A DNA stretch of 64,000 nucleotides. Origin: Thermalbibacter longus (GTDB lineage Bacteria; Chloroflexota; Chloroflexia; Thermomicrobiales; Thermomicrobiaceae). The notes beneath the pieces were generated by a model that was not told where the DNA came from, made no database searches, and saw only the letters and a list, made by a program, of their open reading frames with translations. A program made the translations under genes and the position numbers. The stretch is from the NCBI RefSeq assembly GCF_023806485.1, contig NZ_JAMSLR010000004.1:124001-188000 (forward strand), in the 5' to 3' direction. Below are positions 1 through 64,000 of the stretch, in pieces (positions within the stretch are counted from its first letter, which is position 1; the number at the start of each line of letters is the position of its first letter).

Positions 1-1336
1 TGCGTCCGTATCGACATACACTACCTTCCCGTCCACCATCGTGAGCACCGCCTGTCCGTGGAGCTCCATCCCCAGGAGCGGGGTGTTGCAGCTCCGCGAG
101 GCCAGCGTCGCTCGCTCGACCTGCCAGGTTGCTTCGGGATCGAACACCACTACATCGGCCGGGGAACCCGGCCTGAGTGTTCCCCCTGGCAGGCCGAAGA
201 GGGCAGCGGGTCGGGTGGAGAGCACGTCGATCAGCTCCGGTAGCGACAACTCGCCGCGGGCGACCAGCCGGAGCATCAGCGGCAGCGCCAGCTCCAGGCC
301 GATCATGCCGAACGCGGCCCGGGTCAGATCGTCCGGCTTATCTCGCTCGCTGTGCGGGGCGTGGTCGGTGGCGATGATGTCGATCGTGCCGTCGCGCAAG
401 CCGGCGAGCAGGTCGCGGGCGTCGGCCTCGGTGCGCAGAGGTGGATTCACCTTGGCGTGAGGGTCGGGGCAGGGGCCGGTGAAGACGCGGTCTTCTCCGA
501 CGAAGCGGCGTCGCCCGGCTACCCACTCGTCGGTCAAAAGCAGGTGATGAGGCATCACTTCGGCCGTGACCCGGACCCCCTCGAGCTTGGCGGCGCGCAC
601 CAGCCGTCGCCCGCGGGCCGTGGTCAGGTGCAGCACGTGCAGCCATCCGCCAGTGAGGCGCGCCAGCTCCAGGTCGCGTAGCAGGATGATCTCTTCGGCG
701 GCGGCCGGGATGCCCGGCAGTCCCAGCTCGCGTGAGACCGCTCCTTCGTGCATGACGCCGCCCGCTGCTAGCGCGCGATCCTCGCAGTGCGCCATGATCG
801 GCCGGCCGGAGCGGGCCGACCAGGCGAGCGCTGCTCGCATCACCCGGCTGTCGCGCGTGCTGTCGCCGTCGTCCGAGAAGCCGATGGCTCCGGCCTCGGC
901 CATCCCCCCGAGGTCGGCCAGCTCCAGCCCCTGGCGACCGCGCGAGATCGCGCCGATCGGGTAGACGCGAACCGGGAGGCCACGCGAGCGGGTGATGACG
1001 TCGGCGACTCGTTCCGGCGTGTCGAGCGGTGGTTCCGTGTTGGGCATGCAGCAGATGGCGGTGAAGCCGCCAGTGGCGGCAGCGACCGCACCGGTTTCCA
1101 GCGTCTCCTTCTCCGGGAAGCCGGGATCTCGCAGGTGGACGTGGACATCGACCAGGCCGGGGGCCACGACGAGATCCCGCGCGTCGAAGACTGCTGTGCC
1201 GTGTGGCGCAGCCAGCTCAGTGCCGATCCCCGCGACGCGGCCGTCGATGACCAGGAGATCGGCTGTCTGGTCGAGCCCCTGCGACGGGTCGACGACCCGG
1301 CCGCCGCGGATGAGGAGCGCCGGGCTCTGAGCCCAT
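1..1336 (-). CDS. pyrC: dihydroorotase, 3' end beyond the window
   Basis: Cytosolic zinc amidohydrolase of pyrimidine synthesis (carbamoyl aspartate to dihydroorotate). The minus-strand frame reads the usual N-terminus LLIRGGRVVDPSQGLD, the metal motif DVHVHLRDPGFPEKE, the central MAHCED histidine and the ATDHAPH motif, and is open to base 1, so the C-terminus is missing. The 5' end is odd: the only well placed ATG (1336-1334) is one base out of frame with this reading frame. Removing one G in the GCCCGG-CGC stretch near 1320 would join them. No in-frame ATG, GTG or TTG is found near the expected N-terminus; an in-frame GTG exists only upstream of the terminator hairpin. Either a real or sequencing frameshift, or an unusual start. 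Confidence 0.85.
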
Positions 1337-1337
1337 G

Positions 1338-1372
1338 AAAAAAGCCTCTGGGTTCGGCCTGAACCCAGAGGC
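1338..1372 (-). terminator. intrinsic terminator / possible pyrC attenuator
   Basis: A perfect 12-bp stem (GCCTCTGGGTTC with GAACCCAGAGGC, 5-nt loop) is followed on the minus strand by six T. It ends the leftward transporter operon, but it also lies between a strong promoter (1470-1498) and dihydroorotase, so it can act as a leader attenuator. Confidence 0.85.
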
Positions 1373-1469
1373 CGCGCGCCACACTCTATGACAATTCCCG
1401 GGTTTTCCGGTCCTCGCACGCTGCTGCCCTGAGTGTCCGTACACACACGTGCTCGTTGCATTCCCGGCT

Positions 1470-1498
1470 AGTATACGGATACGGATGAGCCCCGTCAA
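1470..1498 (-). promoter_or_regulatory. sigma70-type promoter for the pyrC leader
   Basis: Minus strand TTGACG (1493-1498), 17-nt spacer, TATACT (1470-1475). Predicted start near 1463, giving a leader of about 125 nt that contains the terminator hairpin before the pyrC start. Confidence 0.7.
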
Positions 1499-1519
1499 GA
1501 GAAACTGGGATGAGGCTCG

Positions 1520-1843
1520 TTATCCAGCCAGCCGGTGGCCGGGCGCTGTGGTACCGCTGGTCCCCTCACGCAGTAGTGCGGTCGGGAGCGATGTTCCCCG
1601 GGCTGCTGCGGTGTCGCTCGGCGGCCAGACCGCGTGTAGGGGGCTTCGATCCGGGCTCACATACAACGCGTCCGTCGGGCAATAGATCTCACAGAGGAAG
1701 CAGCTCTGGCATTCCTCCGGATAGGCGATCACCGCCTTCGACCTGCCCGACGTGTCCAGGGCCATCCGAAGCACGTCCACCGGGCAGACCTTGACGCAGA
1801 GGGTGCAACCGATGCAACGGTCAGCATCGACTCGCTCGATCAC
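1520..1843 (-). CDS. 2[4Fe-4S] ferredoxin partner of the flavoprotein
   Basis: A 107-residue protein with two CxxCxxCxxxCP cluster motifs (CIGCTLCVKVCP and CQSCFLCEIYCP) in the first 60 residues and a 40-residue tail with no recognised motif. It starts with GTG overlapping the stop of the flavoprotein gene (GTGA) and has an AGGAGG site seven bases upstream. The size, order and tight coupling resemble AprB-like ferredoxins that carry electrons to or from AprA/FrdA-type flavoproteins; this role is inferred. It is the last gene of the leftward operon and is followed by the terminator at 1338-1372. Confidence 0.85.
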   Translation of the reverse strand: MIERVDADRCIGCTLCVKVCPVDVLRMALDTSGRSKAVIAYPEECQSCFLCEIYCPTDALYVSPDRSPLHAVWPPSDTAAARGTSLPTALLREGTSGTTAPGHRLAG

Positions 1844-3597
1844 GCGGCGCCCTCCTCGCACGCTGTGGCACGAAATGCCTCAGGTTCGTCCAGCTCGACC
1901 GGCCAAACCGTGAAGTCCGGCAGGCGCTCTCCGGATGGGTCGCTCGTGGGTTCCGCCACGAGCCAGACCTTTTCCAACGCTGGGTCTCTCTCTGGATAGT
2001 CCAGGCGGCGATGCCAGCCGCGCGTCTCCTGCCGTGCGAGCGCGCTGTGGAACATCGCCCGCGTCGCGAGCATCATCGCCCGCAGCTCATACCATCTTCC
2101 CAGGTTATGCCAGTCGTTGACAGTTGTACTGTGTAGTCGCTCCCAGCAGGCATCGAGCTGCGCATCTGCCTCCTGTAGCCGCTCGGGAGTGCGGAAGAAA
2201 TTTCGCTCAGGGTCGACGGCTAGCATCTGCGTGTGCCGCAGGAGCTGGTCCAATGTCCCGGTCTGAGCAGGCGCCGGCTCGCAGAGCGGCCGCACGGTAG
2301 TCTCCAGCAATCCACGCAGCAGCTCATCAACGCCGGTTGCGGATAGCTCCTCTCCAGCTGCGTGCCGTGCTGCAGCCAGTCCTGCCCAGTGCCCGCTCAC
2401 CAGTGCCCAGGCGACGTTGAGGAAGGTGATCCCGCTTCCCGCGCCCACGAGCGCTAACCGTGCAGCTGCATCCCCTGCCGCGAACAGCCCCGGAACCTCC
2501 GTTGTGCCAGCGAGATCAAGCGTGCGAACTCCGCCGCCGCCAGCGATCGAGCCGGTAAACCCGGGTAGCCACACCACGGGGTGTTCGAAGATGTCGACGC
2601 CCGTTCGATGCAGGCCGCGGGCAACGAGGTGAAACTGCGTCTCCCAGTCCTCCCGCGCTGCAGGAGGTACACCCCGCAGATCGAAATGGATCGGTCCCCG
2701 GCCAGCACGCAACTCCGTGAGCATCGCGAATGCTGTGAGATGCGGCGGTGCCGGATGCTCGATCCCGTGGCGCTCAAGGATGTCCTCGCCCACACGGTTG
2801 CGCAGGCGCCCACCCAGCGCGGCGAGTACGTCTTGTCCATGTGTGTCGAAGAGGCTGCAGGTCGCCAGATAGCTCGTGCAGAATTCCATCCCCAGAAAAC
2901 GTGCCCCGGCGTCTAGTCCGAGCGCCAGCCCCTCACCGAGCACGTTGTGCTGGCCCATGTGCGCGCCGCGCCAGGAACAGCCACCTGCAGCCAGGACCAC
3001 CGCCTTCGCGCGAATGGCCACCAGCATCCCCTCCTGGCGCCGGAAGCCGACGGCCCAGAAACCGCCGTTTGGGGTGCGCTGCAAGCGGGTAATGATGGTC
3101 TGGTCCAGCACGCGTGCGCCGGCCCGCAGCGCCTCCTGGCGGAGGAACCGAGCGAGTTCCGTGCTTGGGAAGCCGAGCCGTGGGACGTACCGCCGCCCGG
3201 CTGCTGGTAGCCAGCGCCGGCGTGGCCGTCCCTCAGGGGTACGCTCAACCGGCGCGCCGGCATCGGTGAGTTCGCCGAGCAGCTGCATATTGGCCTCTGC
3301 GACTCTCCGCACTGCCTCTGGATGGGAGAGTCCTTCGGAGAGCCGCGAATGCTCGATCTGGAAAGCCTCCCGGTCATCTTCAGGGAGCAAGTACAGCACC
3401 ACGCCGCCCGCGAAAGCGCTTACTCCGTCGGCGCCAGCGAAGCCCTTTGAGACGACGAGCGTGCGCATGCTTTGCCGGGCGGCCGCCCGCGCCGCCAGTA
3501 ATCCGGCGAATCCGCCACCGATGATTAGGACGTCGCAGAAAGCCTGATCCAGCGAGTAACCGTGCCACGTCCCCGCCTGTCGCCAGTGCCGTGTCAT
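1840..3597 (-). CDS. FAD-dependent oxidoreductase, AprA/FrdA-type flavoprotein
   Basis: A 585-residue flavoprotein of the fumarate reductase / succinate dehydrogenase / adenylylsulfate reductase family. The FAD dinucleotide motif is at residues 22-35 (VLIIGGGFAGLLAA), followed by SKGFAG, an AVVLAAGGCSW segment and a C-terminal FAD-contact region (GLFAAGDAAA), then a helical C-terminal domain with AprA-like length. It overlaps the permease stop by ATGA at its start and the ferredoxin GTG at its end, so the three are translationally coupled. Co-occurrence with a sulfonate/nitrate-type ABC importer suggests oxidation or reduction of an imported small (possibly sulfur) compound. The substrate cannot be told from sequence; assignment to AprA itself is not supported because no other sulfate-reduction gene is here. 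Confidence 0.85.
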   Translation of the reverse strand: MTRHWRQAGTWHGYSLDQAFCDVLIIGGGFAGLLAARAAARQSMRTLVVSKGFAGADGVSAFAGGVVLYLLPEDDREAFQIEHSRLSEGLSHPEAVRRVAEANMQLLGELTDAGAPVERTPEGRPRRRWLPAAGRRYVPRLGFPSTELARFLRQEALRAGARVLDQTIITRLQRTPNGGFWAVGFRRQEGMLVAIRAKAVVLAAGGCSWRGAHMGQHNVLGEGLALGLDAGARFLGMEFCTSYLATCSLFDTHGQDVLAALGGRLRNRVGEDILERHGIEHPAPPHLTAFAMLTELRAGRGPIHFDLRGVPPAAREDWETQFHLVARGLHRTGVDIFEHPVVWLPGFTGSIAGGGGVRTLDLAGTTEVPGLFAAGDAAARLALVGAGSGITFLNVAWALVSGHWAGLAAARHAAGEELSATGVDELLRGLLETTVRPLCEPAPAQTGTLDQLLRHTQMLAVDPERNFFRTPERLQEADAQLDACWERLHSTTVNDWHNLGRWYELRAMMLATRAMFHSALARQETRGWHRRLDYPERDPALEKVWLVAEPTSDPSGERLPDFTVWPVELDEPEAFRATACEEGAA

Positions 3598-4418
3598 CGC
3601 CGCGCTCCTGGGAGCAAGAGTGCGAGCGCTCGGATAGCAGTATCGAGTGCCAGGCCGATCAGGCCGATCGCCAGGATCACCGCCATCAGTTCGGAGTAAG
3701 CTAGCCGGTCACGCGTGTTAAGAAGCCAGTAGCCCAGCCCGCTGGTTACGCCGAGCATTTCCGCCGGAACCAGCACCACCCAGGCCAGACCGACTGCCAC
3801 CCGCATCCCGTTCACGATCTGTGGTAGCACGGCGGGAATCGCCACGTGGAACAAAATCTGATGACGCTTTGCTCCCACGCTCCGCGCCATCATCACCCAT
3901 TCGCGATCGAGCTGGTGAAGCCCGCCTAGCGTGCTGAACAGCACCGGCCACACGGCGGCGATAGCGATCAGGAAGATAACTGCCAGGTCACCGATACCCA
4001 GCAGCATGATCACCAGCGGCATCCAGGACAGCGGCGAGACGGTGCGTACCACATGAAGCGCCGGTGCCACCGTACGCTCGGCCAGCCGGCTCGATCCCAG
4101 AGCCAGCCCGAGCGTGACTCCGACGATGCTGGCGAGCGCGAGGGCAAGCAGCACACGGCGGATGCTGATCCATCCCTGCTCGATGAGCACTCCCTGCGAA
4201 AGCAACTGGACGAACACGGGGAAGGTCGCCTGGGGCGTGAAGCTGGAGAGTACTGCCCGCGGCCCGAACCACGGCTGCGCTGTCACCGCCCACCATGCCC
4301 CAAGTAAGACGACGACGCTCGCCAGCGGTACCGAGCCGTGCGCCCAGCGCGAAACCCGCCGAGTGGCACTGCGCTGGGGCAATGCATAGCTCGTAGGGAT
4401 GGAGAGCTCAGGCTGCAT
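3594..4418 (-). CDS. ABC transporter permease, SsuC/TauC family
   Basis: Inner-membrane permease of the NitT/TauT (sulfonate, taurine, nitrate, hydroxymethylpyrimidine) importer family; 274 residues with about six membrane segments and the cytoplasmic coupling loop (SVGAKRHQILFHVAIPAVLP). The ATG at 4418 was chosen because GGAGGAG lies six to eight bases upstream; a longer in-frame extension is basic and unlike the family. Its start overlaps the end of the binding-protein gene by 11 bases and its stop overlaps the flavoprotein start, showing one operon. Confidence 0.88.
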   Translation of the reverse strand: MQPELSIPTSYALPQRSATRRVSRWAHGSVPLASVVVLLGAWWAVTAQPWFGPRAVLSSFTPQATFPVFVQLLSQGVLIEQGWISIRRVLLALALASIVGVTLGLALGSSRLAERTVAPALHVVRTVSPLSWMPLVIMLLGIGDLAVIFLIAIAAVWPVLFSTLGGLHQLDREWVMMARSVGAKRHQILFHVAIPAVLPQIVNGMRVAVGLAWVVLVPAEMLGVTSGLGYWLLNTRDRLAYSELMAVILAIGLIGLALDTAIRALALLLPGARR

Positions 4419-5652
4419 CGATCTCCTCCTGCCGCTCCCAGTTAGGAGGTTGCGAAAAGGCCGTCGGGCCGCCGTGCGCCTCGATCGCCTCGCGCACGAA
4501 GCGTTCGTCCACGAGATCCTGCGCGACATGGTCCGGTTCCAGGGCAGCGAGAAATCCGGTGTCCCCTTCGACCGCGGTTTGCTTGAGCGCCTCGACGAGC
4601 GCCCGTGTAAACGACGGATACGGATATGGCTGGAAATCGATCCATTGCGGATGCCAGTGCAAATGGTGAACCGCGCCGGTCTCAGCGTACGAATCGAGGG
4701 GTGTAGTGAACACCCGCGCGATCGCCTCGAGCGGTTGAGGCAGATAGGTCGTCAGGACCTGCGCCGCGTCGGCACCGTGCTCACGGAGCCAGAGCTGTGC
4801 CCGCACCACCGCGTTGACCACCGCCTGTGCCCAGTTCGGCCGCTGGGCTAGATCCTCCTCGCGCATCACCACCACGCAGCACGCGTGATCACGCCAGATG
4901 TCACCGGTGAACCGGAAGATGCGCCCCTGTTTCCGGATCTCAGCCAGCGCATTGAACGGGTCAGCAACGATATACCCGGCAATCCGACCGCTGGCCAGCG
5001 CCGGGAGCATGTCCGGCGGTGCCATGACGAGCAGCTCGACCTGGTTTGGTCCGGGCTGCGCGGCACTGCCCAGGACGGGCTCCAGACTGTTGGCCCGTAG
5101 CAGCATCTGCAGGGTCACATTGTGGATGGAGTACCAGAACGGCACTGCGATCAACTTGCCGCCGAGCTGAGCCGGCTCGGTGAGCGAGGTCGCAGTCGTG
5201 AACGCGGAGCCGTTCAGATGGTTCCAGGCGACGACCTTCGCCGGGAATTGCCGGCCATAGCGCAACCAGATCGCAAGCGGCATGAGCAGGTGGACGACAT
5301 TGACCTGGCCGGCCTGGAACGCCTCCGCGATCTGTGCCCAACCGCGGAAAAGCACCGGTTGCTCGACTGCGAGTCCTTCTTCCTGATAATATCCGAGCGC
5401 ATGCGCGACCAGGAGCGCCGAGGCGTCAGTGATCGGCAGATACCCGATCTTCAGCGGCTGCGTGTTGAGTTGACGGGCAGGGCTCGCCTGCACCGCCGGC
5501 GTCCCCACGGCACCTGGCGTAACAAGGGAGGCTGACCTCGACGATGGGTTTGGAATAGCACCCGAGTTCTCCGAGGCACAAGCGCTCAACAGGCTGGCAC
5601 CTAGGGCAAGTCCCCAGCCCAGAAACCTCCGGCGGTCGAGCTTCTGCTTCAT
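4408..5652 (-). CDS. ABC transporter substrate-binding lipoprotein, NitT/TauT type
   Basis: Extracytoplasmic solute receptor of 414 residues. It begins with a twin-arginine signal (RRRFLGWG) and a lipobox ending LSAC, so it is probably exported by Tat and lipid-anchored. The mature domain has the NMT1/SsuA pattern (LKIGYLPITDAS near residue 70, LRYGRQFPAKVVAW, loop GRIAGYIVADPF). ATG 5652 is preferred over ATG 5667 because GGAGG sits five bases before it. It lies 11 bases after the ATPase gene. Ligand unknown: aliphatic sulfonate, taurine, nitrate or a pyrimidine precursor are the family's usual choices. Confidence 0.87.
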   Translation of the reverse strand: MKQKLDRRRFLGWGLALGASLLSACASENSGAIPNPSSRSASLVTPGAVGTPAVQASPARQLNTQPLKIGYLPITDASALLVAHALGYYQEEGLAVEQPVLFRGWAQIAEAFQAGQVNVVHLLMPLAIWLRYGRQFPAKVVAWNHLNGSAFTTATSLTEPAQLGGKLIAVPFWYSIHNVTLQMLLRANSLEPVLGSAAQPGPNQVELLVMAPPDMLPALASGRIAGYIVADPFNALAEIRKQGRIFRFTGDIWRDHACCVVVMREEDLAQRPNWAQAVVNAVVRAQLWLREHGADAAQVLTTYLPQPLEAIARVFTTPLDSYAETGAVHHLHWHPQWIDFQPYPYPSFTRALVEALKQTAVEGDTGFLAALEPDHVAQDLVDERFVREAIEAHGGPTAFSQPPNWERQEEIDAA

Positions 5653-5663
5653 ATCTCCCTCCA

Positions 5664-6425
5664 TCATGTTAGGATTGCGGTTGTGCCGAGCGCCTCCAGC
5701 GTGGCGAGGATCTCGTCCCGCAGGCGAGCCCGCGCAGGGGCACTCGCCGGCACCGCGAACTCGCGCGCGAAGGTGCCTACCTCAGGTGCCAGCACCAGGA
5801 TCCGATCGCCCAGCGCCAGTGCCTCGTCGATGTCATGTGTGACGAGCAGTACGCCCACGCCGTCGTTCAGCGCGAGTTCCCGCACTGCTGCACCAAGTTC
5901 CCGGCGCGTCGGCATGTCGAGATTGTTGAACGGCTCATCCAGCAGCAGGAAGGTGGGACGCCTGATGAGAGCGCGAGCCAGCGCGACGCGCTGTGCCTGC
6001 CCGCCTGAGAGTTGCGTGACCGGCTGATCGGCGAGATCGTGCAGCCGCACGCGTTCCAGCACGACGAGCGCCTGCTCTCGGCTCGTCTCGACGCTGGGCA
6101 GGAAGCGAGCGCCGAACATGACGTTCTCCCAGACCCGGAGCCAGGGGAGCAGCAGTGGTGACTGGAACATCACACCTAGCCGCGGGCTACCGGCCACCAC
6201 CGGGACTCCATCCAGCAGTACCTCGCCGGCGTCCGGGCGCTCCAGCCCCGCCATGACGCGCAACAGCGTGCTCTTGCCGGCGCCGCTAGGGCCGATTACG
6301 CAGGCGACTTCCGCGGTGCGAATCGCGAAGTCGATACCGCGCAGTACATGCAGCCTGCGTCGGCGATGCACGTAGCTCTTCCAGACCTGCCGGGCTTCCA
6401 GCAAGCCTACACCGTTTGTCACCAT
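5664..6425 (-). CDS. ABC transporter ATP-binding protein, SsuB/TauB family
   Basis: The 253-residue ATPase energises the importer. Visible are Walker A GPSGAGKST (residues 45-53), the Q-loop (FQSP), signature LSGGQAQR, Walker B FLLLDEP and the H-loop TH in LLVTHDIDEA. It stands between the DUF4242 gene (15 bases upstream) and the binding protein (11 bases downstream), with the permease next, making a full SsuBAC-type set. Confidence 0.9.
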   Translation of the reverse strand: MVTNGVGLLEARQVWKSYVHRRRRLHVLRGIDFAIRTAEVACVIGPSGAGKSTLLRVMAGLERPDAGEVLLDGVPVVAGSPRLGVMFQSPLLLPWLRVWENVMFGARFLPSVETSREQALVVLERVRLHDLADQPVTQLSGGQAQRVALARALIRRPTFLLLDEPFNNLDMPTRRELGAAVRELALNDGVGVLLVTHDIDEALALGDRILVLAPEVGTFAREFAVPASAPARARLRDEILATLEALGTTAILT

Positions 6426-6440
6426 GCTCGCCGAGATCCG

Positions 6441-6971
6441 CTACTCGACAGGCTGAACCCGGGTCACCGCATCGACCGGGGCTTCGACAGCCTGCCGAGC
6501 CCGTAGCACGTCACCCTCGCTGTCCGCGTCGTAGAAGCACAAGCACTTCGACATGTCCTCGCAGACGTATGTCCGGAGGAAGGTAACTTCCGGCACCAGC
6601 GCGTACTTCGGGCTGTTGGCCGCCTTGCGCTGCAGGTACCGCTCCATCGTCAATCCGGGTGGGAAATTCCACTCCACGACGTAATCGACGCTCTTTCGAC
6701 TTGCCTTCACCTCGTCCAGCGACTGGCCGACGAGCCGGACTTCCTTGACCTGCACCAGATCGAGTTGAGCCGCTTGGGCAGCGGCCATCGCCGCTTCCCT
6801 AGCTTCCGCCTCGATGATCGCGAAGAGCCTTGAGAAATCGCTCGCGACCTGGGCTTCGATCAACTCACCAGCTCGCTCTCGCGCGGCGCTGGCGAGCCGG
6901 CCCAGCATGGCCTGAACCTGGGGCTGGTCAGTCCCGGACGGTAGCGCGCTCTCAACCAGGAAAAGTGCCAT
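6441..6971 (-). CDS. DUF4242 domain protein (nickel-binding-protein-like)
   Basis: A 176-residue soluble protein. The C-terminal third (TYVCEDMSKCLCFYDADSE onward) matches the small ferredoxin-fold DUF4242 family, whose Streptomyces member SCO4226 binds nickel; the N-terminal half has an alanine-rich helical stretch and may hold a second, degenerate copy. ATG 6971 is chosen because GGGGAGG lies seven bases upstream. It is the first structural gene of the transporter-flavoprotein operon, about 330 nt after the promoter at 7311-7339. Its role there is unknown; a metal- or substrate-binding accessory is possible. Confidence 0.65.
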   Translation of the reverse strand: MALFLVESALPSGTDQPQVQAMLGRLASAARERAGELIEAQVASDFSRLFAIIEAEAREAAMAAAQAAQLDLVQVKEVRLVGQSLDEVKASRKSVDYVVEWNFPPGLTMERYLQRKAANSPKYALVPEVTFLRTYVCEDMSKCLCFYDADSEGDVLRARQAVEAPVDAVTRVQPVE

Positions 6972-7089
6972 GATCAAGCCTCCCCTGTTGAACTAAGCAT
7001 AACGACTACCCAGCGCCAGTTGCGCTGGCTACTGCTACTCGTGCACTTCGCGAGGAAGCGTCGCCTGTATGGCTTGCTGCGGGAAAGGC

Positions 7090-7134
7090 AAAAGCCGGCT
7101 AGCGAGGCGGGAGTCGCCTAGCGCAGTAGCCGGC
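7090..7134 (-). terminator. leader hairpin with T-run, candidate attenuator
   Basis: On the minus strand GCCGGCTA (7134-7127) pairs with TAGCCGGC (7101-7094), with an inner AGGCG/CGCCT helix, followed by TTTT. It lies inside the 5' leader of the transporter operon, about 170 nt after the predicted start and 120 nt before the first gene. Confidence 0.6.
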
Positions 7135-7183
7135 CCCAATTACACTCGCAGATGCGGGGCCAGAAGGAGAAGACACCGATCAT
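7118..7183 (-). CDS. candidate leader peptide with two Cys codons
   Basis: A 21-codon open frame in the operon leader: it begins ATG 7183 and contains Ile-Cys-Glu-Cys-Asn-Trp (codons 11-16) and ends with TAG at 7118-7120, inside the attenuator-like hairpin. The second Cys codon ends 7 nt before the 5' arm of the hairpin, so a ribosome stalled there would cover that arm. No clear ribosome binding site is seen, and an overlapping 17-codon frame (7140-7193, Cys then four Leu) competes. The attenuation role is inference. Confidence 0.35.
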   Translation of the reverse strand: MIGVFSFWPRICECNWGRLLR

Positions 7184-7310
7184 CGCCGGGCATGGCGCGA
7201 CGGCGGGAATACCAGGGTTCGCCTTGCGAGAGCGCCAATCCACGCTGTGCATGTATCCACGCTCCACAGCCGCGTAGCACCAACCACGGCACACGCGAGG
7301 CAGCAACACA

Positions 7311-7339
7311 TATATAGCCCAGGGGAATCGACCCGTCAA
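7311..7339 (-). promoter_or_regulatory. sigma70-type promoter of the transporter-flavoprotein operon
   Basis: Minus strand TTGACG (7334-7339), 17-nt spacer, TATATA (7311-7316). The transcript would start near 7304, leaving a leader of about 330 nt before the DUF4242 gene. Confidence 0.75.
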
Positions 7340-7662
7340 GGCGCGATGATTCTGTGACTGTCCACGGACGGTGGGCGAGTCTGGATAAGGGGCACTCGGC
7401 GCCTCCGGGAGTGCTGGTTCTGCCCCTGATTCTGCGCCTGGCCGATCGCATGCACCACGTGGCGGGCAGCGCCAGGACAGGCACCTGGCACGCTTGCGGG
7501 ACGCCGAGCGCGCTGACGCGCCAAACGGTTATAGCCAGTGGAGCGCGGAGTTCGATCTCCGAAGTCCTCATTCGGACGTCAACCGAACCTGCCTCGCCCC
7601 GCTGACTCGGAGCGAGAGGTGTAGTAGGCTGCGGAAGTGCCTCAGACCCGAGACGAGGAGAG
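7340..7662. other. intergenic region between divergent units
   Basis: Separates the leftward operon promoter from the rightward M42 peptidase. I see no convincing coding frame, hairpin or promoter for the peptidase here. Confidence 0.4.
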
Positions 7663-8739
7663 ATGTACGAGGAGCGGTGGCCAATGGACGATCGGAGCTT
7701 CGAGATCCTTCGAGCGCTGCTTTCGCTGCCCGGGCCGACCGGCCAGGAAGGGGCGGTGATCGACTGGCTCGAGGCACGCTGGGCGCCGCATGCCCAGCGG
7801 ATCTGGCGCTCGCGCGTCGGCAACCTGGTCGCGCACATCGGCGGGCGCGGGCCGCGCCTGCTGCTCCAGGCCCATGCGGACGAGATCGGGTTCGTGGTCC
7901 GCAGCATCGACCCCCAGGGATTCCTCTGGCTCACGACTGGACAGGTGCGGGGCGAGCCGGCAGATCGCTTCCCGGTGGGTCAGCCGGCGCTGGTGCTCGG
8001 GCGCCGAGGGCCGATCGAGGGGCTCTTCGCCGTGGCGACCGGCCACGTGGTCCCGGAGAGCCAGCGCGGCAAGCCGGTCTCCTACGACGACCTCTTCGTC
8101 GATATCGGTGCCAAGTCGCGCGCCGAGGCAATCGAATGGGGCGTCCATGTGGGCGCCGGCGTGATCTGGAATCCGCCGGTGCGACGGCTGGGCACCCGGA
8201 TCTACGGCAAGGCGATGGACGATCGCGTGGCACTGGCGGTGATGACGCTCCTGCTCGAGCAGCTCGACCGCGACGCCCTGGCGTGCGACCTCTACTTCGC
8301 GGCGACGGTGCAGGAAGAGAACGGCGTCCTTGGCGCTAGCTCGCTGCGTCATGAAGTCGATGCCGACTTCGCGATCGCGCTCGAGGTCGGGCTGGTCGGC
8401 GACCTGCCGACCGTGGGCGAGCGGGCCATGCCGACGGCTCTGGGGCAGGGGCCGCAACTGGTGCACAAGGATGCCTCGGCCCACTACGACTACCGGCTGA
8501 CCTGGCGGCTCGCCGAGATCGCCGAGGAGGCCGGCGTGCCGGTACAGCATGCGGTGTTCGAGCGCTTCGGGAGCGACGGCGCGGCCTTGATCCGCCAGGG
8601 CATCCCGACGGCGCTGCTCGCCGTGGGCACCCGGTACACCCACGCCGCCTTCGAGATGATCGACGAGCGCGACCTCGAGCTCACGCTCGCGCTGCTCTCC
8701 GCAGTGGTTCGCTCGTCGCTCGCTCAGAGCTTGCCGTAG
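7663..8739 (+). CDS. M42 family metallopeptidase (glutamyl aminopeptidase type)
   Basis: Cytosolic di-metal aminopeptidase of the M42/FrvX/PepA-deblocking family, 358 residues. Metal and catalytic motifs are present in order: QAHADEIG (residues 67-74), the AMDDR loop, QEENGVLGA (general base Glu and metal Glu) and a C-terminal RYTHAAFE metal His. ATG 7684 is an alternative start (GAGGAG upstream of both). Its last 16 bases overlap the convergent SDR gene. Confidence 0.88.
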   Translation: MYEERWPMDDRSFEILRALLSLPGPTGQEGAVIDWLEARWAPHAQRIWRSRVGNLVAHIGGRGPRLLLQAHADEIGFVVRSIDPQGFLWLTTGQVRGEPADRFPVGQPALVLGRRGPIEGLFAVATGHVVPESQRGKPVSYDDLFVDIGAKSRAEAIEWGVHVGAGVIWNPPVRRLGTRIYGKAMDDRVALAVMTLLLEQLDRDALACDLYFAATVQEENGVLGASSLRHEVDADFAIALEVGLVGDLPTVGERAMPTALGQGPQLVHKDASAHYDYRLTWRLAEIAEEAGVPVQHAVFERFGSDGAALIRQGIPTALLAVGTRYTHAAFEMIDERDLELTLALLSAVVRSSLAQSLP

Positions 8740-9434
8740 ATGGGGATCACGGCACCGTTGATGGCCTCAGCCTCCGGCGAGCAGAGGAAGAGCAGCAGCG
8801 CGGCCACCTCCTCGGGCTTCACCCACTTCGTGGGGTCGGCCTTGGGCATCGTCCTCCGGTTCGTCTCGGTGTCGATCGTGCTCGGCACGATGCAGTTGAT
8901 CGTCACGCCGGTGCCGCGGAGCTCGCGCGCGAGCGACTGCGTCAGCACAATCACCGCCGCTTTGGACGCCGCGTAGGCGGGGGCGCCGGCCGAGGGCTCC
9001 ACTGCCTGCCGAGCCCCCACGGTGACGACCCGGCCGCTGCCACGTTCGACGAGGTGCGGCAGAACGGCATGCAGGGCGAGCAGCGTCGGCCGCAGGTTGA
9101 GCGCGAGCATCTGTTCCCACAGGTCGATGCCCGTTTCGAGGAAGCGCCCTCCAGCGAAGCCACCGGCCAGGCAGAGGAGGTGATCGATCCGGCCGTGGCG
9201 CGCGAGCGCCTGCGCAACCGCGCGCTGTACTGTTGCCTCGTCGATCAAGTCGGCATGCAGGCCGTCGACTCGGCTCGTCAGCGGGCCGAGTTCGGCCTGG
9301 AGCTCTTCCCATTTCCCTGGGGTGCGGTAAGGCACGACCACCTGAGAGCCGGCCTCTGCAAAGCGTCGCACGACCACGCGCCCGAGCTGGCCAGTCCCGC
9401 CGGTGACCATCGTCACACTGCTGCTGAAGCTCAT
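8724..9434 (-). CDS. SDR family NAD(P)-dependent oxidoreductase
   Basis: Classical short-chain dehydrogenase, 236 residues: cofactor motif TGGTGQLG (residues 11-18), a CLAGG segment in the NNAG position, active-site YAASK, and a PSTIDTETNRR loop after strand 6. The serine three-residue segment before YxxxK reads VTVGARQ, so the usual catalytic Ser is not obvious. AAGGAGAG lies upstream of the ATG. Substrate unknown. The C-terminus overlaps the M42 gene from the opposite strand by 16 bases. Confidence 0.85.
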   Translation of the reverse strand: MSFSSSVTMVTGGTGQLGRVVVRRFAEAGSQVVVPYRTPGKWEELQAELGPLTSRVDGLHADLIDEATVQRAVAQALARHGRIDHLLCLAGGFAGGRFLETGIDLWEQMLALNLRPTLLALHAVLPHLVERGSGRVVTVGARQAVEPSAGAPAYAASKAAVIVLTQSLARELRGTGVTINCIVPSTIDTETNRRTMPKADPTKWVKPEEVAALLLFLCSPEAEAINGAVIPIYGKL

Positions 9435-9536
9435 CGCCGCTCTCCTTTCCTGGCGCTACCAATGCAAGCATGCCTGAGCCCGCCTGCCCGGCGCAGGCGT
9501 GACACCACCCTCGAGCAAGAGGGAATGCTTGGGGGC

Positions 9537-9565
9537 TTGACAGGCCCCGGAGACGCTGCTATCGT
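9537..9565 (+). promoter_or_regulatory. promoter with tandem TATCGT repeat
   Basis: TTGACA (9537-9542), 17-nt spacer, TATCGT (9560-9565). The -10 box is repeated directly after two bases (TATCGT-AA-TATCGT), a possible operator for the downstream regulator. Confidence 0.75.
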
Positions 9566-9605
9566 AATATCGTCATAAGCGAGAGAGGCCCAGGCCGGCG
9601 CGCAG

Positions 9606-10682
9606 ATGGGTGAGTTGCTGGTGGGCCGGCCGGCGCTCAAGCTGGAATTTGCCGTTTCGGTTCCGCTCGATCTGACCTCGGTGATCTCGCTCGTCTATCG
9701 AGCGGCCGACCCGCGCCGGTTTGATCGCTGGCTGGTCGAGGCGCGACAAGCACTCGGGGAAGATGGGCAGCACGAGCTCGATACCCTTCTGGGGTTCTCG
9801 GGGCGGCTGCTGTATTACATCGAAGAAGTCTTGATGTCGTTCGATCCCCTGCAGCCGGAGCGCCTCGAAGCCGACTTCGAGACCTACATCGCGCATCTGC
9901 GTCGGCTTTCACCGTGGGCCTACCGGAGCATGGCGATCCAGTCGATGCTCCGGATCTACGCAGACCGCGGCGTGAGCGAGGCGCCGCCCGAGACGGACGA
10001 CCCGTCGGCCTGGCGGGCGTTCTTCGAGCCAGGTATCACGCGAGCCGATCTCGACGAGGTCGTGAGCCTGGTGCTGGCACCTGAACAACTGAAAGCGCGA
10101 ACCGTCTCGCTGCTGGAACGCTTCTGGTACGAGTGCTACGAGCACGAGTACCGGCGGGTATTGCCGGAGATGCGCCGGGCGATCCGGCAGGCACGAGCCA
10201 CGACTTACCCGGGAGTGGCCGTCGCCTTCGAGGAGTTGAGCGGCCACCGGCTGCCGGAGGAGGTACAGCTCGCGCTGCCCCGTGTCGAGCGGGTGACGTT
10301 CTGCCCGTCGTACCACCTGGGCAACTTCGTCCAGTTCATCCTTTACCCGCCGGAGCTGATCCTCTACTTCAACTGCCAGCGGACGAGCGCGGTGACGCAG
10401 CCGGAAGCTGGCTCCATCATCTCGCCCGACCTGTTGCCGGGGCTGCGCGCCCTGGCCGATGGTACCCGGTTGCGGATCATCGAGCTGCTCCGCGGTGGCG
10501 AGCGGTACGCGCAGGAGATCGTTGGCCAGCTCGGGATCAGCCAGTCCGCCGTCTCGCGGCATCTGGCGATGCTGGAGGCGGCAGGGATCATCAACGTGCG
10601 GCCGGCCAACGGGATGAAGTATTATTCCGTGAACGCCCAGCGCCTGCGGCAGATCGCTGAGGAGCTGGAGCGTATTGGGTAG
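9606..10682 (+). CDS. ArsR-family regulator with long N-terminal domain
   Basis: 358 residues, far longer than a plain ArsR protein (about 100). The last 80 residues form the winged helix: LRALADGTRLRIIELL, then the recognition segment GISQSAVSRHLAMLEAAGII and a wing with VRPANGMKYYSVN. The first 270 residues lack a motif I can name and resemble the N-terminal sensing domains found in long ArsR proteins of Chloroflexota and Firmicutes. No metal-binding Cys pair is evident in the helix, so a metal sensor is unlikely. Probably autoregulated through the TATCGT repeats at its promoter. Confidence 0.8.
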   Translation: MGELLVGRPALKLEFAVSVPLDLTSVISLVYRAADPRRFDRWLVEARQALGEDGQHELDTLLGFSGRLLYYIEEVLMSFDPLQPERLEADFETYIAHLRRLSPWAYRSMAIQSMLRIYADRGVSEAPPETDDPSAWRAFFEPGITRADLDEVVSLVLAPEQLKARTVSLLERFWYECYEHEYRRVLPEMRRAIRQARATTYPGVAVAFEELSGHRLPEEVQLALPRVERVTFCPSYHLGNFVQFILYPPELILYFNCQRTSAVTQPEAGSIISPDLLPGLRALADGTRLRIIELLRGGERYAQEIVGQLGISQSAVSRHLAMLEAAGIINVRPANGMKYYSVNAQRLRQIAEELERIG

Positions 10683-10751
10683 CGACCGGTTAAGCTGGTC
10701 GAGCAAAACTCAATAACCGGTGGGTCAACCGCTTCCGGCCGAGGACTGCCA

Positions 10752-10984
10752 CCTGACCCCGCCGTCGGGTCAGGCCCGGCATCACCTCTGAATAACCTCT
10801 CAGGTGATCCGCTTCGGGATCGCCTCCTCTCATGACCCACACCCGGTCCGGTCGGATCGGCCACGGTCGGATTGGGCTGACCTCTGTGCGGTTGACCCGG
10901 CGTCGTGATGGGGACGCGTTCGGTGGTCCCCATCATTCTTTCCAGTGACGGCGAGGGCCTCGGGATAGTCCCCGGGGCCCTCGC
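10752..10984. repeat. cluster of four inverted repeats in an intergenic region
   Basis: Four separate hairpins occupy the space between convergent genes: 10752-10759/10767-10774 (CCTGACCC), 10781-10787/10802-10808 (ATCACCT), 10906-10915/10926-10935 (TGATGGGGAC, followed by ATTCTTT) and 10951-10958/10977-10984 (GCGAGGGC, extended inside). The third looks like the terminator for the ArsR gene and the fourth like one for the leftward cupin gene; the first two are unexplained. Confidence 0.6.
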
Positions 10985-11026
10985 TCTCTTCATCCCCGTT
11001 GGATCTCGCTGGCGGATACGGGACGA

Positions 11027-11668
11027 TCAACGGTCCTCGGGTGGGCAGGGCGCGTTGCTGTAGCCGGAGCGAAATGGGGAGCTGACCCCGCGCTCTGGCT
11101 CGAAACGGTGTCGCACAATACAGCCGATGTCGCCGCCCAACAGGTGGATCGACACGGAGGGCTCCGCGGATACGGTCGTCACCCGGTGGATATCGTCCTG
11201 GGGCGGTAGCAGCGGGTAGAACTCTCCGGGCCGGATCGTTCGCACGGTGGCCAGCCGCAGCCGCACCGTTCCGGCGTCCGGATCGCCCTCGACTAGCTCG
11301 TACACCTCTTCCCGCTGCTCTCCCCGGTAGAGTCCTACCAGGCCCCAGGCCAGATGGTCGTGCACCGGCGTGCTCGCCCCAGGCGGCACGACCAGCGAGA
11401 AGAGGCTGAGGGAGCGGTCGCCGGCTCGGAACAGCAAGTACTGGCCGATGCCGCTTCCCATGCCGCTGGTCGTGTCCGGCTGCATGAACCTCTCCGGCAG
11501 CCAGCCCTCGCTCTGGAGCAGGCGCGAGAAAGCCGGCTTCAAGCGCTCGACCCGGCGAGCCGGATCGGCCTCCTGGGCGATTGTCTTGCGTACCTCAGCG
11601 ATGAAGGTTCGGAGATCGTACGTCTCGACCAGATACTCATCGTTCGGGTGGCTGACGAACCAGACCAT
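11027..11668 (-). CDS. cupin protein, cysteine/thiol dioxygenase-like
   Basis: 213 residues with a cupin core: GASTPVHDHLAWGLVGLYRG supplies the two metal His of motif 1, and DIHRVTTVSAEPSVSIHL gives motif 2 with a third His. This pattern matches the cysteine dioxygenase / 3-mercaptopropionate dioxygenase superfamily (iron enzymes that oxidise thiols to sulfinates), or the related COG5553 metal-dependent proteins. Start ATG 11668 is chosen because GAGGAG lies eight bases upstream. Substrate not certain. Confidence 0.7.
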   Translation of the reverse strand: MVWFVSHPNDEYLVETYDLRTFIAEVRKTIAQEADPARRVERLKPAFSRLLQSEGWLPERFMQPDTTSGMGSGIGQYLLFRAGDRSLSLFSLVVPPGASTPVHDHLAWGLVGLYRGEQREEVYELVEGDPDAGTVRLRLATVRTIRPGEFYPLLPPQDDIHRVTTVSAEPSVSIHLLGGDIGCIVRHRFEPERGVSSPFRSGYSNAPCPPEDR

Positions 11669-11726
11669 GACCTTCACTCCTCGGATCGCGCGGAGTCATC
11701 GGCAGCATCTTACTACGTGAGTTGCA

Positions 11727-11754
11727 GAGAAATGGGGCCGTCAGCGACGGCCCC
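11727..11754 (-). terminator. intrinsic terminator of the small basic gene
   Basis: Minus strand GGGGCCGTC-GCT-GACGGCCCC (9-bp stem, 3-nt loop, 11734-11754) followed by ATTTCTCT. It lies 35 bases after the stop of the 75-codon gene. Confidence 0.75.
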
Positions 11755-11789
11755 GGGTACAGGGAGGGAGGGAGAAGTGTTCGAGTGAA

Positions 11790-12017
11790 TCAGTTCAGCC
11801 AGCGCCCACCGTGCGCGAGGGTCGTTAGCTGGCGGCGCAGCAGGCGGGACACCTGGTGTCCTGAACGATCGAGCTGCACGTTCCCCGCTTTCGGCGCTTG
11901 CAGGGGAACGGTCACCTGCCGAATAAGTCCGAGTCGCGCGAGCCGGAGGTCGACGCGGTGGCAGCGTGCAGCCCGACAGCGAGTGATCCGGTCGAGGCGT
12001 TGCGCTGTGCGTGACAT
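11790..12017 (-). CDS. small Arg-rich protein of unknown function
   Basis: 75 codons starting ATG 12017 with GGAGG four bases upstream and preceded by an excellent promoter (12055-12083) and two TGTACGTACA palindromes; a terminator follows. The product is strongly basic (about one residue in six is Arg) with a central stretch LRLARLGLIRQVTVPLQ; no signal peptide, Cys cluster or known motif. The transcription unit is far better supported than the protein: codon choice is not strongly protein-like, so a regulatory RNA or a decayed regulator gene is possible. Confidence 0.4.
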   Translation of the reverse strand: MSRTAQRLDRITRCRAARCHRVDLRLARLGLIRQVTVPLQAPKAGNVQLDRSGHQVSRLLRRQLTTLAHGGRWLN

Positions 12018-12034
12018 CGTGCCTCCGTCCTGCT

Positions 12035-12066
12035 TGTACGTACACCGTGCCCTCATTGTACGTACA
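12035..12066. promoter_or_regulatory. double palindromic operator TGTACGTACA
   Basis: Two identical 10-bp perfect palindromes at 12035-12044 and 12057-12066, 22 bp centre to centre (two helical turns, same face). The right copy overlaps the -10 box and the left copy lies just after the predicted start, a typical repressor layout. Confidence 0.65.
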
Positions 12067-12083
12067 CGCAGTGCGGTTGTCAA
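12055..12083 (-). promoter_or_regulatory. promoter of the small basic gene
   Basis: Minus strand TTGACA (12078-12083), 17-nt spacer, TACAAT (12055-12060); close to consensus. Confidence 0.8.
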
Positions 12084-12596
12084 GTACCCAGAGGTACCGA
12101 TTTCCGACCGGTTGCGGGATCGCAGTGGCGTCGTGCGTCTCGCGTCTCCACGGGGTGCTAGGGATCGCTCGGCGACACGAGAGCGACGCGCCGGAGGCTG
12201 TTCGGTCGCGGGTATGGTAGTATCGCGCGACGGAAGAGAAGAGCGAAGCGATGGTCTGGCGCGTGGTCGAGCAGCATACCGACCGGCCTAAGACCAGGCG
12301 TTGTCGCGGGCGCCCCGCTCCATCTTATCCGAGGCGGACTGCCTGGCGCATGCGACAACCGACCACGCGCGGGCAGGCAAGCGGAACGGTGACGTCCCGT
12401 GCGTCGTGGACGCCACGGGGAGACGGGCTACTGGACTCACGGGTGCCGGATGGGCGGCTGCGTCCGCTCGCTCGTTATGCCGGCACCGCGCGTGCCCGGT
12501 AAGTAAGCGAGCAGGGCATCCACCGGTCGAGAACCGAAGAGCAGCACCCAGGCCTGCTCTAGCAGCACCGGGGAGTGGAGCGAAGGAGGGGGAGTG
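12084..12596. other. intergenic region upstream of the hydrolase pair
   Basis: About 510 bases without a gene I can support. An 83-codon plus-strand frame at 12251-12502 looks random in composition. A TAGTAT at 12228-12233 could be a -10 box but has no good -35. Confidence 0.35.
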
Positions 12597-13550
12597 ATGC
12601 AGCGGAGGCGCGGACCGGCCGACCAGTACGGTACCAGCACCGTGCGGCCACCGGACTTCGACCAGTTCTGGGCCGAGGTCATGGCCCAGGCGAGCGAGAT
12701 CCCGCTCTATCCATCGCTCGAACATGTGCCGATGCGCTCGACCGAGCAGGTAGACGTCTACGAGATCGGCTACGATAGCCTCGATGGGCTCCGCATCGCC
12801 GGCTGGTACTGCGTACCGAAGGAGAGCTACATCCCGCCGCCCTATCCTGGCCTGTTGATCGTGCCCGGCTACATCTCGGAGCCGACCTTGCCCAAGAGCT
12901 GGGCACGGCTCGGTTACGCCGCCGTCGGGGTGGCTCCGCGCGGCAAGCTGCGCTCTAACCGCCACTTCAACCCTGGCTATCCTGGGCTGCTCGTGCACAA
13001 CATCGTCGACCGCCACACCTACGCCTACCGTGGCTTCTACATCGACGCTTGCCGGGCGGTCGACTTCCTGCTCAGCCGGCCTGAGGTCGACCACAGCCGC
13101 ATCGGCGTCCATGGCTCCAGCCAAGGCGGCGCGCTGACGGTCGTCACGGCGGCGCTACGAGCCGACGTCATCGCCTGTGGCGCGGCCGGTGCCCCCTTCC
13201 TCTGCGGCTTCCTCGACGCGATCGAGTTGACCCACTCCTACCCGTACGAGGAGATCTCGGAGTACCTGCGTCGCCATCCGGAGCGCGAGCCGCTGGTCCG
13301 CGAGACGCTGATGTACTTCGACGTCATCAACTTCGCGCCGATGGTCCGCTGCCCGATGCTGGTCTACATCGGCCTGGCCGACGACGTCTGCCCGCCGGAG
13401 ACCGGCTACGCGCTCTACCACGTGCTGTCCTGTCCCAAGGAGCTGCTCGCCTACCCGCGCTGCGCCCACGACGCCGGCAGCTACTGGGCCATGCCCAAGG
13501 TAAAGGCATTCCTGGCCGAACACCTCGAGCCGGCCGGCTTGCCGGGGTGA
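12597..13550 (+). CDS. acetyl xylan esterase (AXE1) family alpha/beta hydrolase
   Basis: 317-residue cytosolic hydrolase of the AXE1 / cephalosporin-C deacetylase family. The nucleophile elbow is GSSQG (Ser175), the acid lies in YIGLADDVCPPETGY and the His in CAHDAG near the C-terminus; the oxyanion region GYISEP follows the PGLLIVPG strand. ATG 12597 is used because AGGAGG stands seven bases upstream (a GTG directly before it is less well spaced). The next gene is a diverged copy of it. Natural substrate probably an acyl ester of a sugar or small metabolite. Confidence 0.85.
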   Translation: MQRRRGPADQYGTSTVRPPDFDQFWAEVMAQASEIPLYPSLEHVPMRSTEQVDVYEIGYDSLDGLRIAGWYCVPKESYIPPPYPGLLIVPGYISEPTLPKSWARLGYAAVGVAPRGKLRSNRHFNPGYPGLLVHNIVDRHTYAYRGFYIDACRAVDFLLSRPEVDHSRIGVHGSSQGGALTVVTAALRADVIACGAAGAPFLCGFLDAIELTHSYPYEEISEYLRRHPEREPLVRETLMYFDVINFAPMVRCPMLVYIGLADDVCPPETGYALYHVLSCPKELLAYPRCAHDAGSYWAMPKVKAFLAEHLEPAGLPG

Positions 13551-13654
13551 TCGCGTTCACAGCCGTCAGCGCTCGATCGATCCGCTGCCGGTTTGCGGGA
13601 ATGGGAGAGCAGGGCGAAGCTGAGCCACGATCCAGGGAAGGGAGCACGGCGGCG

Positions 13655-14599
13655 ATGGTGGAAAGCGTTCGACCGGCCGACTTCGCAGCCTACTGGGCGG
13701 CAGTGGACGATGAGCTGGCCCGCTATCCGGCTGCGCCGGAGATCGAGGAGCTGCCGCGTCACTCCACTGGATTCAGCACCGTCTACGCGCTGAAATTGAC
13801 GAGCATCGGGCCATACCGCATCTTTGGCTACTACTGCGTGCCGCGTGGGGAGGGGCCCTTCCCAGGGCTGCTCTACACCCCGCGCTACGGAAGCGTCAAC
13901 CACGTCCCATCGTACGAAGACCGCGAGCGCTATGCGGTGCTCCAGATCATGCATCGGGGCCAGCGGCTGGCCGATCAGCCCTTTGCAGCGGCCTACCCCG
14001 GGCTGCTGACCCACAACATCGATGATCCCGGCCGCTACATCTACCGCGGGATCGTGGCCGACTGCGTCCGCGGGCTCGAGTTCCTGCTCTCGCGGCCAGA
14101 GGTGGATCGGCAGCGCATCGGGGTGGTCGGCGACGATCTCGCGCTGCTCGTCGCCGCGCGCCGGCCGGCAGTGACGGCGGTGCAGGCGAGCAACCTGTTG
14201 CTCTACCGCCTCTTGGAGGCTGCGGAGCGGACCGACGAGTACCCGGTAGAGGAGATCAACGACTATCTCCGTGCCTATCCCGAGCGGCGCGAAGCGGTGG
14301 CGCGCGCGCTGGCCTACGTCGACCCGCTGCACCACGCGCCAGATATCCGCGCGACCACGCTGCTGTGTGTCGGCGATCCAGGCGCGCTCGGCGGCACCGA
14401 GTGGCTGGCGCCGCTGCGGGCGGCTCTCGGCGGGCCGGTCGAGGAGTACCGGCTGACGCACGAGGGCGGGGTCGACCGGGACTGGCTGGATGCCTGGCTG
14501 GCCCGGCGGCTGGGGGCCGAGCCTCGGCCGCTCATGTGGGAGATCGGGGGTGAGGGCCAGCGGGGGAGGGCGTTTCGGCATGATCTTCAACACACCTGA
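13655..14599 (+). CDS. AXE1-like paralog lacking the catalytic serine
   Basis: 314 residues clearly homologous to the preceding gene (shared motifs: AYWAAVDDEL, GYYCVP, AYPGLLTHNI, YRG, EFLLSRPEVD, EEINDYLRAYPER). At the nucleophile elbow the pattern GxSxG is replaced by GVVGDDLA, so Asp161 stands where Ser is expected, while the C-terminal His region (LTHEGG) remains. It is thus a probable non-catalytic partner or regulator, or a decaying copy; its intact frame and good GGAAGGGAG site argue that it is still made. The last 20 bases overlap the RraA fragment. Confidence 0.75.
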   Translation: MVESVRPADFAAYWAAVDDELARYPAAPEIEELPRHSTGFSTVYALKLTSIGPYRIFGYYCVPRGEGPFPGLLYTPRYGSVNHVPSYEDRERYAVLQIMHRGQRLADQPFAAAYPGLLTHNIDDPGRYIYRGIVADCVRGLEFLLSRPEVDRQRIGVVGDDLALLVAARRPAVTAVQASNLLLYRLLEAAERTDEYPVEEINDYLRAYPERREAVARALAYVDPLHHAPDIRATTLLCVGDPGALGGTEWLAPLRAALGGPVEEYRLTHEGGVDRDWLDAWLARRLGAEPRPLMWEIGGEGQRGRAFRHDLQHT

Positions 14600-14738
14600 G
14601 CGGGTGGCGACGCTGACGCGCCGGTACCAGGGCGAGCGATTCCCCGACGGCCGGCCGCACGTGCCGGGCGACCTGCTCGAGCGGATGTGGCTGGTCACGA
14701 CGAAGGAGGCGTGGGCCGTGTTGAGGAGGGGACGGTGA
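14580..14738 (+). pseudogene. N-terminal fragment of an RraA-family gene
   Basis: 52 codons beginning MIFNTPERVATLTRRYQGER, with RFPDGRPHVPGDLLERM and VTTKEAWAVLRR. This is the N-terminal extension of long RraA-type proteins (4-hydroxy-4-methyl-2-oxoglutarate aldolase / DlpA-like), which normally continue for about 200 residues more. Here the frame stops after RRGR and the following bases show no RraA sequence in any frame. The GGGGGAGGG site and overlap with the hydrolase gene show it was the third gene of that operon before a deletion. Confidence 0.6.
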
Positions 14739-14827
14739 AGAACGAGTGCTCTCGCAGCAAATGCCCAACCGGCTGCAGGGCATACAGCCGGCCAGGCATG
14801 GGAGATGGGGGTGGTCCACTGGAACGT

Positions 14828-15187
14828 TCAGGCTGTTGTGCTTACCCTTCTGACGTCGAAGATGGCCCAGAGAGCCAGGCCAGCGACCAGTACGCGCACG
14901 ATCCAGGCGTTCCAGGCGGCCTCAGCCAGATCCGTGAAGCCGAGAAGCCATGGCGCGACGAAGAGCCACGCAGCGAGCACGACGTTGATTCTCTCAGCAA
15001 GCTGTGACGTCGGGGCGGCAAGGGCCCAGAGGGCCACTACTGCCACGCCGAGTCCTACCAGCCATGCGTTCCAGGCGTTCGACGAGTCGTCTGTCGTTCC
15101 CAGGATCCACGGCGATAGGAACAGCCATACCCCGAGAATCAGATTGCCCCAGCCTTACCAACGGCGCCATGCCCTGAGGGTAACCAT
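14828..15187 (-). pseudogene. SPW-repeat membrane protein with TAA at codon 11
   Basis: From ATG 15187 (GGAGGT site seven bases upstream) the frame reads MVTLRAWRRW, then TAA (15157-15155), then continues as a full SPW protein: two copies of the repeat (LFLSPWILGTTD and LFVAPWLLGFTD) each with an NAWNAW-type following segment and four membrane helices in total. SPW-repeat proteins are small membrane proteins of unknown role. TAA would arise from CAA by one transition. An internal start (GTG/ATG later) would lose the first repeat. Confidence 0.65.
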
Positions 15188-15226
15188 GGTTCTTACCTCC
15201 AGTCTCGGGCTGCCTTGCTTCTCGCC

Positions 15227-15430
15227 CTAGTGCCTACCGGCCATCGGGGAAGGTGAGACCGCCGATGGGCCTTTCTCTCGGCCGGCTTCTCGCAGTAGCG
15301 CCGTGCCCACGCCGATAGGCACCAGCGAGAGCAGGGTGATGAGCGAGCCGACGAAGTAGCCGGCTGCCTGGATGTAGCCACCGACTTGCGCGAACAGTGG
15401 CCCGAACAGCGTGACCCATCCCCTTATCAT
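15227..15430 (-). CDS. small membrane protein B, 67 aa
   Basis: Starts ATG 15430, overlapping the stop of the preceding 55-codon gene (ATGA). Predicted single or double membrane helix (YFVGSLITLLSLVPIGVGTAL), preceded by an amphipathic Phe/Gly/Ala-rich stretch and followed by a charged cytoplasmic tail. No family recognised. It belongs to the TetR - A - B - SPW leftward operon, which looks dedicated to small membrane proteins. Confidence 0.6.
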   Translation of the reverse strand: MIRGWVTLFGPLFAQVGGYIQAAGYFVGSLITLLSLVPIGVGTALLREAGREKGPSAVSPSPMAGRH

Positions 15431-15594
15431 TGGCGCTCTGCCTCCGGCGGCAGCGTAGCCGGGTTCACGCTCGCAGGATAGTCCGCGAGCCAATTCCCCC
15501 AGCTCGGCACCACCAGGAGCACGGTAATCCCGGCGGCGAGGAGGATGAGCCCATACGTAAGTGCAACGAAGCCTGGCGCGCGTCCGAACCTCAT
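15427..15594 (-). CDS. small membrane protein A, 55 aa
   Basis: A 55-codon gene from ATG 15594 with GGAGGT exactly seven bases upstream. The product has one hydrophobic helix (LTYGLILLAAGITVLLVVP) flanked by RFGRAPG and a Trp-rich outer segment (SWGNWLADYP). It ends in TGA overlapping the start of gene B. Strong ribosome binding site and coupling make it very likely real although short; no family recognised. Confidence 0.6.
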   Translation of the reverse strand: MRFGRAPGFVALTYGLILLAAGITVLLVVPSWGNWLADYPASVNPATLPPEAERQ

Positions 15595-15670
15595 CTCGGT
15601 ACCTCCTTGATCGCTGCCAGCCGATCCAGTCGGCTGTGTCCTCAGAGACCGCGCGCGAAGTGCCGACCAG

Positions 15671-16246
15671 TCACTGTCGCCTCCCTTCCAAGAAGCCGTC
15701 CACGTGCGCCTCGAGATCGAGCGTGATGCTCACGCTGAAGACGCCAGTCAGGAAGAAGCGGGCCACCAGCGGCCCGATGAAGGCGACCGCCAGTTGCTCG
15801 GGCGTCTCGGCACGGCGGAGAGCGCCTCGCTCCTGGTAGCTTCGGAACAGGCTGAAGACCTGGCTCATGACGCCAAGCAGCCCGGACGGTGGCTCGGGAT
15901 GGAGATCGGGCCAGCGAATGAGCTCAGGCATGAGCCGCAGGATGAAGCCCCGATGGGACTCCACAAACTCGTGATACGCGGTCGCCAGGGCCAGCAGGTC
16001 GCCTCGCAGATCCCCCGACGGAACCGGGATGGCGATGTGCGGGGACAAGGCGCGTATGGCAGCCTGGAACAAGGCGAGCTTGGTCGGAAAGCGCCGGAAG
16101 AGCGTCACCTCGCTTACGCCCGCGCGCTCGGCGATCGCTCGCGTGGTGGCGCCGTCGTAGCCGCGTTCGACCAGCAGCTCCAACGCGGCTGCACACAAGC
16201 GCGCCTCCATCGGGTCATCGATTGCGAGCCGGAATGGGATTGTCAT
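15671..16246 (-). CDS. TetR/AcrR-family transcriptional regulator
   Basis: 191 residues. The N-terminal helix-turn-helix reads AALELLVERGYDGATTRAIAERAG and VSEVTLFRRFPTKLALFQAA; the C-terminal ligand domain is all-helical with no nameable motif. A 16-bp perfect palindrome lies over its own transcription start, so autorepression is likely. It heads a leftward operon with the small membrane genes A, B and SPW, and the MFS pseudogene stands upstream in the same direction; such pairs often respond to membrane-active compounds (inference). Confidence 0.9.
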   Translation of the reverse strand: MTIPFRLAIDDPMEARLCAAALELLVERGYDGATTRAIAERAGVSEVTLFRRFPTKLALFQAAIRALSPHIAIPVPSGDLRGDLLALATAYHEFVESHRGFILRLMPELIRWPDLHPEPPSGLLGVMSQVFSLFRSYQERGALRRAETPEQLAVAFIGPLVARFFLTGVFSVSITLDLEAHVDGFLEGRRQ

Positions 16247-16270
16247 CGTACCTCGTCCCTCTCATCGGTG

Positions 16271-16286
16271 AAGTAAGTACTTACTT
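16271..16286. promoter_or_regulatory. TetR operator candidate
   Basis: AAGTAAGTACTTACTT, a perfect 16-bp palindrome covering the predicted start of the TetR operon and lying 24 bases upstream of its ATG. Confidence 0.75.
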
Positions 16287-16288
16287 AC

Positions 16289-16316
16289 ATTATACGGCCG
16301 TTCGGCTGCGTGTCAA
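16289..16316 (-). promoter_or_regulatory. consensus promoter of the TetR operon
   Basis: Minus strand TTGACA (16311-16316), 16-nt spacer, TATAAT (16289-16294): both hexamers are perfect matches to the sigma70 consensus. Confidence 0.88.
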
Positions 16317-16459
16317 GCGGTGCTCCGAACCGGGATGGCTGGGCAGCGCAGGCTCTCGCGTGCCGGCTGGGCGAGCTTCCTCGAGCTCTGGTCCTTCCAT
16401 GCAGATCCAGATGCGACGGGCAGCGGTCTGTATGAGTGTTACTCCAAGGGGTATCAGGC

Positions 16460-17611
16460 TCAGCGCCGGCTTTGCGGCAGGAGCAGCAACGCCAGGATGG
16501 GCGCCAGGGACAACAAGCCCAACCCGGCAGTGATTCCCAACCATCCGGCGGCAAAGCCGATCAGCGGCGGTACACCGACGTTCACCGGCGTACCGAGCAC
16601 GACAGAGAGCGCCTGCACCATGCCCGACCGCCCCGGTAGCATCCGGTATGCCTCGCCCTTCGCGACCGGGTACCAGCTCGCGGCGCTGAAGCCGACCACG
16701 AACAGCGCTGCGGCCGCCCCCCAACCCGAGTGAGCTGCCAGCAGCCCCAGCAGGCCGGCTAGCGTCGCGAGCGATGCCCAGCGGAGAAGGCGCGCCGGGT
16801 CGACGCGTGAGACCAGCCGGTCGAGCACCAGCAGCCCGAGCATGCTCCCCGCCAGGCCCGCTCCCAGCGCCAGGCTGACCGCGGCCGGCGCCAGTCCCAC
16901 CGCGTCGCGCAGGTAGAGACCGGCGAAGCTCAGGAAGATCTCGTCGAGCAGCGAGGCCAGCAGTGCCACTGCCAGCCAGCGGAGCAGCAGGGGCTTCCCC
17001 AGCGCAGCCCTCAGGTTGCCCCGTACCTCTTGCCAGGGAGTTCGGGAGGTAGCACCAGGTGCACGCTCCACTCGCGGGAAGCGCTGGTGCCAGAGCAGTG
17101 CAGCGAGGCCGAGCCACAGGGCCATCGCCAGTCAGAACAACGGCCTCCAGCCGAGGCCGGCTGCAAGCACAGACGCAACGACCACTGGCCCCAGCAAGTC
17201 ACCGATCGCGGCGCTGATCGTCCAGCGGGTCATCGTCCGAGCGGTGTCCTCGGGATAGATATCGACCAGTGTGGCTTGTGCCAGACCGACTGCCGCGCCG
17301 CCCGCTGGGTAGATGACCGCCATCGCCAGAAAGAGCAAGCCAGGCCCGGGTGCCAGCGCGATTAACCCGAAGCCGAATGCCAATAACTATGTCCCGGCGA
17401 GGACGGGCAAGCGCTTAGAGCGCCGGTCGCTCAATACGCTGATCAGGGGCTCCAGGACCAGCGAGGAGAGCTCGCCGACGGTGAACAACAGGCCCGCCTG
17501 AACGTAGCTCAGCCCCAGCTCGTCTCGGATAAGCGGCAGCGCCAGCACCGGGAACCCGGTCGCCAGCTCATCGAGCAAGGGAGCGCTGAGCAGGATCAGT
17601 CGGAGAGACCG
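16460..17611 (-). pseudogene. MFS transporter with two in-frame stops
   Basis: A single minus-strand frame of about 380 codons encodes a major facilitator protein (ELATGFPVLALPLIRDELGL, SLVLEPLISVLSDRRSKR as the loop 2-3 motif, GAGLAGSMLGLLVLDRL). It is interrupted by TAG at 17387-17389 and TGA at 17132-17134, and the N-terminus has no ATG, only a TTG at 17578 after an in-frame TAA. Sequence on both sides of each stop fits MFS helices, and neither stop lies at a plausible Cys, so recoding is unlikely. Full-length MFS proteins have about 400 residues. Confidence 0.75.
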
Positions 17612-17836
17612 TTAGGTGTGGCTGCTCACGATATCCCCCTAAGCATCGACCATAACCCCCCCGAAAGCGCGCTCGAGCACCTGGCTGCCGCCGGGCTAGG
17701 CCTCGCTCGAGCAAGCGCTTCCCGATTCGAACGCGCGACAAGTATAGTCTCCCAGCGCCTTGCTCACCATGGATTGGGCAGCGACAATGCCGCCCAGATA
17801 TCCAGGCAGCTCGCTTCGGAGCGTGGGGAGTCCCTG

Positions 17837-18772
17837 ATGGAGACGATACCGCAGCGGCCACTAAAGGTCGGGATTCTCTTGCCGGTCGCCGAGTACCGAT
17901 TCGCTGGGCGAACGCCCCGCTGGAGCGACCTCCTGGCGATAGCGCGGGTGGCAGAGGATGCGGGGTTCGACTCGCTCTGGGTCGTGGATCACCTGCTCGT
18001 ACGGGCCCCGGGCCAGCCTCCGGAAGGAGTGTGGGAGTGCTGGTCGCTCGTCTCGGCGCTGGCCGCCAGCACCCGCCGGATTCAGATCGGCACGCTGGTG
18101 ACCTGCACGAGCTGGCGCAACCCGGCGCTGCTGGCCAAGATGGCCGAGACGGTGGACGAGATCAGTGACGGCCGTCTGATCGTAGGGGTGGGAGCCGGGA
18201 ACACCGAAGACGAGTTTCGTACCTTCGGCTTTCCCTGGGAAGCGCGGGTGAGCCGGTTCGCCGAAGCGATCCATATCCTCCACGCGTTGCTGCGCCAGGG
18301 GCGCGTCGACTTCGAGGGGCGGTATTACCAGATGCGCGCCTGCGAGCTTCGCCCGCACGGGCCGAGGCCCAGCGGTCCGCCGGTTCTGGTCGGTGGTTAC
18401 GGCCAGCGCATGCTCGAGCTCGCTGCCCGGTACGCTGATCTGTGGAATACCTACTACTCCCACACGGGGAACCGGGCGAGCGGTCTCGCACCGCTCCTGG
18501 CCGCCGTCGATGCTGCCTGTGCTGCCGTAGGGCGAGACCCTGGAACGCTGAGCCGAACGGCCTCAGTGCTGGTAGGCCTACCCGGGCACGGCCCGATCTG
18601 CGGGGTGGCGGCGCCACCGCTTACGGGCTCGGCGGAGGAACTGGCAGAGGAGTTCCGTGCCTACGCGCGGGCGGGGATCTCGCACTTGCAGCTCCGGATC
18701 GAACCCAACACTCCAGCCGGGATCGAGCAGATAGCGCCAGCGTTGGCGCTGCTGGATCGAGCCGACGGATGA
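17837..18772 (+). CDS. LLM class flavin-dependent oxidoreductase
   Basis: Luciferase-like monooxygenase fold, 311 residues, probably F420- or FMN-dependent. Family landmarks: AEDAGFDSLWVVDHL (residues near 35), IGTLVTCTSWRNPALLAK, the GRLIVGVGAGNTEDEF loop and PVLVGGYGQRMLELAARYAD. Start ATG 17837 follows GGGGAG; a longer frame upstream to 17618 is not protein-like. It diverges from the MFS pseudogene. One of three LLM genes in this window; substrate unknown. Confidence 0.85.
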   Translation: METIPQRPLKVGILLPVAEYRFAGRTPRWSDLLAIARVAEDAGFDSLWVVDHLLVRAPGQPPEGVWECWSLVSALAASTRRIQIGTLVTCTSWRNPALLAKMAETVDEISDGRLIVGVGAGNTEDEFRTFGFPWEARVSRFAEAIHILHALLRQGRVDFEGRYYQMRACELRPHGPRPSGPPVLVGGYGQRMLELAARYADLWNTYYSHTGNRASGLAPLLAAVDAACAAVGRDPGTLSRTASVLVGLPGHGPICGVAAPPLTGSAEELAEEFRAYARAGISHLQLRIEPNTPAGIEQIAPALALLDRADG

Positions 18773-18855
18773 CCGGCGCCGGAGCAGCAGGCTGTCATCG
18801 AGAAGAGGGCCGGGCAGGCTCGGCACGAGCAGGAGACTGGGACCTACTGCCAGTT

Positions 18856-19071
18856 CTAGCAGGGGCCGGTCGTTTCGGATGCGCTGAGGGCCACAACCGG
18901 AGTCACGGGCCGGTCGAGGCCAAGCGGTTCGCCGATACGGCGGGCGGTTTCAGGCTGTGGTGATGCCTGTTGGCGAAGAACCGGAAGGGGCATAGTCGAG
19001 CGCCGGCGGCGCCGGGTACGATCCGCGGAGAGCCCGACCCGAAGGTTTCGCGGCGATTCTTGTCTCAGCAT
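18856..19071 (-). CDS. possible small protein with consensus ribosome binding site
   Basis: 71 codons from ATG 19071, preceded by AAGGAGGT at ideal spacing, the best such site in the window. The product (polyarginine segment at residues 18-24, Pro/Ala-rich tail) matches no family I know and its composition is not convincing. The intergenic space here (18773-19452, 680 bases) holds nothing else I can support apart from a promoter for the next gene. May be the remnant of a longer gene. Confidence 0.25.
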   Translation of the reverse strand: MLRQESPRNLRVGLSADRTRRRRRSTMPLPVLRQQASPQPETARRIGEPLGLDRPVTPVVALSASETTGPC

Positions 19072-19305
19072 TCGGTACCTCCTTCGGGTTAGATCACCTC
19101 TGGCCCGGCCGGCGCGGGGCCTGGCTCCTCGTGGAGTCTCGTTAGAGATTATGTTCATCATAGCAGACACAGCGCCGGAAGTGTATCCTGGAAGATCAAT
19201 TAGACGAGCATGCCCGAGGTCGATTGGATCGCCGGGCACAACCAGATAGACGTGGAAATGCGCTCGATTCGCGCGCTCCACACTCGCAGGCATTTCTGGA
19301 ACGGC

Positions 19306-19334
19306 TTGCGAAGCGGGGCCGATTCGAGTAGTCT
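19306..19334 (+). promoter_or_regulatory. probable promoter of the binding-protein gene
   Basis: TTGCGA (19306-19311), 17-nt spacer, TAGTCT (19329-19334), 118 bases before the ATG. Confidence 0.45.
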
Positions 19335-19452
19335 ATCGCTGATTACACGGGTCGAAAGGGTGGCACGAAGGGAGGGTATCAGGGAAACGCCGGCTAGGTG
19401 TCCTCGCGTGAGGCAGTGAGCGCTGGTTCACCGTTGAGGAGGGAGATCGTTC

Positions 19453-21315
19453 ATGGCGCAGGATACGCTGGATCAGCTCCGCATGGATGTGCTGGAAGGC
19501 CGGGTTTCCCGGCGAGCTCTGCTCAAACGGGCGGCTGCGCTCGGTCTGACGGCGCCCGTTGTGGCCTCGCTACTGGCCGCCTGCCAGCGCGAGGAGGCGA
19601 CCCCGGAGGCGACGCAGGCGCCAGCCCCCGGAACGACGCCGGCAGCGCCGGCTGCGACACCAACGGAAGCGGCTGAGGAGACGCCGTCCGGCGAAGCGGC
19701 CCAGCGCGGCGGCGGTGGCTTGCTCCGCCTGCTCTGGTGGCAGGCGCCGACGATCCTCAACCCGCATCTCGCTCAGGGAACGAAGGACTTCGATGCCTCG
19801 AGCGTCGTGCTGGAGGCGCTGGCCTACTTCGACTCCGACGGCAACCTCATCCCGCGCCTGGCGGCGGAAATCCCCGAGCCCTCACCCGACGGCCTGAGCG
19901 TGACCTGGAAGCTGCGCCAGGACGTTAAGTGGCACGACGGCACGCCCTTCACGGCCAAGGACGTGAAGTTCACCTACGACTACATCATCAACGAGGCCAC
20001 GACCGCCACCACCTACGGCTCCTACGAGCCGATCGAGAGTGTCGAGGTGGTCGACGACTATACCGTCACGGTTACGTTCAAGGAGCCGAACCCAGCGTGG
20101 TTCGTGCCGTTCTGCGGCAGCTTCGGCGGCCAGATCCTGCCGGAGCATATCCTGAAGGACTTCGTCGGTGAGCAGGCTCGCAACGCGCCGTTCAACCTCA
20201 ATCCGGTCGGTACCGGACCCTTCAAGGTACGGGAGTTCCGGCCCGGTGACGTCGTGCTCTATGACCTCAACCCGGACTACTACATCCCCGGGAAGCCGTT
20301 CTTCGACGAGATCGAGCTGAAGGGCGGCGGCGACGCCACCAGCGCGGCCCGAGCGGTGCTGCAGACCGGCGAGGTCGACTATGCCTGGAACCTTCAGGTC
20401 GAGGCGCAGGTGCTTCAGCAGCTCGAGCAGGCCGGCAACGGCAAGCTGGTGATTGTGCCCGGCGCGAGCGCAGAGCGTATCATGGTTAACTTCGCCGACC
20501 CCAACACCGAAGTGAACGGCGCGCGCAGCGAGCCGACGACCCAGCACCCGCTCTTCAAGGAGCTGAAGATTCGCCAGGCGCTGGCACTGGCGATCCAGCG
20601 CGACGTAATCGCAGAGCAGCTCTACGGCCCGGCCGGCGACGCTACCGCCAACAACCTCAATGCCCCGGAGAAGTACAAGCACCCGGATCTGAGCTGGGAG
20701 TTCAACCTCGAGAAGGCAGCAGCGCTGCTGGACGAGGTGGGAGCAGTGGATTCCGACGGGGACGGGGTGCGCGAGTTCAACGGCGTGCCGTTCAACATCC
20801 GCTACCAGACCTCGATCAACCCGGTGCGCCAGAAGACGCAGGAGATCGTCAAGAACGCGCTCGAGCAGATCGGGTTCCGGGTCGAGCTCAAGAGCGTCGA
20901 CGCGGCGGTGTTCTTCTCGTCCGATCCAGGTAACCCTGACACCTACGGGCACTTCTATACCGACATCGAGATGTACACCAACGGGCCGGGCAACCCGTAC
21001 CCGGTCGACTGGGCTCGACGCTATCACTCCGAGCGGATCGCCCAGCAATCGAACAACTGGGCGGGGGAGAACATTACCCGGTACAAGAACCCGGAGATGG
21101 ATAAGGTGATCGACCAGCTCCAGACTGAGCTGGATCCAGATAAGCAGACCGAGCTGTTCCGGCAGGTCAACTGGATCAGCGTTACCGACGTGGTCGAGAT
21201 CCCGATCGTCCACCGGGCCGATGTCGGAGCACGGGTCAACGCGCTGGCGGGCCTCAACCCCTCGACTTGGGAGTCCGATCTGTACGATATCGGCGCCTGG
21301 AAGCGCGAGGGGTAG
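19453..21315 (+). CDS. ABC transporter substrate-binding lipoprotein, peptide/opine type (SBP_bac_5)
   Basis: 620 residues. Signal with SRRALLKRAAALGL (Tat-like) and lipobox LLAAC at about residue 44, then an Ala/Pro/Thr-rich linker and the family 5 binding domain (KWHDGTPFTAKDVKFTYDYI, NPVGTGPFKVREF, a DSDGDGVREFNG loop that looks like a calcium-binding turn). Receptor for oligopeptides or similar nutrients outside the membrane. No permease or ATPase gene is adjacent, so it is an orphan receptor here. Strong site GAGGAGGGAG upstream; followed by a terminator. Confidence 0.9.
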   Translation: MAQDTLDQLRMDVLEGRVSRRALLKRAAALGLTAPVVASLLAACQREEATPEATQAPAPGTTPAAPAATPTEAAEETPSGEAAQRGGGGLLRLLWWQAPTILNPHLAQGTKDFDASSVVLEALAYFDSDGNLIPRLAAEIPEPSPDGLSVTWKLRQDVKWHDGTPFTAKDVKFTYDYIINEATTATTYGSYEPIESVEVVDDYTVTVTFKEPNPAWFVPFCGSFGGQILPEHILKDFVGEQARNAPFNLNPVGTGPFKVREFRPGDVVLYDLNPDYYIPGKPFFDEIELKGGGDATSAARAVLQTGEVDYAWNLQVEAQVLQQLEQAGNGKLVIVPGASAERIMVNFADPNTEVNGARSEPTTQHPLFKELKIRQALALAIQRDVIAEQLYGPAGDATANNLNAPEKYKHPDLSWEFNLEKAAALLDEVGAVDSDGDGVREFNGVPFNIRYQTSINPVRQKTQEIVKNALEQIGFRVELKSVDAAVFFSSDPGNPDTYGHFYTDIEMYTNGPGNPYPVDWARRYHSERIAQQSNNWAGENITRYKNPEMDKVIDQLQTELDPDKQTELFRQVNWISVTDVVEIPIVHRADVGARVNALAGLNPSTWESDLYDIGAWKREG

Positions 21316-21386
21316 GCGGTCACGAACCGCCCACCCGAGGCGCGAGACCTGTCGCTGCGCGGAGAGCAAGCTCCACAGTGCGCATA

Positions 21387-21413
21387 GCCGGGGGCGGGTA
21401 ACCCGCCCCCGGC
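21387..21413 (+). terminator. intrinsic terminator after the binding-protein gene
   Basis: GCCGGGGGCGGG-TAA-CCCGCCCCCGGC: perfect 12-bp stem, 3-nt loop. Only a weak T tract follows (CTGCATCTTCG). Confidence 0.7.
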
Positions 21414-21550
21414 CTGCATCTTCGTTCGCTGGCCGGCGAGCGCTGCAATCTTCCCCGATCCGAAGCGATCGGCACAGCGCGGCGTGCGCACCATCGTCAG
21501 GCACCTCTCACCCCTGGCACGCGCGATGGCTCGCCGGCGTCCGGTGCCGG

Positions 21551-21841
21551 CTAGAACTGGCCTGTCACCTCGTAGGTCTCGATGACCGGTTGTTGCGTGG
21601 CACCCAGCGCCTGGATCACTCTGTCGCGGAGTGGCGAGATGGCTGTCGAGCTGGCCTCCATAACCTCTTCTGACTCCCAGAACGTGATCGTCATCGCCTT
21701 CCCGGTCTTGTGGTCGAAGAGAAAATATGCGCCCTCGAAGCCGTCGATCTCTTCGAGGCGATCGCGAGCCTCCTCGAATCGCTTAGCCGGCTGCTCAGCC
21801 TGCCCAGGCCTGCCCTGGTAGGTCGTGACGCGCGCGAACAT
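21551..21841 (-). CDS. small ABM-type (antibiotic biosynthesis monooxygenase fold) protein
   Basis: 96 residues with the dimeric ferredoxin-like ABM pattern: MFARVTTYQGRPGQAEQ strand, DGFEGAYFLFDHKTGKAMTITFWES and a C-terminal VIETYEVTGQF strand. Proteins of this kind include heme-degrading and quinone-forming monooxygenases and many of unknown role. AAAGGAGG lies upstream. Monocistronic as far as can be seen. Confidence 0.7.
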   Translation of the reverse strand: MFARVTTYQGRPGQAEQPAKRFEEARDRLEEIDGFEGAYFLFDHKTGKAMTITFWESEEVMEASSTAISPLRDRVIQALGATQQPVIETYEVTGQF

Positions 21842-22083
21842 CGCTTCCTCCTTTGTCGGGGCTGACCGCGTCGAGGTGCCGTCGCTACAGTATGAAGGGT
21901 TCTGCCCCGACGAGGAAGGTCACTCCCTGGCCAGATGGTAGCCACTTGGTGCTCACGGCCCCCGGTCGTTCTGGTGTGACAGCGCCTGGCGGCCCGGGGG
22001 GCATGACCCGAGCCAGCGAGGCTACGCTCCGAGCCTTCGACCAGATTCCATGCTCGGCTGTCACGACTCGACGGAGCGAGCGC

Positions 22084-22947
22084 TCAAGCGGTACCTGGTG
22101 GCTCTGGCAGTCGCGCCCGGCGATCGAGGTTGCGCTTCAGGGCGTCCTGCCAGGGCCGTAAGGTGATGCCCAGCGCGGGCGCGGCGAGGCTGGCCAGGAC
22201 GCCGTTCCGTGGCGGGCGCGCCAGGCGGGTGTAGGCGCTGGCTGGGATCGGCTCGACCGGTGTCGACAGCCCCGCCAGCCTGAGCGTCTCGCACGCCCAG
22301 TCGAACCAGGAAGCCTGCCCGTCATTCACCAGGTGATAGGTGCCGTAGGCGGGGTACCGAACGAGACGCCAGATCGCCTCAGCGAGGTCAGCCGCATAGG
22401 TCGGGTTTCCGAACTGATCGGCGACGACCCTGAGTACCGGGCGCTCGCAGGCGAGACGGAGCATAGTGTTGACGAAGTTGCGACCGGTCTCGTCGTAGAG
22501 CATCGCCGTGCGGACGATGTAGTGCCGGGGGAACAGCGCCCGCACGATCTCCTCGCCGGCGAGCTTGGTTTGCCCGTAGATGCTGATCGGGTTCGGCCGG
22601 GCGAACTCGTGGTACGGCTCCTCGGCTTCGCCGTCGAACACGTAGTTGGTGGAGATATAGACCAGCCGGGCCCCGGCCTCTACCGCCGCCGCGGCGACGT
22701 GCTGGGTACCGAGCGCGTTGACCTGCCAGGCGCGTCGCGGGTCCCGCTCACAGCCGTCGACATCGGTCATGGCCGCGCAGTGGACGATCAGATCCGGCCG
22801 GTGCGTCTCGACAGCCGCGCGCACCGCCGCTGGATCCGTGACGTCGCACGCGTGCGAGCCGAGGGCAATGACCTGTATGCCGGCAGGCGCGAGCCGGGCG
22901 AGTGCCCGTCCCAATTGCCCTGTTCCACCAGTTATCAAGGTGCGCAT
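22084..22947 (-). CDS. rmlD: SDR sugar-nucleotide reductase, dTDP-4-dehydrorhamnose reductase (RmlD) family
   Basis: 287 residues. Extended SDR with NAD(P) motif ITGGTGQLGRALA at the N-terminus, DVTDPAAV, the HCAAMTDVDGCE substrate loop, catalytic YISTNYVFDG (Ser/Thr) and YGQTKLAGE (Tyr-Lys), and a C-terminal ITLRPWQDAL segment typical of RmlD. It would make dTDP-rhamnose for surface glycans, but rmlA-C are not here, so a related deoxysugar or SAM-synthetase-beta-like role is open. ATG 22947 gives the standard N-terminus; an extension to 23079 is unlikely. Confidence 0.83.
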   Translation of the reverse strand: MRTLITGGTGQLGRALARLAPAGIQVIALGSHACDVTDPAAVRAAVETHRPDLIVHCAAMTDVDGCERDPRRAWQVNALGTQHVAAAAVEAGARLVYISTNYVFDGEAEEPYHEFARPNPISIYGQTKLAGEEIVRALFPRHYIVRTAMLYDETGRNFVNTMLRLACERPVLRVVADQFGNPTYAADLAEAIWRLVRYPAYGTYHLVNDGQASWFDWACETLRLAGLSTPVEPIPASAYTRLARPPRNGVLASLAAPALGITLRPWQDALKRNLDRRARLPEPPGTA

Positions 22948-23162
22948 CTGCGTTGCCCCACCCTCCCATTCCGACCCCGTGGCCGGCACCTGGAGGCCGC
23001 TTGTGATCTTGCCGAATGGGGATGGGCAGAGCAAGAGCCTCGATCGGCTGTAGGGAAGGTGGCGCGTCTCGCCCAGCATCGCCTCCGTGGCTGCCGGGGT
23101 CCAGCCACCTGAATTCTGGCCCAGTATTCCCTTGAGTCCGCGAGCGGCTGGTGCCCGGCAGA

Positions 23163-23195
23163 GAGCGGGGCTACCGAGCCAAGGCAGCCCCGCTC
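23163..23195 (-). terminator. hairpin after the YggT gene
   Basis: GAGCGGGGCT (23163-23172) pairs with AGCCCCGCTC (23186-23195), 10-bp stem with an inner GCC/GGC. It lies 56 bases past the YggT stop, without a clear T-run. Confidence 0.45.
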
Positions 23196-23250
23196 GTGTG
23201 GCGTATGTCCAGCCGGCTCGCGAGGTATCAGCCCCTTGCTCCAGCGATCG

Positions 23251-23724
23251 CTAGACCTCGTCCTGCCGCGTCACGGTGCGATCCACGCGCGAGACGCTCC
23301 GGGCCGAAGACCGGGCGAAGAGCACCCACAGGAGACGTACGATGGCCCAGGCCGCCAGCGCGTAGACGATCATGGCGATAATCGCCGCCACGTCCAGCTC
23401 GACGGACCCACTCGTGGGGTTGGCGGTAATGCCAACGAACGGAGCCACGAAGAGGTCGGTGATGTCGTAGACGATGCGTACGAAGGCGTTGCCAGGGTTC
23501 GCCGCGATCAGCTTGAGCAGAATCCGCAGGGTGATCAATCCCAGCAGAATTCCTGTGAGCGTCCAGATAAGCTGCGCGATGCGCGCTACCATCATGTTGT
23601 GCTCAGCCGCGACATCCTGCACGACGTGTTCGTAGTGCTCACGCTCCTCCCCACCCGCATACGCGGCAGGCCCCTCGCGGTACTCGCGCACGGTCTCGTG
23701 GCGCTCATGCGGTGTCTGTGCCAT
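23251..23724 (-). CDS. YggT family integral membrane protein
   Basis: 157 residues: a charged, His/Glu-rich N-terminal 40 residues, then two or three hydrophobic helices (IAQLIWTLTGILLGLITLRIL, VAAIIAMIVYALAAWAIVRLL) with the YggT loop NAFVRIVYDITDLFVAPFVG between them. YggT proteins are associated with cell division or osmotic stress; function here unknown. GAGGAG precedes the ATG. Confidence 0.8.
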   Translation of the reverse strand: MAQTPHERHETVREYREGPAAYAGGEEREHYEHVVQDVAAEHNMMVARIAQLIWTLTGILLGLITLRILLKLIAANPGNAFVRIVYDITDLFVAPFVGITANPTSGSVELDVAAIIAMIVYALAAWAIVRLLWVLFARSSARSVSRVDRTVTRQDEV

Positions 23725-23907
23725 TGACGCTCTCCTCTTTCACTCCCAGCGGGGCCGCGTGTTCGCCCCGCTGCTCAGCCCATTGATTCGCTCGAACGTC
23801 GAATCGCCGGAAAGCTAAGCACAGGTGAGGAAATACTGTCAAGTTTCGTGTGAGCAGGGTGCCTGCGGGGCTGCTCGATGCGGACTCGAGCACGAGCACG
23901 TCCAGGG

Positions 23908-23936
23908 ATGACGGCAAGCCTGGTAGTGGCTACACT
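23908..23936 (+). promoter_or_regulatory. possible promoter of the ArsC-like gene
   Basis: ATGACG (23908-23913), 17-nt spacer, TACACT (23931-23936), 72 bases before the ATG at 24009. Confidence 0.4.
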
Positions 23937-24008
23937 CCGATGCTGTTGGCTGGTCCGGCAGGCTATGAGCCCTGCGCTGCGATCCAGGCTGGAGCGAAGG
24001 GAGCCGAG

Positions 24009-24404
24009 ATGGCCCAGAGGGACAGCAACCAACTGGAGGTGGTCGAAATCTACGTGCACCCGACCTGAACAGGGTGCCGGAAGACTGAGGAGTTCCTCAG
24101 AGAGCAGAGCGTGCCCTATCGTCGTCGGGACTACTTCAGCCAGCGCTTCACACGCGAGGAGCTGGTGGAGCTGCTCCAGCGCACGGGTCTCTCGCCCCGT
24201 GACCTGCTCTCGACGCGCAGCCGGGCCTACCAGGCGCTCGGCCTGGCTGAGCGCGAGGTCAGCGAAGATGAGTTGATCGACCTGATGGTTCAGGAGCCGA
24301 CACTGCTGCGTCGTCCGATCGTTCTCATCGATAACCAGGTTGTGGTCGGTTCGGACCGGAAGCGGCTCGCTGCGGCGCTCCATGGCGCGAGCAGGGTGCG
24401 CTGA
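24009..24404 (+). CDS. ArsC/Spx-like thioredoxin-fold protein, probable selenoprotein (TGA at codon 20)
   Basis: 131 codons from ATG 24009 (AGGGAG five bases upstream). The product begins with strand VVEIYVHPT, then TGA (24066-24068), Thr, Gly, Cys23, Arg, Lys, so the family's CxxCRK redox site becomes UxxCRK if TGA is read as selenocysteine. The frame then continues without a stop: REQSVPYRRRDYF, FTREELVELLQRTGLSPRDL, LLRRPIVLIDNQVVVGSD, all typical of ArsC/Spx/YffB proteins, including the conserved Arg-Arg-Pro-Ile loop. A SECIS-like hairpin follows. No ribosome site supports a restart after TGA (GTG 24111 is 18 bases from the nearest GAGGAG). Alternative: pseudogene by a TGC-to-TGA transversion. 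The reductase substrate (arsenate, a peroxide, a protein disulfide) is unknown. Confidence 0.7.
24066..24100 (+). promoter_or_regulatory. candidate bacterial SECIS element
   Basis: The UGA is followed 16 nt later by CTGAGG (24085-24090), loop AGTT (24091-24094) and CCTCAG (24095-24100). The apical loop starts 22 nt after UGA and has G at its second position, within the known limits for bacterial SECIS hairpins (loop 16-37 nt from UGA, G among the first two loop bases). The stem lies in coding sequence, as in other bacterial selenoprotein genes. Confidence 0.55.
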
Positions 24405-24538
24405 TCGAGAGGCCTGTTGGCAGGAAGCCGGCTACGCTGGTCGCCGCCGTTAGGGGACGGCGAGGATTGCCCTGAGTCCGCTTCCGTTCTTACCGGGCCA
24501 GGTGGGCGATAGGTGTGATGTGTAGGAGGAGTTGGGCA

Positions 24539-25387
24539 GTGCTGTTCGGCGCGCACATGTCGATCGCTGGCGGGTTCGACAAAGCGGTTGACCGCGCAGT
24601 CCAGGTCGGTTGCGACGCGGTGCAGATCTTTACCAAGAGCAGCAACCAGTGGAGGGCGCGTCCTATCGCGCCCGACGAGGTGGAGCGCTTCCGTGCTAGG
24701 CTCCAGGAGGCCGGCATCCGATCGGTGGTCGCGCACGACTCCTACCTTATCAACCTGGCCAGCCCGGACGACCAGCTTTGGGAGAAGTCGATCGCGGCGT
24801 TCCGCGAGGAGCTGGAGCGGTGCGAGCTGCTCGGCATCCCGTACCTGGTCACTCACCCGGGTTCCTGCGGTGAGGCCGGCGAAGAGGCCGGGATCCGCCG
24901 CGTTGCCGAGGCGCTCAACCGGCTGCACGACGACTTGCCGGGCTACCAGGTGAAGACGCTGCTCGAGGTCACGGCCGGCCAGGGTACGAGCCTGGGCTAC
25001 CGCTTCGAGCAGCTCGCGGCAATTACCGAGCGCGTCCGGGAGCCGGAACGGGTGGCCTACTGCTTCGACACCTGCCACGTCTTCGCCGCTGGTTACGAGC
25101 TGCGCACGCCGGAGGGCTATGCCGCTACGATGGAGGAGTTCGACCGCGTTCTCGGGCTCGACCGGCTGCTCGTGTTCCACCTCAACGACTCCAAGCGCGA
25201 CCTCGGCTCGCGCGTCGATCGCCACGAGCACATCGGCAAGGGAAAGATCGGTCTCGACGGCTTTCGCCAACTCGTGAACGACCCCCGCTTCCGCGAGCAT
25301 CCCGCGCTGCTGGAGACCGAGAAGAGCCCGGATCTCCACGAAGATGTCGAGAACCTGCGCGTCTTGCGCAGCCTGGTGGCCGGATAG
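24539..25387 (+). CDS. nfo: endonuclease IV (AP endonuclease)
   Basis: 282 residues. Zinc-dependent AP endonuclease of base-excision repair that cuts 5' to abasic sites. TIM-barrel motifs: FGAHMSIAGG (metal His), VVAHDSYLINLASP, YLVTHPGS, TLLEVTAGQG (metal Glu), CFDTCHVFAAGY and LLVFHLNDSKRDLGSRVDRHEHIGKG, ending ALLETEK. GTG 24539 is the start: GGAGGAG lies seven bases upstream and the N-terminus fits the family. Two further repair genes (Ada/Ogt next door, endonuclease III at 46.8 kb) are in the window. Confidence 0.95.
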   Translation: MLFGAHMSIAGGFDKAVDRAVQVGCDAVQIFTKSSNQWRARPIAPDEVERFRARLQEAGIRSVVAHDSYLINLASPDDQLWEKSIAAFREELERCELLGIPYLVTHPGSCGEAGEEAGIRRVAEALNRLHDDLPGYQVKTLLEVTAGQGTSLGYRFEQLAAITERVREPERVAYCFDTCHVFAAGYELRTPEGYAATMEEFDRVLGLDRLLVFHLNDSKRDLGSRVDRHEHIGKGKIGLDGFRQLVNDPRFREHPALLETEKSPDLHEDVENLRVLRSLVAG

Positions 25388-25498
25388 TATCGCCGCACAG
25401 GCAGCCACTTTTGATGCGCAACCTTCCGATAGCGCTCGCGAGGTCGCCGCGCTAGGCTTCGAGGTGTGAACGGGACGAGGCCTGAGCGAGGTGACACG

Positions 25499-26731
25499 AT
25501 GGCGAGATCGATGCGCGCGTCCGGGACGAGTGTCCCCGCTTCCCGGGAAGCCGGCGACGGGACTGATGAAACGCGCGGTGCGGCTGAAGCCCGGGACATA
25601 ACTGACCAGGCACGCCTGTGGCGCGCGGTGCTGGAGCGAGATCGCCGGTTCGACGGGCGGTTCGTCTTCGCGGTGCGCACCACTGGAATCTACTGCCGGC
25701 CTTCCTGCCCGGCGCGGCGTCCCCGGCGCGAGCATGTCTCGTTCTTTGCTCGTCCCGAGGAGGCGGAGCGCGCCGGCTTCCGGCCATGCCGTCGCTGCCA
25801 CCCCAATCAGGCCAGATTACCCGAACCGAACCTGGAGCTGGTCGCGCGTGTCTGCCGGGCGCTGGAAGAATGGGATGGGGAGTTGCCCACCTTGAAGGAG
25901 CTGGCCCAGCAGTTCGCCGTCAGCCCCTTCCACCTGCATCGCCTGTTCAAGCGGATCACCGGCGTGACGCCGCGCCAGTACGCCGATGCTTGTCGGCAGG
26001 AACGTCTCCGCCGCGAGCTCCGCAGCGGCGACTCGGTGACCGGCGCGCTCTACGGCGCCGGCTACGGTGCGAGCAGCAGCTTGTACGAGGAGGTGGGCAT
26101 GACCCTCGGCATGACGCCCGGGACATATCGGCGAGGCGGTGGCGGCGCCACGATCGTTTACTCGGTGGTGCCATGCCCCCTCGGCTACCTGCTGGTGGCA
26201 GCGACCGAGCGGGGGATCTGCGCCGTCCGGCTGGGCGACTCCGAGCTCGAGCTGGAGGACGCGCTCCGGCGGGAGTTCCCGGCCGGGCAGATCGAGCGCG
26301 ACGAAGCCGCGCTGGGCCGCTGGGTGCGGGAGCTGCTCGACTACCTGGAGGGCAACCAGCCACATCTCGATCTGCCGCTCGACGTCCAGGCCACGGCCTT
26401 CCAGCGCCGGGTCTGGGAGGCACTGCGAGCGATCCCTCGCGGTTCCACTCGTTCCTACCGGCAAGTCGCCGAGGCCATCGGCCAGCCGTCGGCGGCGCGG
26501 GCGGTCGCGCGTGCCTGCGCGGCTAACCCGGTCGCGCTGGTCGTCCCCTGCCACCGGGTGGTGCGCGAGGATGGCGGGCTCGGCGGCTACCGCTGGGGGA
26601 TCGAGCGCAAGAAGGCGCTTCTGCAGCTCGAGCGCCGGGGCAGCGCGCCCGAGCTGGGTGCGTACGACGGGTCGCGCGACCGCCCGCTGGATCACGGCCT
26701 GGCCGGGCTACGGGTCACGCACGAGCGGTAA
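25499..26731 (+). CDS. ada: bifunctional Ada: methylphosphotriester-sensing regulator and O6-methylguanine-DNA methyltransferase
   Basis: 410 residues with all Ada parts in order: N-terminal Zn/methyl-acceptor domain (GIYCRPSCPAR and FRPCRRCHPN, four Cys), AraC helix-turn-helix (LKELAQQFAVSPFHLHRLFK and TPRQYADACR), and the C-terminal alkyltransferase with active-site PCHRVV and the RAVARACAAN loop. It repairs alkylated DNA and, once methylated on the N-terminal Cys, activates the adaptive response. ATG 25499 chosen for its GAGGTG site at seven bases. A 30-residue low-complexity stretch precedes the first domain. The last 24 bases overlap the convergent gene. Confidence 0.95.
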   Translation: MARSMRASGTSVPASREAGDGTDETRGAAEARDITDQARLWRAVLERDRRFDGRFVFAVRTTGIYCRPSCPARRPRREHVSFFARPEEAERAGFRPCRRCHPNQARLPEPNLELVARVCRALEEWDGELPTLKELAQQFAVSPFHLHRLFKRITGVTPRQYADACRQERLRRELRSGDSVTGALYGAGYGASSSLYEEVGMTLGMTPGTYRRGGGGATIVYSVVPCPLGYLLVAATERGICAVRLGDSELELEDALRREFPAGQIERDEAALGRWVRELLDYLEGNQPHLDLPLDVQATAFQRRVWEALRAIPRGSTRSYRQVAEAIGQPSAARAVARACAANPVALVVPCHRVVREDGGLGGYRWGIERKKALLQLERRGSAPELGAYDGSRDRPLDHGLAGLRVTHER

Positions 26732-27742
26732 GGTGGAGCAGTGGATCCCTCCACCGTTCTTGTGCACCTCGTCGTAGGGGATCTCGATCGTCTCGATACC
26801 GGCCCGGTGCAGGCGTTCGACCGTTCGCGGGCAGCCAGCGGCGATAATGACCCGTCCGGGACGGACGGCCAGGCAGTTGACCGCCTTCTGCTCCGTTGGC
26901 CAGACGTGAATCACCTGGATCCCGAGCTCCGTCAAGAGGTCGAGGAACCAGTACGGCAAGCGCGTGACGTTCACGATCGCCTTGTCGTAGTCGACCATGA
27001 CGATGCAGCCGTCGAGGTGCAAGGAGTGGCCGGTCAGCGGCACGCGAACGAGGCGGACACCCTGTTCAGCTAGCACCTGCTCGATCTGCCGGACTCCGGC
27101 CTCGTTCTGGCGGAACGACATGCCGACGGCGGCCGTGGTTTCGTTCAGGAAGCAGAACGATCCGCCTTCGAGCAGACCCGTGCCGTGGATCGTGCGCAAG
27201 ATCGGCATGCCGAGACCCGCGATGAGGCGCGTCATATAGGCTTCCTCGCCACGCCGACCATACCCCGGCCGGCTGCCGACCGGCCCCATACGACAGATGA
27301 CCGCTCCCCCTTTGACGGCGATCGCCTGATCCCGAGTAAAGACCGCCTTCGGGTCGCCGGGCGGCCCGTCCACGTAGACGACCTCGACCCCTTCGCTCCG
27401 CAACGCCGCGACCAGCCCGTTGTGCTGGGCCTGCATCCGGGCGATGTCGGGTCCCTGCCGGTCGCGCCAGTACCACTGCTCGTCGTCGTCGATCAGGGCG
27501 GCGATCGTCGAGTCGTACTTGCGTGGGTCGATGACCGTCATCTCGTCGCCGGGACGGTGGACGACACAGAGACGTAGCCGTCCGACGTCGTTGTGCACGC
27601 CCCAGGTGCGTCCCCAGACGCGCTCCTGCATCTCCTGCGCTTCGAACGCCGGCTCGGCTCGCGGTGGGATGCGCTCGAGCACGACGTGGTAGTAGGCGTC
27701 GCTGTTTCGCAGCTCTTCATCCGGGGGCATCCGATCGTCCAC
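26708..27742 (-). CDS. arginine deiminase / amidinotransferase family protein
   Basis: 344 residues of the guanidino-group-modifying superfamily (ArcA, dimethylarginine hydrolase, amidinotransferase). Visible: RDQAIAVKGGAVICRMG, GTGLLEGGSF, the catalytic His in SLHLDGCIVMVD and the catalytic Cys in GGGIHCSTLPLVR at the end. The GTG at 27742 is taken as start (GGAGGAGGC just upstream). It could act on arginine, a methylated arginine or another guanidine; no arcB or arcC is nearby to decide. Convergent overlap with ada. Confidence 0.83.
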   Translation of the reverse strand: MDDRMPPDEELRNSDAYYHVVLERIPPRAEPAFEAQEMQERVWGRTWGVHNDVGRLRLCVVHRPGDEMTVIDPRKYDSTIAALIDDDEQWYWRDRQGPDIARMQAQHNGLVAALRSEGVEVVYVDGPPGDPKAVFTRDQAIAVKGGAVICRMGPVGSRPGYGRRGEEAYMTRLIAGLGMPILRTIHGTGLLEGGSFCFLNETTAAVGMSFRQNEAGVRQIEQVLAEQGVRLVRVPLTGHSLHLDGCIVMVDYDKAIVNVTRLPYWFLDLLTELGIQVIHVWPTEQKAVNCLAVRPGRVIIAAGCPRTVERLHRAGIETIEIPYDEVHKNGGGIHCSTLPLVRDP

Positions 27743-27858
27743 GCGCCTCCTCCATCCCTTTGCAGCCCGTCTCGCGAGATACTGGACTAGATGCGGACGC
27801 CCGGCGCGCGGGGTTCCGGGCGCCGGGCACGGACAGACCGAGCGAGTTCGGGCGCGAA

Positions 27859-29298
27859 TCAGGCGAACGTGTCAGGCACGCGATTAAAGACGAGAAGGCG
27901 CGGCTCGGTCATGTCCTCGATCGCATAGCGCAGGCCCTCGCGGCTCAGCCCCGAGTCCTTGACGCCGCCGTAGGGCATGTGGTCGACCCGGAAGGTCGGA
28001 ACGTCGTTGATGATCACGCCGCCGACTTCCAGCACTTCGAAGGCGCGCAGCGCGTGCTCCAGGCTCGAGGTGAAGACGCCCGCTTGCAGGCCATACACCG
28101 AGTCGTTGACCTCGGCCAGCGCCTCTTCGAAGTCGTCGAACGGCCACAAGTTCACGAGCGGCGCGAACGCCTCGCGGCTGCACACGAAGCTGGTCTTGGG
28201 CACGTCCACCAGCACCGTCGGCTGGAAGAAGCGCCCCTCGGCCTTCCCGCCGATCAGCATCTTCGCGCCCTCGGCGACCGCCGACTCCACCCAGTCCTGC
28301 GTGCGCCTGGCCGCCTTATCATCGATCATCGGGCCGAGGTCGGTTGACTCGTCCAGCGGATCGCCCATCTTCATCTGCCGGACTTCGGCCAGGAAGCGCT
28401 CGACGAACTCGTCCCAGCGCGAGCGGTGCACGTAGACGCGCTGCACCGAGATGCAGACTTGTCCGGCGTAGGCGAAGGCGCCCACGCGAATGCGAGGCAC
28501 CGCCACGTCGAGGTTGGCCGTCCGGTCGACGACCACGCCCGCGTTGCCACCGAGCTCCAGCACCACCTTCTTCTTGCCGGCACGCGCCTTCAAGTCCCAG
28601 CCGACGTCGGGCGAGCCGGTGAACGTGAGCAGCTTGAAGCGGTCGTCGGTGACCAGCCGGTCGCCGACCTTGCGGTCCATCGGCATGATGCTGACTGCGC
28701 CCTTAGGTACGCCCGCCTCTTCCACGATCTCGGCGAAGGTGAGCATGGTCAAGGGATCGCGACTGGGCGGTTTGAGGACGATCGTGTTGCCCGAGGCGAT
28801 GGCCGGGGCGATCTTGTGGAGCGCCAGATTGAGCGGGAAGTTGAACGGCGAGATACCGGCGATCGGGCCGATCGGGAAGCGGCGGGTGATCCCGAAGCGG
28901 CCCTGGGAGTACGGCATCAGGTCGAGCGGGATCGTCTCCCCGCCGATCCGCTTGGCCTCCTCGACCGCCGTCTGCAGCGTGAAGACTCCGCGGGCGGCCT
29001 CGACCCGCGCGTCACGGATGGGCTTGCCTGCCTCCATCGCGATCAGCCGGGCGATCTCCTCCTGCCGCTTGCGCAGGCCATCGGCCATGCGCTGCAAGAT
29101 CTCGGCCCGCTCATAGCCCTGGAGCTTGCGCGTGACCTCGAAGGCCCGCTGCGCGGCGACGATCGCGTCTTCCAGATCCTGGTCGGTCGCGTTGTAGGTC
29201 ACGCCGACTAGCTCGTCGTTGTACGGATTGCGGATCTCCAGGCGGTCGGACGAGGTGCGCCACTCACCGGCACAGTAGAAGGGGTATTCGCGCGCCAT
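27859..29298 (-). CDS. NAD(P)-dependent aldehyde dehydrogenase
   Basis: 479 residues, standard ALDH length. Cofactor loop SPFNFPLNLALHKIAPAIA, LKPPSRDP, TFTGSPDVGW, general base Glu in LELGGNAG and nucleophile Cys in AGQVCISVQRVYV; ends with the PYGGVKDSGLSREG signature. The CISVQR pattern is close to lactaldehyde / glyceraldehyde-type and succinate-semialdehyde dehydrogenases. GGAGGG precedes the ATG. It is followed (in transcription) by the deiminase gene and preceded by the aspartase/fumarase gene, possibly one amino-acid catabolic unit (inference). Confidence 0.92.
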   Translation of the reverse strand: MAREYPFYCAGEWRTSSDRLEIRNPYNDELVGVTYNATDQDLEDAIVAAQRAFEVTRKLQGYERAEILQRMADGLRKRQEEIARLIAMEAGKPIRDARVEAARGVFTLQTAVEEAKRIGGETIPLDLMPYSQGRFGITRRFPIGPIAGISPFNFPLNLALHKIAPAIASGNTIVLKPPSRDPLTMLTFAEIVEEAGVPKGAVSIMPMDRKVGDRLVTDDRFKLLTFTGSPDVGWDLKARAGKKKVVLELGGNAGVVVDRTANLDVAVPRIRVGAFAYAGQVCISVQRVYVHRSRWDEFVERFLAEVRQMKMGDPLDESTDLGPMIDDKAARRTQDWVESAVAEGAKMLIGGKAEGRFFQPTVLVDVPKTSFVCSREAFAPLVNLWPFDDFEEALAEVNDSVYGLQAGVFTSSLEHALRAFEVLEVGGVIINDVPTFRVDHMPYGGVKDSGLSREGLRYAIEDMTEPRLLVFNRVPDTFA

Positions 29299-29367
29299 CG
29301 CTGGCCCTCCGTTCGTCTGGACGTGGGATGACAGGTCTCGCTGTCCCCGATGATAACCGATTCCCTC

Positions 29368-30783
29368 TCAGCAGCGGTTGGCGTCCGGATCCTGCGGTAA
29401 CGCCATCCGGACGGGGTCGAGGATCTCGGCGGCTTCGGCTTCGCTCAGGATCCCCTCCTCAACGACCACCTCGCGCACGGTCTTGCCGGTCTCCCAGGCC
29501 TTCTTGGCAATCTCGGCAGCCCGGAGGTAGCCGATCTGGGGCGTGAGGATGGTTGCCAGCGCGATGCTCCCGTGGGCCAGCTCGCTGAGACGCCGCTCGT
29601 TCGCCTGGATGCCCTCGATGCAGCGCGTGCGGAACACGGTGAGCGCGTTGGCCAGGATGTCGTTCGCCCACAGCAGGTTGTAGACGATCAGCGGCGTCAT
29701 CACGTTGAGGTCGAGCTGCCCCGCCTGGACTCCTAGCGAGACCGCGTGGTCGTAGCCGACGACCTGGAAGGCCACCATGTTGACCATCTCGGCAATCGAG
29801 GGGTTGACCTTGCCCGGCATGATCGAGGAGCCAGGCTGGACCGGCGGGAGGACGATCTCGCCCAGCCCGGCGCGTGGCCCCGAGCCGAGCAGCCGGATAT
29901 CGTTGGCGATGCGGATCACCTCCAGCGCGGCGTTACGGATCGCGCCGGAGAGATGGGCGAAGTCGGCGTGGCTCTGGGTAATCTCGAACGTGTTGTGCGC
30001 CGGCCGCAGCTCGAAGCCGGTGATCGCGGACAGCTCGGCGGCCACCTGTGCCCGGTAGCCCGGAAATGCGTTGATCCCGGTGCCGAGGGCGGTTGCCCCC
30101 AGGTTCAGCTCGGTCAGCGCTCGCCGGGCCTCGGCGACGCGCTCGGCAGCCCGGCGCATCGCCGAGGCGTAGCCCGAGAACTCATCGCCCAGCCGGATCG
30201 GCACGGCGTCCTGGAGGTGCGTGCGGCCCGTCTTGGTCAGGTTGCCGAACTCCTGGGCCTTGCGGCAAAGCGCCTCGCCGAGGAGGCGCAGCGCCTCCAC
30301 CAGGCGCGGGGTGGCCCGCAACAGGGCTAGCCGGCTAGCCGTCGGGATTACGTCGTTGCTCGACTGGCCGAGGTTGACGTGGTCGTTGGGGTGGACTGGC
30401 CGGTACTCGCCGCGCCGGCCGCCGAGGATCTCGTTGGCCCGGTTGGCGATCACCTCGTTGGCGTTCATGTTGTGGGAGGTACCGGCGCCGGCCTGGTAGG
30501 GGTCGACCACGAAGTGCTCGTGCCACTGCCCGTCGAGGATCTCCTGGGCTGCCTGCTCGATTGCCCGGGCCTGCTCAGCGGTGAGCCGGCCGTTCCGGTA
30601 GTTGACCCGCGCGGCCGCCAGCTTGACCTGGGCGGTCGCAACGATCAGGTCGGGGTGAGGCCGGAGCCCGCTGATCGGGAAGTTGGCCACTGCTCGCGCC
30701 GTCTGCGCGCCGTACAGCGCGTTGACCGGCACCGGTACCTCGCCCAGCGAGTCCCGCTCAATCCGCACATCCGCCACCTGCAT
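29368..30783 (-). CDS. aspartate ammonia-lyase / class II fumarase family
   Basis: 471 residues. Tetrameric lyase with the superfamily signature GSSIMPGKVNP, the TSHNMNANEVIANRA and NLTKTGRTHLQDA regions and the HPNDHVNLGQSSND substrate loop. PYQAGAGTS and AVPIRLGDEF are closer to aspartase than to FumC, but the two cannot be separated safely by eye. Reaction: aspartate to fumarate plus ammonia, or fumarate hydration. ATG 30783 has GGGGAAGAG upstream. The end (DPDANRC) lacks the long Lys-rich aspartase tail. Confidence 0.85.
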   Translation of the reverse strand: MQVADVRIERDSLGEVPVPVNALYGAQTARAVANFPISGLRPHPDLIVATAQVKLAAARVNYRNGRLTAEQARAIEQAAQEILDGQWHEHFVVDPYQAGAGTSHNMNANEVIANRANEILGGRRGEYRPVHPNDHVNLGQSSNDVIPTASRLALLRATPRLVEALRLLGEALCRKAQEFGNLTKTGRTHLQDAVPIRLGDEFSGYASAMRRAAERVAEARRALTELNLGATALGTGINAFPGYRAQVAAELSAITGFELRPAHNTFEITQSHADFAHLSGAIRNAALEVIRIANDIRLLGSGPRAGLGEIVLPPVQPGSSIMPGKVNPSIAEMVNMVAFQVVGYDHAVSLGVQAGQLDLNVMTPLIVYNLLWANDILANALTVFRTRCIEGIQANERRLSELAHGSIALATILTPQIGYLRAAEIAKKAWETGKTVREVVVEEGILSEAEAAEILDPVRMALPQDPDANRC

Positions 30784-30953
30784 CGCTCTTCCCCCTCCGC
30801 GTTTCGCTCAGCCCCGGTCTCTCAGCCACATCCCCCGATGGACGCTTGCGGGCGGGACGCCCTCGGCCCCTTGCCTTCGGGCCAGATGCAGACCAGCCGT
30901 TCCGTCCGGGGATCGGTCTCCTGCCACGGCGCGAGCAGCTCCCGCCGCGCGGC

Positions 30954-31385
30954 TCAGGCGGCATCCCACCAGGTGGGACGCTGGGAGCCGATGGCCGCCA
31001 GCTCGGTCTTGACGTAGATCAGCCCCTCGCGATCCATCACCGACTGCTCGTACTCGCCGCTCATGGTAATGGCGTCGACCGGGCACACCTGCGCGCAGAG
31101 ACCGCAGAACATGCAGCGCCCGGCCCGCAGGATGAACTCGCCCAGCTCGCGGTCGCCCTCCTCGGAGGGCACGACGTGCATCTCGAGGCAGCTTGTGGGG
31201 CAGATGCGGGCGCAGAGACCACAGGCGACGCAGAGGGCCTCGCCGGTCTCGGGATCGGAGCGCAGCGCCGGCAGGCCTCGGAAACGGGGCGCCATCTGGC
31301 GCTTCTGCTCGGGGTACTGGATGGTCACCTTCGGCTTGAAGAGGTGGCGGAGGGTGACTAGGAAGCCCTTGATGTCGTCGAGCAT
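30954..31385 (-). CDS. nuoI: NuoI-like 2[4Fe-4S] subunit
   Basis: 143 residues. Complex I 23-kDa-type protein: two CxxCxxCxxxCP motifs (CVACGLCARICP and CMFCGLCAQVCP) and the N-terminal GFLVTLRHLFKPKVTIQYPE typical of NuoI. ATG 31385 starts two bases after the NuoG stop, with GGAG seven bases upstream, so the two are translationally linked. Other nuo genes are absent, so it forms a G-I module that may belong to a split complex I locus or a separate NADH/formate-type electron module. Confidence 0.88.
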   Translation of the reverse strand: MLDDIKGFLVTLRHLFKPKVTIQYPEQKRQMAPRFRGLPALRSDPETGEALCVACGLCARICPTSCLEMHVVPSEEGDRELGEFILRAGRCMFCGLCAQVCPVDAITMSGEYEQSVMDREGLIYVKTELAAIGSQRPTWWDAA

Positions 31386-31386
31386 C

Positions 31387-33879
31387 TCAGCGCTCCTCGT
31401 CCGTGCGGGTTGCCTGCTCGGCAATCACGAAGCGCACGCGCTCGCGGGAGAGCCCGTCGTCGAACTGCAGTGCGCTCTCGACCCCGCCGAACGCCTGCTC
31501 CATCCAGATGGCCCAGCCGCCGCCGGGGACGGTGGCACCGAGCCGCACGGCGCCCTCGGCCGGCCCGGCCAGCCCGCGTACCGGCCAAGTCAGCGGGCCG
31601 CGCTCCAGCCGCGGGAAGATGATGCCCCGGTAGATCGGCGTGAGGTGGGTGACCTCCTGGAGTACCAGCGACGGGTGGCTGAAGGCCAACTGGTAGCCCA
31701 GCCGGCGGGCGATCTCCTGGATCAGCCACCAGCTCGGTCGGGCATCCCCCGGCGGGTCGACTGCGAGCCGGAGGCGCTGTACGGTGCGGTCGGCGTTGGT
31801 GAAGGTGCCGTCTTTCTCCATGAACATCGCGGCGGGCAACACGATGTGCGCGCGTTCGGTGAGCGGGCTCGGGAAGCACTCTTCGACGACCAGGAACTCG
31901 AGCTTCTCGAGCGCCGAGAGCAGTCTCGGCTCGATCGGCGGCGCGAACTCGTGACTGGAGCCCGCCACGTACATCGCCTTTATCTGGCCGGCCTCGATCG
32001 CCTCGATCATCTGCTCCAGGCTCGAGCCGGGCGTGGCCGGCAAGGCCCGCAGCGGCTCGAAGCCGTCCACCACCGTAGCGCTCCAGCGCGGCAGCCAGGC
32101 CGCTTCGAGTTGCCGCCGGGCCTCGCGGTCGCTCACTGGCCGGTAGCCAGGCAGGAACGCTGGGTGGCACCCCATATCCAGCGTGCCCTGGGCGTTCGCC
32201 GGGCCGCGGAAGGCGATGACCCCCGCCCCTGGCCGCCCGGCGTTCCCGGTCAAGAGCGCCAGGTTGTTGAGCGCGACCGCAGCCGCGTAGACGTCCCCGT
32301 CCTGGTGAGCGAGCGTGTGGTAGATGACGCTGGGCGGGTATCCCTCGTCGCCCGGCGTCCCTGGAGTGCCGCGGCCGCCAGTGGCGTACAACAGTGCCGC
32401 GCGCCGGATCTTCTCGATGGGGATGCCCGTGGCTGACGCGACTCGTTCGGGCTCGTAGTCGCGCAGCGAGGCGACCCACTCCTGGAAGGTGGAGCTCTGG
32501 ACAGCGGGCCGGGCCAGCCCCTCGTCGAGGATGACCCGCGCCATCGCGTTGATCACCGCTGCCTCGGTGCCCTCAGGTGGCCGGATCCAGACCTCGGCGC
32601 GGTGGCACAGCGGGTAATCGTCGCGGCTGATGACGACCGTCTTAGTCTCACGGTAGTTGCGCGACCAGTAGAGCCAGTAGCTGGCTACCGGCGCTCTATC
32701 GCCGATGCTCGGGCCCACCACCAGCGCGCAGGCCGAGTGGGTGAACATCTCCTGCACCGAGTTGGTGCTGACCGGAAGCCCGAAGGAGTCGAGCAGCGCC
32801 CGGTCGACCGCGCCCTGCGACCGTGTCGCCAGCCGGTCGATGTTGTTGGTGCCCATCACCGCGCGGGTGAAGAGCTGGAGCAGGTAGTTCTCCTCGTTGG
32901 TATTGTCCGGCGAGGCGAGGGCCGCGAAGCGGTCGCCCTGGTACCGGCGCAGCCGCTCAGCGACCAGGTCGAGCGCCTCGTCCAGCGGCACGGCGACGAG
33001 CTCGTCGCCTCGCCGCACCATGGCCGTCTCCAGCCGGTCGGGGTGCTGCACCTGCTCGTAGCCCCACTTGCCGCGGACGCAGGTGTAGCCGTAGTTGACG
33101 CCCCGCTCCCAAAGGTGGGTGACGCGCCGCACCAGGCCCCGGTTGTGCTCGACGTTCAGCGTGCAGCCCACGTCGCAGAACCCGCAGACCGTCTCGGTGG
33201 CGTCCAGCTCCCAGGGGTGATGCGCGAACTTGCGGTCGGTCAGCGCGCCGACCGGGCAGACCGCGATGCACATGCCGCAGGAGGTGCAGGTGGTATCGCG
33301 CAAGTCCATCCCGTAGGCCGTGCCGATCTCGGCTTCGAGCCCGCGCTTCAACACCTCGATAGCGGTGACGCCGATCACCTCGTCGCAGACGCGGGTGCAG
33401 CGGGAGCAGATGATGCAGCGCTCCCACTTGTAGTCGATGAGGTCGCTGAGGTGCTTGTACGGGCCCGCGATCTTGGGCCGCCGGTAAGGGTTGGCGTAGA
33501 CGTTGTGGTAGTAGGTGTTGTCCTGCAGATAACACTCGCCCGACTTGTCGCAGGTGGGGCAGTCGAGGGCGTGGTCGACCAGGTACATCTGGAGCACGAA
33601 CTTGCGCGACTCTTCGCAGGCCGGCGAGTCGGTCGAGATCTCCATGCCGTCGCGCACCTGCGCGGCGCAGGATTCGACCAGACCGCCGCGGCGCCCGAGG
33701 ATCTCGACCGTGCAGATGCGGCAGGAGCCCCAGGGGCGAAGGAGCGGCTGGTAGCAGAGGTTGGGCACTTCGATGCCGACCATCCGGCACGCCTCGAGGA
33801 TGGTCATCCCTTCGGGCACCGTGTACTGCTGCCCGTTGATCGTGACGGTCACCAGGCGTGCTGGGCTTCCTACAGCCAT
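31387..33879 (-). CDS. nuoG: NuoG-like molybdopterin-superfamily iron-sulfur protein
   Basis: 830 residues. N-terminal [2Fe-2S] domain (NLCYQPLLRPWGSCRIC), the His-plus-three-Cys cluster HALDCPTCDKSGEC, two [4Fe-4S] motifs (CIICSRCTRVC, CTSCGMCIAVCP), then the CGFCDVGC...C cluster of the FDH/NuoG catalytic-like domain. At the place where formate dehydrogenases have Cys or Sec after NNID, this protein reads RLATRSQG, so it is not a formate dehydrogenase and is best called NuoG. ATG 33879 is used; the extension to 33978 is unlike the family. The operon goes on to nuoI. Confidence 0.88.
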   Translation of the reverse strand: MAVGSPARLVTVTINGQQYTVPEGMTILEACRMVGIEVPNLCYQPLLRPWGSCRICTVEILGRRGGLVESCAAQVRDGMEISTDSPACEESRKFVLQMYLVDHALDCPTCDKSGECYLQDNTYYHNVYANPYRRPKIAGPYKHLSDLIDYKWERCIICSRCTRVCDEVIGVTAIEVLKRGLEAEIGTAYGMDLRDTTCTSCGMCIAVCPVGALTDRKFAHHPWELDATETVCGFCDVGCTLNVEHNRGLVRRVTHLWERGVNYGYTCVRGKWGYEQVQHPDRLETAMVRRGDELVAVPLDEALDLVAERLRRYQGDRFAALASPDNTNEENYLLQLFTRAVMGTNNIDRLATRSQGAVDRALLDSFGLPVSTNSVQEMFTHSACALVVGPSIGDRAPVASYWLYWSRNYRETKTVVISRDDYPLCHRAEVWIRPPEGTEAAVINAMARVILDEGLARPAVQSSTFQEWVASLRDYEPERVASATGIPIEKIRRAALLYATGGRGTPGTPGDEGYPPSVIYHTLAHQDGDVYAAAVALNNLALLTGNAGRPGAGVIAFRGPANAQGTLDMGCHPAFLPGYRPVSDREARRQLEAAWLPRWSATVVDGFEPLRALPATPGSSLEQMIEAIEAGQIKAMYVAGSSHEFAPPIEPRLLSALEKLEFLVVEECFPSPLTERAHIVLPAAMFMEKDGTFTNADRTVQRLRLAVDPPGDARPSWWLIQEIARRLGYQLAFSHPSLVLQEVTHLTPIYRGIIFPRLERGPLTWPVRGLAGPAEGAVRLGATVPGGGWAIWMEQAFGGVESALQFDDGLSRERVRFVIAEQATRTDEER

Positions 33880-34085
33880 ACGCTCGCGGTCCTCTCCGCA
33901 GCCGTCAACGCTGTCCTCGCGATCCCGCAACTTCGATGCGGTCCACAAATTTGAAGCGTCACGACGATCCGGCTGCACCCGCTGGATTGATCAGAGGTCA
34001 CTCGCTCAGCCAATGAGCGGGCGACCGAACCACGGAGCCCGCCGGCCGTTGCGAGGCGCGCACCGCTCGGCTCTCATCCTGGCTG

Positions 34086-34127
34086 ATCTTACCACATATT
34101 TGCGCACAGCTTCACAAACTGTGCGCA
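34086..34127 (-). promoter_or_regulatory. nuoGI control region with 9-bp inverted repeat
   Basis: TGCGCACAG (34101-34109) and CTGTGCGCA (34119-34127) form a perfect interrupted palindrome. On the minus strand a TAAGAT (34091-34086) that could be the -10 box follows directly, so the palindrome covers the -35 region. Start of nuoG is about 205 bases downstream; the space 33880-34085 holds nothing else I recognise. Confidence 0.5.
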
Positions 34128-34208
34128 TGGCACCGATGTAGTTGAGCGTCAGGGTGTGACGAGCGCAGATGAGCCCGGGAGACCTCGGCCGCGACGTGGC
34201 AGTGCTGC

Positions 34209-34793
34209 TCAGGCCTGCACCGGCTGGCGTTCCAGGCCGAGCTCGCTCGCGATCTCCTTCATCGCATCGAGCACGGTTTGGATGTGCTCGTCGAGCGGGA
34301 CGCCGAGCGCGGCCGCCGCCGCCTCGATCTCGGCTCGATCGACGGCCGCGGCGAACTCCTTCTGCTTCCACTTCTTCTTGACGCTGCGCACCTCGACATC
34401 GAGGATGCTCTTGGTCGGCCGCACGAGCGCGACTGCCACCAGGAAGCCGGTCAGCTCGTCGACGGCCACGAGCGCGCGCTCCATCAGGCTCTCGGGGTGG
34501 ATACCGGTGACCTCCGGGGCGTGGCTGAGGATAGCGCGGATCACCTCCTCGGGGTAGCCGCGCTCGCGCAGGATGCGCGAGCCCACGACCGGGTGCCCTT
34601 CGACGCTGATGTTCGGGTAGCGCTCGTAGTCGAAGTCGTGGAGCAGGCCGACCAGCCCCCAGAGCTCTGGATCTTCGCCGAACCGCCTGGCATAGGCGAC
34701 CATCGCCGCCTCGACCGCCAGCATGTGGCGGATCAGGTGCGGCTGCGTGGTGTACTCGGTGACGAGCGCCCAGGCTTCATGACGGCTCGGCAT
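34209..34793 (-). CDS. HD domain hydrolase
   Basis: 194 residues, HDIG-type phosphohydrolase: H in LIRHMLAVEAAM, HD in GLLHDFDYERYP, H in EGHPVVGSRIL and D in AVDELTGFLVA. Members of this small subfamily are often next to tRNA or nucleotide genes; substrate unknown. ATG 34793 with AAGGAGG nine bases upstream. Confidence 0.83.
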   Translation of the reverse strand: MPSRHEAWALVTEYTTQPHLIRHMLAVEAAMVAYARRFGEDPELWGLVGLLHDFDYERYPNISVEGHPVVGSRILRERGYPEEVIRAILSHAPEVTGIHPESLMERALVAVDELTGFLVAVALVRPTKSILDVEVRSVKKKWKQKEFAAAVDRAEIEAAAAALGVPLDEHIQTVLDAMKEIASELGLERQPVQA

Positions 34794-35006
34794 GCTCCAG
34801 TTCCTCCTTCGCGGTCTCGGTCTTGCATGGGCGGTCGGATAAGGCGACCGGCAGCCCAGTGACATATCGTACCCGCTCCCGCGGCCCCGCGTCAGCGCTG
34901 CCGGGCATCGACGGCATCGTGGCCGGCTGCGGTGAGCGAGCCGGCACTGCCCTGGGACAGGCCGCGCGGTCTGCCCCAGGGCAGCCAGCAAATCCCACTG
35001 CTCGTC

Positions 35007-35693
35007 TCACTCCAGGACGAACTGCTCTCCAGGCTGGAGCACGACGCAGCGCGCGCTGGTCGTAGCCTCGACCTCGCGCTTGAACGCCTGGGGATCCTGC
35101 TGGATCGGCGGGAAGGTGTTGTAGTGGCAGGGGATCACCACGCCGGGCTTGAGCAGCTTGACCGCCTTCACGGCGTCGGCCGGGCCCATGGTGTAGAAGT
35201 CGCCGATCGGCACGACGGCCAAGTCGAGTCCCTCCTCGCCGATCAGAGCCATATCGCCGAAGAGGCACGTATCGCCAGCGAAGTACATGGTCTTGCCGCC
35301 GAACCGCACGACCAGACCGGCCGGCACGCCCGGGGCGAGGAACCGCTCGGTGTGACTCGAGGTGTGCCAGGCGGGGACGAGCTTCACGCTCCCGCCGTCG
35401 AAGGCGACCGTGCCGCCGTGGTTGGCGGCGATGGTCTGCGCGCCCTGCTGGGCCAGGTAGGTGCCGAGCTCGAACGTGGCGACGATCGGTGCTCCGGTGC
35501 GCTTGGAGATGGCGACCGAGTCACCCACGTGGTCGTCGTGGGCATGCGTGAGCAGGATGGCTACCGGGTCGAAGTCCTCAGGCTTGGCGGTCGCCGTCGG
35601 GTTTCCGGTCAGGAAGGGGTCGATCAGCACCTGCTTGCCTCCGGCCTCGAGCGCGAAGGCCGCATGCCCCAGGTAGCGAACCGTGACTGCCAT
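35007..35693 (-). CDS. UPF0173 metal-dependent hydrolase (beta-lactamase fold)
   Basis: 228 residues. Metallo-beta-lactamase fold with LLTHAHDDHVGD as the metal motif, WHTSSHTERF, YFAGDTCLFGDM and IPCHYNTFP, the complete UPF0173 (YtkL-like) set. Cytosolic; substrate unknown. GGGAGG precedes the ATG. It lies 30 bases after the amidohydrolase-1 start region in the reverse order (transcribed from the same strand, downstream of nothing obvious). Confidence 0.9.
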   Translation of the reverse strand: MAVTVRYLGHAAFALEAGGKQVLIDPFLTGNPTATAKPEDFDPVAILLTHAHDDHVGDSVAISKRTGAPIVATFELGTYLAQQGAQTIAANHGGTVAFDGGSVKLVPAWHTSSHTERFLAPGVPAGLVVRFGGKTMYFAGDTCLFGDMALIGEEGLDLAVVPIGDFYTMGPADAVKAVKLLKPGVVIPCHYNTFPPIQQDPQAFKREVEATTSARCVVLQPGEQFVLE

Positions 35694-35723
35694 GCTGCAC
35701 CTCCCTCCACGTCATGGGCCGTC

Positions 35724-37319
35724 CTACGCTTCGTAGACAACCTTGCCGTCGATCATCGTCAGCTCGTTCCGGATCGCATGCAATTCTTCCGGGGCGACTT
35801 CACGGGGGTCGCGGTCGATGACGATCAGGTCGGCGAGCTTGCCCGGCGTGATCGAGCCCTTGATCCGCTCCTCGAAGGAGCCGTAGGCCCCGTTGACCGT
35901 GAACATCCGCAGCGCCTCGTCGACACTCACGCCCTGCTCCGGCCCCATGCGCTGGCCGTCCTGCGTCAGTCTGGTCACCGCCGACCGGATGTTGACCCAG
36001 GGATGGGCTGGCACGACCGGCGTGTCGGAGCTACCGATCGCCACGATGCCCCGGTCGAGCCAGGCCCGGCAGGGGTACGATAGCGCGAGCTGGTCCTCGG
36101 TGAAGTTGCGCAGGTAGGAGTCGCCGAGATAGTAGACGAACGACGGCTGGGGCACGGCCAGCACGTTGAGTCGCTGCATCCGGTCGAGAAGGTCGGGCCG
36201 CAGGAGCCCGCAGTGCTCGATGCGCCACCGCGGGTCGGGCTGGGGATACGCGGCGAGCGCGCGCTCGTAGGCGGTCAGGATCATCTCGATGGCGCGGTCG
36301 CCGATGGCGTGCGCCGCTCCCTGGCAGCCGAGCCTGGCCACGCGCAGGAAGGCCTCGTCGAGCTGCTCCTGCGAGTAGACAGCGATGCCGTAGTTGTCGG
36401 GCTCGCCGGGGTAGGGGACGCTCATCAGCGCCGTGCGGCCGCCGCCGCTTCCGTCCTGGAGCAACTTCAGCGGGCCGATCCTGAGCCACTCGTCGCCTAG
36501 TCCGGTGCGCAGGCCCAGCCGCTCGATCGGCTCCAGCGTGTCGTCGATCAGCATCATCAGGTAGGTGCGGACGGGCAACGTCTCCTCGCGCCGCAACTCC
36601 TGGTAGGCTCGCAGTTCCTCAGGCTTGCTGATGCCGGCTTCGGCCACGCTGGTGATGCCCATCGCCAGGAACTGCTTGCCGGCGGCCACCAGCGCACGCT
36701 TGATGTCCTCGACAGTGGGCTCCGGGATGAGCCGGCGCACCAGCTCCTGGGCGCGTTCCTGGAGCAGGCCGGTCGGCTCGCCGTGCTCGTCGCGCACGAT
36801 CCGGCCGCCCTCGGGGTCGGGCGTGTCGCGGGTGATGCCGGCGAGCTGGAGCGCCTTGCTGTTGACCACGCTCATGTGGCCGCAGGTACGGGTGAGGATG
36901 GCCGGGTGATCGCCGGTCACCGGGTCGAGATCCCAGCGGGTAGGGTGGCGCCGCACGTCGAGCCGGGTGTCGTCGTAACCGCGTCCACGGAGCCAGGCGC
37001 CGGGGGCCGCGCTGCTGGCGGCCTGGCGAAACCGCTCCAAGATGTCGGCCAGCTTGGCGGCCACCGAGGGCGAGGCCTCGACCGCTTCCAGCGCGAAGCC
37101 ATAGCCCATCGGGTGACAGTGGTTGTCGTTCAGGCCGGGCAAGACCGTCTTGCCGCCTAGGTCGATGACCCGCGTCGCTGGGCCAGCCTCGTCTCGAACG
37201 GCGTCGTTGTCTCCCACCAGGAGTATGCGGCCTCGCCAGACGGCGATCGCTTGTGCCCGCGGCCGCGCCGGGTCCATGGTCAAGACATTGCCGTTGATCA
37301 GCACGACGTCGGCGGCCAA
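35724..37319 (-). CDS. amidohydrolase 1, YtcJ-like
   Basis: 531 residues of the Amidohydro_3 family (YtcJ, N-acyl or exoenzyme-type hydrolases): N-terminal LINGNVLTMD, metal motif GLNDNHCHPMGYG, GRGYDDTRL, WRIEHCGLLRPDLL (His) and GIVAIGSSDTPVVPAHPW (Asp). Start is TTG 37319 with GGGAGGGAG upstream. It is 45 percent or so alike by eye to amidohydrolase 2 immediately upstream, with which it forms a tandem pair from duplication. UPF0173 follows 30 bases later in the same direction. Natural substrate unknown. Confidence 0.88.
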   Translation of the reverse strand: MAADVVLINGNVLTMDPARPRAQAIAVWRGRILLVGDNDAVRDEAGPATRVIDLGGKTVLPGLNDNHCHPMGYGFALEAVEASPSVAAKLADILERFRQAASSAAPGAWLRGRGYDDTRLDVRRHPTRWDLDPVTGDHPAILTRTCGHMSVVNSKALQLAGITRDTPDPEGGRIVRDEHGEPTGLLQERAQELVRRLIPEPTVEDIKRALVAAGKQFLAMGITSVAEAGISKPEELRAYQELRREETLPVRTYLMMLIDDTLEPIERLGLRTGLGDEWLRIGPLKLLQDGSGGGRTALMSVPYPGEPDNYGIAVYSQEQLDEAFLRVARLGCQGAAHAIGDRAIEMILTAYERALAAYPQPDPRWRIEHCGLLRPDLLDRMQRLNVLAVPQPSFVYYLGDSYLRNFTEDQLALSYPCRAWLDRGIVAIGSSDTPVVPAHPWVNIRSAVTRLTQDGQRMGPEQGVSVDEALRMFTVNGAYGSFEERIKGSITPGKLADLIVIDRDPREVAPEELHAIRNELTMIDGKVVYEA

Positions 37320-37381
37320 CGCTCCCTCCCTTCGCTCAGAAGCCTCCGCCGGTATCCTACCGCAGCCCGGAGCGAGGGGTG

Positions 37382-38992
37382 CTAGCGAGCTCCGGGCCGC
37401 TGGTAGACGATTTCCCCTTCGACGACGGTGAAGTCGACGCGCACCGAGCCCAGCGCCTCCGGCTCGACCGCGCGCAGGTCGGTCTCCAGGACGGTCAAAT
37501 CGGCCAGCTTGCCCGGCTCGATCGTCCCCTTGACGCGCTCCTCGAAGGTGGCATACGCGCCGTTATAGGTGTAGGCGCGCACCGCCTCCTCGAGCGAGAC
37601 GCACTCCTCCGGCCAGAGCACGTGGCCGGCCGCGTTGCGGCGCGTAACCATCGTCTGGATGCCGAGCATGGCGCTGGTGGCGCAGACAGGCGCGTCGGTG
37701 CTGGCCGCCGCGATGATGCCGCGGTCGAAGAACGTACGCATGGCGTAGGCGTAGCGGAGGCGCTCACGGCCCAGACCAGTGAGATACGCTTCCTGGAAGT
37801 CGTGGAGGAAAGTCGTGCCCGGGATCGGGACGACGCCGAGCCGCTGGATGCGCTCGATCAGGTCGGGCCGCAGGATACTGCAGTGCTCGATGCGGTGGCG
37901 GTGGTCGGTGCGCGGGTGCTGGCGCAACGCCTCCTCGTAGATGTCGAGCAGCAGCTCGATGGCCGCATCGCCAATCGCGTGGGCGCAGCACTGGAAGCCC
38001 GCCCGGTGGGCCGCGAGGAGCTTCTGCTTCATAACCTCCGGCTCTTCCATCCAGAGGCCGCAGGTCTCCGGCTCGCCGAGATATGGCTGCGACATGCGCG
38101 CGGTGCGCCCACCGATGCTGCCGTCGAGGAACAGCTTGGCCGGGCCGATGCGAAGCCACTCGTCGCCCAGGCCGGTCTGGACGCCGAGCTCGAGTAGTGG
38201 CTCCAGCGTCTCGCCGATCATCATCATCAGCGTGGTACGGACGGGCAGCCTGCGCTCGCGAGCCAGCCGCTGGTACGCTCCTAGCTCTTCCGGCTTGCGG
38301 ATCCCAGCCTCAGCCACGCTGGTGACGCCGTCGCTGAGGAACTGACGACCAGCGAGTACGAGCGCCTCGGCGATCTGGTCTTCGCTGGGCTCCGGCACTC
38401 GCTGGCGCACCATCTGGAGCGCGGTCTCGCGGACGACGCCGGTCGGCTCGCCGTGCTCGTCGCGGTCGATCGTGCCGCCGGGCGGGTCGGGAGTGGTGGC
38501 GGTGATGCCGGCGAGGGCGAGCGCCCGGCTGTTGGCCACGCCGATGTGCGCGCAGGCGCGGATCAGGACGACGTTGTGCTCTGGCGCTGCCTGGTCGAGG
38601 TCGTGGCGGGTGGGATGCCGGCTCTCGCGGAGGCGGGCCTGGTCGTAGCCGCGGGCCACGATCCAGGTGCCGGGCGGCTGCTGGCGGGCGCGCTCGGCGA
38701 TGCGCTGCACGACGTCGGCGATCGACTCGTTCGGCGGGGTGCGCGCGTCCACTTCCTGCAAGCCCAAGCCGACCGAGATCGGGTGGCAGTGGGCGTCGTT
38801 GAAGCCGGGCGTGACGGTGCGCCCACGCAGGTCGACTACTTCGATCCCCGGGCGGCGCCAGCTCAGAACCTCGGCGTCGGAACCGACCGCCGCGACGCGC
38901 CCGTGCCAGACGGCAATGCCGGTGGATGGCCGGCTCTCGCCGAGCCGCCCGGTCATCACGTGGCCGTTGACGAGGATCAGATCGCCAGGCAT
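37382..38992 (-). CDS. amidohydrolase 2, YtcJ-like
   Basis: 536 residues, same family and motif order as its neighbour: LILVNGHVMTG, GFNDAHCHPISVG, RGYDQARL, HRIEHCSILRPDLI and GIIAAASTDAPVCATSAM. It begins ATG with GAGGGAG upstream and stands three bases after the DUF4267 gene, with amidohydrolase 1 after 62 bases, so a three-gene operon is likely. The tandem copies keep all metal ligands, so both should be active, probably with different substrates. Confidence 0.88.
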   Translation of the reverse strand: MPGDLILVNGHVMTGRLGESRPSTGIAVWHGRVAAVGSDAEVLSWRRPGIEVVDLRGRTVTPGFNDAHCHPISVGLGLQEVDARTPPNESIADVVQRIAERARQQPPGTWIVARGYDQARLRESRHPTRHDLDQAAPEHNVVLIRACAHIGVANSRALALAGITATTPDPPGGTIDRDEHGEPTGVVRETALQMVRQRVPEPSEDQIAEALVLAGRQFLSDGVTSVAEAGIRKPEELGAYQRLARERRLPVRTTLMMMIGETLEPLLELGVQTGLGDEWLRIGPAKLFLDGSIGGRTARMSQPYLGEPETCGLWMEEPEVMKQKLLAAHRAGFQCCAHAIGDAAIELLLDIYEEALRQHPRTDHRHRIEHCSILRPDLIERIQRLGVVPIPGTTFLHDFQEAYLTGLGRERLRYAYAMRTFFDRGIIAAASTDAPVCATSAMLGIQTMVTRRNAAGHVLWPEECVSLEEAVRAYTYNGAYATFEERVKGTIEPGKLADLTVLETDLRAVEPEALGSVRVDFTVVEGEIVYQRPGAR

Positions 38993-38995
38993 CGG

Positions 38996-39400
38996 TCACT
39001 CCCTCTCCTGCATCGACACACGCAACAGATACGTGCCCAGCGCGAGCACGACCGGAATCGCGGCGAGGTGGGTGAGAACGGCCCACCAGACGTCGCTCCC
39101 AGGCGTCGTCACCACGATGAGGAAGTCGGCTGCTGGGATAAACGCAGAGGCGAGCAGCAGGATTCCCACTTCTCGATAGGCGCGCAGCAGTGCGAGCAGC
39201 GCGAGGACAATCCCAGCGTACAGCTCGCGCACGCCGGCGACGTAGTGGAAGGTGTAGCGCGCACCACCCTCAGCCCGAAGGCCGTACAGCCGCTCCGCGA
39301 GGCCAGGGTCGACGAGCAGCAGGATGCCGACGCCGCAGAGCGCCATGCCGAACGCGAACGCCACCCAGACCACGCGGTGCCTTGTCGCTGGTGCCTGCAT
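38996..39400 (-). CDS. DUF4267-like membrane protein
   Basis: 134 residues, four predicted membrane helices (VVWVAFAFGMALCGVGILLL, ELYAGIVLALLALL, GILLLASAFIPAADFLIV, LTHLAAIPVVLALGTYLL) with the GVRELYAG motif in the loop. ATG 39400 chosen for GGAGG at five bases. First gene of the amidohydrolase operon; role unknown. Confidence 0.7.
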   Translation of the reverse strand: MQAPATRHRVVWVAFAFGMALCGVGILLLVDPGLAERLYGLRAEGGARYTFHYVAGVRELYAGIVLALLALLRAYREVGILLLASAFIPAADFLIVVTTPGSDVWWAVLTHLAAIPVVLALGTYLLRVSMQERE

Positions 39401-39514
39401 CGTGCCTCCGCGACCACGCCGCGCCCAGCATAGCGGTTGAGCCGGTCGCGTCAAGCCTGGTCGAGGTAGGCACTGGCCAGGTTGATGGGGCGGATTGCGG
39501 GGTCGGCGGGCACG

Positions 39515-40744
39515 CTAGGGCGCTGCTCCCAGCCGCGCCAGCGCCTCGCGGGCCACGGACAGGTTGGCATCGTCCCGAAGAGCGCGGCGGTACTCGGCGA
39601 TAGCGGCGTCGAGGTTGCCCATCGCCTCGAAGGCCCGGCCGCGCTCGTAGCGCATCTCGCCGAAGGTGCCAGCGGTCGCGATCTGAGCGGTCGCGAGTTC
39701 GAGCGCGCGCTGGTGGTTGCCGATGTTGTTGTAGGCCGCGACCGGCCAGAACTGGTACCAGAGCATCTTGGGCGGCAGGCCGATGGCCTCGGCGCGCTCG
39801 TAGGCCTGGACGGCAGCCTGATAGTCGCCGAGCAGGAAGTAGCTGGTGCCGATCGAGAACCAGACGTAGGCGTCCTCGGGCCGCTCCTCAGCCAGCCGCT
39901 GGAACAGCGCGAGCGCGCGCTGGTAGTTGCGCTGAGGGTCGGCGTCCTCGCCCAGGATCGCGAGCACTCGCGGCTCGTCCTCCGGCCGGTAGACGGGCAG
40001 GTAGCGGTAGTTGAACGCCCGCCAGAGCTCCTCGAACTCGTCGTATGGGATCAGAACGTCGGGGCCGAGCATCGAGTCGTTGACGATGAGTCCGCCGCGG
40101 TTATCGTCGTAGCCGCGTACGACGCGGTAGTGGCCGATTGCGTCGGGCTTGTGGTCGAGCCACTGCGGGGTGATGACCGGGAAACCGGCGGCGACGAGCC
40201 GCTTGACGACCTCGATCGACCCGCCCTCGACGATCCGCGTCTGTAACCCGTACTGTGGGAAAAAGGCGACGAGCTGAGGCGGTTCGACGTGCTTGTCGTC
40301 GGAGTTGGGACGGAAGATCGGTCCGAGCTGCTGCTGCGTCATAGTGATGCCGTAGTAGCTCAACACCATGGATGTCGAGACCGCCGCACAGTTGTTCCAG
40401 GTCTGGTAGGCGTGCGTCATCGGCTCGAGATAGGCCGAGGGTGGCAATGGTTCCGGCGTCGGGGTCGGCGTCGGTGTGGGTTCGGTGGTTGGGGTCGGTT
40501 CGGGTGTCGGCGCAACTGTGGGACTGGGCTGGGGCGAGGGCGTCGGCGTCGCTGCCTCTTGCGGCGTGGGGGTAGAGCTCTCAGGGGTCGCAACGACCGC
40601 TTCGGCCGTGACGGTGGGCGCCTCCGGCACGGCACCCGCGCTAGGGTTGGTGCCGCAGGCACTCAATGCCAGCGCCATGACCATAAGGCCGGAGCCGATC
40701 AGCGTTCCAGCCTGCATCGCCCGGGTCCGCTTGCTTGTGGTCAT
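39515..40744 (-). CDS. lipoprotein with C39-like peptidase and TPR domains
   Basis: 409 residues. Signal with lipobox ALSAC (Cys30), a 70-residue Pro/Thr linker, then a papain-like C39-type domain: Cys119 in TWNNCAAVSTSM, HYRVV for the His and DSMLGP for the Asp/Asn, followed by a region with three TPR motifs (LFQRLAEERPEDAYVWFSIG, YQAAVQAYERAEAIG, AIAEYRRALRDDANLSVA). It is therefore an anchored extracellular cysteine-peptidase or peptide-binding protein with a protein-interaction tail. Substrate unknown; C39 domains usually cleave double-glycine leaders, but no transporter is attached. Promoter not certain. Confidence 0.78.
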   Translation of the reverse strand: MTTSKRTRAMQAGTLIGSGLMVMALALSACGTNPSAGAVPEAPTVTAEAVVATPESSTPTPQEAATPTPSPQPSPTVAPTPEPTPTTEPTPTPTPTPEPLPPSAYLEPMTHAYQTWNNCAAVSTSMVLSYYGITMTQQQLGPIFRPNSDDKHVEPPQLVAFFPQYGLQTRIVEGGSIEVVKRLVAAGFPVITPQWLDHKPDAIGHYRVVRGYDDNRGGLIVNDSMLGPDVLIPYDEFEELWRAFNYRYLPVYRPEDEPRVLAILGEDADPQRNYQRALALFQRLAEERPEDAYVWFSIGTSYFLLGDYQAAVQAYERAEAIGLPPKMLWYQFWPVAAYNNIGNHQRALELATAQIATAGTFGEMRYERGRAFEAMGNLDAAIAEYRRALRDDANLSVAREALARLGAAP

Positions 40745-40883
40745 CGGGGCACTCCACTCACCGAAGTCGACCGTGCGGCAGATAGCTCACCTTCCTTGCG
40801 AAACGGAAGGTGGCTGTTCCGGAGGCAGGGCAAGTGTACGTCACGTGACCCCCTCGGTGACAAATCGATGTGAGTGGGCGGCG

Positions 40884-41756
40884 TCAGCTCGGGTTCTCTT
40901 CCGCGAGGTCGCGCTCGCGCTCCTGCCACCAGAGCGCCACGTGGTCGGCGCGGGCAATCCAGACGTCTCCGAGAGCGATAGCGTAGTCCAGGAGCTGGGT
41001 GAGCGCCCGCGAGGGACCGGGCCGGCCACCCACCCACGGGTGTAGCGTCAGGCACATCAGCTTGCCCTCGGCACGCAGCACATCCAGGTCGTCGCGCCAC
41101 AGCTCGAACGCGTGACGCGGCGGCATCACCCAGTCCACGAAGAAGCTGTAGTCGTCCCACAGTCTAGACGGTGGCAACTGGATCACCGGCGGGAGTTCGG
41201 GGTGGGGCCGCATCGCGACAGGCAGGTCGCCAGCCGCGATATCCATGTTCCAGCGGAAGCCCAGTTCTTGGAGGAGCGGCACCGTGTGCTCGTTGAAGCG
41301 CCAGAAAGGCGACTTGTGTCCCACCGGCGTCGAGCCGGTGATGCTCGCGAGCACGTCGCGCGTGCGGATCAAGTCCTCGCGCTGCTCTTCACGTGACATC
41401 GATGCATAGGTGCGGTGATCCCAGCCGTGCGTGGCAATCTCGTGGCCCGCCCGGTGGGCAGCCAGGACTGCGTCGGGCCGGTCTTCAGCGGCCCGCCCGA
41501 CCCAGCAGAAGGTGCCTTGGACGTCGTAGTCGGCCATGATCTCGAGCAGGCGCCAGACGCCTGCCTCCAGGTCGTAACGCGCCTGGGCGCGCCAGTACCA
41601 GTCGTCCGCGCCGTGGTGGGCGATGACGCCGTACTCGCCGTCGACATCGATCGAGACGATCAGCGCTGCTCGGTGGCCAGCCGGCCACACCGGTGGCTGG
41701 GGGCGGCGCTGTCCTTGGTCGCTCGGCATGCTGTCCCCGTCTCTCGGCGTCTGCAT
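40884..41756 (-). CDS. polysaccharide deacetylase family protein
   Basis: 290 residues with NodB-type fold: SIDVDGEYGV (metal Asp), ATHGWDHRTY (His-x3-His), HKSPFWRFN, LTLHPWVGGRP (His). Resembles cytosolic or exported peptidoglycan/chitooligosaccharide deacetylases and allantoinase-like PuuE proteins; no signal peptide is evident, so PuuE-like is possible. ATG 41729 is an alternative start. Confidence 0.83.
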   Translation of the reverse strand: MQTPRDGDSMPSDQGQRRPQPPVWPAGHRAALIVSIDVDGEYGVIAHHGADDWYWRAQARYDLEAGVWRLLEIMADYDVQGTFCWVGRAAEDRPDAVLAAHRAGHEIATHGWDHRTYASMSREEQREDLIRTRDVLASITGSTPVGHKSPFWRFNEHTVPLLQELGFRWNMDIAAGDLPVAMRPHPELPPVIQLPPSRLWDDYSFFVDWVMPPRHAFELWRDDLDVLRAEGKLMCLTLHPWVGGRPGPSRALTQLLDYAIALGDVWIARADHVALWWQERERDLAEENPS

Positions 41757-41852
41757 CGTCTGCCTGGTGATCCTCGCAGGAGGCTGCGATTAGCCGTCCG
41801 TGCGAGCCCATTCTACCCCCTGGGCGCTGCTCAGTCGTTCGCACTGCTGACC

Positions 41853-42065
41853 TTAGCGGCCGAGGCTGCTGGATCGTCCGCGAGTGCCCAGTGTCCCGAG
41901 GGACGGGGAGCCGGCGCCGACGAGCAAGCCGAAGTCGTACCAGTTCCCGGTGCGGACGGCGTCGTAGACTGGCTGCGCGCTCCAGGCCCCGAAGACGTGG
42001 GCGATGAGCACGATCCAGGCCGTCGGGCCGTTCCAGAAGCCCCAGACTAGATCTTGCCGCTACAT
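41853..42065 (-). pseudogene. small membrane protein gene with TAG at codon 2
   Basis: ATG 42065 has AGGAG eight bases upstream but is followed at once by TAG (42062-42060). The next 68 codons encode a typical small membrane protein (VWGFWNGPTAWIVLIAHVFG, VYDAVRTGNWYDFGLLVGAG) of a kind found in Chloroflexota and Actinobacteria. TAG could derive from TGG by one transition. Fourth disrupted gene of this style in the window. The rest of 42066-42327 holds no gene. Confidence 0.5.
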
Positions 42066-42327
42066 GGCCGGCTCTCCTCTCACGCTGCACCGGTCTAGCG
42101 GAAGAGCGGGACAGGCCTCGGGACGACTCCAGCGTAGGGATGCAATCGATCAGACGCGACGACGCCACGCGCGCGGCGGCTCGTCCTCACCTCGGCATCG
42201 CGTTCGCCGTGCAACAGGACGGACGACGGTGCCCGCGCCAGCGCGGGTGACCGGTTCAGGGTATACTCCTCACCCTCCGGGTCGGGTTGTTCACCAGCCG
42301 GTTGCTGGCATCCGAGAGGGGGAGAGC

Positions 42328-42834
42328 GTGAACGACGGACTGGTCGACGCCTTTCGCCATCACACCTGGGCAACGCGTGAGCTGATCCGTATCTGCCGGG
42401 GGTTGACCGAGGAGCAATTGAGTGCGACGACTATCGGAATGTACGGCAGCATCATCGATACCCTGCGGCACATCGTGTCGTCCGATGCCAGTTACCTCGT
42501 CCGCCTGACCGGCGTGGAGCCGAGCTGGGATCGCCGCGCTGCTGAGCGGCCAGATCTCGACACGCTGGCGGAGCGCACCGAGGAACTCGCCGCTCGCTGG
42601 GAACGCTTCCTGGCCGAGCCGTTCGACGCCGAGCGGGTCCTGGTGATCCGCTGGCCCGACGGTACCGACTACAAGGTGCCTGCTGGTGTCGTGCTGGCCC
42701 AGGCACTGCACCACGGCAGCGAGCACCGTGGGCAGATTTGTGCCATCCTGACATCGATCGGCGTGACGCCGCCGGAGTTGGGCGTGTGGGAGTTCGCCGA
42801 GGCGACTGGACGGGTCCAGCCACGCCAGGCCTAG
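42328..42834 (+). CDS. DinB family protein
   Basis: 168 residues, four-helix bundle with the DinB metal triad: His in DTLRHIVSSDASY and the HHGSEHRGQ pair of His. Often thiol-S-transferases or DNA-damage-induced proteins, function here unknown. GTG 42328 with GAGGGGGAGAG upstream; an in-frame extension upstream is not protein-like. Confidence 0.82.
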   Translation: MNDGLVDAFRHHTWATRELIRICRGLTEEQLSATTIGMYGSIIDTLRHIVSSDASYLVRLTGVEPSWDRRAAERPDLDTLAERTEELAARWERFLAEPFDAERVLVIRWPDGTDYKVPAGVVLAQALHHGSEHRGQICAILTSIGVTPPELGVWEFAEATGRVQPRQA

Positions 42835-43048
42835 CGCGAGGGTCTTCCGGGCGATCCCGGACAGACGCGGCGCGAGCGCAGCGCGGTGATCTCCCAGAGG
42901 TGAGCGGACGCTCCAGTGCGCGGCTTCGTGCGTGGCAGGCTGGCTAAGGGGGAGAATCGAGCCTTCCAGCGATGCTGTTCCCGGTCTGACAGCGCGAGGG
43001 CATCCTCGCCTCGTGCGCGACCCCAACGTTCTGGGACAACTCGCGGAG

Positions 43049-43073
43049 TGGGGGGAGGCGAGCGCTCCCCCCA
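43049..43073 (-). terminator. hairpin after the class V aminotransferase gene
   Basis: TGGGGGGAG-GCGAGCG-CTCCCCCCA, 9-bp stem, 24 bases after the stop on the minus strand. No clear T-run. Confidence 0.55.
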
Positions 43074-43096
43074 TCACCACCGACGGCCCGACGCAC

Positions 43097-44275
43097 TCAC
43101 AGCTCCCGGCAGATCTCGGCGATCGCCTGTACCAGGCGATCGATGTCCTCCTCGTTGTTGTAGAAGCCGGCGGAGAGCCGCGCGCACGGCGGATGCGGGA
43201 TCGAGCGGATGATGATGTTGCGCTCCCAGAGCTTCTGGACGAGGGTCGGAGGGTCGATCCTCTCGACGGTGAAGCTCACCAGGCCGGCCATCCGATCGCG
43301 GGGAGTGAGCACGGTAACGCCGCGCAGCTCGCTGAGCGATTGCCAGGCGTACTGCCCTAGCTCCGCGATGCGGCGGTAGGCCCACTCGTAGCCGACGAAC
43401 TCGCGGATCCAGGCCAGGCTCGCCGCCTGGCCGGCGATCGCTGGCAGGTTGACGCCACCAGCCTCGAACCGCTCGGCAGTCGCCTTCGGCAGCAGGTAGC
43501 CGCCAGTGATCTCCAGCCCGCCCATCGCCAGCGATGCATAGCCGACCACGGTCAAGTTCAGCACGTCCATCGCCGCGTCGGAGACGTAGACCGCCCCGGT
43601 TCCCTCGGGCCCGCAGAGCCACTTCTGGCCGGGGATGGCGTAGACGTCGACTCCGAGCGCGGTCACGTCCACCGGGATCGAGCCGGCTGACTGGGCTCCG
43701 TCGACAGCCACCAGGATCCCCTCGCGGTGCGCTAGGTCGACCACCTCCTCCAACGGGAGTACTGCCCCGGTGTTCCAGGTTAGGTGGGAGAGGACGACCA
43801 TGCGGGTTCGCCGGGTCAGCAGGCGCGCGATTGCGTCGGCCACGTCTCCCGAGCCGTCACCCAACCGCGCCGTTCGGACGACCACGCCGTAGCGGCGGGC
43901 GACGTTGAAGACCGGGCCCTGGCCGCCCGGGTGCTCCATGTCGGTGGTGACGATCTCGTCGCCCGGCTGCCAGTTGAGCCCCATCACCGCCAGATTCATG
44001 CCGTCGGTGGTGTGGCGGGTGAGGGCGATGTTGCGGGCGTTGCAGCCGAGCAGGCGAGCGACCTCTTCACGGGCCTGCTGCTTGATCTCTACCGTCCTCG
44101 GGTAGCGCTCGGGAACGATCCGGCCGTCGGCGAGCTCTTCCTCCTGCATGGCCCGCATCGCCTCGACTGCGACCAGGGGAAGGGGGCCGTAGGTGCCGGT
44201 ATTGAGGTAGACGTGCCGGGTGACCGCCGGCATCGCCTCTCGGATCTCCGCCACCTTGCTCGCCGTTCCCGCCAT
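43097..44275 (-). CDS. aminotransferase class V family protein
   Basis: 392 residues. PLP enzyme of the SufS/isopenicillin-N-epimerase-like family: LTRHTTDGMNL, TTDMEHPGGQGPV, LVAVDGAQSAG, PLP lysine in PGQKWLCGPEGTGAVYV. It lacks the C-terminal RAGHHC cysteine loop of true cysteine desulfurases (it has PPCARLSAG), so it is more likely a desulfurase-related lyase, kynureninase or epimerase. ATG 44275 chosen for GGAGGG. It follows the cystathionine gamma-synthase-like gene. Confidence 0.85.
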   Translation of the reverse strand: MAGTASKVAEIREAMPAVTRHVYLNTGTYGPLPLVAVEAMRAMQEEELADGRIVPERYPRTVEIKQQAREEVARLLGCNARNIALTRHTTDGMNLAVMGLNWQPGDEIVTTDMEHPGGQGPVFNVARRYGVVVRTARLGDGSGDVADAIARLLTRRTRMVVLSHLTWNTGAVLPLEEVVDLAHREGILVAVDGAQSAGSIPVDVTALGVDVYAIPGQKWLCGPEGTGAVYVSDAAMDVLNLTVVGYASLAMGGLEITGGYLLPKATAERFEAGGVNLPAIAGQAASLAWIREFVGYEWAYRRIAELGQYAWQSLSELRGVTVLTPRDRMAGLVSFTVERIDPPTLVQKLWERNIIIRSIPHPPCARLSAGFYNNEEDIDRLVQAIAEICREL

Positions 44276-44359
44276 CGCTTCGCCCTCCTCACGCAGCCCG
44301 AACTCCAGCGCCCTGCTGATAGCACGGCTCTGCGAGGTCGTCAAGCGGAGCGCGGCCGT

Positions 44360-45565
44360 TCACACCTGTGCGAGGGCCTGCTCGAGATCGGCGATGATGT
44401 CGTCGGGGTCCTCGATGCCGACCGAGATACGCACCAGCCCCTCGCCGATGCCGATCGCTTGCCGCTGCTCGGGCGAGAGACCGCGGTGCGAGGCCATTAC
44501 CGGGTACAGCACCTCGGTATAGACGTCCCCCAGCGTGGTCGCCGGCACGATCAGTCGGAGCCCCCGGAGAAACCGGAAGACGCGCTCCCGGGTGCCGTCG
44601 CGGATGTCGAAGGCGACCATCGCGCCGTAGAGGCCGTTAGGGAAGAGTTCCCGCGCGGTGCGATGACTCTCGTGGATCTCCAACCCAGGGTAGTAGACCC
44701 GCTCGACCGCCGGATGCTCCGCCAGCCACCTGGCGACGCGGGCGGCGTTCTCGCACTGCCGCTGCATCCGTAGTGGCAGGGTCTTGATGCCGCGCAGGAT
44801 CAGCCAGGACTCGAAGGGCCCGAGGATGCTTCCGATCGCCTTGTTGATCTCGTTGAGCTCCCAGCGGCGATCGGCGGTGGTGGCGACCACGCCTCCGGTG
44901 ACGTCACCGTGCCCGCCCAGGTACTTGGTGGCGCTGTGAATCACGTAGTCGGCGCCAAGCGTACCGGGACGCAGGAGGTACGGCGTGGCGAAGGTGTTGT
45001 CCACGGCCAGCCGGGCACCGTAGCGATGCGCGAGCTCCGCCAGCGCCGGGATGTCCGTCACCCGGAGCAGCGGGTTGGAGATGGTCTCGCAGAGCACCAG
45101 CCGGACGCGGCCACGGGCCAGCGCGTGCTCCACCTGGTCGAGATCGAGCGCGTCGACGAAGGTCGTCTCGACACCCAGGCTGCTGTAGATAGCATTGAGC
45201 AGCGTGATGGTCTGGCCGTAGAGGTCGCGCGAGGCGACGACCCGGTCGCCGGCCTCAACGCTCGCCAAGATCGTGACGTTGAGCGCCGCCATGCCCGAGC
45301 CGAGGGCCAGGGCCGCCTCTTGCTCCTCCAGCGAGGCGACCGCAGTCTCGAGCGCCTGGGTGGTCGGGTTGCCGTAGCGGGTATACACGAACACGCCCTC
45401 TGCCCCGCCGAGCGCGGCGTCCATCTGGTCGAGGTCCTCGTAGATGAAGGTGGATCCAGGGTAGATCGGGGTAACGACGGGGACGAAGTCGCGCGGGCCT
45501 GGCCGCTCACCGGCGTGGACAGCCCGGCTGGCGAGCTTCAAGTGCTGGCGGCGCGTGTCTGCCAC
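44360..45565 (-). CDS. cystathionine gamma-synthase/lyase family PLP enzyme
   Basis: 401 residues, Cys/Met metabolism PLP family: TPIYPGSTFIYED, YTRYGNPTTQALE, GSGMAALNVTIL, DNTFATPYLLRP, PLP lysine in VIHSATKYLGGHGDVTGG and a C-terminal LVRISVGIEDPDDI. Could be cystathionine gamma-synthase, gamma-lyase, O-acetylhomoserine sulfhydrylase or methionine gamma-lyase; eyes alone cannot decide. GTG 45565 with GGAGGAGAGG upstream fits the family N-terminus. The class V aminotransferase lies 84 bases downstream. Confidence 0.92.
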   Translation of the reverse strand: MADTRRQHLKLASRAVHAGERPGPRDFVPVVTPIYPGSTFIYEDLDQMDAALGGAEGVFVYTRYGNPTTQALETAVASLEEQEAALALGSGMAALNVTILASVEAGDRVVASRDLYGQTITLLNAIYSSLGVETTFVDALDLDQVEHALARGRVRLVLCETISNPLLRVTDIPALAELAHRYGARLAVDNTFATPYLLRPGTLGADYVIHSATKYLGGHGDVTGGVVATTADRRWELNEINKAIGSILGPFESWLILRGIKTLPLRMQRQCENAARVARWLAEHPAVERVYYPGLEIHESHRTARELFPNGLYGAMVAFDIRDGTRERVFRFLRGLRLIVPATTLGDVYTEVLYPVMASHRGLSPEQRQAIGIGEGLVRISVGIEDPDDIIADLEQALAQV

Positions 45566-45751
45566 GTTCCTCTCCTCCCTGCTACGAGCCACTCGACTGC
45601 GGCGACGCGCTGCGCCCTGGTTCGCTGTGCGGATCGCTGGACGGCGGTCTGCATCGGTTGAAGCATACGACCGCGGCGTGGCGTTGCCTATGGCTGGAGG
45701 CAGCCGCGCCGGATCGCGGGGTGTCACACGTGCGGTTTCACAACCCCTCAC

Positions 45752-46591
45752 TCAGTCGATGCGGGGCGGGCCCTGGCGGATGCGGCGGAGCAGGTCAGGC
45801 GGCTCGTTGGGAGGCAACCACCGCGACTCGATCCACCACGTCGCGCCCGCCTCGGCGAAGGGCCGGACGATGCTCGCTGCCTGTGCCGGGTCGTCGCCCG
45901 GCGACATGCCCTCATGAATGATCTCGAACGGACTCTGCTGGCCACGGCGCGCCTCGACGTAGTTCCGTATCGCGCGGATCGTCTCCGGGGTCACACCGGG
46001 CAATCCTTCCGGGGTAGCGCCGATCGCGGCAGCCAGCAGCCCGTCGTAGCGTAGCGCGCGGTCCATCGAGCGGCGACTCGGCCAGGCGCCTACGACCCAG
46101 ATCGGAATCCGCGGGCGCTGCACCGGCTGAGGCAGGAAGGTCATCTCAGTGAAGCGATAGAACTCACCCTGGTAGGCAAACGGCTTCCCGCTCCACAGGC
46201 CAACCAAGATCTCGAGGCTCTCGTCCAACATACGCGCTCTTACCCGCCGATCGGTTGGCTCGCCGACCTTCGAGAAGCCGCCGTCGTCGAGCGCGCCGAG
46301 GCCGACCGCCAGCACCAGCCGGCCACCTGAGAGGTGATCGAGCGTCAACGTCTCGCGCGCGAGCTTCCACGGGCGCCGGCGGGCCGGTGGGGTAACAATC
46401 GCGCCGATCCGTACCTGCTCGGTCTTCATTGCCATGGCAGCCATCACGACCCAGGGATCGTATGTCTCGAAGTCGCCGATGTAGATGCCGTCCCAGTAGA
46501 AAACGCCGTCCCATCCGGCCAGCTCCGCCTCACTTGCTAGCTCGGCGATTGTCAGCGGATCGCCCGTCGGGATCAGGAAGCCGTACTTCAC
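45752..46591 (-). CDS. LLM class flavin-dependent oxidoreductase
   Basis: 279 residues: KYGFLIPTGDPL start, ELAGWDGVFYWD, RIGAIVTPPARRRPWKLARE, SGGRLVLAVGLGALDDG and RPRIPIWVVGAWP mark the luciferase-like fold. GTG 46591 follows AAGGAG at six bases. Substrate unknown; probable F420 or FMN enzyme. Confidence 0.87.
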   Translation of the reverse strand: MKYGFLIPTGDPLTIAELASEAELAGWDGVFYWDGIYIGDFETYDPWVVMAAMAMKTEQVRIGAIVTPPARRRPWKLARETLTLDHLSGGRLVLAVGLGALDDGGFSKVGEPTDRRVRARMLDESLEILVGLWSGKPFAYQGEFYRFTEMTFLPQPVQRPRIPIWVVGAWPSRRSMDRALRYDGLLAAAIGATPEGLPGVTPETIRAIRNYVEARRGQQSPFEIIHEGMSPGDDPAQAASIVRPFAEAGATWWIESRWLPPNEPPDLLRRIRQGPPRID

Positions 46592-46772
46592 GCGACGCTC
46601 CTTCCTGTCTGGGAGCACAACGCGGGCGAGGGAGAACTGACGATCCTGCAAGTGTACCGACGGAGTCCGGCTCGTGCCTGCGATCATCTATACTGACAAC
46701 TGGCATCTCTTCACTGGCAGCCGGCATATGCCATCGCCGGGCAATCGAGAGCCAGGCATCGCGAGGCGCACT

Positions 46773-47444
46773 GTGTCGGCGACCAAGCGACCGTTCGATA
46801 TCGACGAGGCGATGAGCCGCATCCGAGAAGCGGTGCGGCCGTTTCCCCCGGCGGCGCTTTTCCAGCTTGCCGAGGAGGGTTTCGACAGCCCCTTCGAAGT
46901 GCTGGTCGCCTGCATGATCTCGATACGTACCTTCGACGAAGTCACGGTGCCGACGGCCCGGCGCTTCTTTAGCCGGGCGCGCACGGCGCGAGACGTGGCC
47001 CATCTGACTCCGGCCGAAATCAACCAGTTGATCCTCACGACGACCTTCCACGAGCCGAAGGCGCGACAGATCCATGCCATTGCCCGCCGGCTGGCCGCCG
47101 ACTATGACGGTGAGCTGCCCTGCGACGAGCGGCTCCTGCGCTCGTTGCCTGGCGTCGGTCCCAAGTGCGCTAACCTCGTACTCGGAATCGCCTGCGGTAT
47201 TCCGCGGATTGCGGTGGACGTCCATGTCCACCGGGTCACGAACCGCTGGGGCTATGTGCGCACCCGAACGCCCGAGCAGACCATGACGGCGCTGGAGGAA
47301 AAGCTGCCGAAGCGATACTGGGTCGAGATCAACCGGCTGCTGGTGCCTTTCGGCAAGCATGTGTGTGCCGGGCGAGCTCCTCGCTGCTCGGTCTGCGTCG
47401 TGCTCGATATGTGCCAGCAGGTGGGGGTGACAACTCATCGCTGA
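46773..47444 (+). CDS. nth: endonuclease III family DNA glycosylase
   Basis: 223 residues. Base-excision glycosylase/AP lyase: HhH with catalytic Lys in LPGVGPKCANLVLG, catalytic Asp in AVDVHVHRV and the C-terminal [4Fe-4S] cluster with C-x6-C-x2-C-x5-C spacing (CAGRAPRCSVCVVLDMC). The segment ACMISIRTFDEVT replaces the usual LLSAQTTD, changing the Gln that contacts the estranged base, so damage range may differ from E. coli Nth. GTG 46773 is preferred (GAGG at seven bases); an upstream in-frame ATG gives an unlike N-terminus. Confidence 0.9.
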   Translation: MSATKRPFDIDEAMSRIREAVRPFPPAALFQLAEEGFDSPFEVLVACMISIRTFDEVTVPTARRFFSRARTARDVAHLTPAEINQLILTTTFHEPKARQIHAIARRLAADYDGELPCDERLLRSLPGVGPKCANLVLGIACGIPRIAVDVHVHRVTNRWGYVRTRTPEQTMTALEEKLPKRYWVEINRLLVPFGKHVCAGRAPRCSVCVVLDMCQQVGVTTHR

Positions 47445-47512
47445 GCGATTGCGGCCGGCGCCATGCGGCGGTGTCACTCGCCGTAACTCGCGTATCCCTG
47501 CTCCCCACTGAG

Positions 47513-47540
47513 GGGGCCGGGCGCGGGAAGGCCTGGCCCC
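47513..47540. terminator. hairpin between convergent nth and phosphoesterase genes
   Basis: GGGGCC (47513-47518) pairs with GGCCCC (47535-47540) with additional GGCC inside; sits five bases before the end of the leftward gene. Weak T-run. Confidence 0.4.
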
Positions 47541-47544
47541 GATA

Positions 47545-49752
47545 TCAGCGCTGGCGCCAAGGACGAGCGGGCGATTGGCGCACGGTAAGGAACCGGCCGA
47601 CCAGAAGGGCGGCGATCAGAAGGGCTGCCGCCGCGGGGAGTCCAAGAAGCAGCGCGACGTCCAGAACGGTGAACAGCGCGAACTCCACCGAGAGCGGGCC
47701 ATCGACCACGATCGTCCTCGTCGAGGCCAGCAGCGGCCCGTCGATGATGACCCGGTATTCTCCAGGCGGAAGCTCGATCGTCGCCTGTCCCCGTAGACCG
47801 GTTGTGAGTGCGGTGAGATGGCCATCCGGGGATTCGATGGCCATCCTCACCCCGGCGAGCGGCGAGCCAACCAGTCGGTCAGCGACCCGGAACCGGACGC
47901 GGTGCAGCTCCAGGACAATCTGCCACTCTCGTTCCCGGCGCGGTGTGAAAGTCGTCTGGCCCGGAGCGAGCACGTTCTTCCCGTCGACGATGACTTCCTC
48001 CACGGTGTAATGAAGATCCTCTTCGGATACTGTCCCGTTCCCGAAGACGACCTGGCTGGATGCCAAATCCTGTGGCTCGCGGAGCTGCTGGGCCGTAAAC
48101 ACAAGGCGCTCGCCTTGGCTATTGCGGAGCGTCATCGATTGGATGCGCTCCAGGTTCACCGGAGTGCCGGCACGGTCGAGAAAGGACCAGGTGACGGGCA
48201 CCTGCGCAGAGACTACTGCTGGCTCACTTTCCGGAGAACGGTTGCCGGCTGCGTCGCGTGCACGTACGGTGTAGGCGTAAGCAGATCCCTCGTCGACGCT
48301 CAGGTCAGAGTACGTGGTTGTCGTATCGGTGGTGGCTACGAGTACCCCGTTGCGGTAGATCTCATAGCCCGTGACACCCACGTTGTCGGTCGTCGTGTTC
48401 CAGTTGAGGTCGACGCGGTTAGGCCCCACCCGGATCGCGGCCAAACCCTGCGGCGCTTCCGGCACGCTCGTGTCGGCCTGCTCGGGCCGGCACGGGACCG
48501 AACCCGAGTCGAGCACGTGGCCGTTCACGTTGATGAACTCGAACCGGGCGCCGTCAGGGTTAAGCTCCAGCCGGAGCGCGCCGAAGGCGAGCGGCACGGC
48601 ATCGATTCCCTTCGCCAGCCGATCGTCGTGAGCCGCGAACGCCCGGATGCCGTGTCCTCCGGTGCCGACTACGAATTGAGTCACCCCAGTCGGCGAGGGG
48701 TTTCCCGAGCTGTCGAGCGGAACCCAGCGCTGGTAATTGTGGTCGTGCCCGCTGAGGACCAGGTCGACGCCGTGCAGCACCAGCAGCGGCCAGAGTCCCT
48801 CCACCCGCAAGCTACTTCCTTGTGTCCCGATGCTGTAGATGGGATGGTGCAAGAACACGATCGTGCAGGGCACAGGATGATCGCGCAGCTCCTGCTCGAG
48901 CCAGCCGTACTGCGGAGAGCCGGGCGTGACCTGCTTATTTGAGTTCAGGCTGATGATGCGCCATCCGGCTACTTCGAAGCGATAGGCGTCGGGAACTGCG
49001 CCCCAGTAGTCGTAGTAGCCCGGGGCGACACCCCCCTCGTGCTCGTGGTCGCCGACTGTCGGGTTGGTGATCTCGCGAAAACGCCCGTAGAACCGATCGC
49101 CGACGCCGTACCAGTTGTAGAACTCGACCGGCGTGCCCTCTTCATAGACGTCTCCGAGATAGAGCAATAGATTGGGATTCCATGACGCGATCAGATCGGT
49201 GACCTGCTGAGCGGCGGTCTCACCGCTGGCCCCGTCGCCGACAGCGGCGACGATGACCGGTCGACCAGGCTCCGGCGGCCGCCCGGTCGTGGGTGTGAAG
49301 GGAGCTGGTTGAGTCTCCGGGGGTTCAGTGATGCCGTTCTGGAAGTGCACGGTGATCGCCGCGCGGTTCGATACGAAGTCGTCGCGCAGCAGTGCCTGGG
49401 TTTCCAGGCGATGAGGCCCATCGACGAAGCGATCCGTGGGGAGGAGAAACTCGTAGGGAGCTTCGTAGTCGGTCAGCAGGTACGCTCCATCGAGGTAGAA
49501 TGTTACGCGCCGGACCCCCGGGTCGGAACCGGACGCCGTGACATTGGCTGAGATCGGGCGTACGCCTTCGAGCGTTGTGCCCGCAGCAGGCTCCACGATG
49601 CAGAGCTCGATCTGGTATCCCCCTTGAGGCGGAGAGCTCGATGCGCAGCTTTCTGCCTGCGCGAGGACCGGAATCCCGGCAGGGAGACCAGCGAGGCATA
49701 CCAACAAAAGTAGTATTCCTAATCTCCAGGAGAGCAAACCGCTGCGCATCAT
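47545..49752 (-). CDS. secreted, membrane-anchored metallophosphoesterase with Ig-like and fibronectin III domains
   Basis: 735 residues. N-terminal signal peptide (LGILLLLVCLAGLPAGIPVLAQA), an Ig-like domain (PISANVTASGSDPGVRRVTFYLDG), the calcineurin-type phosphoesterase core (VGDGASG, LYLGDVYEEG, VGDHEH, FLHHPIYS, LSGHDHNYQR: all five metal-motif blocks), an FN3 domain (NWNTTTDNVGVTGYEIYRNG), a further beta domain and a C-terminal hydrophobic anchor (LDVALLLGLPAAAALLIAALLVG) with basic tail. It works outside the cell on a phosphoester (phosphate scavenging, nucleotides or phospholipids). Confidence 0.87.
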   Translation of the reverse strand: MMRSGLLSWRLGILLLLVCLAGLPAGIPVLAQAESCASSSPPQGGYQIELCIVEPAAGTTLEGVRPISANVTASGSDPGVRRVTFYLDGAYLLTDYEAPYEFLLPTDRFVDGPHRLETQALLRDDFVSNRAAITVHFQNGITEPPETQPAPFTPTTGRPPEPGRPVIVAAVGDGASGETAAQQVTDLIASWNPNLLLYLGDVYEEGTPVEFYNWYGVGDRFYGRFREITNPTVGDHEHEGGVAPGYYDYWGAVPDAYRFEVAGWRIISLNSNKQVTPGSPQYGWLEQELRDHPVPCTIVFLHHPIYSIGTQGSSLRVEGLWPLLVLHGVDLVLSGHDHNYQRWVPLDSSGNPSPTGVTQFVVGTGGHGIRAFAAHDDRLAKGIDAVPLAFGALRLELNPDGARFEFINVNGHVLDSGSVPCRPEQADTSVPEAPQGLAAIRVGPNRVDLNWNTTTDNVGVTGYEIYRNGVLVATTDTTTTYSDLSVDEGSAYAYTVRARDAAGNRSPESEPAVVSAQVPVTWSFLDRAGTPVNLERIQSMTLRNSQGERLVFTAQQLREPQDLASSQVVFGNGTVSEEDLHYTVEEVIVDGKNVLAPGQTTFTPRREREWQIVLELHRVRFRVADRLVGSPLAGVRMAIESPDGHLTALTTGLRGQATIELPPGEYRVIIDGPLLASTRTIVVDGPLSVEFALFTVLDVALLLGLPAAAALLIAALLVGRFLTVRQSPARPWRQR

Positions 49753-49930
49753 CCCAACTTCACCGTTCTGGGGTGCCTAGGGTTAGCTGAGATTTTACAG
49801 AAGCGCGAGCCTGCTGCGACACCTTGCACCTCGCGTGGTCAGATGCGCAGCACTGCTGGTCGTCGGGTAGGATTGAGGTCGTTCGCTGGCGGCCAGGAGC
49901 CGGAAACCCAGGTCGATCAGGAGCCTGCTG

Positions 49931-50311
49931 ATGAGCGAAGCGTCGCCGTATACCCCTTCTGGCAATGGCACGACCCAGGCCGAGCGCGAGGCACTGAGCG
50001 ATGAGATGGCCCGCACGGCGTTCCAGCGCAAGGTGGTCACCCACGCGGCGGCGGAGGATGTCCTCGCTGACGCGATCGAGTTCTTCCGCGCGCGTGGTTA
50101 CCGCGCCGGTCGAACCGGCCGCCCGAACCAGGTGTACGTGCTGGGAGGCCGAGAGGGGATCCTGCCGCGGGTGACCGCTGAGATCTCGATACAGCCGAAT
50201 GTCGGCAAGGCGCGCGCAACCCTGGTGACGATCAGCGGCTTCGGGCCACGGCTTCAGGAGCACCTGCGCGCCTTCGCCGAGCACGTTCGCGCGAAGCGCC
50301 GCGACCGCTGA
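49931..50311 (+). CDS. conserved-looking hypothetical protein
   Basis: 126 residues, soluble, no recognised family. Predicted helix (AAEDVLADAIEFFRARGYRAG) then beta strands (QVYVLGG, RVTAEISIQPNVGKARATLVTISGFG) and a helix (LQEHLRAFAEHVRAKR), an alpha-beta sandwich resembling START/Bet-v1-like or polyketide-cyclase-like short domains. AGGAG upstream of the ATG. Faces the NifU-like gene convergently. Confidence 0.65.
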   Translation: MSEASPYTPSGNGTTQAEREALSDEMARTAFQRKVVTHAAAEDVLADAIEFFRARGYRAGRTGRPNQVYVLGGREGILPRVTAEISIQPNVGKARATLVTISGFGPRLQEHLRAFAEHVRAKRRDR

Positions 50312-50337
50312 AGAGCCCGGAGGGGTGGGGAGCCCAA

Positions 50338-50859
50338 TCAGCCAGACTCGCCGCGCCGCGGCACCTCGCCCGCAGTTCCGGAACGGGAATCGCGGGCTGC
50401 CTCGCCGGTGACGATGCCGAACTGCTCGTTCTCGCTCGTGACACGGTCGAGTCCGGCTTCTTCCCGAAGCCGATCTCGCTTGTACTTGGTCACCGCGGCC
50501 TTGAGCGTGCCGAGCGCCAGGGTGGCGCAGCGTGGCCGCAGGCGAACTGCCTCCTCGCCGATCAGCTCCTCCATGAGGTGATAGTCAGTCTCCAGGACCT
50601 CGTCGAGCGTCCAGCCCTCCTCGTTGACGAGCTCCAGCAGGATATCGGCCGCTGCCTGGCTGATGGTGCAACCCTCACCCTCGAACGATGCCTCGGCAAT
50701 GACCTGGCCATCATCGCCGACCTTCAGGTAGATCGTTACGATGTCGCCACAGCCTGGGTTGCCGCCGGGCATGGTGACGTCAGCCTCGGGAATCGCGTAG
50801 CGGTGCCGGGGGTGCTTGAAGTGGTCCAGAAGGATTTCCATCTGCTCCTGGCGATCCAT
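50338..50859 (-). CDS. NifU/IscU-like iron-sulfur scaffold protein
   Basis: 173 residues. IscU-fold with three ligand Cys (GGNPGCGDIVTIYL, GEGCTISQAA, RPRCATLAL) and a C-terminal tail of 60 residues that is longer than SufU. It diverges from the fur gene; its promoter overlaps the Fur box, so it should be induced by iron limitation. A second scaffold (SufU) is in the suf operon. ATG 50859 taken because GAGGTG lies three to four bases upstream and the frame before is not protein-like. Confidence 0.85.
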   Translation of the reverse strand: MDRQEQMEILLDHFKHPRHRYAIPEADVTMPGGNPGCGDIVTIYLKVGDDGQVIAEASFEGEGCTISQAAADILLELVNEEGWTLDEVLETDYHLMEELIGEEAVRLRPRCATLALGTLKAAVTKYKRDRLREEAGLDRVTSENEQFGIVTGEAARDSRSGTAGEVPRRGESG

Positions 50860-50927
50860 CGTCACCTCGCAGTAGTCTGGGTTGACGAATTCCGATCCAT
50901 CGGGTAAGGTATAGCACAGGTGAAAGC

Positions 50928-50940
50928 GAGAATCATTCTC
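50928..50940. promoter_or_regulatory. Fur-box-like palindrome GAGAATCATTCTC
   Basis: A 13-bp palindrome (6 + 1 + 6) 22 bases before the fur start and within the -35 region of the leftward NifU-like promoter (-10 TATACC near 50905-50910). Matches the core of Fur/PerR-type operators. Confidence 0.7.
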
Positions 50941-50962
50941 ACATGGGAGCAAGTCGCAGGAG

Positions 50963-51370
50963 ATGCTTGAGACCGGATTCCGCCTGACACCACAGCGATT
51001 GGCGATCCTCGCCGAGGTGCAGAATGCCGAGCGGCATCTGACTGCGGGCGAGATCTTCGAGCGCGTGCGGCGCAAGTATCCGACGATCGCGTACGGCACG
51101 GTTTACCGGACGCTGCATCTCCTGGCAGAGCGCGGGCTGATCCAGGAATTCCCGTTCGGTGACCACGCCACGCGGTTCGACCGGCGTACTGATCGACATG
51201 ACCACGTTCACTGCGTCGTTTGCGGTGAGCTGGTCGATGTCGATGTGCCGATCGCGATCTTGGCCCGGCAGGTGGCCGAAGAGCAGACCGGCTACGAGAT
51301 CCATGACCATCAGACTGTCTTCTCGGGGATTTGCCCCACCTGCCAGGAAGCCGGACACCGCCTTCGATGA
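50963..51370 (+). CDS. Fur-family transcriptional regulator
   Basis: 135 residues. Winged helix (LTPQRLAILAEVQ, LTAGEIFERVRRKYPTIAYGTVYRTLHLL), dimer domain with DHVHCVVCGELVDVD and CPTCQEAGHRLR at the C-terminus: two CxxC zinc pairs. His residues DRHDHVHC suit a regulatory Fe/Mn site. Could be Fur, PerR or Zur type; position between a scaffold gene and sufC argues for Fe-S/iron control. Weak ribosome site just before ATG. Confidence 0.9.
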   Translation: MLETGFRLTPQRLAILAEVQNAERHLTAGEIFERVRRKYPTIAYGTVYRTLHLLAERGLIQEFPFGDHATRFDRRTDRHDHVHCVVCGELVDVDVPIAILARQVAEEQTGYEIHDHQTVFSGICPTCQEAGHRLR

Positions 51371-51404
51371 GAGAGGAGGTGCCGGCACCGGAGGATTCGT
51401 CTGC

Positions 51405-51434
51405 TTGCGCGCTTTCGCAACCTGTGGGTATAGT
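51405..51434 (+). promoter_or_regulatory. promoter of the suf operon
   Basis: TTGCGC (51405-51410), 18-nt spacer, TATAGT (51429-51434), 47 bases before the first ATG of sufC. Confidence 0.6.
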
Positions 51435-51480
51435 AACATCGTACGTAACGCGAGCCAGTCGTGGACGAGGCGAGTGAGAG

Positions 51481-52287
51481 ATGGAGGGATCGAACGCGAT
51501 GACGCCTGAGGCTACGCCGCTCTTCACGATCGAGAACCTACATGCCGGGATCGAGGGTAAGGAGATCCTGCGCGGCCTCGATCTGACGGTCAACCGTGGC
51601 GAGATTCACGCGCTGATGGGCCCCAACGGCTCCGGTAAGAGCACCCTCGCCTACGTGATCGCCGGCCACCCGAACTACGAGGTATACGAGGGCCGGATTC
51701 TCTACAAGGGCGAGAATATCCTGGAGATGACGCCGGACGAGCGCGCGAAGCTGGGGCTCTTTCTCGCGTTCCAATATCCGACCGCCATCCCCGGAGTGAC
51801 GGTGGCCAACTTCCTGCGGCTCGCAGTCAACTCGGTGCGCAAGGCACGCTACGGCGAGGACAAGGCGCTGAGCCCGCGGGAGTTCCGCCGGTTGATGCGC
51901 GAGAAGCTCGCGATGCTGCGCATGGATGAATCGTTCGCCACGCGTTACCTGAACGAGGGGTTCTCCGGTGGCGAGAAGAAGCGGGCGGAGATCCTGCAGA
52001 TGGCGCTGCTCGAGCCCGAGTTCGCCATTCTCGACGAGACCGACTCCGGGCTCGACATCGATGCCCTGCGCACGGTGGCCGACGGCGTCAATGCGCTGTT
52101 CAACCCGAACATGGCCATGCTGATCATCACGCACTACCAGCGAGTGCTGTCCTACATCAAGCCGCATTTCGTCCACGTCATGCTCGATGGCAGAATCGTC
52201 GCCTCCGGCGGCCCGGAGCTGGCCGAGGAGCTCGAGGCCAAGGGCTATGACTGGCTGAAGGCGGAGTTCGCCGAGGCAGCGTCGTGA
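51481..52287 (+). CDS. sufC: Fe-S cluster assembly ATPase SufC
   Basis: 268 residues (262 if the ATG at 51499 is used). ABC-type ATPase of the SufBCD scaffold complex: Walker [10 protein letters not shown] (47-55), Q-loop [13 protein letters not shown], signature [14 protein letters not shown] and Walker [15 protein letters not shown], all SufC-specific. It drives conformational change of SufB-SufD for cluster assembly in the cytosol. First gene of the suf operon. Confidence 0.96.
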
Positions 52288-52339
52288 GGCGGGACTGAGT
52301 CGACGCCTCGCTGCAGACCACTGGAGAGGGGTCGAGACC

Positions 52340-53752
52340 ATGGCAACTGAGGCAGAACTCGAACTGCAGCGACTAGGAACCGAGTACAAGTACGGGTTCC
52401 GCGACCCGGAGCAGTACGTCTTCAAGACCCGCAAAGGGCTCGACCGGGAGGTCGTCGAGCAGATCTCCTGGATCAAGGGTGAGCCGGACTGGATGCGGGA
52501 GTTCCGGCTGAAGGCGCTCGAGTACTTCCAGCGGCGGCCACTGCCGACCTGGGGCGCGGACCTGAGCGAGCTGAACTTCGACGACATCTATTACTACGTC
52601 AAGCCTACCGAGAAGCAGGGCCGCTCCTGGGACGAGGTGCCGGAGTACATCAAGCAGACCTTCGAGCGCCTCGGAATTCCGGAAGCGGAGCGGAAGTTCC
52701 TGGCCGGTGTCGGCGCGCAGTACGAGTCGGAGGTCGTCTACCACTCGCTGCGTGAAGATCTTGAGCGCCAGGGAGTCATCTTCGTCGACATGGACACCGC
52801 AGTCCGGGAGTACCCGGATCTCGTCAAGCAGTACTTCGGCACCATCATCCCGCCCAACGACAACAAGTTCGCCGCGCTCAACTCGGCGGTGTGGTCGGGC
52901 GGCTCCTTCGTCTACGTGCCGGAGGGCGTCCGAGTAGAGATCCCGCTCCAGGCCTATTTCCGGATCAACGCCGAGAACATGGGACAGTTCGAGCGCACGC
53001 TGATCATCGTCGAGCCGGGCGGCTACGTCCACTACGTCGAGGGCTGCACCGCGCCGATCTACAGCACGGCCTCGCTGCACAGCGCGGTCGTTGAGATCAT
53101 CGTCAAGGAGGGCGCTCGCTGCCGCTACACGACCATCCAGAACTGGTCGAAGAACGTCTACAACCTGGTGACCAAGCGGGCCGCGGCGTACCGCGACGCG
53201 ACGATGGAGTGGGTCGACGGGAACCTCGGTTCCAAGGTGACGATGAAGTACCCGGCGGTCTGGCTGATGGAGCCGGGCGCTCGTGGCGAGGTGCTCTCGG
53301 TCGCCTTTGCCTCCGATGGACAGCACCAGGATGCTGGCGGCAAGATGGTGCACGTGGCGCCCTACACCTCGTCGCAGATCATCTCCAAGTCGATCTCCAA
53401 GGGCACCGGCCGGTCCAGCTACCGCGGGCTGGTGAAGGTGCATCGCGGCGCTCACCATGTGCGCGCCAACGTGGTCTGTGATGCGCTGCTGCTCGATGAG
53501 CAGAGCCGGACTGACACGTATCCGTACATGGAGATCGAGGAGGAGCAGGTCTCGATCGGTCACGAGGCCACGGTGAGCAAGGTCGCGGAGGAGCAGCTCT
53601 TCTACCTGCAGAGCCGAGGGCTCTCCGAAGCTGAGGCGATGAGCATGATCGTCAACGGCTTCATCGAGCCGATCACCAAGGAGCTGCCACTCGAGTACGC
53701 GGTGGAGCTCAACCGGCTCATCCAGCTCGAGATGGAGGGCTCGGTCGGTTAG
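52340..53752 (+). CDS. sufB: Fe-S cluster assembly scaffold SufB
   Basis: 470 residues, the usual length. Beta-helix protein with characteristic [41 protein letters not shown] and the C-terminal [45 protein letters not shown]. Core scaffold where SufU-delivered sulfur and iron are joined. 52 bases after sufC. Confidence 0.97.
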
Positions 53753-53842
53753 TATCCCGGCCGGGCGTGGATGGGAGAGGCGGGCCGGCCGTGGTGAACG
53801 CCACCTCGGCCCGCCAGGCAGCACGCGACACGGAAGGGGTCT

Positions 53843-55180
53843 ATGAGCACGACCGTTCAGGAAATCGCACGGGGGTTCTCCCGCCGGGCAGTCGAAGAGC
53901 TCTCTTGGAAGCGCGGCGAGCCGGAGTGGGTTCGCGCTCGGCGGTTGGACGCCTGGTCTGTCTACGAGGCGACGCCCATGCCCAGCCGTACCGACGAGGA
54001 GTGGCGGCGCACCGACATCCGTCGCCTGCCCATCGACCAGGTCTACCCCTATGCTGGGCTCGACCGGCGTGCTGGGTCGCTCAGCGACCTCCCGCCAGCG
54101 CTGGTCGAGAGCCTCGGTGAGGCGGCGCTGCGGTCCGGTCTGCTCGTGCAGGTCGATGCATCGACGGCATACGCTGAGCTTGATCCGGCACTGGTGGAGA
54201 AGGGGGTAGTCTTTACCGACCTGGCCACCGCGATCGAACGTTACCCGGACCTGGTCCAGCGCTACTTCATGACCGAGGCCGTGAAGCCTTCGGACAACAA
54301 GTTCGCCGCCCTGCACGCTGCCTTCTGGAGCGGCGGCGTCTTCGTCTATGTACCGGCCAACACGCAGGTGGCATTGCCGCTCCGCAGCCACGTCTGGGCA
54401 GAGACCCCGGGGGCAGCGATCTTTGCCCATACGCTGGTCGTGGCTGAGGAGGGAGCCTCGGTCGTACTGATCGATGCCTGGGCCTCTCCGACGTCTGATG
54501 AGCCGGTGATCGCGTCCAACGTCGTCGAGATCATCGCCGGCGAGGCGGCGCAGGTACGGTACATCCAGCTTCAGGACTGGGGCCGCAACGTGTGGAACTT
54601 TACGACCCAGCGCGGCCTGGTCCAGCAGGATGCGGTGGTGAACACGCTCAACGTCGGCCTCGGCTCCCGGCTCAGCAAGGCGTTCATCGCGAGCCACCTG
54701 GTCGGGCCGGGAGGCACTGCCGAGATGCTGGGACTCTACTTCGCTGACGATGCCCAGCACCTGGATCATCAGACCCGGCAGTGGCACATCGCCCCCTATG
54801 CGACCAGCGACCTGCTGTTCAAGGGCGCGCTGAAGGACCGGGCGCGCACCGTCTTCTCCGGTCTGATCAAAGTGTTCCCACACGCCCAGCGAACGGACGC
54901 CTACCAGGCGAACCGCAACCTGATTCTCTCGCCGACGGCTCGCGCAGACACGATCCCGAACCTGGAGATCGGCGCGAACGACGTGCGCTGCACGCACGGC
55001 GCGACTGTCGGTCAGGTAGAGGAGGAGTACATCTTCTACCTGATGAGCCGCGGCATTAGCCGCACCGAGGCGGTGAAGCTCATCGTCGACGGCTTCTTCG
55101 ACGAGGTGATCGAGCGGGTTCCGGTCGAGGAGGTTCAGGCGGACGTTCGCGCGGCGATCGCGCGAAAGATCGGGCTATGA
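53843..55180 (+). CDS. sufD: Fe-S cluster assembly protein SufD
   Basis: 445 residues, paralog of SufB: WRRTDIRRLPIDQVYPYAGL, PSDNKFAALHAAFWSGGVFVYVP, and C-terminal ADTIPNLEIGANDVRCTHGATVG, SRGISRTEAVKLIVDGFFDEV with the conserved His. Forms the SufBC2D complex. Its stop overlaps the sufS start by four bases. Confidence 0.96.
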   Translation: MSTTVQEIARGFSRRAVEELSWKRGEPEWVRARRLDAWSVYEATPMPSRTDEEWRRTDIRRLPIDQVYPYAGLDRRAGSLSDLPPALVESLGEAALRSGLLVQVDASTAYAELDPALVEKGVVFTDLATAIERYPDLVQRYFMTEAVKPSDNKFAALHAAFWSGGVFVYVPANTQVALPLRSHVWAETPGAAIFAHTLVVAEEGASVVLIDAWASPTSDEPVIASNVVEIIAGEAAQVRYIQLQDWGRNVWNFTTQRGLVQQDAVVNTLNVGLGSRLSKAFIASHLVGPGGTAEMLGLYFADDAQHLDHQTRQWHIAPYATSDLLFKGALKDRARTVFSGLIKVFPHAQRTDAYQANRNLILSPTARADTIPNLEIGANDVRCTHGATVGQVEEEYIFYLMSRGISRTEAVKLIVDGFFDEVIERVPVEEVQADVRAAIARKIGL

Positions 55181-56439
55181 GCACGCTACACGCCCATACC
55201 CGCCAGTTCGACGCCCGCGCGCTGCGCGAGGAGTTCCCCATCCTCCAGCGGCTTGTCCGTGGTGGCAAGCCGCTGATCTATCTCGATAGCGCCGCTACTT
55301 CGCAAAAGCCAGCCGCTGTCATCCAGGCGCTGGAGGACTTCTACCGTACGACGAACGCCAATATTCACCGTGGCGTCTACGAGCTGAGCGAGGCTGCAAC
55401 CCTCGCCTACGATCAGGCAAGGGCCAAGGTCGCCAGGCTGATCAACGCGCCCGACCCGCGGGAGTGCATCTTCGTGCGCAACACCACGGAAGCGATCAAC
55501 CTGGTAGCGCAGTCGTGGGGGCGAGCCAACCTCGGCCCGGGCGACATCGTGGTACTGAGCCTGCTCGAGCACCACAGCAACATCGTGCCCTGGCAGCTCA
55601 TCGCGCGCGAGCGGGGCGCGGAGCTGCGCTATATCGACATCGACGAGAGCGGCCGGCTGCTGCTGGAGCAGCTCGACGAGTACCTGGCTAGCGGCCGGGT
55701 CAAGCTGGTAAGTGTCACCCACGTCTCGAACGCGCTCGGCACGATCACCCCGGTGGCCGAAATCGTCGAGCGCGCGCACGCCGCCGGTGCGGTCGTACTG
55801 GTCGACGGCGCCCAGAGCGTGCCGCACTTGCCGGTGGATGTGCAGGCGCTCGGAGTCGACTTCTACGCGTTCTCCGGCCACAAGATGCTGGGCCCGATGG
55901 GCATCGGTGTCTTGTACGGACGGCGCGAGCTGCTCGAGGCGATGCCGCCGTTTCTCGGGGGCGGGGACATGATCCGCACGGTCACGCTCGAGGAGTCGAC
56001 CTGGGCCGACCTGCCGGCCAAGTTCGAGGCCGGTACGCCGAGCGTGGCCGACGCGGTGGCGCTCGGCGTCGCGGTGGACTATCTCCAGCGACTGAGCATG
56101 CCAGCCATCCGCCAGCACGAGATGGAGCTGGTGCGGTACGCGCTCGCTCGCCTGGACGAGATCCCCGGCGTGACCCTATACGGTCCGGTGGGCGAGGATC
56201 GTAGCGGGGTCGTCAGCTTCACGCTGGGCGATGTCCATCCTCACGACATTGCCGGCATCCTCGACAGCGAGGGTATCGCCATCCGGGCCGGCCATCACTG
56301 CGCTCAGCCGTTGATGCGCCGGCTGGGGGTGGTGGCCACTGCGCGCGCGAGCGTCTACCTCTACAATACAGAGGAGGACATAGACCGGCTGGTGGACGCG
56401 CTCTTGATCGTCCGGCAGCTCTTCAACATCGAGGACTGA
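55177..56439 (+). CDS. sufS: cysteine desulfurase SufS
   Basis: 420 residues, type II desulfurase. PLP motif FSGHKMLGPMGIG supplies the lysine, VDGAQSVPHLPVDV, and the catalytic Cys is in RAGHHCAQPLMRRLGV. Delivers sulfur from cysteine to SufU. Overlaps sufD and is 16 bases before sufU. Confidence 0.96.
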   Translation: MSTLHAHTRQFDARALREEFPILQRLVRGGKPLIYLDSAATSQKPAAVIQALEDFYRTTNANIHRGVYELSEAATLAYDQARAKVARLINAPDPRECIFVRNTTEAINLVAQSWGRANLGPGDIVVLSLLEHHSNIVPWQLIARERGAELRYIDIDESGRLLLEQLDEYLASGRVKLVSVTHVSNALGTITPVAEIVERAHAAGAVVLVDGAQSVPHLPVDVQALGVDFYAFSGHKMLGPMGIGVLYGRRELLEAMPPFLGGGDMIRTVTLEESTWADLPAKFEAGTPSVADAVALGVAVDYLQRLSMPAIRQHEMELVRYALARLDEIPGVTLYGPVGEDRSGVVSFTLGDVHPHDIAGILDSEGIAIRAGHHCAQPLMRRLGVVATARASVYLYNTEEDIDRLVDALLIVRQLFNIED

Positions 56440-56455
56440 GCGCGGAGAGTGGGCG

Positions 56456-56836
56456 GTGTCTGACCTGTATCGCGAGCATATCCTGGATCACTACCGCAAC
56501 CCGCGCAACTACGGGACACTGGAGCCACACGACCGGAGCTTCGAGGACAGTAACCCGCTGTGCGGGGATCGGGTCCGGATCGATCTGCGGCTGGACAACG
56601 GCACGATCGCGGACATCGCCTTTTCCGGCCGCGGCTGCGCGATCAGCCAGGCTTCGGCATCGATCTTGACGGAGATGGTCAAGGGGCAGAGCCTGGACTT
56701 CGTCAAAGCGCTCACGGCCGACGACCTGCTGGATGAGCTTGGTATCCCTATTAGCCCGGCTCGGCGCAAATGCGCGCTGCTGAGCTTGAAGGTGTTGAAG
56801 GCAGCAGCCTACGGACTGAACGAGTGGCCGGAATAG
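56456..56836 (+). CDS. sufU: sulfur carrier SufU
   Basis: 126 residues: LYREHILDHYRNPRNYG, NPLCGDRV, GRGCAISQAS and ARRKCALLSLKVL carry the three Zn/S ligand Cys. Short SufU type with the insertion typical of Gram-positive-like systems; takes the persulfide from SufS. Start GTG. Confidence 0.94.
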   Translation: MSDLYREHILDHYRNPRNYGTLEPHDRSFEDSNPLCGDRVRIDLRLDNGTIADIAFSGRGCAISQASASILTEMVKGQSLDFVKALTADDLLDELGIPISPARRKCALLSLKVLKAAAYGLNEWPE

Positions 56837-56849
56837 GAGCGTGACAGCG

Positions 56850-57167
56850 ATGCCACACTTTACAGAAGACGATGTCCGGGAGCGGCTGAAGGCGGTCTAC
56901 GATCCCGAGATCGGCATCAACGTCGTCGACCTCGGTCTGATCTACGGCATCGACCTCGAGGAGCGGGACGGCAAGACCGACGTTCTGATCACGATGACCT
57001 TGACCTCGATGGGCTGCCCGCTGGGGCCGATCCTGATGGAGGAGGTCAACCAGGCACTGAGCGACCTGCCCAATCTGGGCGAGGTCGACGTGAACCTGGT
57101 CTGGAGCCCGCCTTGGACACCTGATATGATGAGTGAAGAGGCGAAGGACGAGCTCGGTATCTGGTAG
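56850..57167 (+). CDS. metal-sulfur cluster assembly factor (DUF59, SufT-like)
   Basis: 105 residues, MIP18/PaaD family: VYDPEIGINVVDLGLIYGIDL, TLTSMGCPLGPILMEEV (the reactive Cys) and VDVNLVWSPPWTPDMMSEEAK. Helps mature Fe-S proteins; last gene of the suf operon. ATG 56850 with GGAG ten bases upstream; a GTG start at 56841 is possible. Confidence 0.92.
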   Translation: MPHFTEDDVRERLKAVYDPEIGINVVDLGLIYGIDLEERDGKTDVLITMTLTSMGCPLGPILMEEVNQALSDLPNLGEVDVNLVWSPPWTPDMMSEEAKDELGIW

Positions 57168-57193
57168 CGTCGATGCGCCGGGCGATGAGATAA

Positions 57194-57224
57194 GACCGCC
57201 TCGAGTGCAGAGGCGGTCGTTTTT
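57194..57224 (+). terminator. intrinsic terminator of the suf operon
   Basis: GACCGCCTC (57194-57202), 7-nt loop, GAGGCGGTC (57210-57218), then GTTTTT. Confidence 0.92.
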
Positions 57225-57264
57225 GTGACACGCGTCTGCCAGCGAGCGAGAATCGGAGGGCGTT

Positions 57265-58191
57265 GTGCGCCGCTCGTGCCTGCTGCTCCTGCTCTTGGTG
57301 GTCCCACTGGTCGGGTGCTCCGGGCCGCAAGCCTTCCCGTCGACGCCCACTCCAACTCCGTCTTCACCGACGGCGACCCCGACCACAGCTCCGGCGCCGA
57401 GTACGCCGAGCGTCCCGGTGGCAACCCCCACGAGCCGCCCGGAGCCGCCCCCGTTGCCGACGGCGACGCCGATACAGGAACCCACGGCAACAATCCCTCC
57501 ACCGGTCCCGACGCAGCGGCCGGCACCCACCCCGACCACAGCACCTTCCGGGGAGGCGATGGTTGTGGAGCGGGTTCAGACCGATGAGCCCGTCATCGCG
57601 CTCACGTTCGATGCCGGAGCGGACCGCGGCTATGCCGAACAGATCCTGGATACGCTCGCATCGGAAGGCATCAAAGCCACCTTCGGGATGACTGGACGCT
57701 GGGCTGAGGATAACCCGGATCTCGTCCGGCGGATGGTGGAGGAGGGGCACCAGCTCATCAACCACACCTATAGCCATCCATCCTTCACTGGCCGCTCGAC
57801 CGGTCAGCCGCCACTCTCGACGGAGGAGCGCCTGGCTGAGATCCGGCGACTGGAAGAGGTCGTGGCTGAGGTCACGGGCAGCCAGGAGACGATGCGGCCC
57901 TATTTCCGACCACCCTACGGTGACTACGACGAGTCGGTTCTGCGCGATCTGCCGCTGGCCGGCTACACGGTGGTGGTCATGTGGTCGGTGGACTCGCTGG
58001 GCTGGAACGGGCTCAGCGCCCAGGAGATCACCGATCGATGCCTAGCCGGCGCCGAGCCGGGCGGAATCATCCTGATGCACGTGGGCGCGCAATCTGCGGA
58101 TGCTCAGGCACTTCCCGGGTTGATTGCCGCGCTCCGCGCGCGCGGCTACCGCTTCGTCACCGTTGCCGAGCTGCTTAATCTGGCCGGTTAG
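57265..58191 (+). CDS. secreted lipoprotein polysaccharide deacetylase
   Basis: 308 residues: signal and lipobox LVGCS (Cys18), a Pro/Thr-rich linker of 75 residues, then a complete NodB domain: ALTFDAGADRG (metal Asp), NHTYSHPSF (His-x3-His), RPYFRPPYGDYD, MWSVDSLGWN, and GGIILMHVGAQS (His). Cell-surface deacetylation of a glycan, likely peptidoglycan or exopolysaccharide. GTG 57265 with GGAGGG. Confidence 0.9.
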   Translation: MRRSCLLLLLLVVPLVGCSGPQAFPSTPTPTPSSPTATPTTAPAPSTPSVPVATPTSRPEPPPLPTATPIQEPTATIPPPVPTQRPAPTPTTAPSGEAMVVERVQTDEPVIALTFDAGADRGYAEQILDTLASEGIKATFGMTGRWAEDNPDLVRRMVEEGHQLINHTYSHPSFTGRSTGQPPLSTEERLAEIRRLEEVVAEVTGSQETMRPYFRPPYGDYDESVLRDLPLAGYTVVVMWSVDSLGWNGLSAQEITDRCLAGAEPGGIILMHVGAQSADAQALPGLIAALRARGYRFVTVAELLNLAG

Positions 58192-58394
58192 CCAGTCACG
58201 GAGGCGGCGCCCGGCGCGGCGGCGACCCGATTGCCGGCTGGGTGCTTGATGAGTTGATCCAGGCTCCTTCTTGAACCTGGCCGGCTCGTCGAATCGCATA
58301 CTACAGCAATTGCTCAACTGTAAAGATCAGGCCGGGCATCGGTAGGACTGAATGATAGGAATGTCGGGAAATGTTTGACACTTTGGGGGGAAAT

Positions 58395-58424
58395 CTGACC
58401 GCGTTACGAAGATGTTGCTATACT
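58395..58424 (+). promoter_or_regulatory. promoter of the cupredoxin gene
   Basis: CTGACC (58395-58400), 18-nt spacer, TATACT (58419-58424). The 200 bases before it (58192-58394) hold no gene I can support. Confidence 0.5.
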
Positions 58425-58545
58425 CGCGAGGTGGTGTGGTTCCGGAGAAGTTCCGACCGGAGCCAGGCGATCGTGGATTGAGTCGGAGCGCACCCATCAG
58501 TGGCGGGTGCACGGAAACGGGTTGCGAGCTGAACAGGAGGCACGC

Positions 58546-58986
58546 ATGGCTGAAACACGAGGAGCCCGGCTTAGCGAGAAGTCGCTGGCTGCTCCCCTGA
58601 CGCGCCGGGCCCTGCTCCATCGGAGTGCATTACTGGCGCTGAGCCTGCCTGTCGTCAGCGCCGCGCTGGCGGCTTGCGGCGGGGGCGGTAATGGGGGTGG
58701 CGGCGGCGAAGGTGGCGGTACGACGATCCGGATGTCGGAGTACCAGTTCAGCCCCAATACCCTTACGGCGAGTGCTGGCCAGGAGGTGAAGGTCACGCTC
58801 CGGAACGAGGGCTCGCTGGAGCACGACTTCGTGATCGACAACGTGATCACCTCGGACCTGGTTGCGCCCGGGAAGTCCTTGGAGGTCACGTTCACCGCTC
58901 CGAGCCAGCCCGGCCAGTACGAGTTCTACTGCTCGGTTCCGGGCCACCGCGAGCTCGGTATGGTTGGGACCCTCACTGTCCAGTAG
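58546..58986 (+). CDS. cupredoxin lipoprotein
   Basis: 146 residues. Tat-like N-terminus (TRRALLHRSALLALSL), lipobox LAAC, a Gly-rich linker and a blue-copper domain: EHDFVID (His ligand), then FYCSVPGHRELGM with the Cys, His and Met ligands in plastocyanin-type spacing. Periplasmic/surface electron carrier; partner unknown. GGAGG seven bases before ATG. Followed by a terminator. Confidence 0.9.
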   Translation: MAETRGARLSEKSLAAPLTRRALLHRSALLALSLPVVSAALAACGGGGNGGGGGEGGGTTIRMSEYQFSPNTLTASAGQEVKVTLRNEGSLEHDFVIDNVITSDLVAPGKSLEVTFTAPSQPGQYEFYCSVPGHRELGMVGTLTVQ

Positions 58987-59016
58987 TGAGACACATCGAG
59001 AACGACTCGCGTGCAG

Positions 59017-59046
59017 GAGAGCCGGCCCGAAACCGGGCCGGCTCTC
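59017..59046 (+). terminator. terminator after cupredoxin gene
   Basis: GAGAGCCGGCCC-GAAACC-GGGCCGGCTCTC, perfect 12-bp stem; followed by CGGCTCTTC. Confidence 0.75.
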
Positions 59047-59242
59047 GGCTCTTCATCGGGTTTCCCCAGGGTCGTGACTCCCTTGCCCGGGCGGGCTCCA
59101 ATGCCCGATGCGCGACAGGCAGATCTCTCCTAACCCATGCTCGACAGCGGCGCACCGGCTCGGGCATCGCACGCAGGGACGCGTTGGCTGCTGGCCGCCT
59201 TGGTACACTGACCGTCGAGCAAGGAAGGCAGGGAGGACGGCG

Positions 59243-60091
59243 ATGGGGTTTCCACTGCGGTTCGGCATCGGTACCGGCAATCGGCGACCTTTTTCGGAGC
59301 TGGCGCGCCAGTGGCAATGGATCGAAGAGCTGGGCTTCGATACCGCCTGGGTAGTGGATCACTTTATGGCAGGAGACCACGAGGACGTCCCGTACTTCGA
59401 AGCCTGGACGCTGATTGCCGCGCTCGGAATGCGCACCGAGCGCATCCGCTTCGGTGTCGTGGTGAGCGGGAATACGTACCGGAATCCGGGCCTGCTCGCG
59501 AAAGAGGCTGTGACGATCGATCATGCAAGCAACGGCCGCGTGGAGCTCGGCATCGGCGCCGGCTGGTGGGAACGGGAACACCGCGCCTACTCGTTTCCGT
59601 TCCCGAGCGTCGGTGATCGGATTGCCATGCTCGAAGAAGCCGTTCAGGTAATCGATAGCCTGATGACCCGGCCCAGGACGACGTTCCAAGGCCGCTTCTA
59701 CCGGTTCGAAGATGCTCCTTTCGAGCCGAAGCCGGTGCAGAAGCCGCGCATCCCGATCATGATCGGTGCCTTCAAGCCGCGAATGCTCCGGCTCGCTGCT
59801 CGCTATGCCGACATCTGGAATACGCGGGGTGAGCCAGAAGAGGTCGCCCCGCTGGCCGAGCAGGTGCGCCGGGCCGCGATCGAGGCCGGGCGCGATCCGG
59901 ACGCGATCCGCTTCTCCGTCTTTACCTGGCGGCATCCCTTCCAATCGGAGAAGCATTTCTACGAGCTCGTGCTGGCGTATCGTCGCGCCGGCTTCACTGA
60001 CCTCATCTTCCCGATGCCTCCGGAGGAGGCCTGGCCGGTGCTCGAACGGTGCGCTCGTACCGTCATTCCGGAGCTCCGCCATATGGAGTGA
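59243..60091 (+). CDS. LLM class flavin-dependent oxidoreductase
   Basis: 282 residues. RFGIGTGNRRPFSELA, ELGFDTAWVVDHF, RIRFGVVVSGNTYRNPGLLAKE, GRVELGIGAGWWEREH, RIPIMIGAFKPRMLRLAARYADIWN. Same subfamily as the 17.8-kb gene (shared WN and GGY/GAF motifs), separated by 40 kb. ATG 59243 with GGGAGG at six bases. Confidence 0.88.
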   Translation: MGFPLRFGIGTGNRRPFSELARQWQWIEELGFDTAWVVDHFMAGDHEDVPYFEAWTLIAALGMRTERIRFGVVVSGNTYRNPGLLAKEAVTIDHASNGRVELGIGAGWWEREHRAYSFPFPSVGDRIAMLEEAVQVIDSLMTRPRTTFQGRFYRFEDAPFEPKPVQKPRIPIMIGAFKPRMLRLAARYADIWNTRGEPEEVAPLAEQVRRAAIEAGRDPDAIRFSVFTWRHPFQSEKHFYELVLAYRRAGFTDLIFPMPPEEAWPVLERCARTVIPELRHME

Positions 60092-60226
60092 AGCGGAATC
60101 CTGGCTGGAGGGTGGATGCCTGCCCGCCCGTGTTGTCGATGCACGCGAGCGGGAATGCAGGTGAAGTCAGGGGTGTTGGTGACTCAGATAATGAACGAGC
60201 CAGTCGAGCAGAAGGGGGTGGAACGA

Positions 60227-60829
60227 ATGACGCTGGCGGCTGATCGTTGGGAGCAGGCAATGACGCCTGACGAGTATATGAGCCAGATGGTCGAGAATCG
60301 CGAGCGATTCGAGTCCAACATCGCGCGGACCAGAATCATGCCCGGCGATTGGGCGGCGTTCGGACAGGAACCAGTGCGCATCCTGGTGCTCACGGAAGAC
60401 TGGTGCGGCGATTCGGCCCAGTTCGTTCCCATGGTCGTCAAGCTGGCGCAGGAGATCCCCACGGTTGAGGTCCGTATCCTCCGCCGCGACCAGCACACGG
60501 ATCTCGCGGACCGCTACCGGCGCAAGGATGGATACCAGGCCATCCCGGTCTTCATCGTGCTCGACAGCGAGATGCATGAGCTGGGGGCATTGATCGAGCG
60601 ACCCGAGCGTGCCACTGCCGAGATAGTGGAGGAGCGGAAGCGCTTCCTCGCGGCCCATCCGGAATTGCCTGGCGCCAACCGCGCCTTCGACCGCATGCCG
60701 GAGGAGACCCGCCAGGCGCTCAAGGAGCACATCGCCGGCTGGAGGGACGGGCAGTTCGATCGTTGGACTCGCTATCTGATGGAAGACCTGGCGGAAATCA
60801 CCAGGAGCGTCCGCACCCGGGCGGCCTGA
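60227..60829 (+). CDS. thioredoxin-family protein with CGDS motif
   Basis: 200 residues. Thioredoxin fold with TEDWCGDSAQFVPMV as active-site block: the usual CxxC is Cys-Gly-Asp-Ser, so only one reactive Cys remains, as in some monothiol or peroxiredoxin-like members. cis-Pro follows in YQAIPVFIVLD. Upstream 40 residues and downstream 60 are helical. ATG 60227 chosen; ATG 60191 is possible. Confidence 0.8.
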   Translation: MTLAADRWEQAMTPDEYMSQMVENRERFESNIARTRIMPGDWAAFGQEPVRILVLTEDWCGDSAQFVPMVVKLAQEIPTVEVRILRRDQHTDLADRYRRKDGYQAIPVFIVLDSEMHELGALIERPERATAEIVEERKRFLAAHPELPGANRAFDRMPEETRQALKEHIAGWRDGQFDRWTRYLMEDLAEITRSVRTRAA

Positions 60830-60854
60830 GGCTGCCCAGGTACCAGGTGTCCAG

Positions 60855-60883
60855 GAGGGGCGGCCGCACGGCTGCCCCTCTGT
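60855..60883 (+). terminator. intrinsic terminator after thioredoxin-family gene
   Basis: GAGGGGC (60855-60861) with GCCCCTC (60874-60880) and inner GGCC pairing, then TGTTT. Confidence 0.75.
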
Positions 60884-60912
60884 TTGACAGCCCCCTTGCC
60901 GGCCCGTAGGAT
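60884..60912 (+). promoter_or_regulatory. promoter of the two small genes that follow
   Basis: TTGACA (60884-60889), 17-nt spacer, TAGGAT (60907-60912), directly after the terminator. Confidence 0.75.
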
Positions 60913-61008
60913 CAGCGCTGGTGGACGTCATGAGTTGACAGGCCGGCATGGCACATTGGCCTGGCCCAAAGCCTGGCCCGAGCCCGAGATCGGAAAGAGG
61001 CAGCGTCG

Positions 61009-61515
61009 ATGGCCGAGACCAGAGAACCCGGCGTGCGGCAGACCACGTACAAGCAGCCGGGTGGCTACGTGCCCACGGAGGCGACCGAAGCGTTCTCAGT
61101 TCAGGTCGACCGGGTCGAGGGGCAGATCGTCATCCTTCGACAGAGCGAGGCTGATCAGGTGACCGGCGACCGGGTCAGCATGGAGCAGTCATCCGCCCTG
61201 ACCGTTGAGGCCAAGAGCGCGCAGGTCGACCGCAGCGCGGTGCGAGCGCTGGAGGCTGAACGGGCGGTCACCCAGCGCAGCCGGATCGGCCGACTGGTTG
61301 CGGGTGAGTTGCGCTTGGTCAAAAGCCAGGTGTTGGCGCTTTCGGCTGAGCAGGCTCATCTCGAGGACGCGCGCGTACTGCTGTTTGCCGGGAAGGCGGA
61401 GGGCGACGTCAGGCCGCTCCTGAACTTCCCGGGTGCTTTGGCACTCGGCGCTGGGCTCGGCCTGGCCCTGGGTCTGGTCGCGGCAATCGCTCGAGCAGTC
61501 GGCGGACGGAGGTAG
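61009..61515 (+). CDS. hypothetical membrane-anchored protein with repetitive beta pattern
   Basis: 168 residues, no family I can name. From residue 25 to 125 a regular valine/alanine periodicity (FSVQVDRVEGQIVILRQSEA, then VEAKSAQVDRSAVRALEAE, then LRLVKSQVLALSAEQAHLED) suggests a short beta-helix like bactofilin or FapA. A C-terminal hydrophobic helix (ALALGAGLGLALGLVAAIARAV) would anchor it. In operon with the next gene, three bases apart. Confidence 0.6.
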   Translation: MAETREPGVRQTTYKQPGGYVPTEATEAFSVQVDRVEGQIVILRQSEADQVTGDRVSMEQSSALTVEAKSAQVDRSAVRALEAERAVTQRSRIGRLVAGELRLVKSQVLALSAEQAHLEDARVLLFAGKAEGDVRPLLNFPGALALGAGLGLALGLVAAIARAVGGRR

Positions 61516-61518
61516 GTC

Positions 61519-61791
61519 ATGGCAGCAGGCTTGGCCCGAGTCGTCAGATTCGTTGCCGGGAGCGCGCTCGGCATCGCAGCCGGTGCCGTCGTCGCGGCTA
61601 CGTTCTCGCCGGAGCGGCGGCGGGCGATCGAGGAGCGAGTCCGTGCCCGGCTCGCCGAAGCCCGCCAGGCTGCAACCGAGGCCGAGTCGCGGACCGAGAG
61701 CGAGCTCTGGGCGCGCTTCCGCCAGCTTATCGGTCTGCAATCTCCGGATGGGCTACCAGCCCCACCTCGACCCCAAGGAGAGGGACGCTGA
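61519..61791 (+). CDS. YtxH-like small membrane protein
   Basis: 90 residues: one N-terminal membrane helix with Gly/Ala face (VAGSALGIAAGAVVAATFSPERRRAIEERV) followed by a charged helical coiled-coil-like segment; YtxH/DUF883-like architecture. GGAGGT seven bases upstream of ATG. Confidence 0.65.
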   Translation: MAAGLARVVRFVAGSALGIAAGAVVAATFSPERRRAIEERVRARLAEARQAATEAESRTESELWARFRQLIGLQSPDGLPAPPRPQGEGR

Positions 61792-61869
61792 GCCCGGCCG
61801 CGTCTCGCGCCCGGCGCGGGGATCTGGTGCTCGGCATCTCTAGGGCATGAGCCCTCGCACGGGCAAGCG

Positions 61870-62490
61870 CGAGCAGGGCATGGACGGTGTGACCGCACGA
61901 GCGAGCACCTCGCCCAGCTCGTCGATCGTGGGCCCCTCCGCCTGGAGCGCCATGGACGCCACCGGTATTACTGCCTGGCCGGTCCGGAGATTGCTTGTCT
62001 CCTCGAGGCGATGGATACCGTTGGCTCCTCGTCGAGCAGGGAGAGCGCGGGAGCGAGCGAGCCGCCGGTTGGGCTCTATTTCGCGCGTCTGCTATGACCA
62101 CCTGGCGGGCTGGCTCGCAGTGGCTATCCGATCTGCCTTGATCAGAAAAGGGATACTGGTCGAAGACGGCGCTGAGCATCGCGTCACGTCGACGGGTGAG
62201 GCGTGGCTGAACACACTCGGCATCGACCTCGACCCTGCCCGGCGGGCGCGCCGCTCCTTTGCTCGTCGGTGTCTCGATTGGAGCGAGCGGCGCCCCACCT
62301 GGCGGGCGCTCTGGGCTCCGCCCTGCTGCAACGGCTGCTCGAGCAGGGCTGGATCGTGCGCATGCCGGGTGAGCGTACCGTGGAGCTTATCGCTGCTGGC
62401 CGGCGTCTCCTTGCGCGCGAGCTTAATCTCGAGGTGCCCTCTGCGTCGATCTCCGCTGGCCGCGCCTTTGACGCCCATGGGGCTAGGTAG
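61870..62490 (+). pseudogene. ArsR-family regulator broken by frameshifts
   Basis: Three frames together spell one ArsR protein. Frame A (61903-62097) gives EHLAQLVDRGPLRLERHGRH, RYYCLAGPEIACLLEAMD up to TGA 62095. Frame B (from about 62083) continues CYDHLAGWLAVAI and AEHRVTSTGEAWLNTLGIDL, ARRCLDWSERRP. Frame C (from about 62290) ends PHLAGALGSALLQRLLEQGW and IVRMPGERTVELIAAGRRLL. The N-terminus cannot be recovered. Two single-base shifts explain it. Confidence 0.65.
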
Positions 62491-62510
62491 AGCTGAGGGC
62501 GCTGGGCAAC

Positions 62511-63188
62511 TCAGCGTTCGATGACGACGGCATAAGCGCGCACCGGGATCGAGGAGCCACCAGGAATCGGCAGCGGCGCCGCGTGGAAGCGGAAGCCGCG
62601 TCGCGGTAGCCGCTCCAGCCCGCGCAGGTTCTCGATAATCGGTATTCCGTGGGCCAGCAACCGCGAGTGGACAGGCCGGGCGAGGTCTGCTACGTCATCC
62701 ACGTTCCACGAGTCGATCCCCACCAGTGCTGCCCCGGCGGCGACCAGCACCTCGGCGGCCTCACCAGTAAGGTACGGATTTGCTGCCAGGTAGTCCGGCG
62801 TACCCCAACGGGCATCCCAGCCAGTTCGGATGAGGACGGCGCAGCCGGTCATGTCCAAAGCCGTGAACCGCTCGGGACCGATTGCTAGGCGCCCGGCGTC
62901 GACCTCGCTGGCCACGTCGACCATGACCCCTGGAAGATCGGCGGTTCGGTCCAGGGGCAGTGAGGCCAGATCCGGGCCATCTTCATACCGGTGATACGGT
63001 GCATCCAGGTACGTGCCGCTGTTCCCGATCAGCCGGTAGCGATGGATGACAAAGCTAACGCCCGGAGCGTAGCGCTCGCCCGATGCCTCGCGGCTGAGAA
63101 ACTCTTCGATCTCCGGGCCCGGAAGCCCTGGGAACATCGGAATCGCCGGGCCGAGCGGGTGCGTGAGATCCACGATCCGGGGTCGCAT
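62511..63188 (-). CDS. cyclase family protein (kynurenine formamidase-like)
   Basis: 225 residues. DLTHPLGPAIPMFPG start, metal motif GNSGTYLDAPYHR, GCAVLIRTGWDARWG, GIDSWNVDD and a C-terminal GFRFHAAPLPIPGGSSIPVRAYA. Zn/Mn hydrolase family that contains kynurenine formamidase, isatin hydrolase and polyketide cyclases. GAGAGGAG upstream of the ATG. Confidence 0.88.
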   Translation of the reverse strand: MRPRIVDLTHPLGPAIPMFPGLPGPEIEEFLSREASGERYAPGVSFVIHRYRLIGNSGTYLDAPYHRYEDGPDLASLPLDRTADLPGVMVDVASEVDAGRLAIGPERFTALDMTGCAVLIRTGWDARWGTPDYLAANPYLTGEAAEVLVAAGAALVGIDSWNVDDVADLARPVHSRLLAHGIPIIENLRGLERLPRRGFRFHAAPLPIPGGSSIPVRAYAVVIER

Positions 63189-63291
63189 CGCATTCTCCTC
63201 TCACCGTCTCCTCGGCTAAACGATAGCGTAAGTGCTGTGGCCAAAGTGGAAGCTGTACCGCAATAATCAGCGAGGCGAGGGAGCGGGCACA

Positions 63292-64000
63292 GTGGCACAG
63301 TGGATTCCAGCCCGGATACGGCAGTGGACGCTGGACCAAATTCTCCGTTACCCCCGTCCACTCTGGCTTCTGGCATCGGCCAATCTGGTGCTCTTCACAG
63401 CGCGGGGCATGGTGCTCCCCTTCCTGGTCATCTTTTTCGGCCAGGTGGTCGGGCTAGGGGAGGGGCTCGTAGGTGCCGGCCTTGCGGTTGCGGCCACCTG
63501 CGGGGTCGCCTTTACCTTGTTGCTGGCCGGGACGATCGACCATTTCGGGCCGCGGCCAGTCCTGATCGCCACTGTAGCGGGGCTCGGCCTTGCCTATATC
63601 GCTTTCCCCTGGGGGACCACCCCCGAGCGGTTCCTGGGGCTGATGGTTCTCTTCGGGCTGTTCGGTAACCTCTACTGGCCTGCCTCCGATGCGCTGGCGA
63701 CCTCGTTCTTGCCGCCAGCTCGTGCCGGAGAAGTATTCGCCCTGCTCCGAGTGGCCAATGCCACTGGTATCGGTGCTGGCGGCTTGATCGGCGGAGTACT
63801 GGTCTCTGGGGGAGGGCTCCCGGAATACCGGCAGCTCTACCTGCTCAGTGGTGGCCTCGTGTTCCTGGCGGCCGGTCTGATTCTCGTGCTCGTGCGCTCC
63901 TCAGGCAGAGCGGCCAGGGCAAAGCGAGAAGATGCTCCCGCGCTCCTCGGCTGGCGGGAGGTGATGCGTGATCGCTGGTTCATCCTGAGCCAGGTCATCC
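63292..64000 (+). CDS. MFS transporter, C-terminal part beyond the window
   Basis: 236 residues visible, open at the right edge. LWLLASANLVLFTARGMVLPFL forms the first helix, then GLGEGLVGAGLAVAATCGVAF, DHFGPRPVLIATVAGLGLAY (loop 2-3 motif G-x-x-x-D-x-x-G-x-R variant) and four or five further helices. Start GTG 63292 with GAGGCGAGGGAG upstream. Different from the MFS pseudogene at 16-17 kb. Confidence 0.85.
   Translation, partial: MAQWIPARIRQWTLDQILRYPRPLWLLASANLVLFTARGMVLPFLVIFFGQVVGLGEGLVGAGLAVAATCGVAFTLLLAGTIDHFGPRPVLIATVAGLGLAYIAFPWGTTPERFLGLMVLFGLFGNLYWPASDALATSFLPPARAGEVFALLRVANATGIGAGGLIGGVLVSGGGLPEYRQLYLLSGGLVFLAAGLILVLVRSSGRAARAKREDAPALLGWREVMRDRWFILSQVI

Follow-up and report, generated by a model that had tools for sequence, protein, structure and literature searches.

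Comparative evidence for a UxxC selenoprotein of the ArsC/Spx family in Thermalbibacter longus

Described relatives of the protein

Selenoproteins of the ArsC family have been described from environmental sequences. A UxxS arsenate reductase was found in the Sargasso Sea (PMC1088965), and a UxxC protein called "Arsenate reductase 2" (cd03032) was reported from GOS metagenomes in 2008 (PMC2398784). A 2026 review includes NF041106, an ArsC-like UxxC family that it credits to the GOS paper (PMC13188914). The main text of Peng et al. (2016) mentions neither ArsC nor Chloroflexi. Structures are available for two further relatives, Bacillus Spx (PDB 1z3e, 3gfk, and 7f75) and the ArsC of plasmid R773 (PDB 1i9d and 1j9b).

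We analyzed a 64,000-nucleotide stretch, here called the window, of the genome of Thermalbibacter longus, which belongs to the order Thermomicrobiales in the phylum Chloroflexota. It contains a gene that resembles these systems. The predicted protein shares with Arsenate reductase 2 an ArsC/Spx-type thioredoxin fold, a UxxC motif, the same Sec position, and a bacterial SECIS element; cd03032 itself was compared by motif only. It shares with the Sargasso Sea protein its membership in the ArsC family and a Sec in the active-site motif, but that protein is UxxS and lacks the resolving Cys, whereas ours is UxxC. Against NF041106 (ArsC_rel_Se_1) it scores 32.2 bits, below the cut-off of 85, and it is closer to TIGR01617. 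All scores obtained against NF041106, for the tested relatives as well as for ours, lie between 25 and 43 bits. With Spx it has in common the fold, the CxxC position, and the STRS and RRPI motifs, but Spx has Cys in place of the predicted Sec. With R773 ArsC it has in common the fold, the position of the catalytic chalcogen, and Arg94, but ArsC has Ser at the place of its second Cys.

The gene and its active site

The selenoprotein coding sequence was assigned to 24009..24404 (+) from its frame, its family matches, and purifying selection in the genus. It would encode 131 aa with a UxxC site (U20 and C23). The frame from ATG 24009 to TGA 24402-24404 contains a single internal stop, the TGA at codon 20 (24066..24068, +), so the sequence bears out the open frame described in an earlier note on this DNA. 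Read through this codon, the product is MAQRDSNQLEVVEIYVHPT-U-TGCRKTEEF..., with a Sec-Thr-Gly-Cys active site. It matches Pfam ArsC at 3.3e-20 and passes the cut-off of TIGR01617 (NCBIfam arsC_related, Spx/MgsR family) with 86.9 bits against 75.05. The TGA aligns exactly with the first Cys of CxxC, which is invariant, and this alignment and the two family matches confirm its placement at the first active-site Cys. The TGC at codon 23 (24075..24077, +) is invariant in the alignment and encodes the presumed resolving Cys. A Shine-Dalgarno-like AAGGGAG (23997..24003, +) precedes the ATG, and a GAAGG-type purine-rich motif is found 5' of the ATG in three congeners as well.

Selenocysteine machinery

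The assembly that contains the window is 3.6 Mb and 99.9% complete. It encodes selA, selB, selC, and selD, the four genes that the earlier note had named for a genome check. The tRNA-Sec, detected with Rfam as well as with ARAGORN, has the anticodon UCA and scores 75.3 bits. SelA scores 531 bits, and SelB is above its cut-off with 323 bits (346 with a second piece). SelD scores 376 bits (L031, G000:C1:375586-376518). It has an in-frame TGA of its own, in ASCAG*AGKLGP, presumably at the site where known SelD selenoproteins have Sec. A strongly folding stretch lies 3' of the TGA in selD.

Orthologs with TGA or Cys

The ortholog survey covered 61 genomes of the order, including that of T. longus, and 26 contained a match. 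The three other species examined in the genus all have TGA at the codon, as do 12 further genomes (four families). In a 13th further genome, G027, the copy is frameshifted, and its TGA was read by eye. The frameshift in this copy (L059) lies near the active site, at about position 1462, and is probably an assembly error or the mark of a decaying copy. Nine genomes of the order have Cys (TGC or TGT). When the search was widened to 158 genomes in the class, it yielded one more TGA ortholog, in G150 from another family. In the class, TGA is thus found in 17 genomes besides that of T. longus: G001-G004, G006, G007, G009, G010, G012, G021, G023, G028, G030, G032, G042, and G150, plus G027. The TAG in the G006 ortholog is its terminal stop. 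One contig scan used a Cys-containing pattern and thus returned Cys orthologs only. Across the phylum, TGA is also found here in 8 of 10 more distant relatives (L104, L106-L108, and L110-L113). The earlier note had suggested aligning orthologs at this codon, and the alignment has TGA or Cys there.

Either selA or selB was found in every TGA genome of the order, and both are missing from six of the nine Cys genomes (Fisher p = 0.0004; kinship is ignored, and the six include several incomplete drafts). The genomes are related, so their sequences are not independent. The Sec label is not clustered on the tree, where it changes nine times.

Downstream of the TGA, dN/dS is 0.17 to 0.31 in genus pairs, with an excess of third-position changes. 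By this sequence measure, selection there is purifying. Upstream there are only 19 codons; most pairs give 0.18 to 0.46, and the pair L036/L037 is above 1 and uninformative.

The bSECIS hairpin

A candidate bSECIS hairpin was located at 24085..24100 (+) by position, energy, and comparison. It has a 6-bp stem, CTGAGG/CCTCAG, and an AGTT loop at 24091-24094. The gap from the UGA is 16 nt to the stem (24085) and 22 nt to the loop, whose second nucleotide is G. The stem-loop alone has an energy of -7.9 kcal/mol. Published limits for bSECIS elements are a loop of 3 to 9 nt, a stem of 4 to 16 bp, an MFE of -7.5 or lower, G in the first two loop positions, and 16 to 37 nt from the UGA (PMC13188914). 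The window hairpin, with its 4-nt loop and the other values just given, falls within all of them, and its geometry is as the earlier note had given it.

An equally good SECIS-like hairpin appears in 14 to 16% of synonymous reshufflings of the window sequence (p about 0.16), so the hairpin alone proves little and the evidence is comparative. With one TGA sequence per genus from ten genera, the combined synonymous-shuffle p is 8e-6. The Cys control of five orthologs gives p = 0.95. A stem scoring at least 15 with a loop position of 20 to 24 is present in 13 of 16 TGA orthologs versus 0 of 9 Cys orthologs (Fisher p = 1e-4, which, like the test on selA and selB, ignores phylogeny). For two TGA orthologs, L043 and L087, a simple search gave weak SECIS candidates only.

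The hairpins form two structural classes, one with a 4-nt AGTT loop and one with a 3-nt GTA or GTT loop. The classes are one base apart in register, so covariation was counted in each class separately and not in fixed columns over all TGA orthologs. One compensated pair was found in the 4-nt class and two in the 3-nt class. The covariation score of the 4-nt class, which has few changes, was reached by 37 of 500 shuffles. TGA orthologs retain the hairpin, with compensatory changes, and Cys orthologs do not, in agreement with its proposed role as a SECIS.

Selenocysteine or stop

The UGA at codon 20 is almost certainly decoded as selenocysteine, because the genome has the full Sec machinery and the same UGA and kind of hairpin recur in related genomes. 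The comparison strongly supports the selenoprotein reading of the earlier note through the machinery, the TGA and Cys orthologs, and the conserved hairpin. SelB would recognize the hairpin just 3' of the UGA and bring tRNA-Sec(UCA), which would then read the codon.

Any lone in-frame TGA could be a true stop, left by a pseudogene or a sequencing error or followed by a restart at GTG 24111 or 24165. We consider this highly improbable here. The TGA is shared with 17 other genomes of the class and is followed by sequence under purifying selection, and in view of its conservation we reject a pseudogene or sequencing error. The earlier note had held that restarts lack a ribosome site. This is correct for GTG 24111, but GTG 24165 has GAGGAG close by, only 3 nt upstream. 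A start at GTG 24165 would forfeit the active site; every restart forfeits this site and the first strand as well, and we reject internal restart for this loss. A change of genetic code is likewise rejected: the gene itself terminates with TGA, which therefore does not encode an amino acid at every occurrence in the genome.

Predicted function

The AlphaFold model (pLDDT 87) has a thioredoxin fold of the ArsC/Spx type. Its structural matches are nearly tied and include a Bacteroides fragilis ArsC-related protein, Spx, and several ArsC proteins (Z 14 to 15.6; rmsd 2.1 to 3.1 over 113 to 121 residues). The protein is probably a UxxC thioredoxin-fold thiol/selenol oxidoreductase. In this chemistry the Sec20 selenolate would attack an oxidized substrate, Cys23 would resolve the resulting intermediate as a selenenylsulfide, and the protein would be recycled by thioredoxin or glutaredoxin.

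Two more specific roles were weighed against this one. The protein could be a Sec-dependent ArsC-type arsenate reductase in which Sec20 replaces the catalytic Cys12 of R773 ArsC. The Pfam ArsC match, the structural similarity to ArsC (Z about 14), and the conserved R102, equivalent to ArsC Arg94, fit this role. We nevertheless find it unlikely, since ArsC Arg60 is Ser in 19 of 19 aligned sequences and Arg107 has no counterpart in the alignment. With 75 bits against a cut-off of 106, the protein is below the curated ArsC model TIGR00014, and of the three arginines of glutaredoxin-linked ArsC (Arg60, Arg94, and Arg107) it has the equivalent of Arg94 only. No acr3 arsenite exporter was found in the genome (arsB and other exporters were outside the search), and the scanned neighbors include no ars gene.

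It could also work in the manner of Spx, as a redox switch that senses through UxxC and binds to the alpha subunit of RNA polymerase. Its best matches among solved sequences are to Spx, it passes the cut-off of the Spx/MgsR RNA polymerase-binding model TIGR01617, and an STRS-like motif and RRP[IL] are conserved. Spx needs Gly52 for alpha-CTD binding. This position is Ser62 in the window protein and is Ser, Thr, or another residue, never Gly, in the alignment. The protein also fails to reach the cut-off of any Spx-specific model (NF002459, NF009210, and NF009885), and we rate this role as quite unlikely, somewhat below arsenate reduction. A general UxxC oxidoreductase is favored over both because ArsC Arg60 and Arg107 and Spx Gly52 are not kept and acr3 was not found.

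Neighboring genes

The conserved neighbor downstream is nfo, which encodes endonuclease IV (AP_endonuc_2; 24539..25387, +) in the same orientation. Its probable start is GTG 24539, after AGGAGGAG; the listed open reading frame begins at 24515. With this start, 134 nt separate the two genes in the window. In 10 of the 13 regions of the class examined, nfo lies directly 3' of the gene in the same direction. These regions include three same-family genera with TGA and one Cys genome (L102). On the other side of the gene, rmlD is often divergent. The conserved pairing with nfo suggests, from gene order, that the selenoprotein gene is linked with the repair of oxidative DNA damage.

A second DNA-repair gene lies 3' of nfo, at 25466-26731. 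Its product is an O6-methylguanine methyltransferase of the Ada type and carries an AraC domain. Among the regions examined, the order selenoprotein gene, nfo, and Ada is kept in the genus only.

Implications

ArsC-family UxxS and UxxC selenoproteins have already been described, so the window gene adds an example and not a new kind. It falls in a subgroup that current annotation likely misses. It scores below the curated UxxC ArsC model, so annotation pipelines likely truncate or drop the gene in Chloroflexota. The distant Chloroflexota relatives with an active-site TGA number eight, and the four tested are far below the NF041106 cut-off. Their sequences suggest an under-annotated selenoprotein group among these relatives. 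A bolder proposal, which we regard as improbable, is a Chloroflexota-wide Spx-like UxxC subgroup missed by curated models. Its Sec would be a fast-acting redox sensor or reductant and would be tied functionally to base-excision repair via the nfo pair.

The gene adds a clear series of Sec/Cys exchanges in one order, with Cys mostly in genomes in which neither selA nor selB was found. Its conserved neighbor nfo suggests a testable role.
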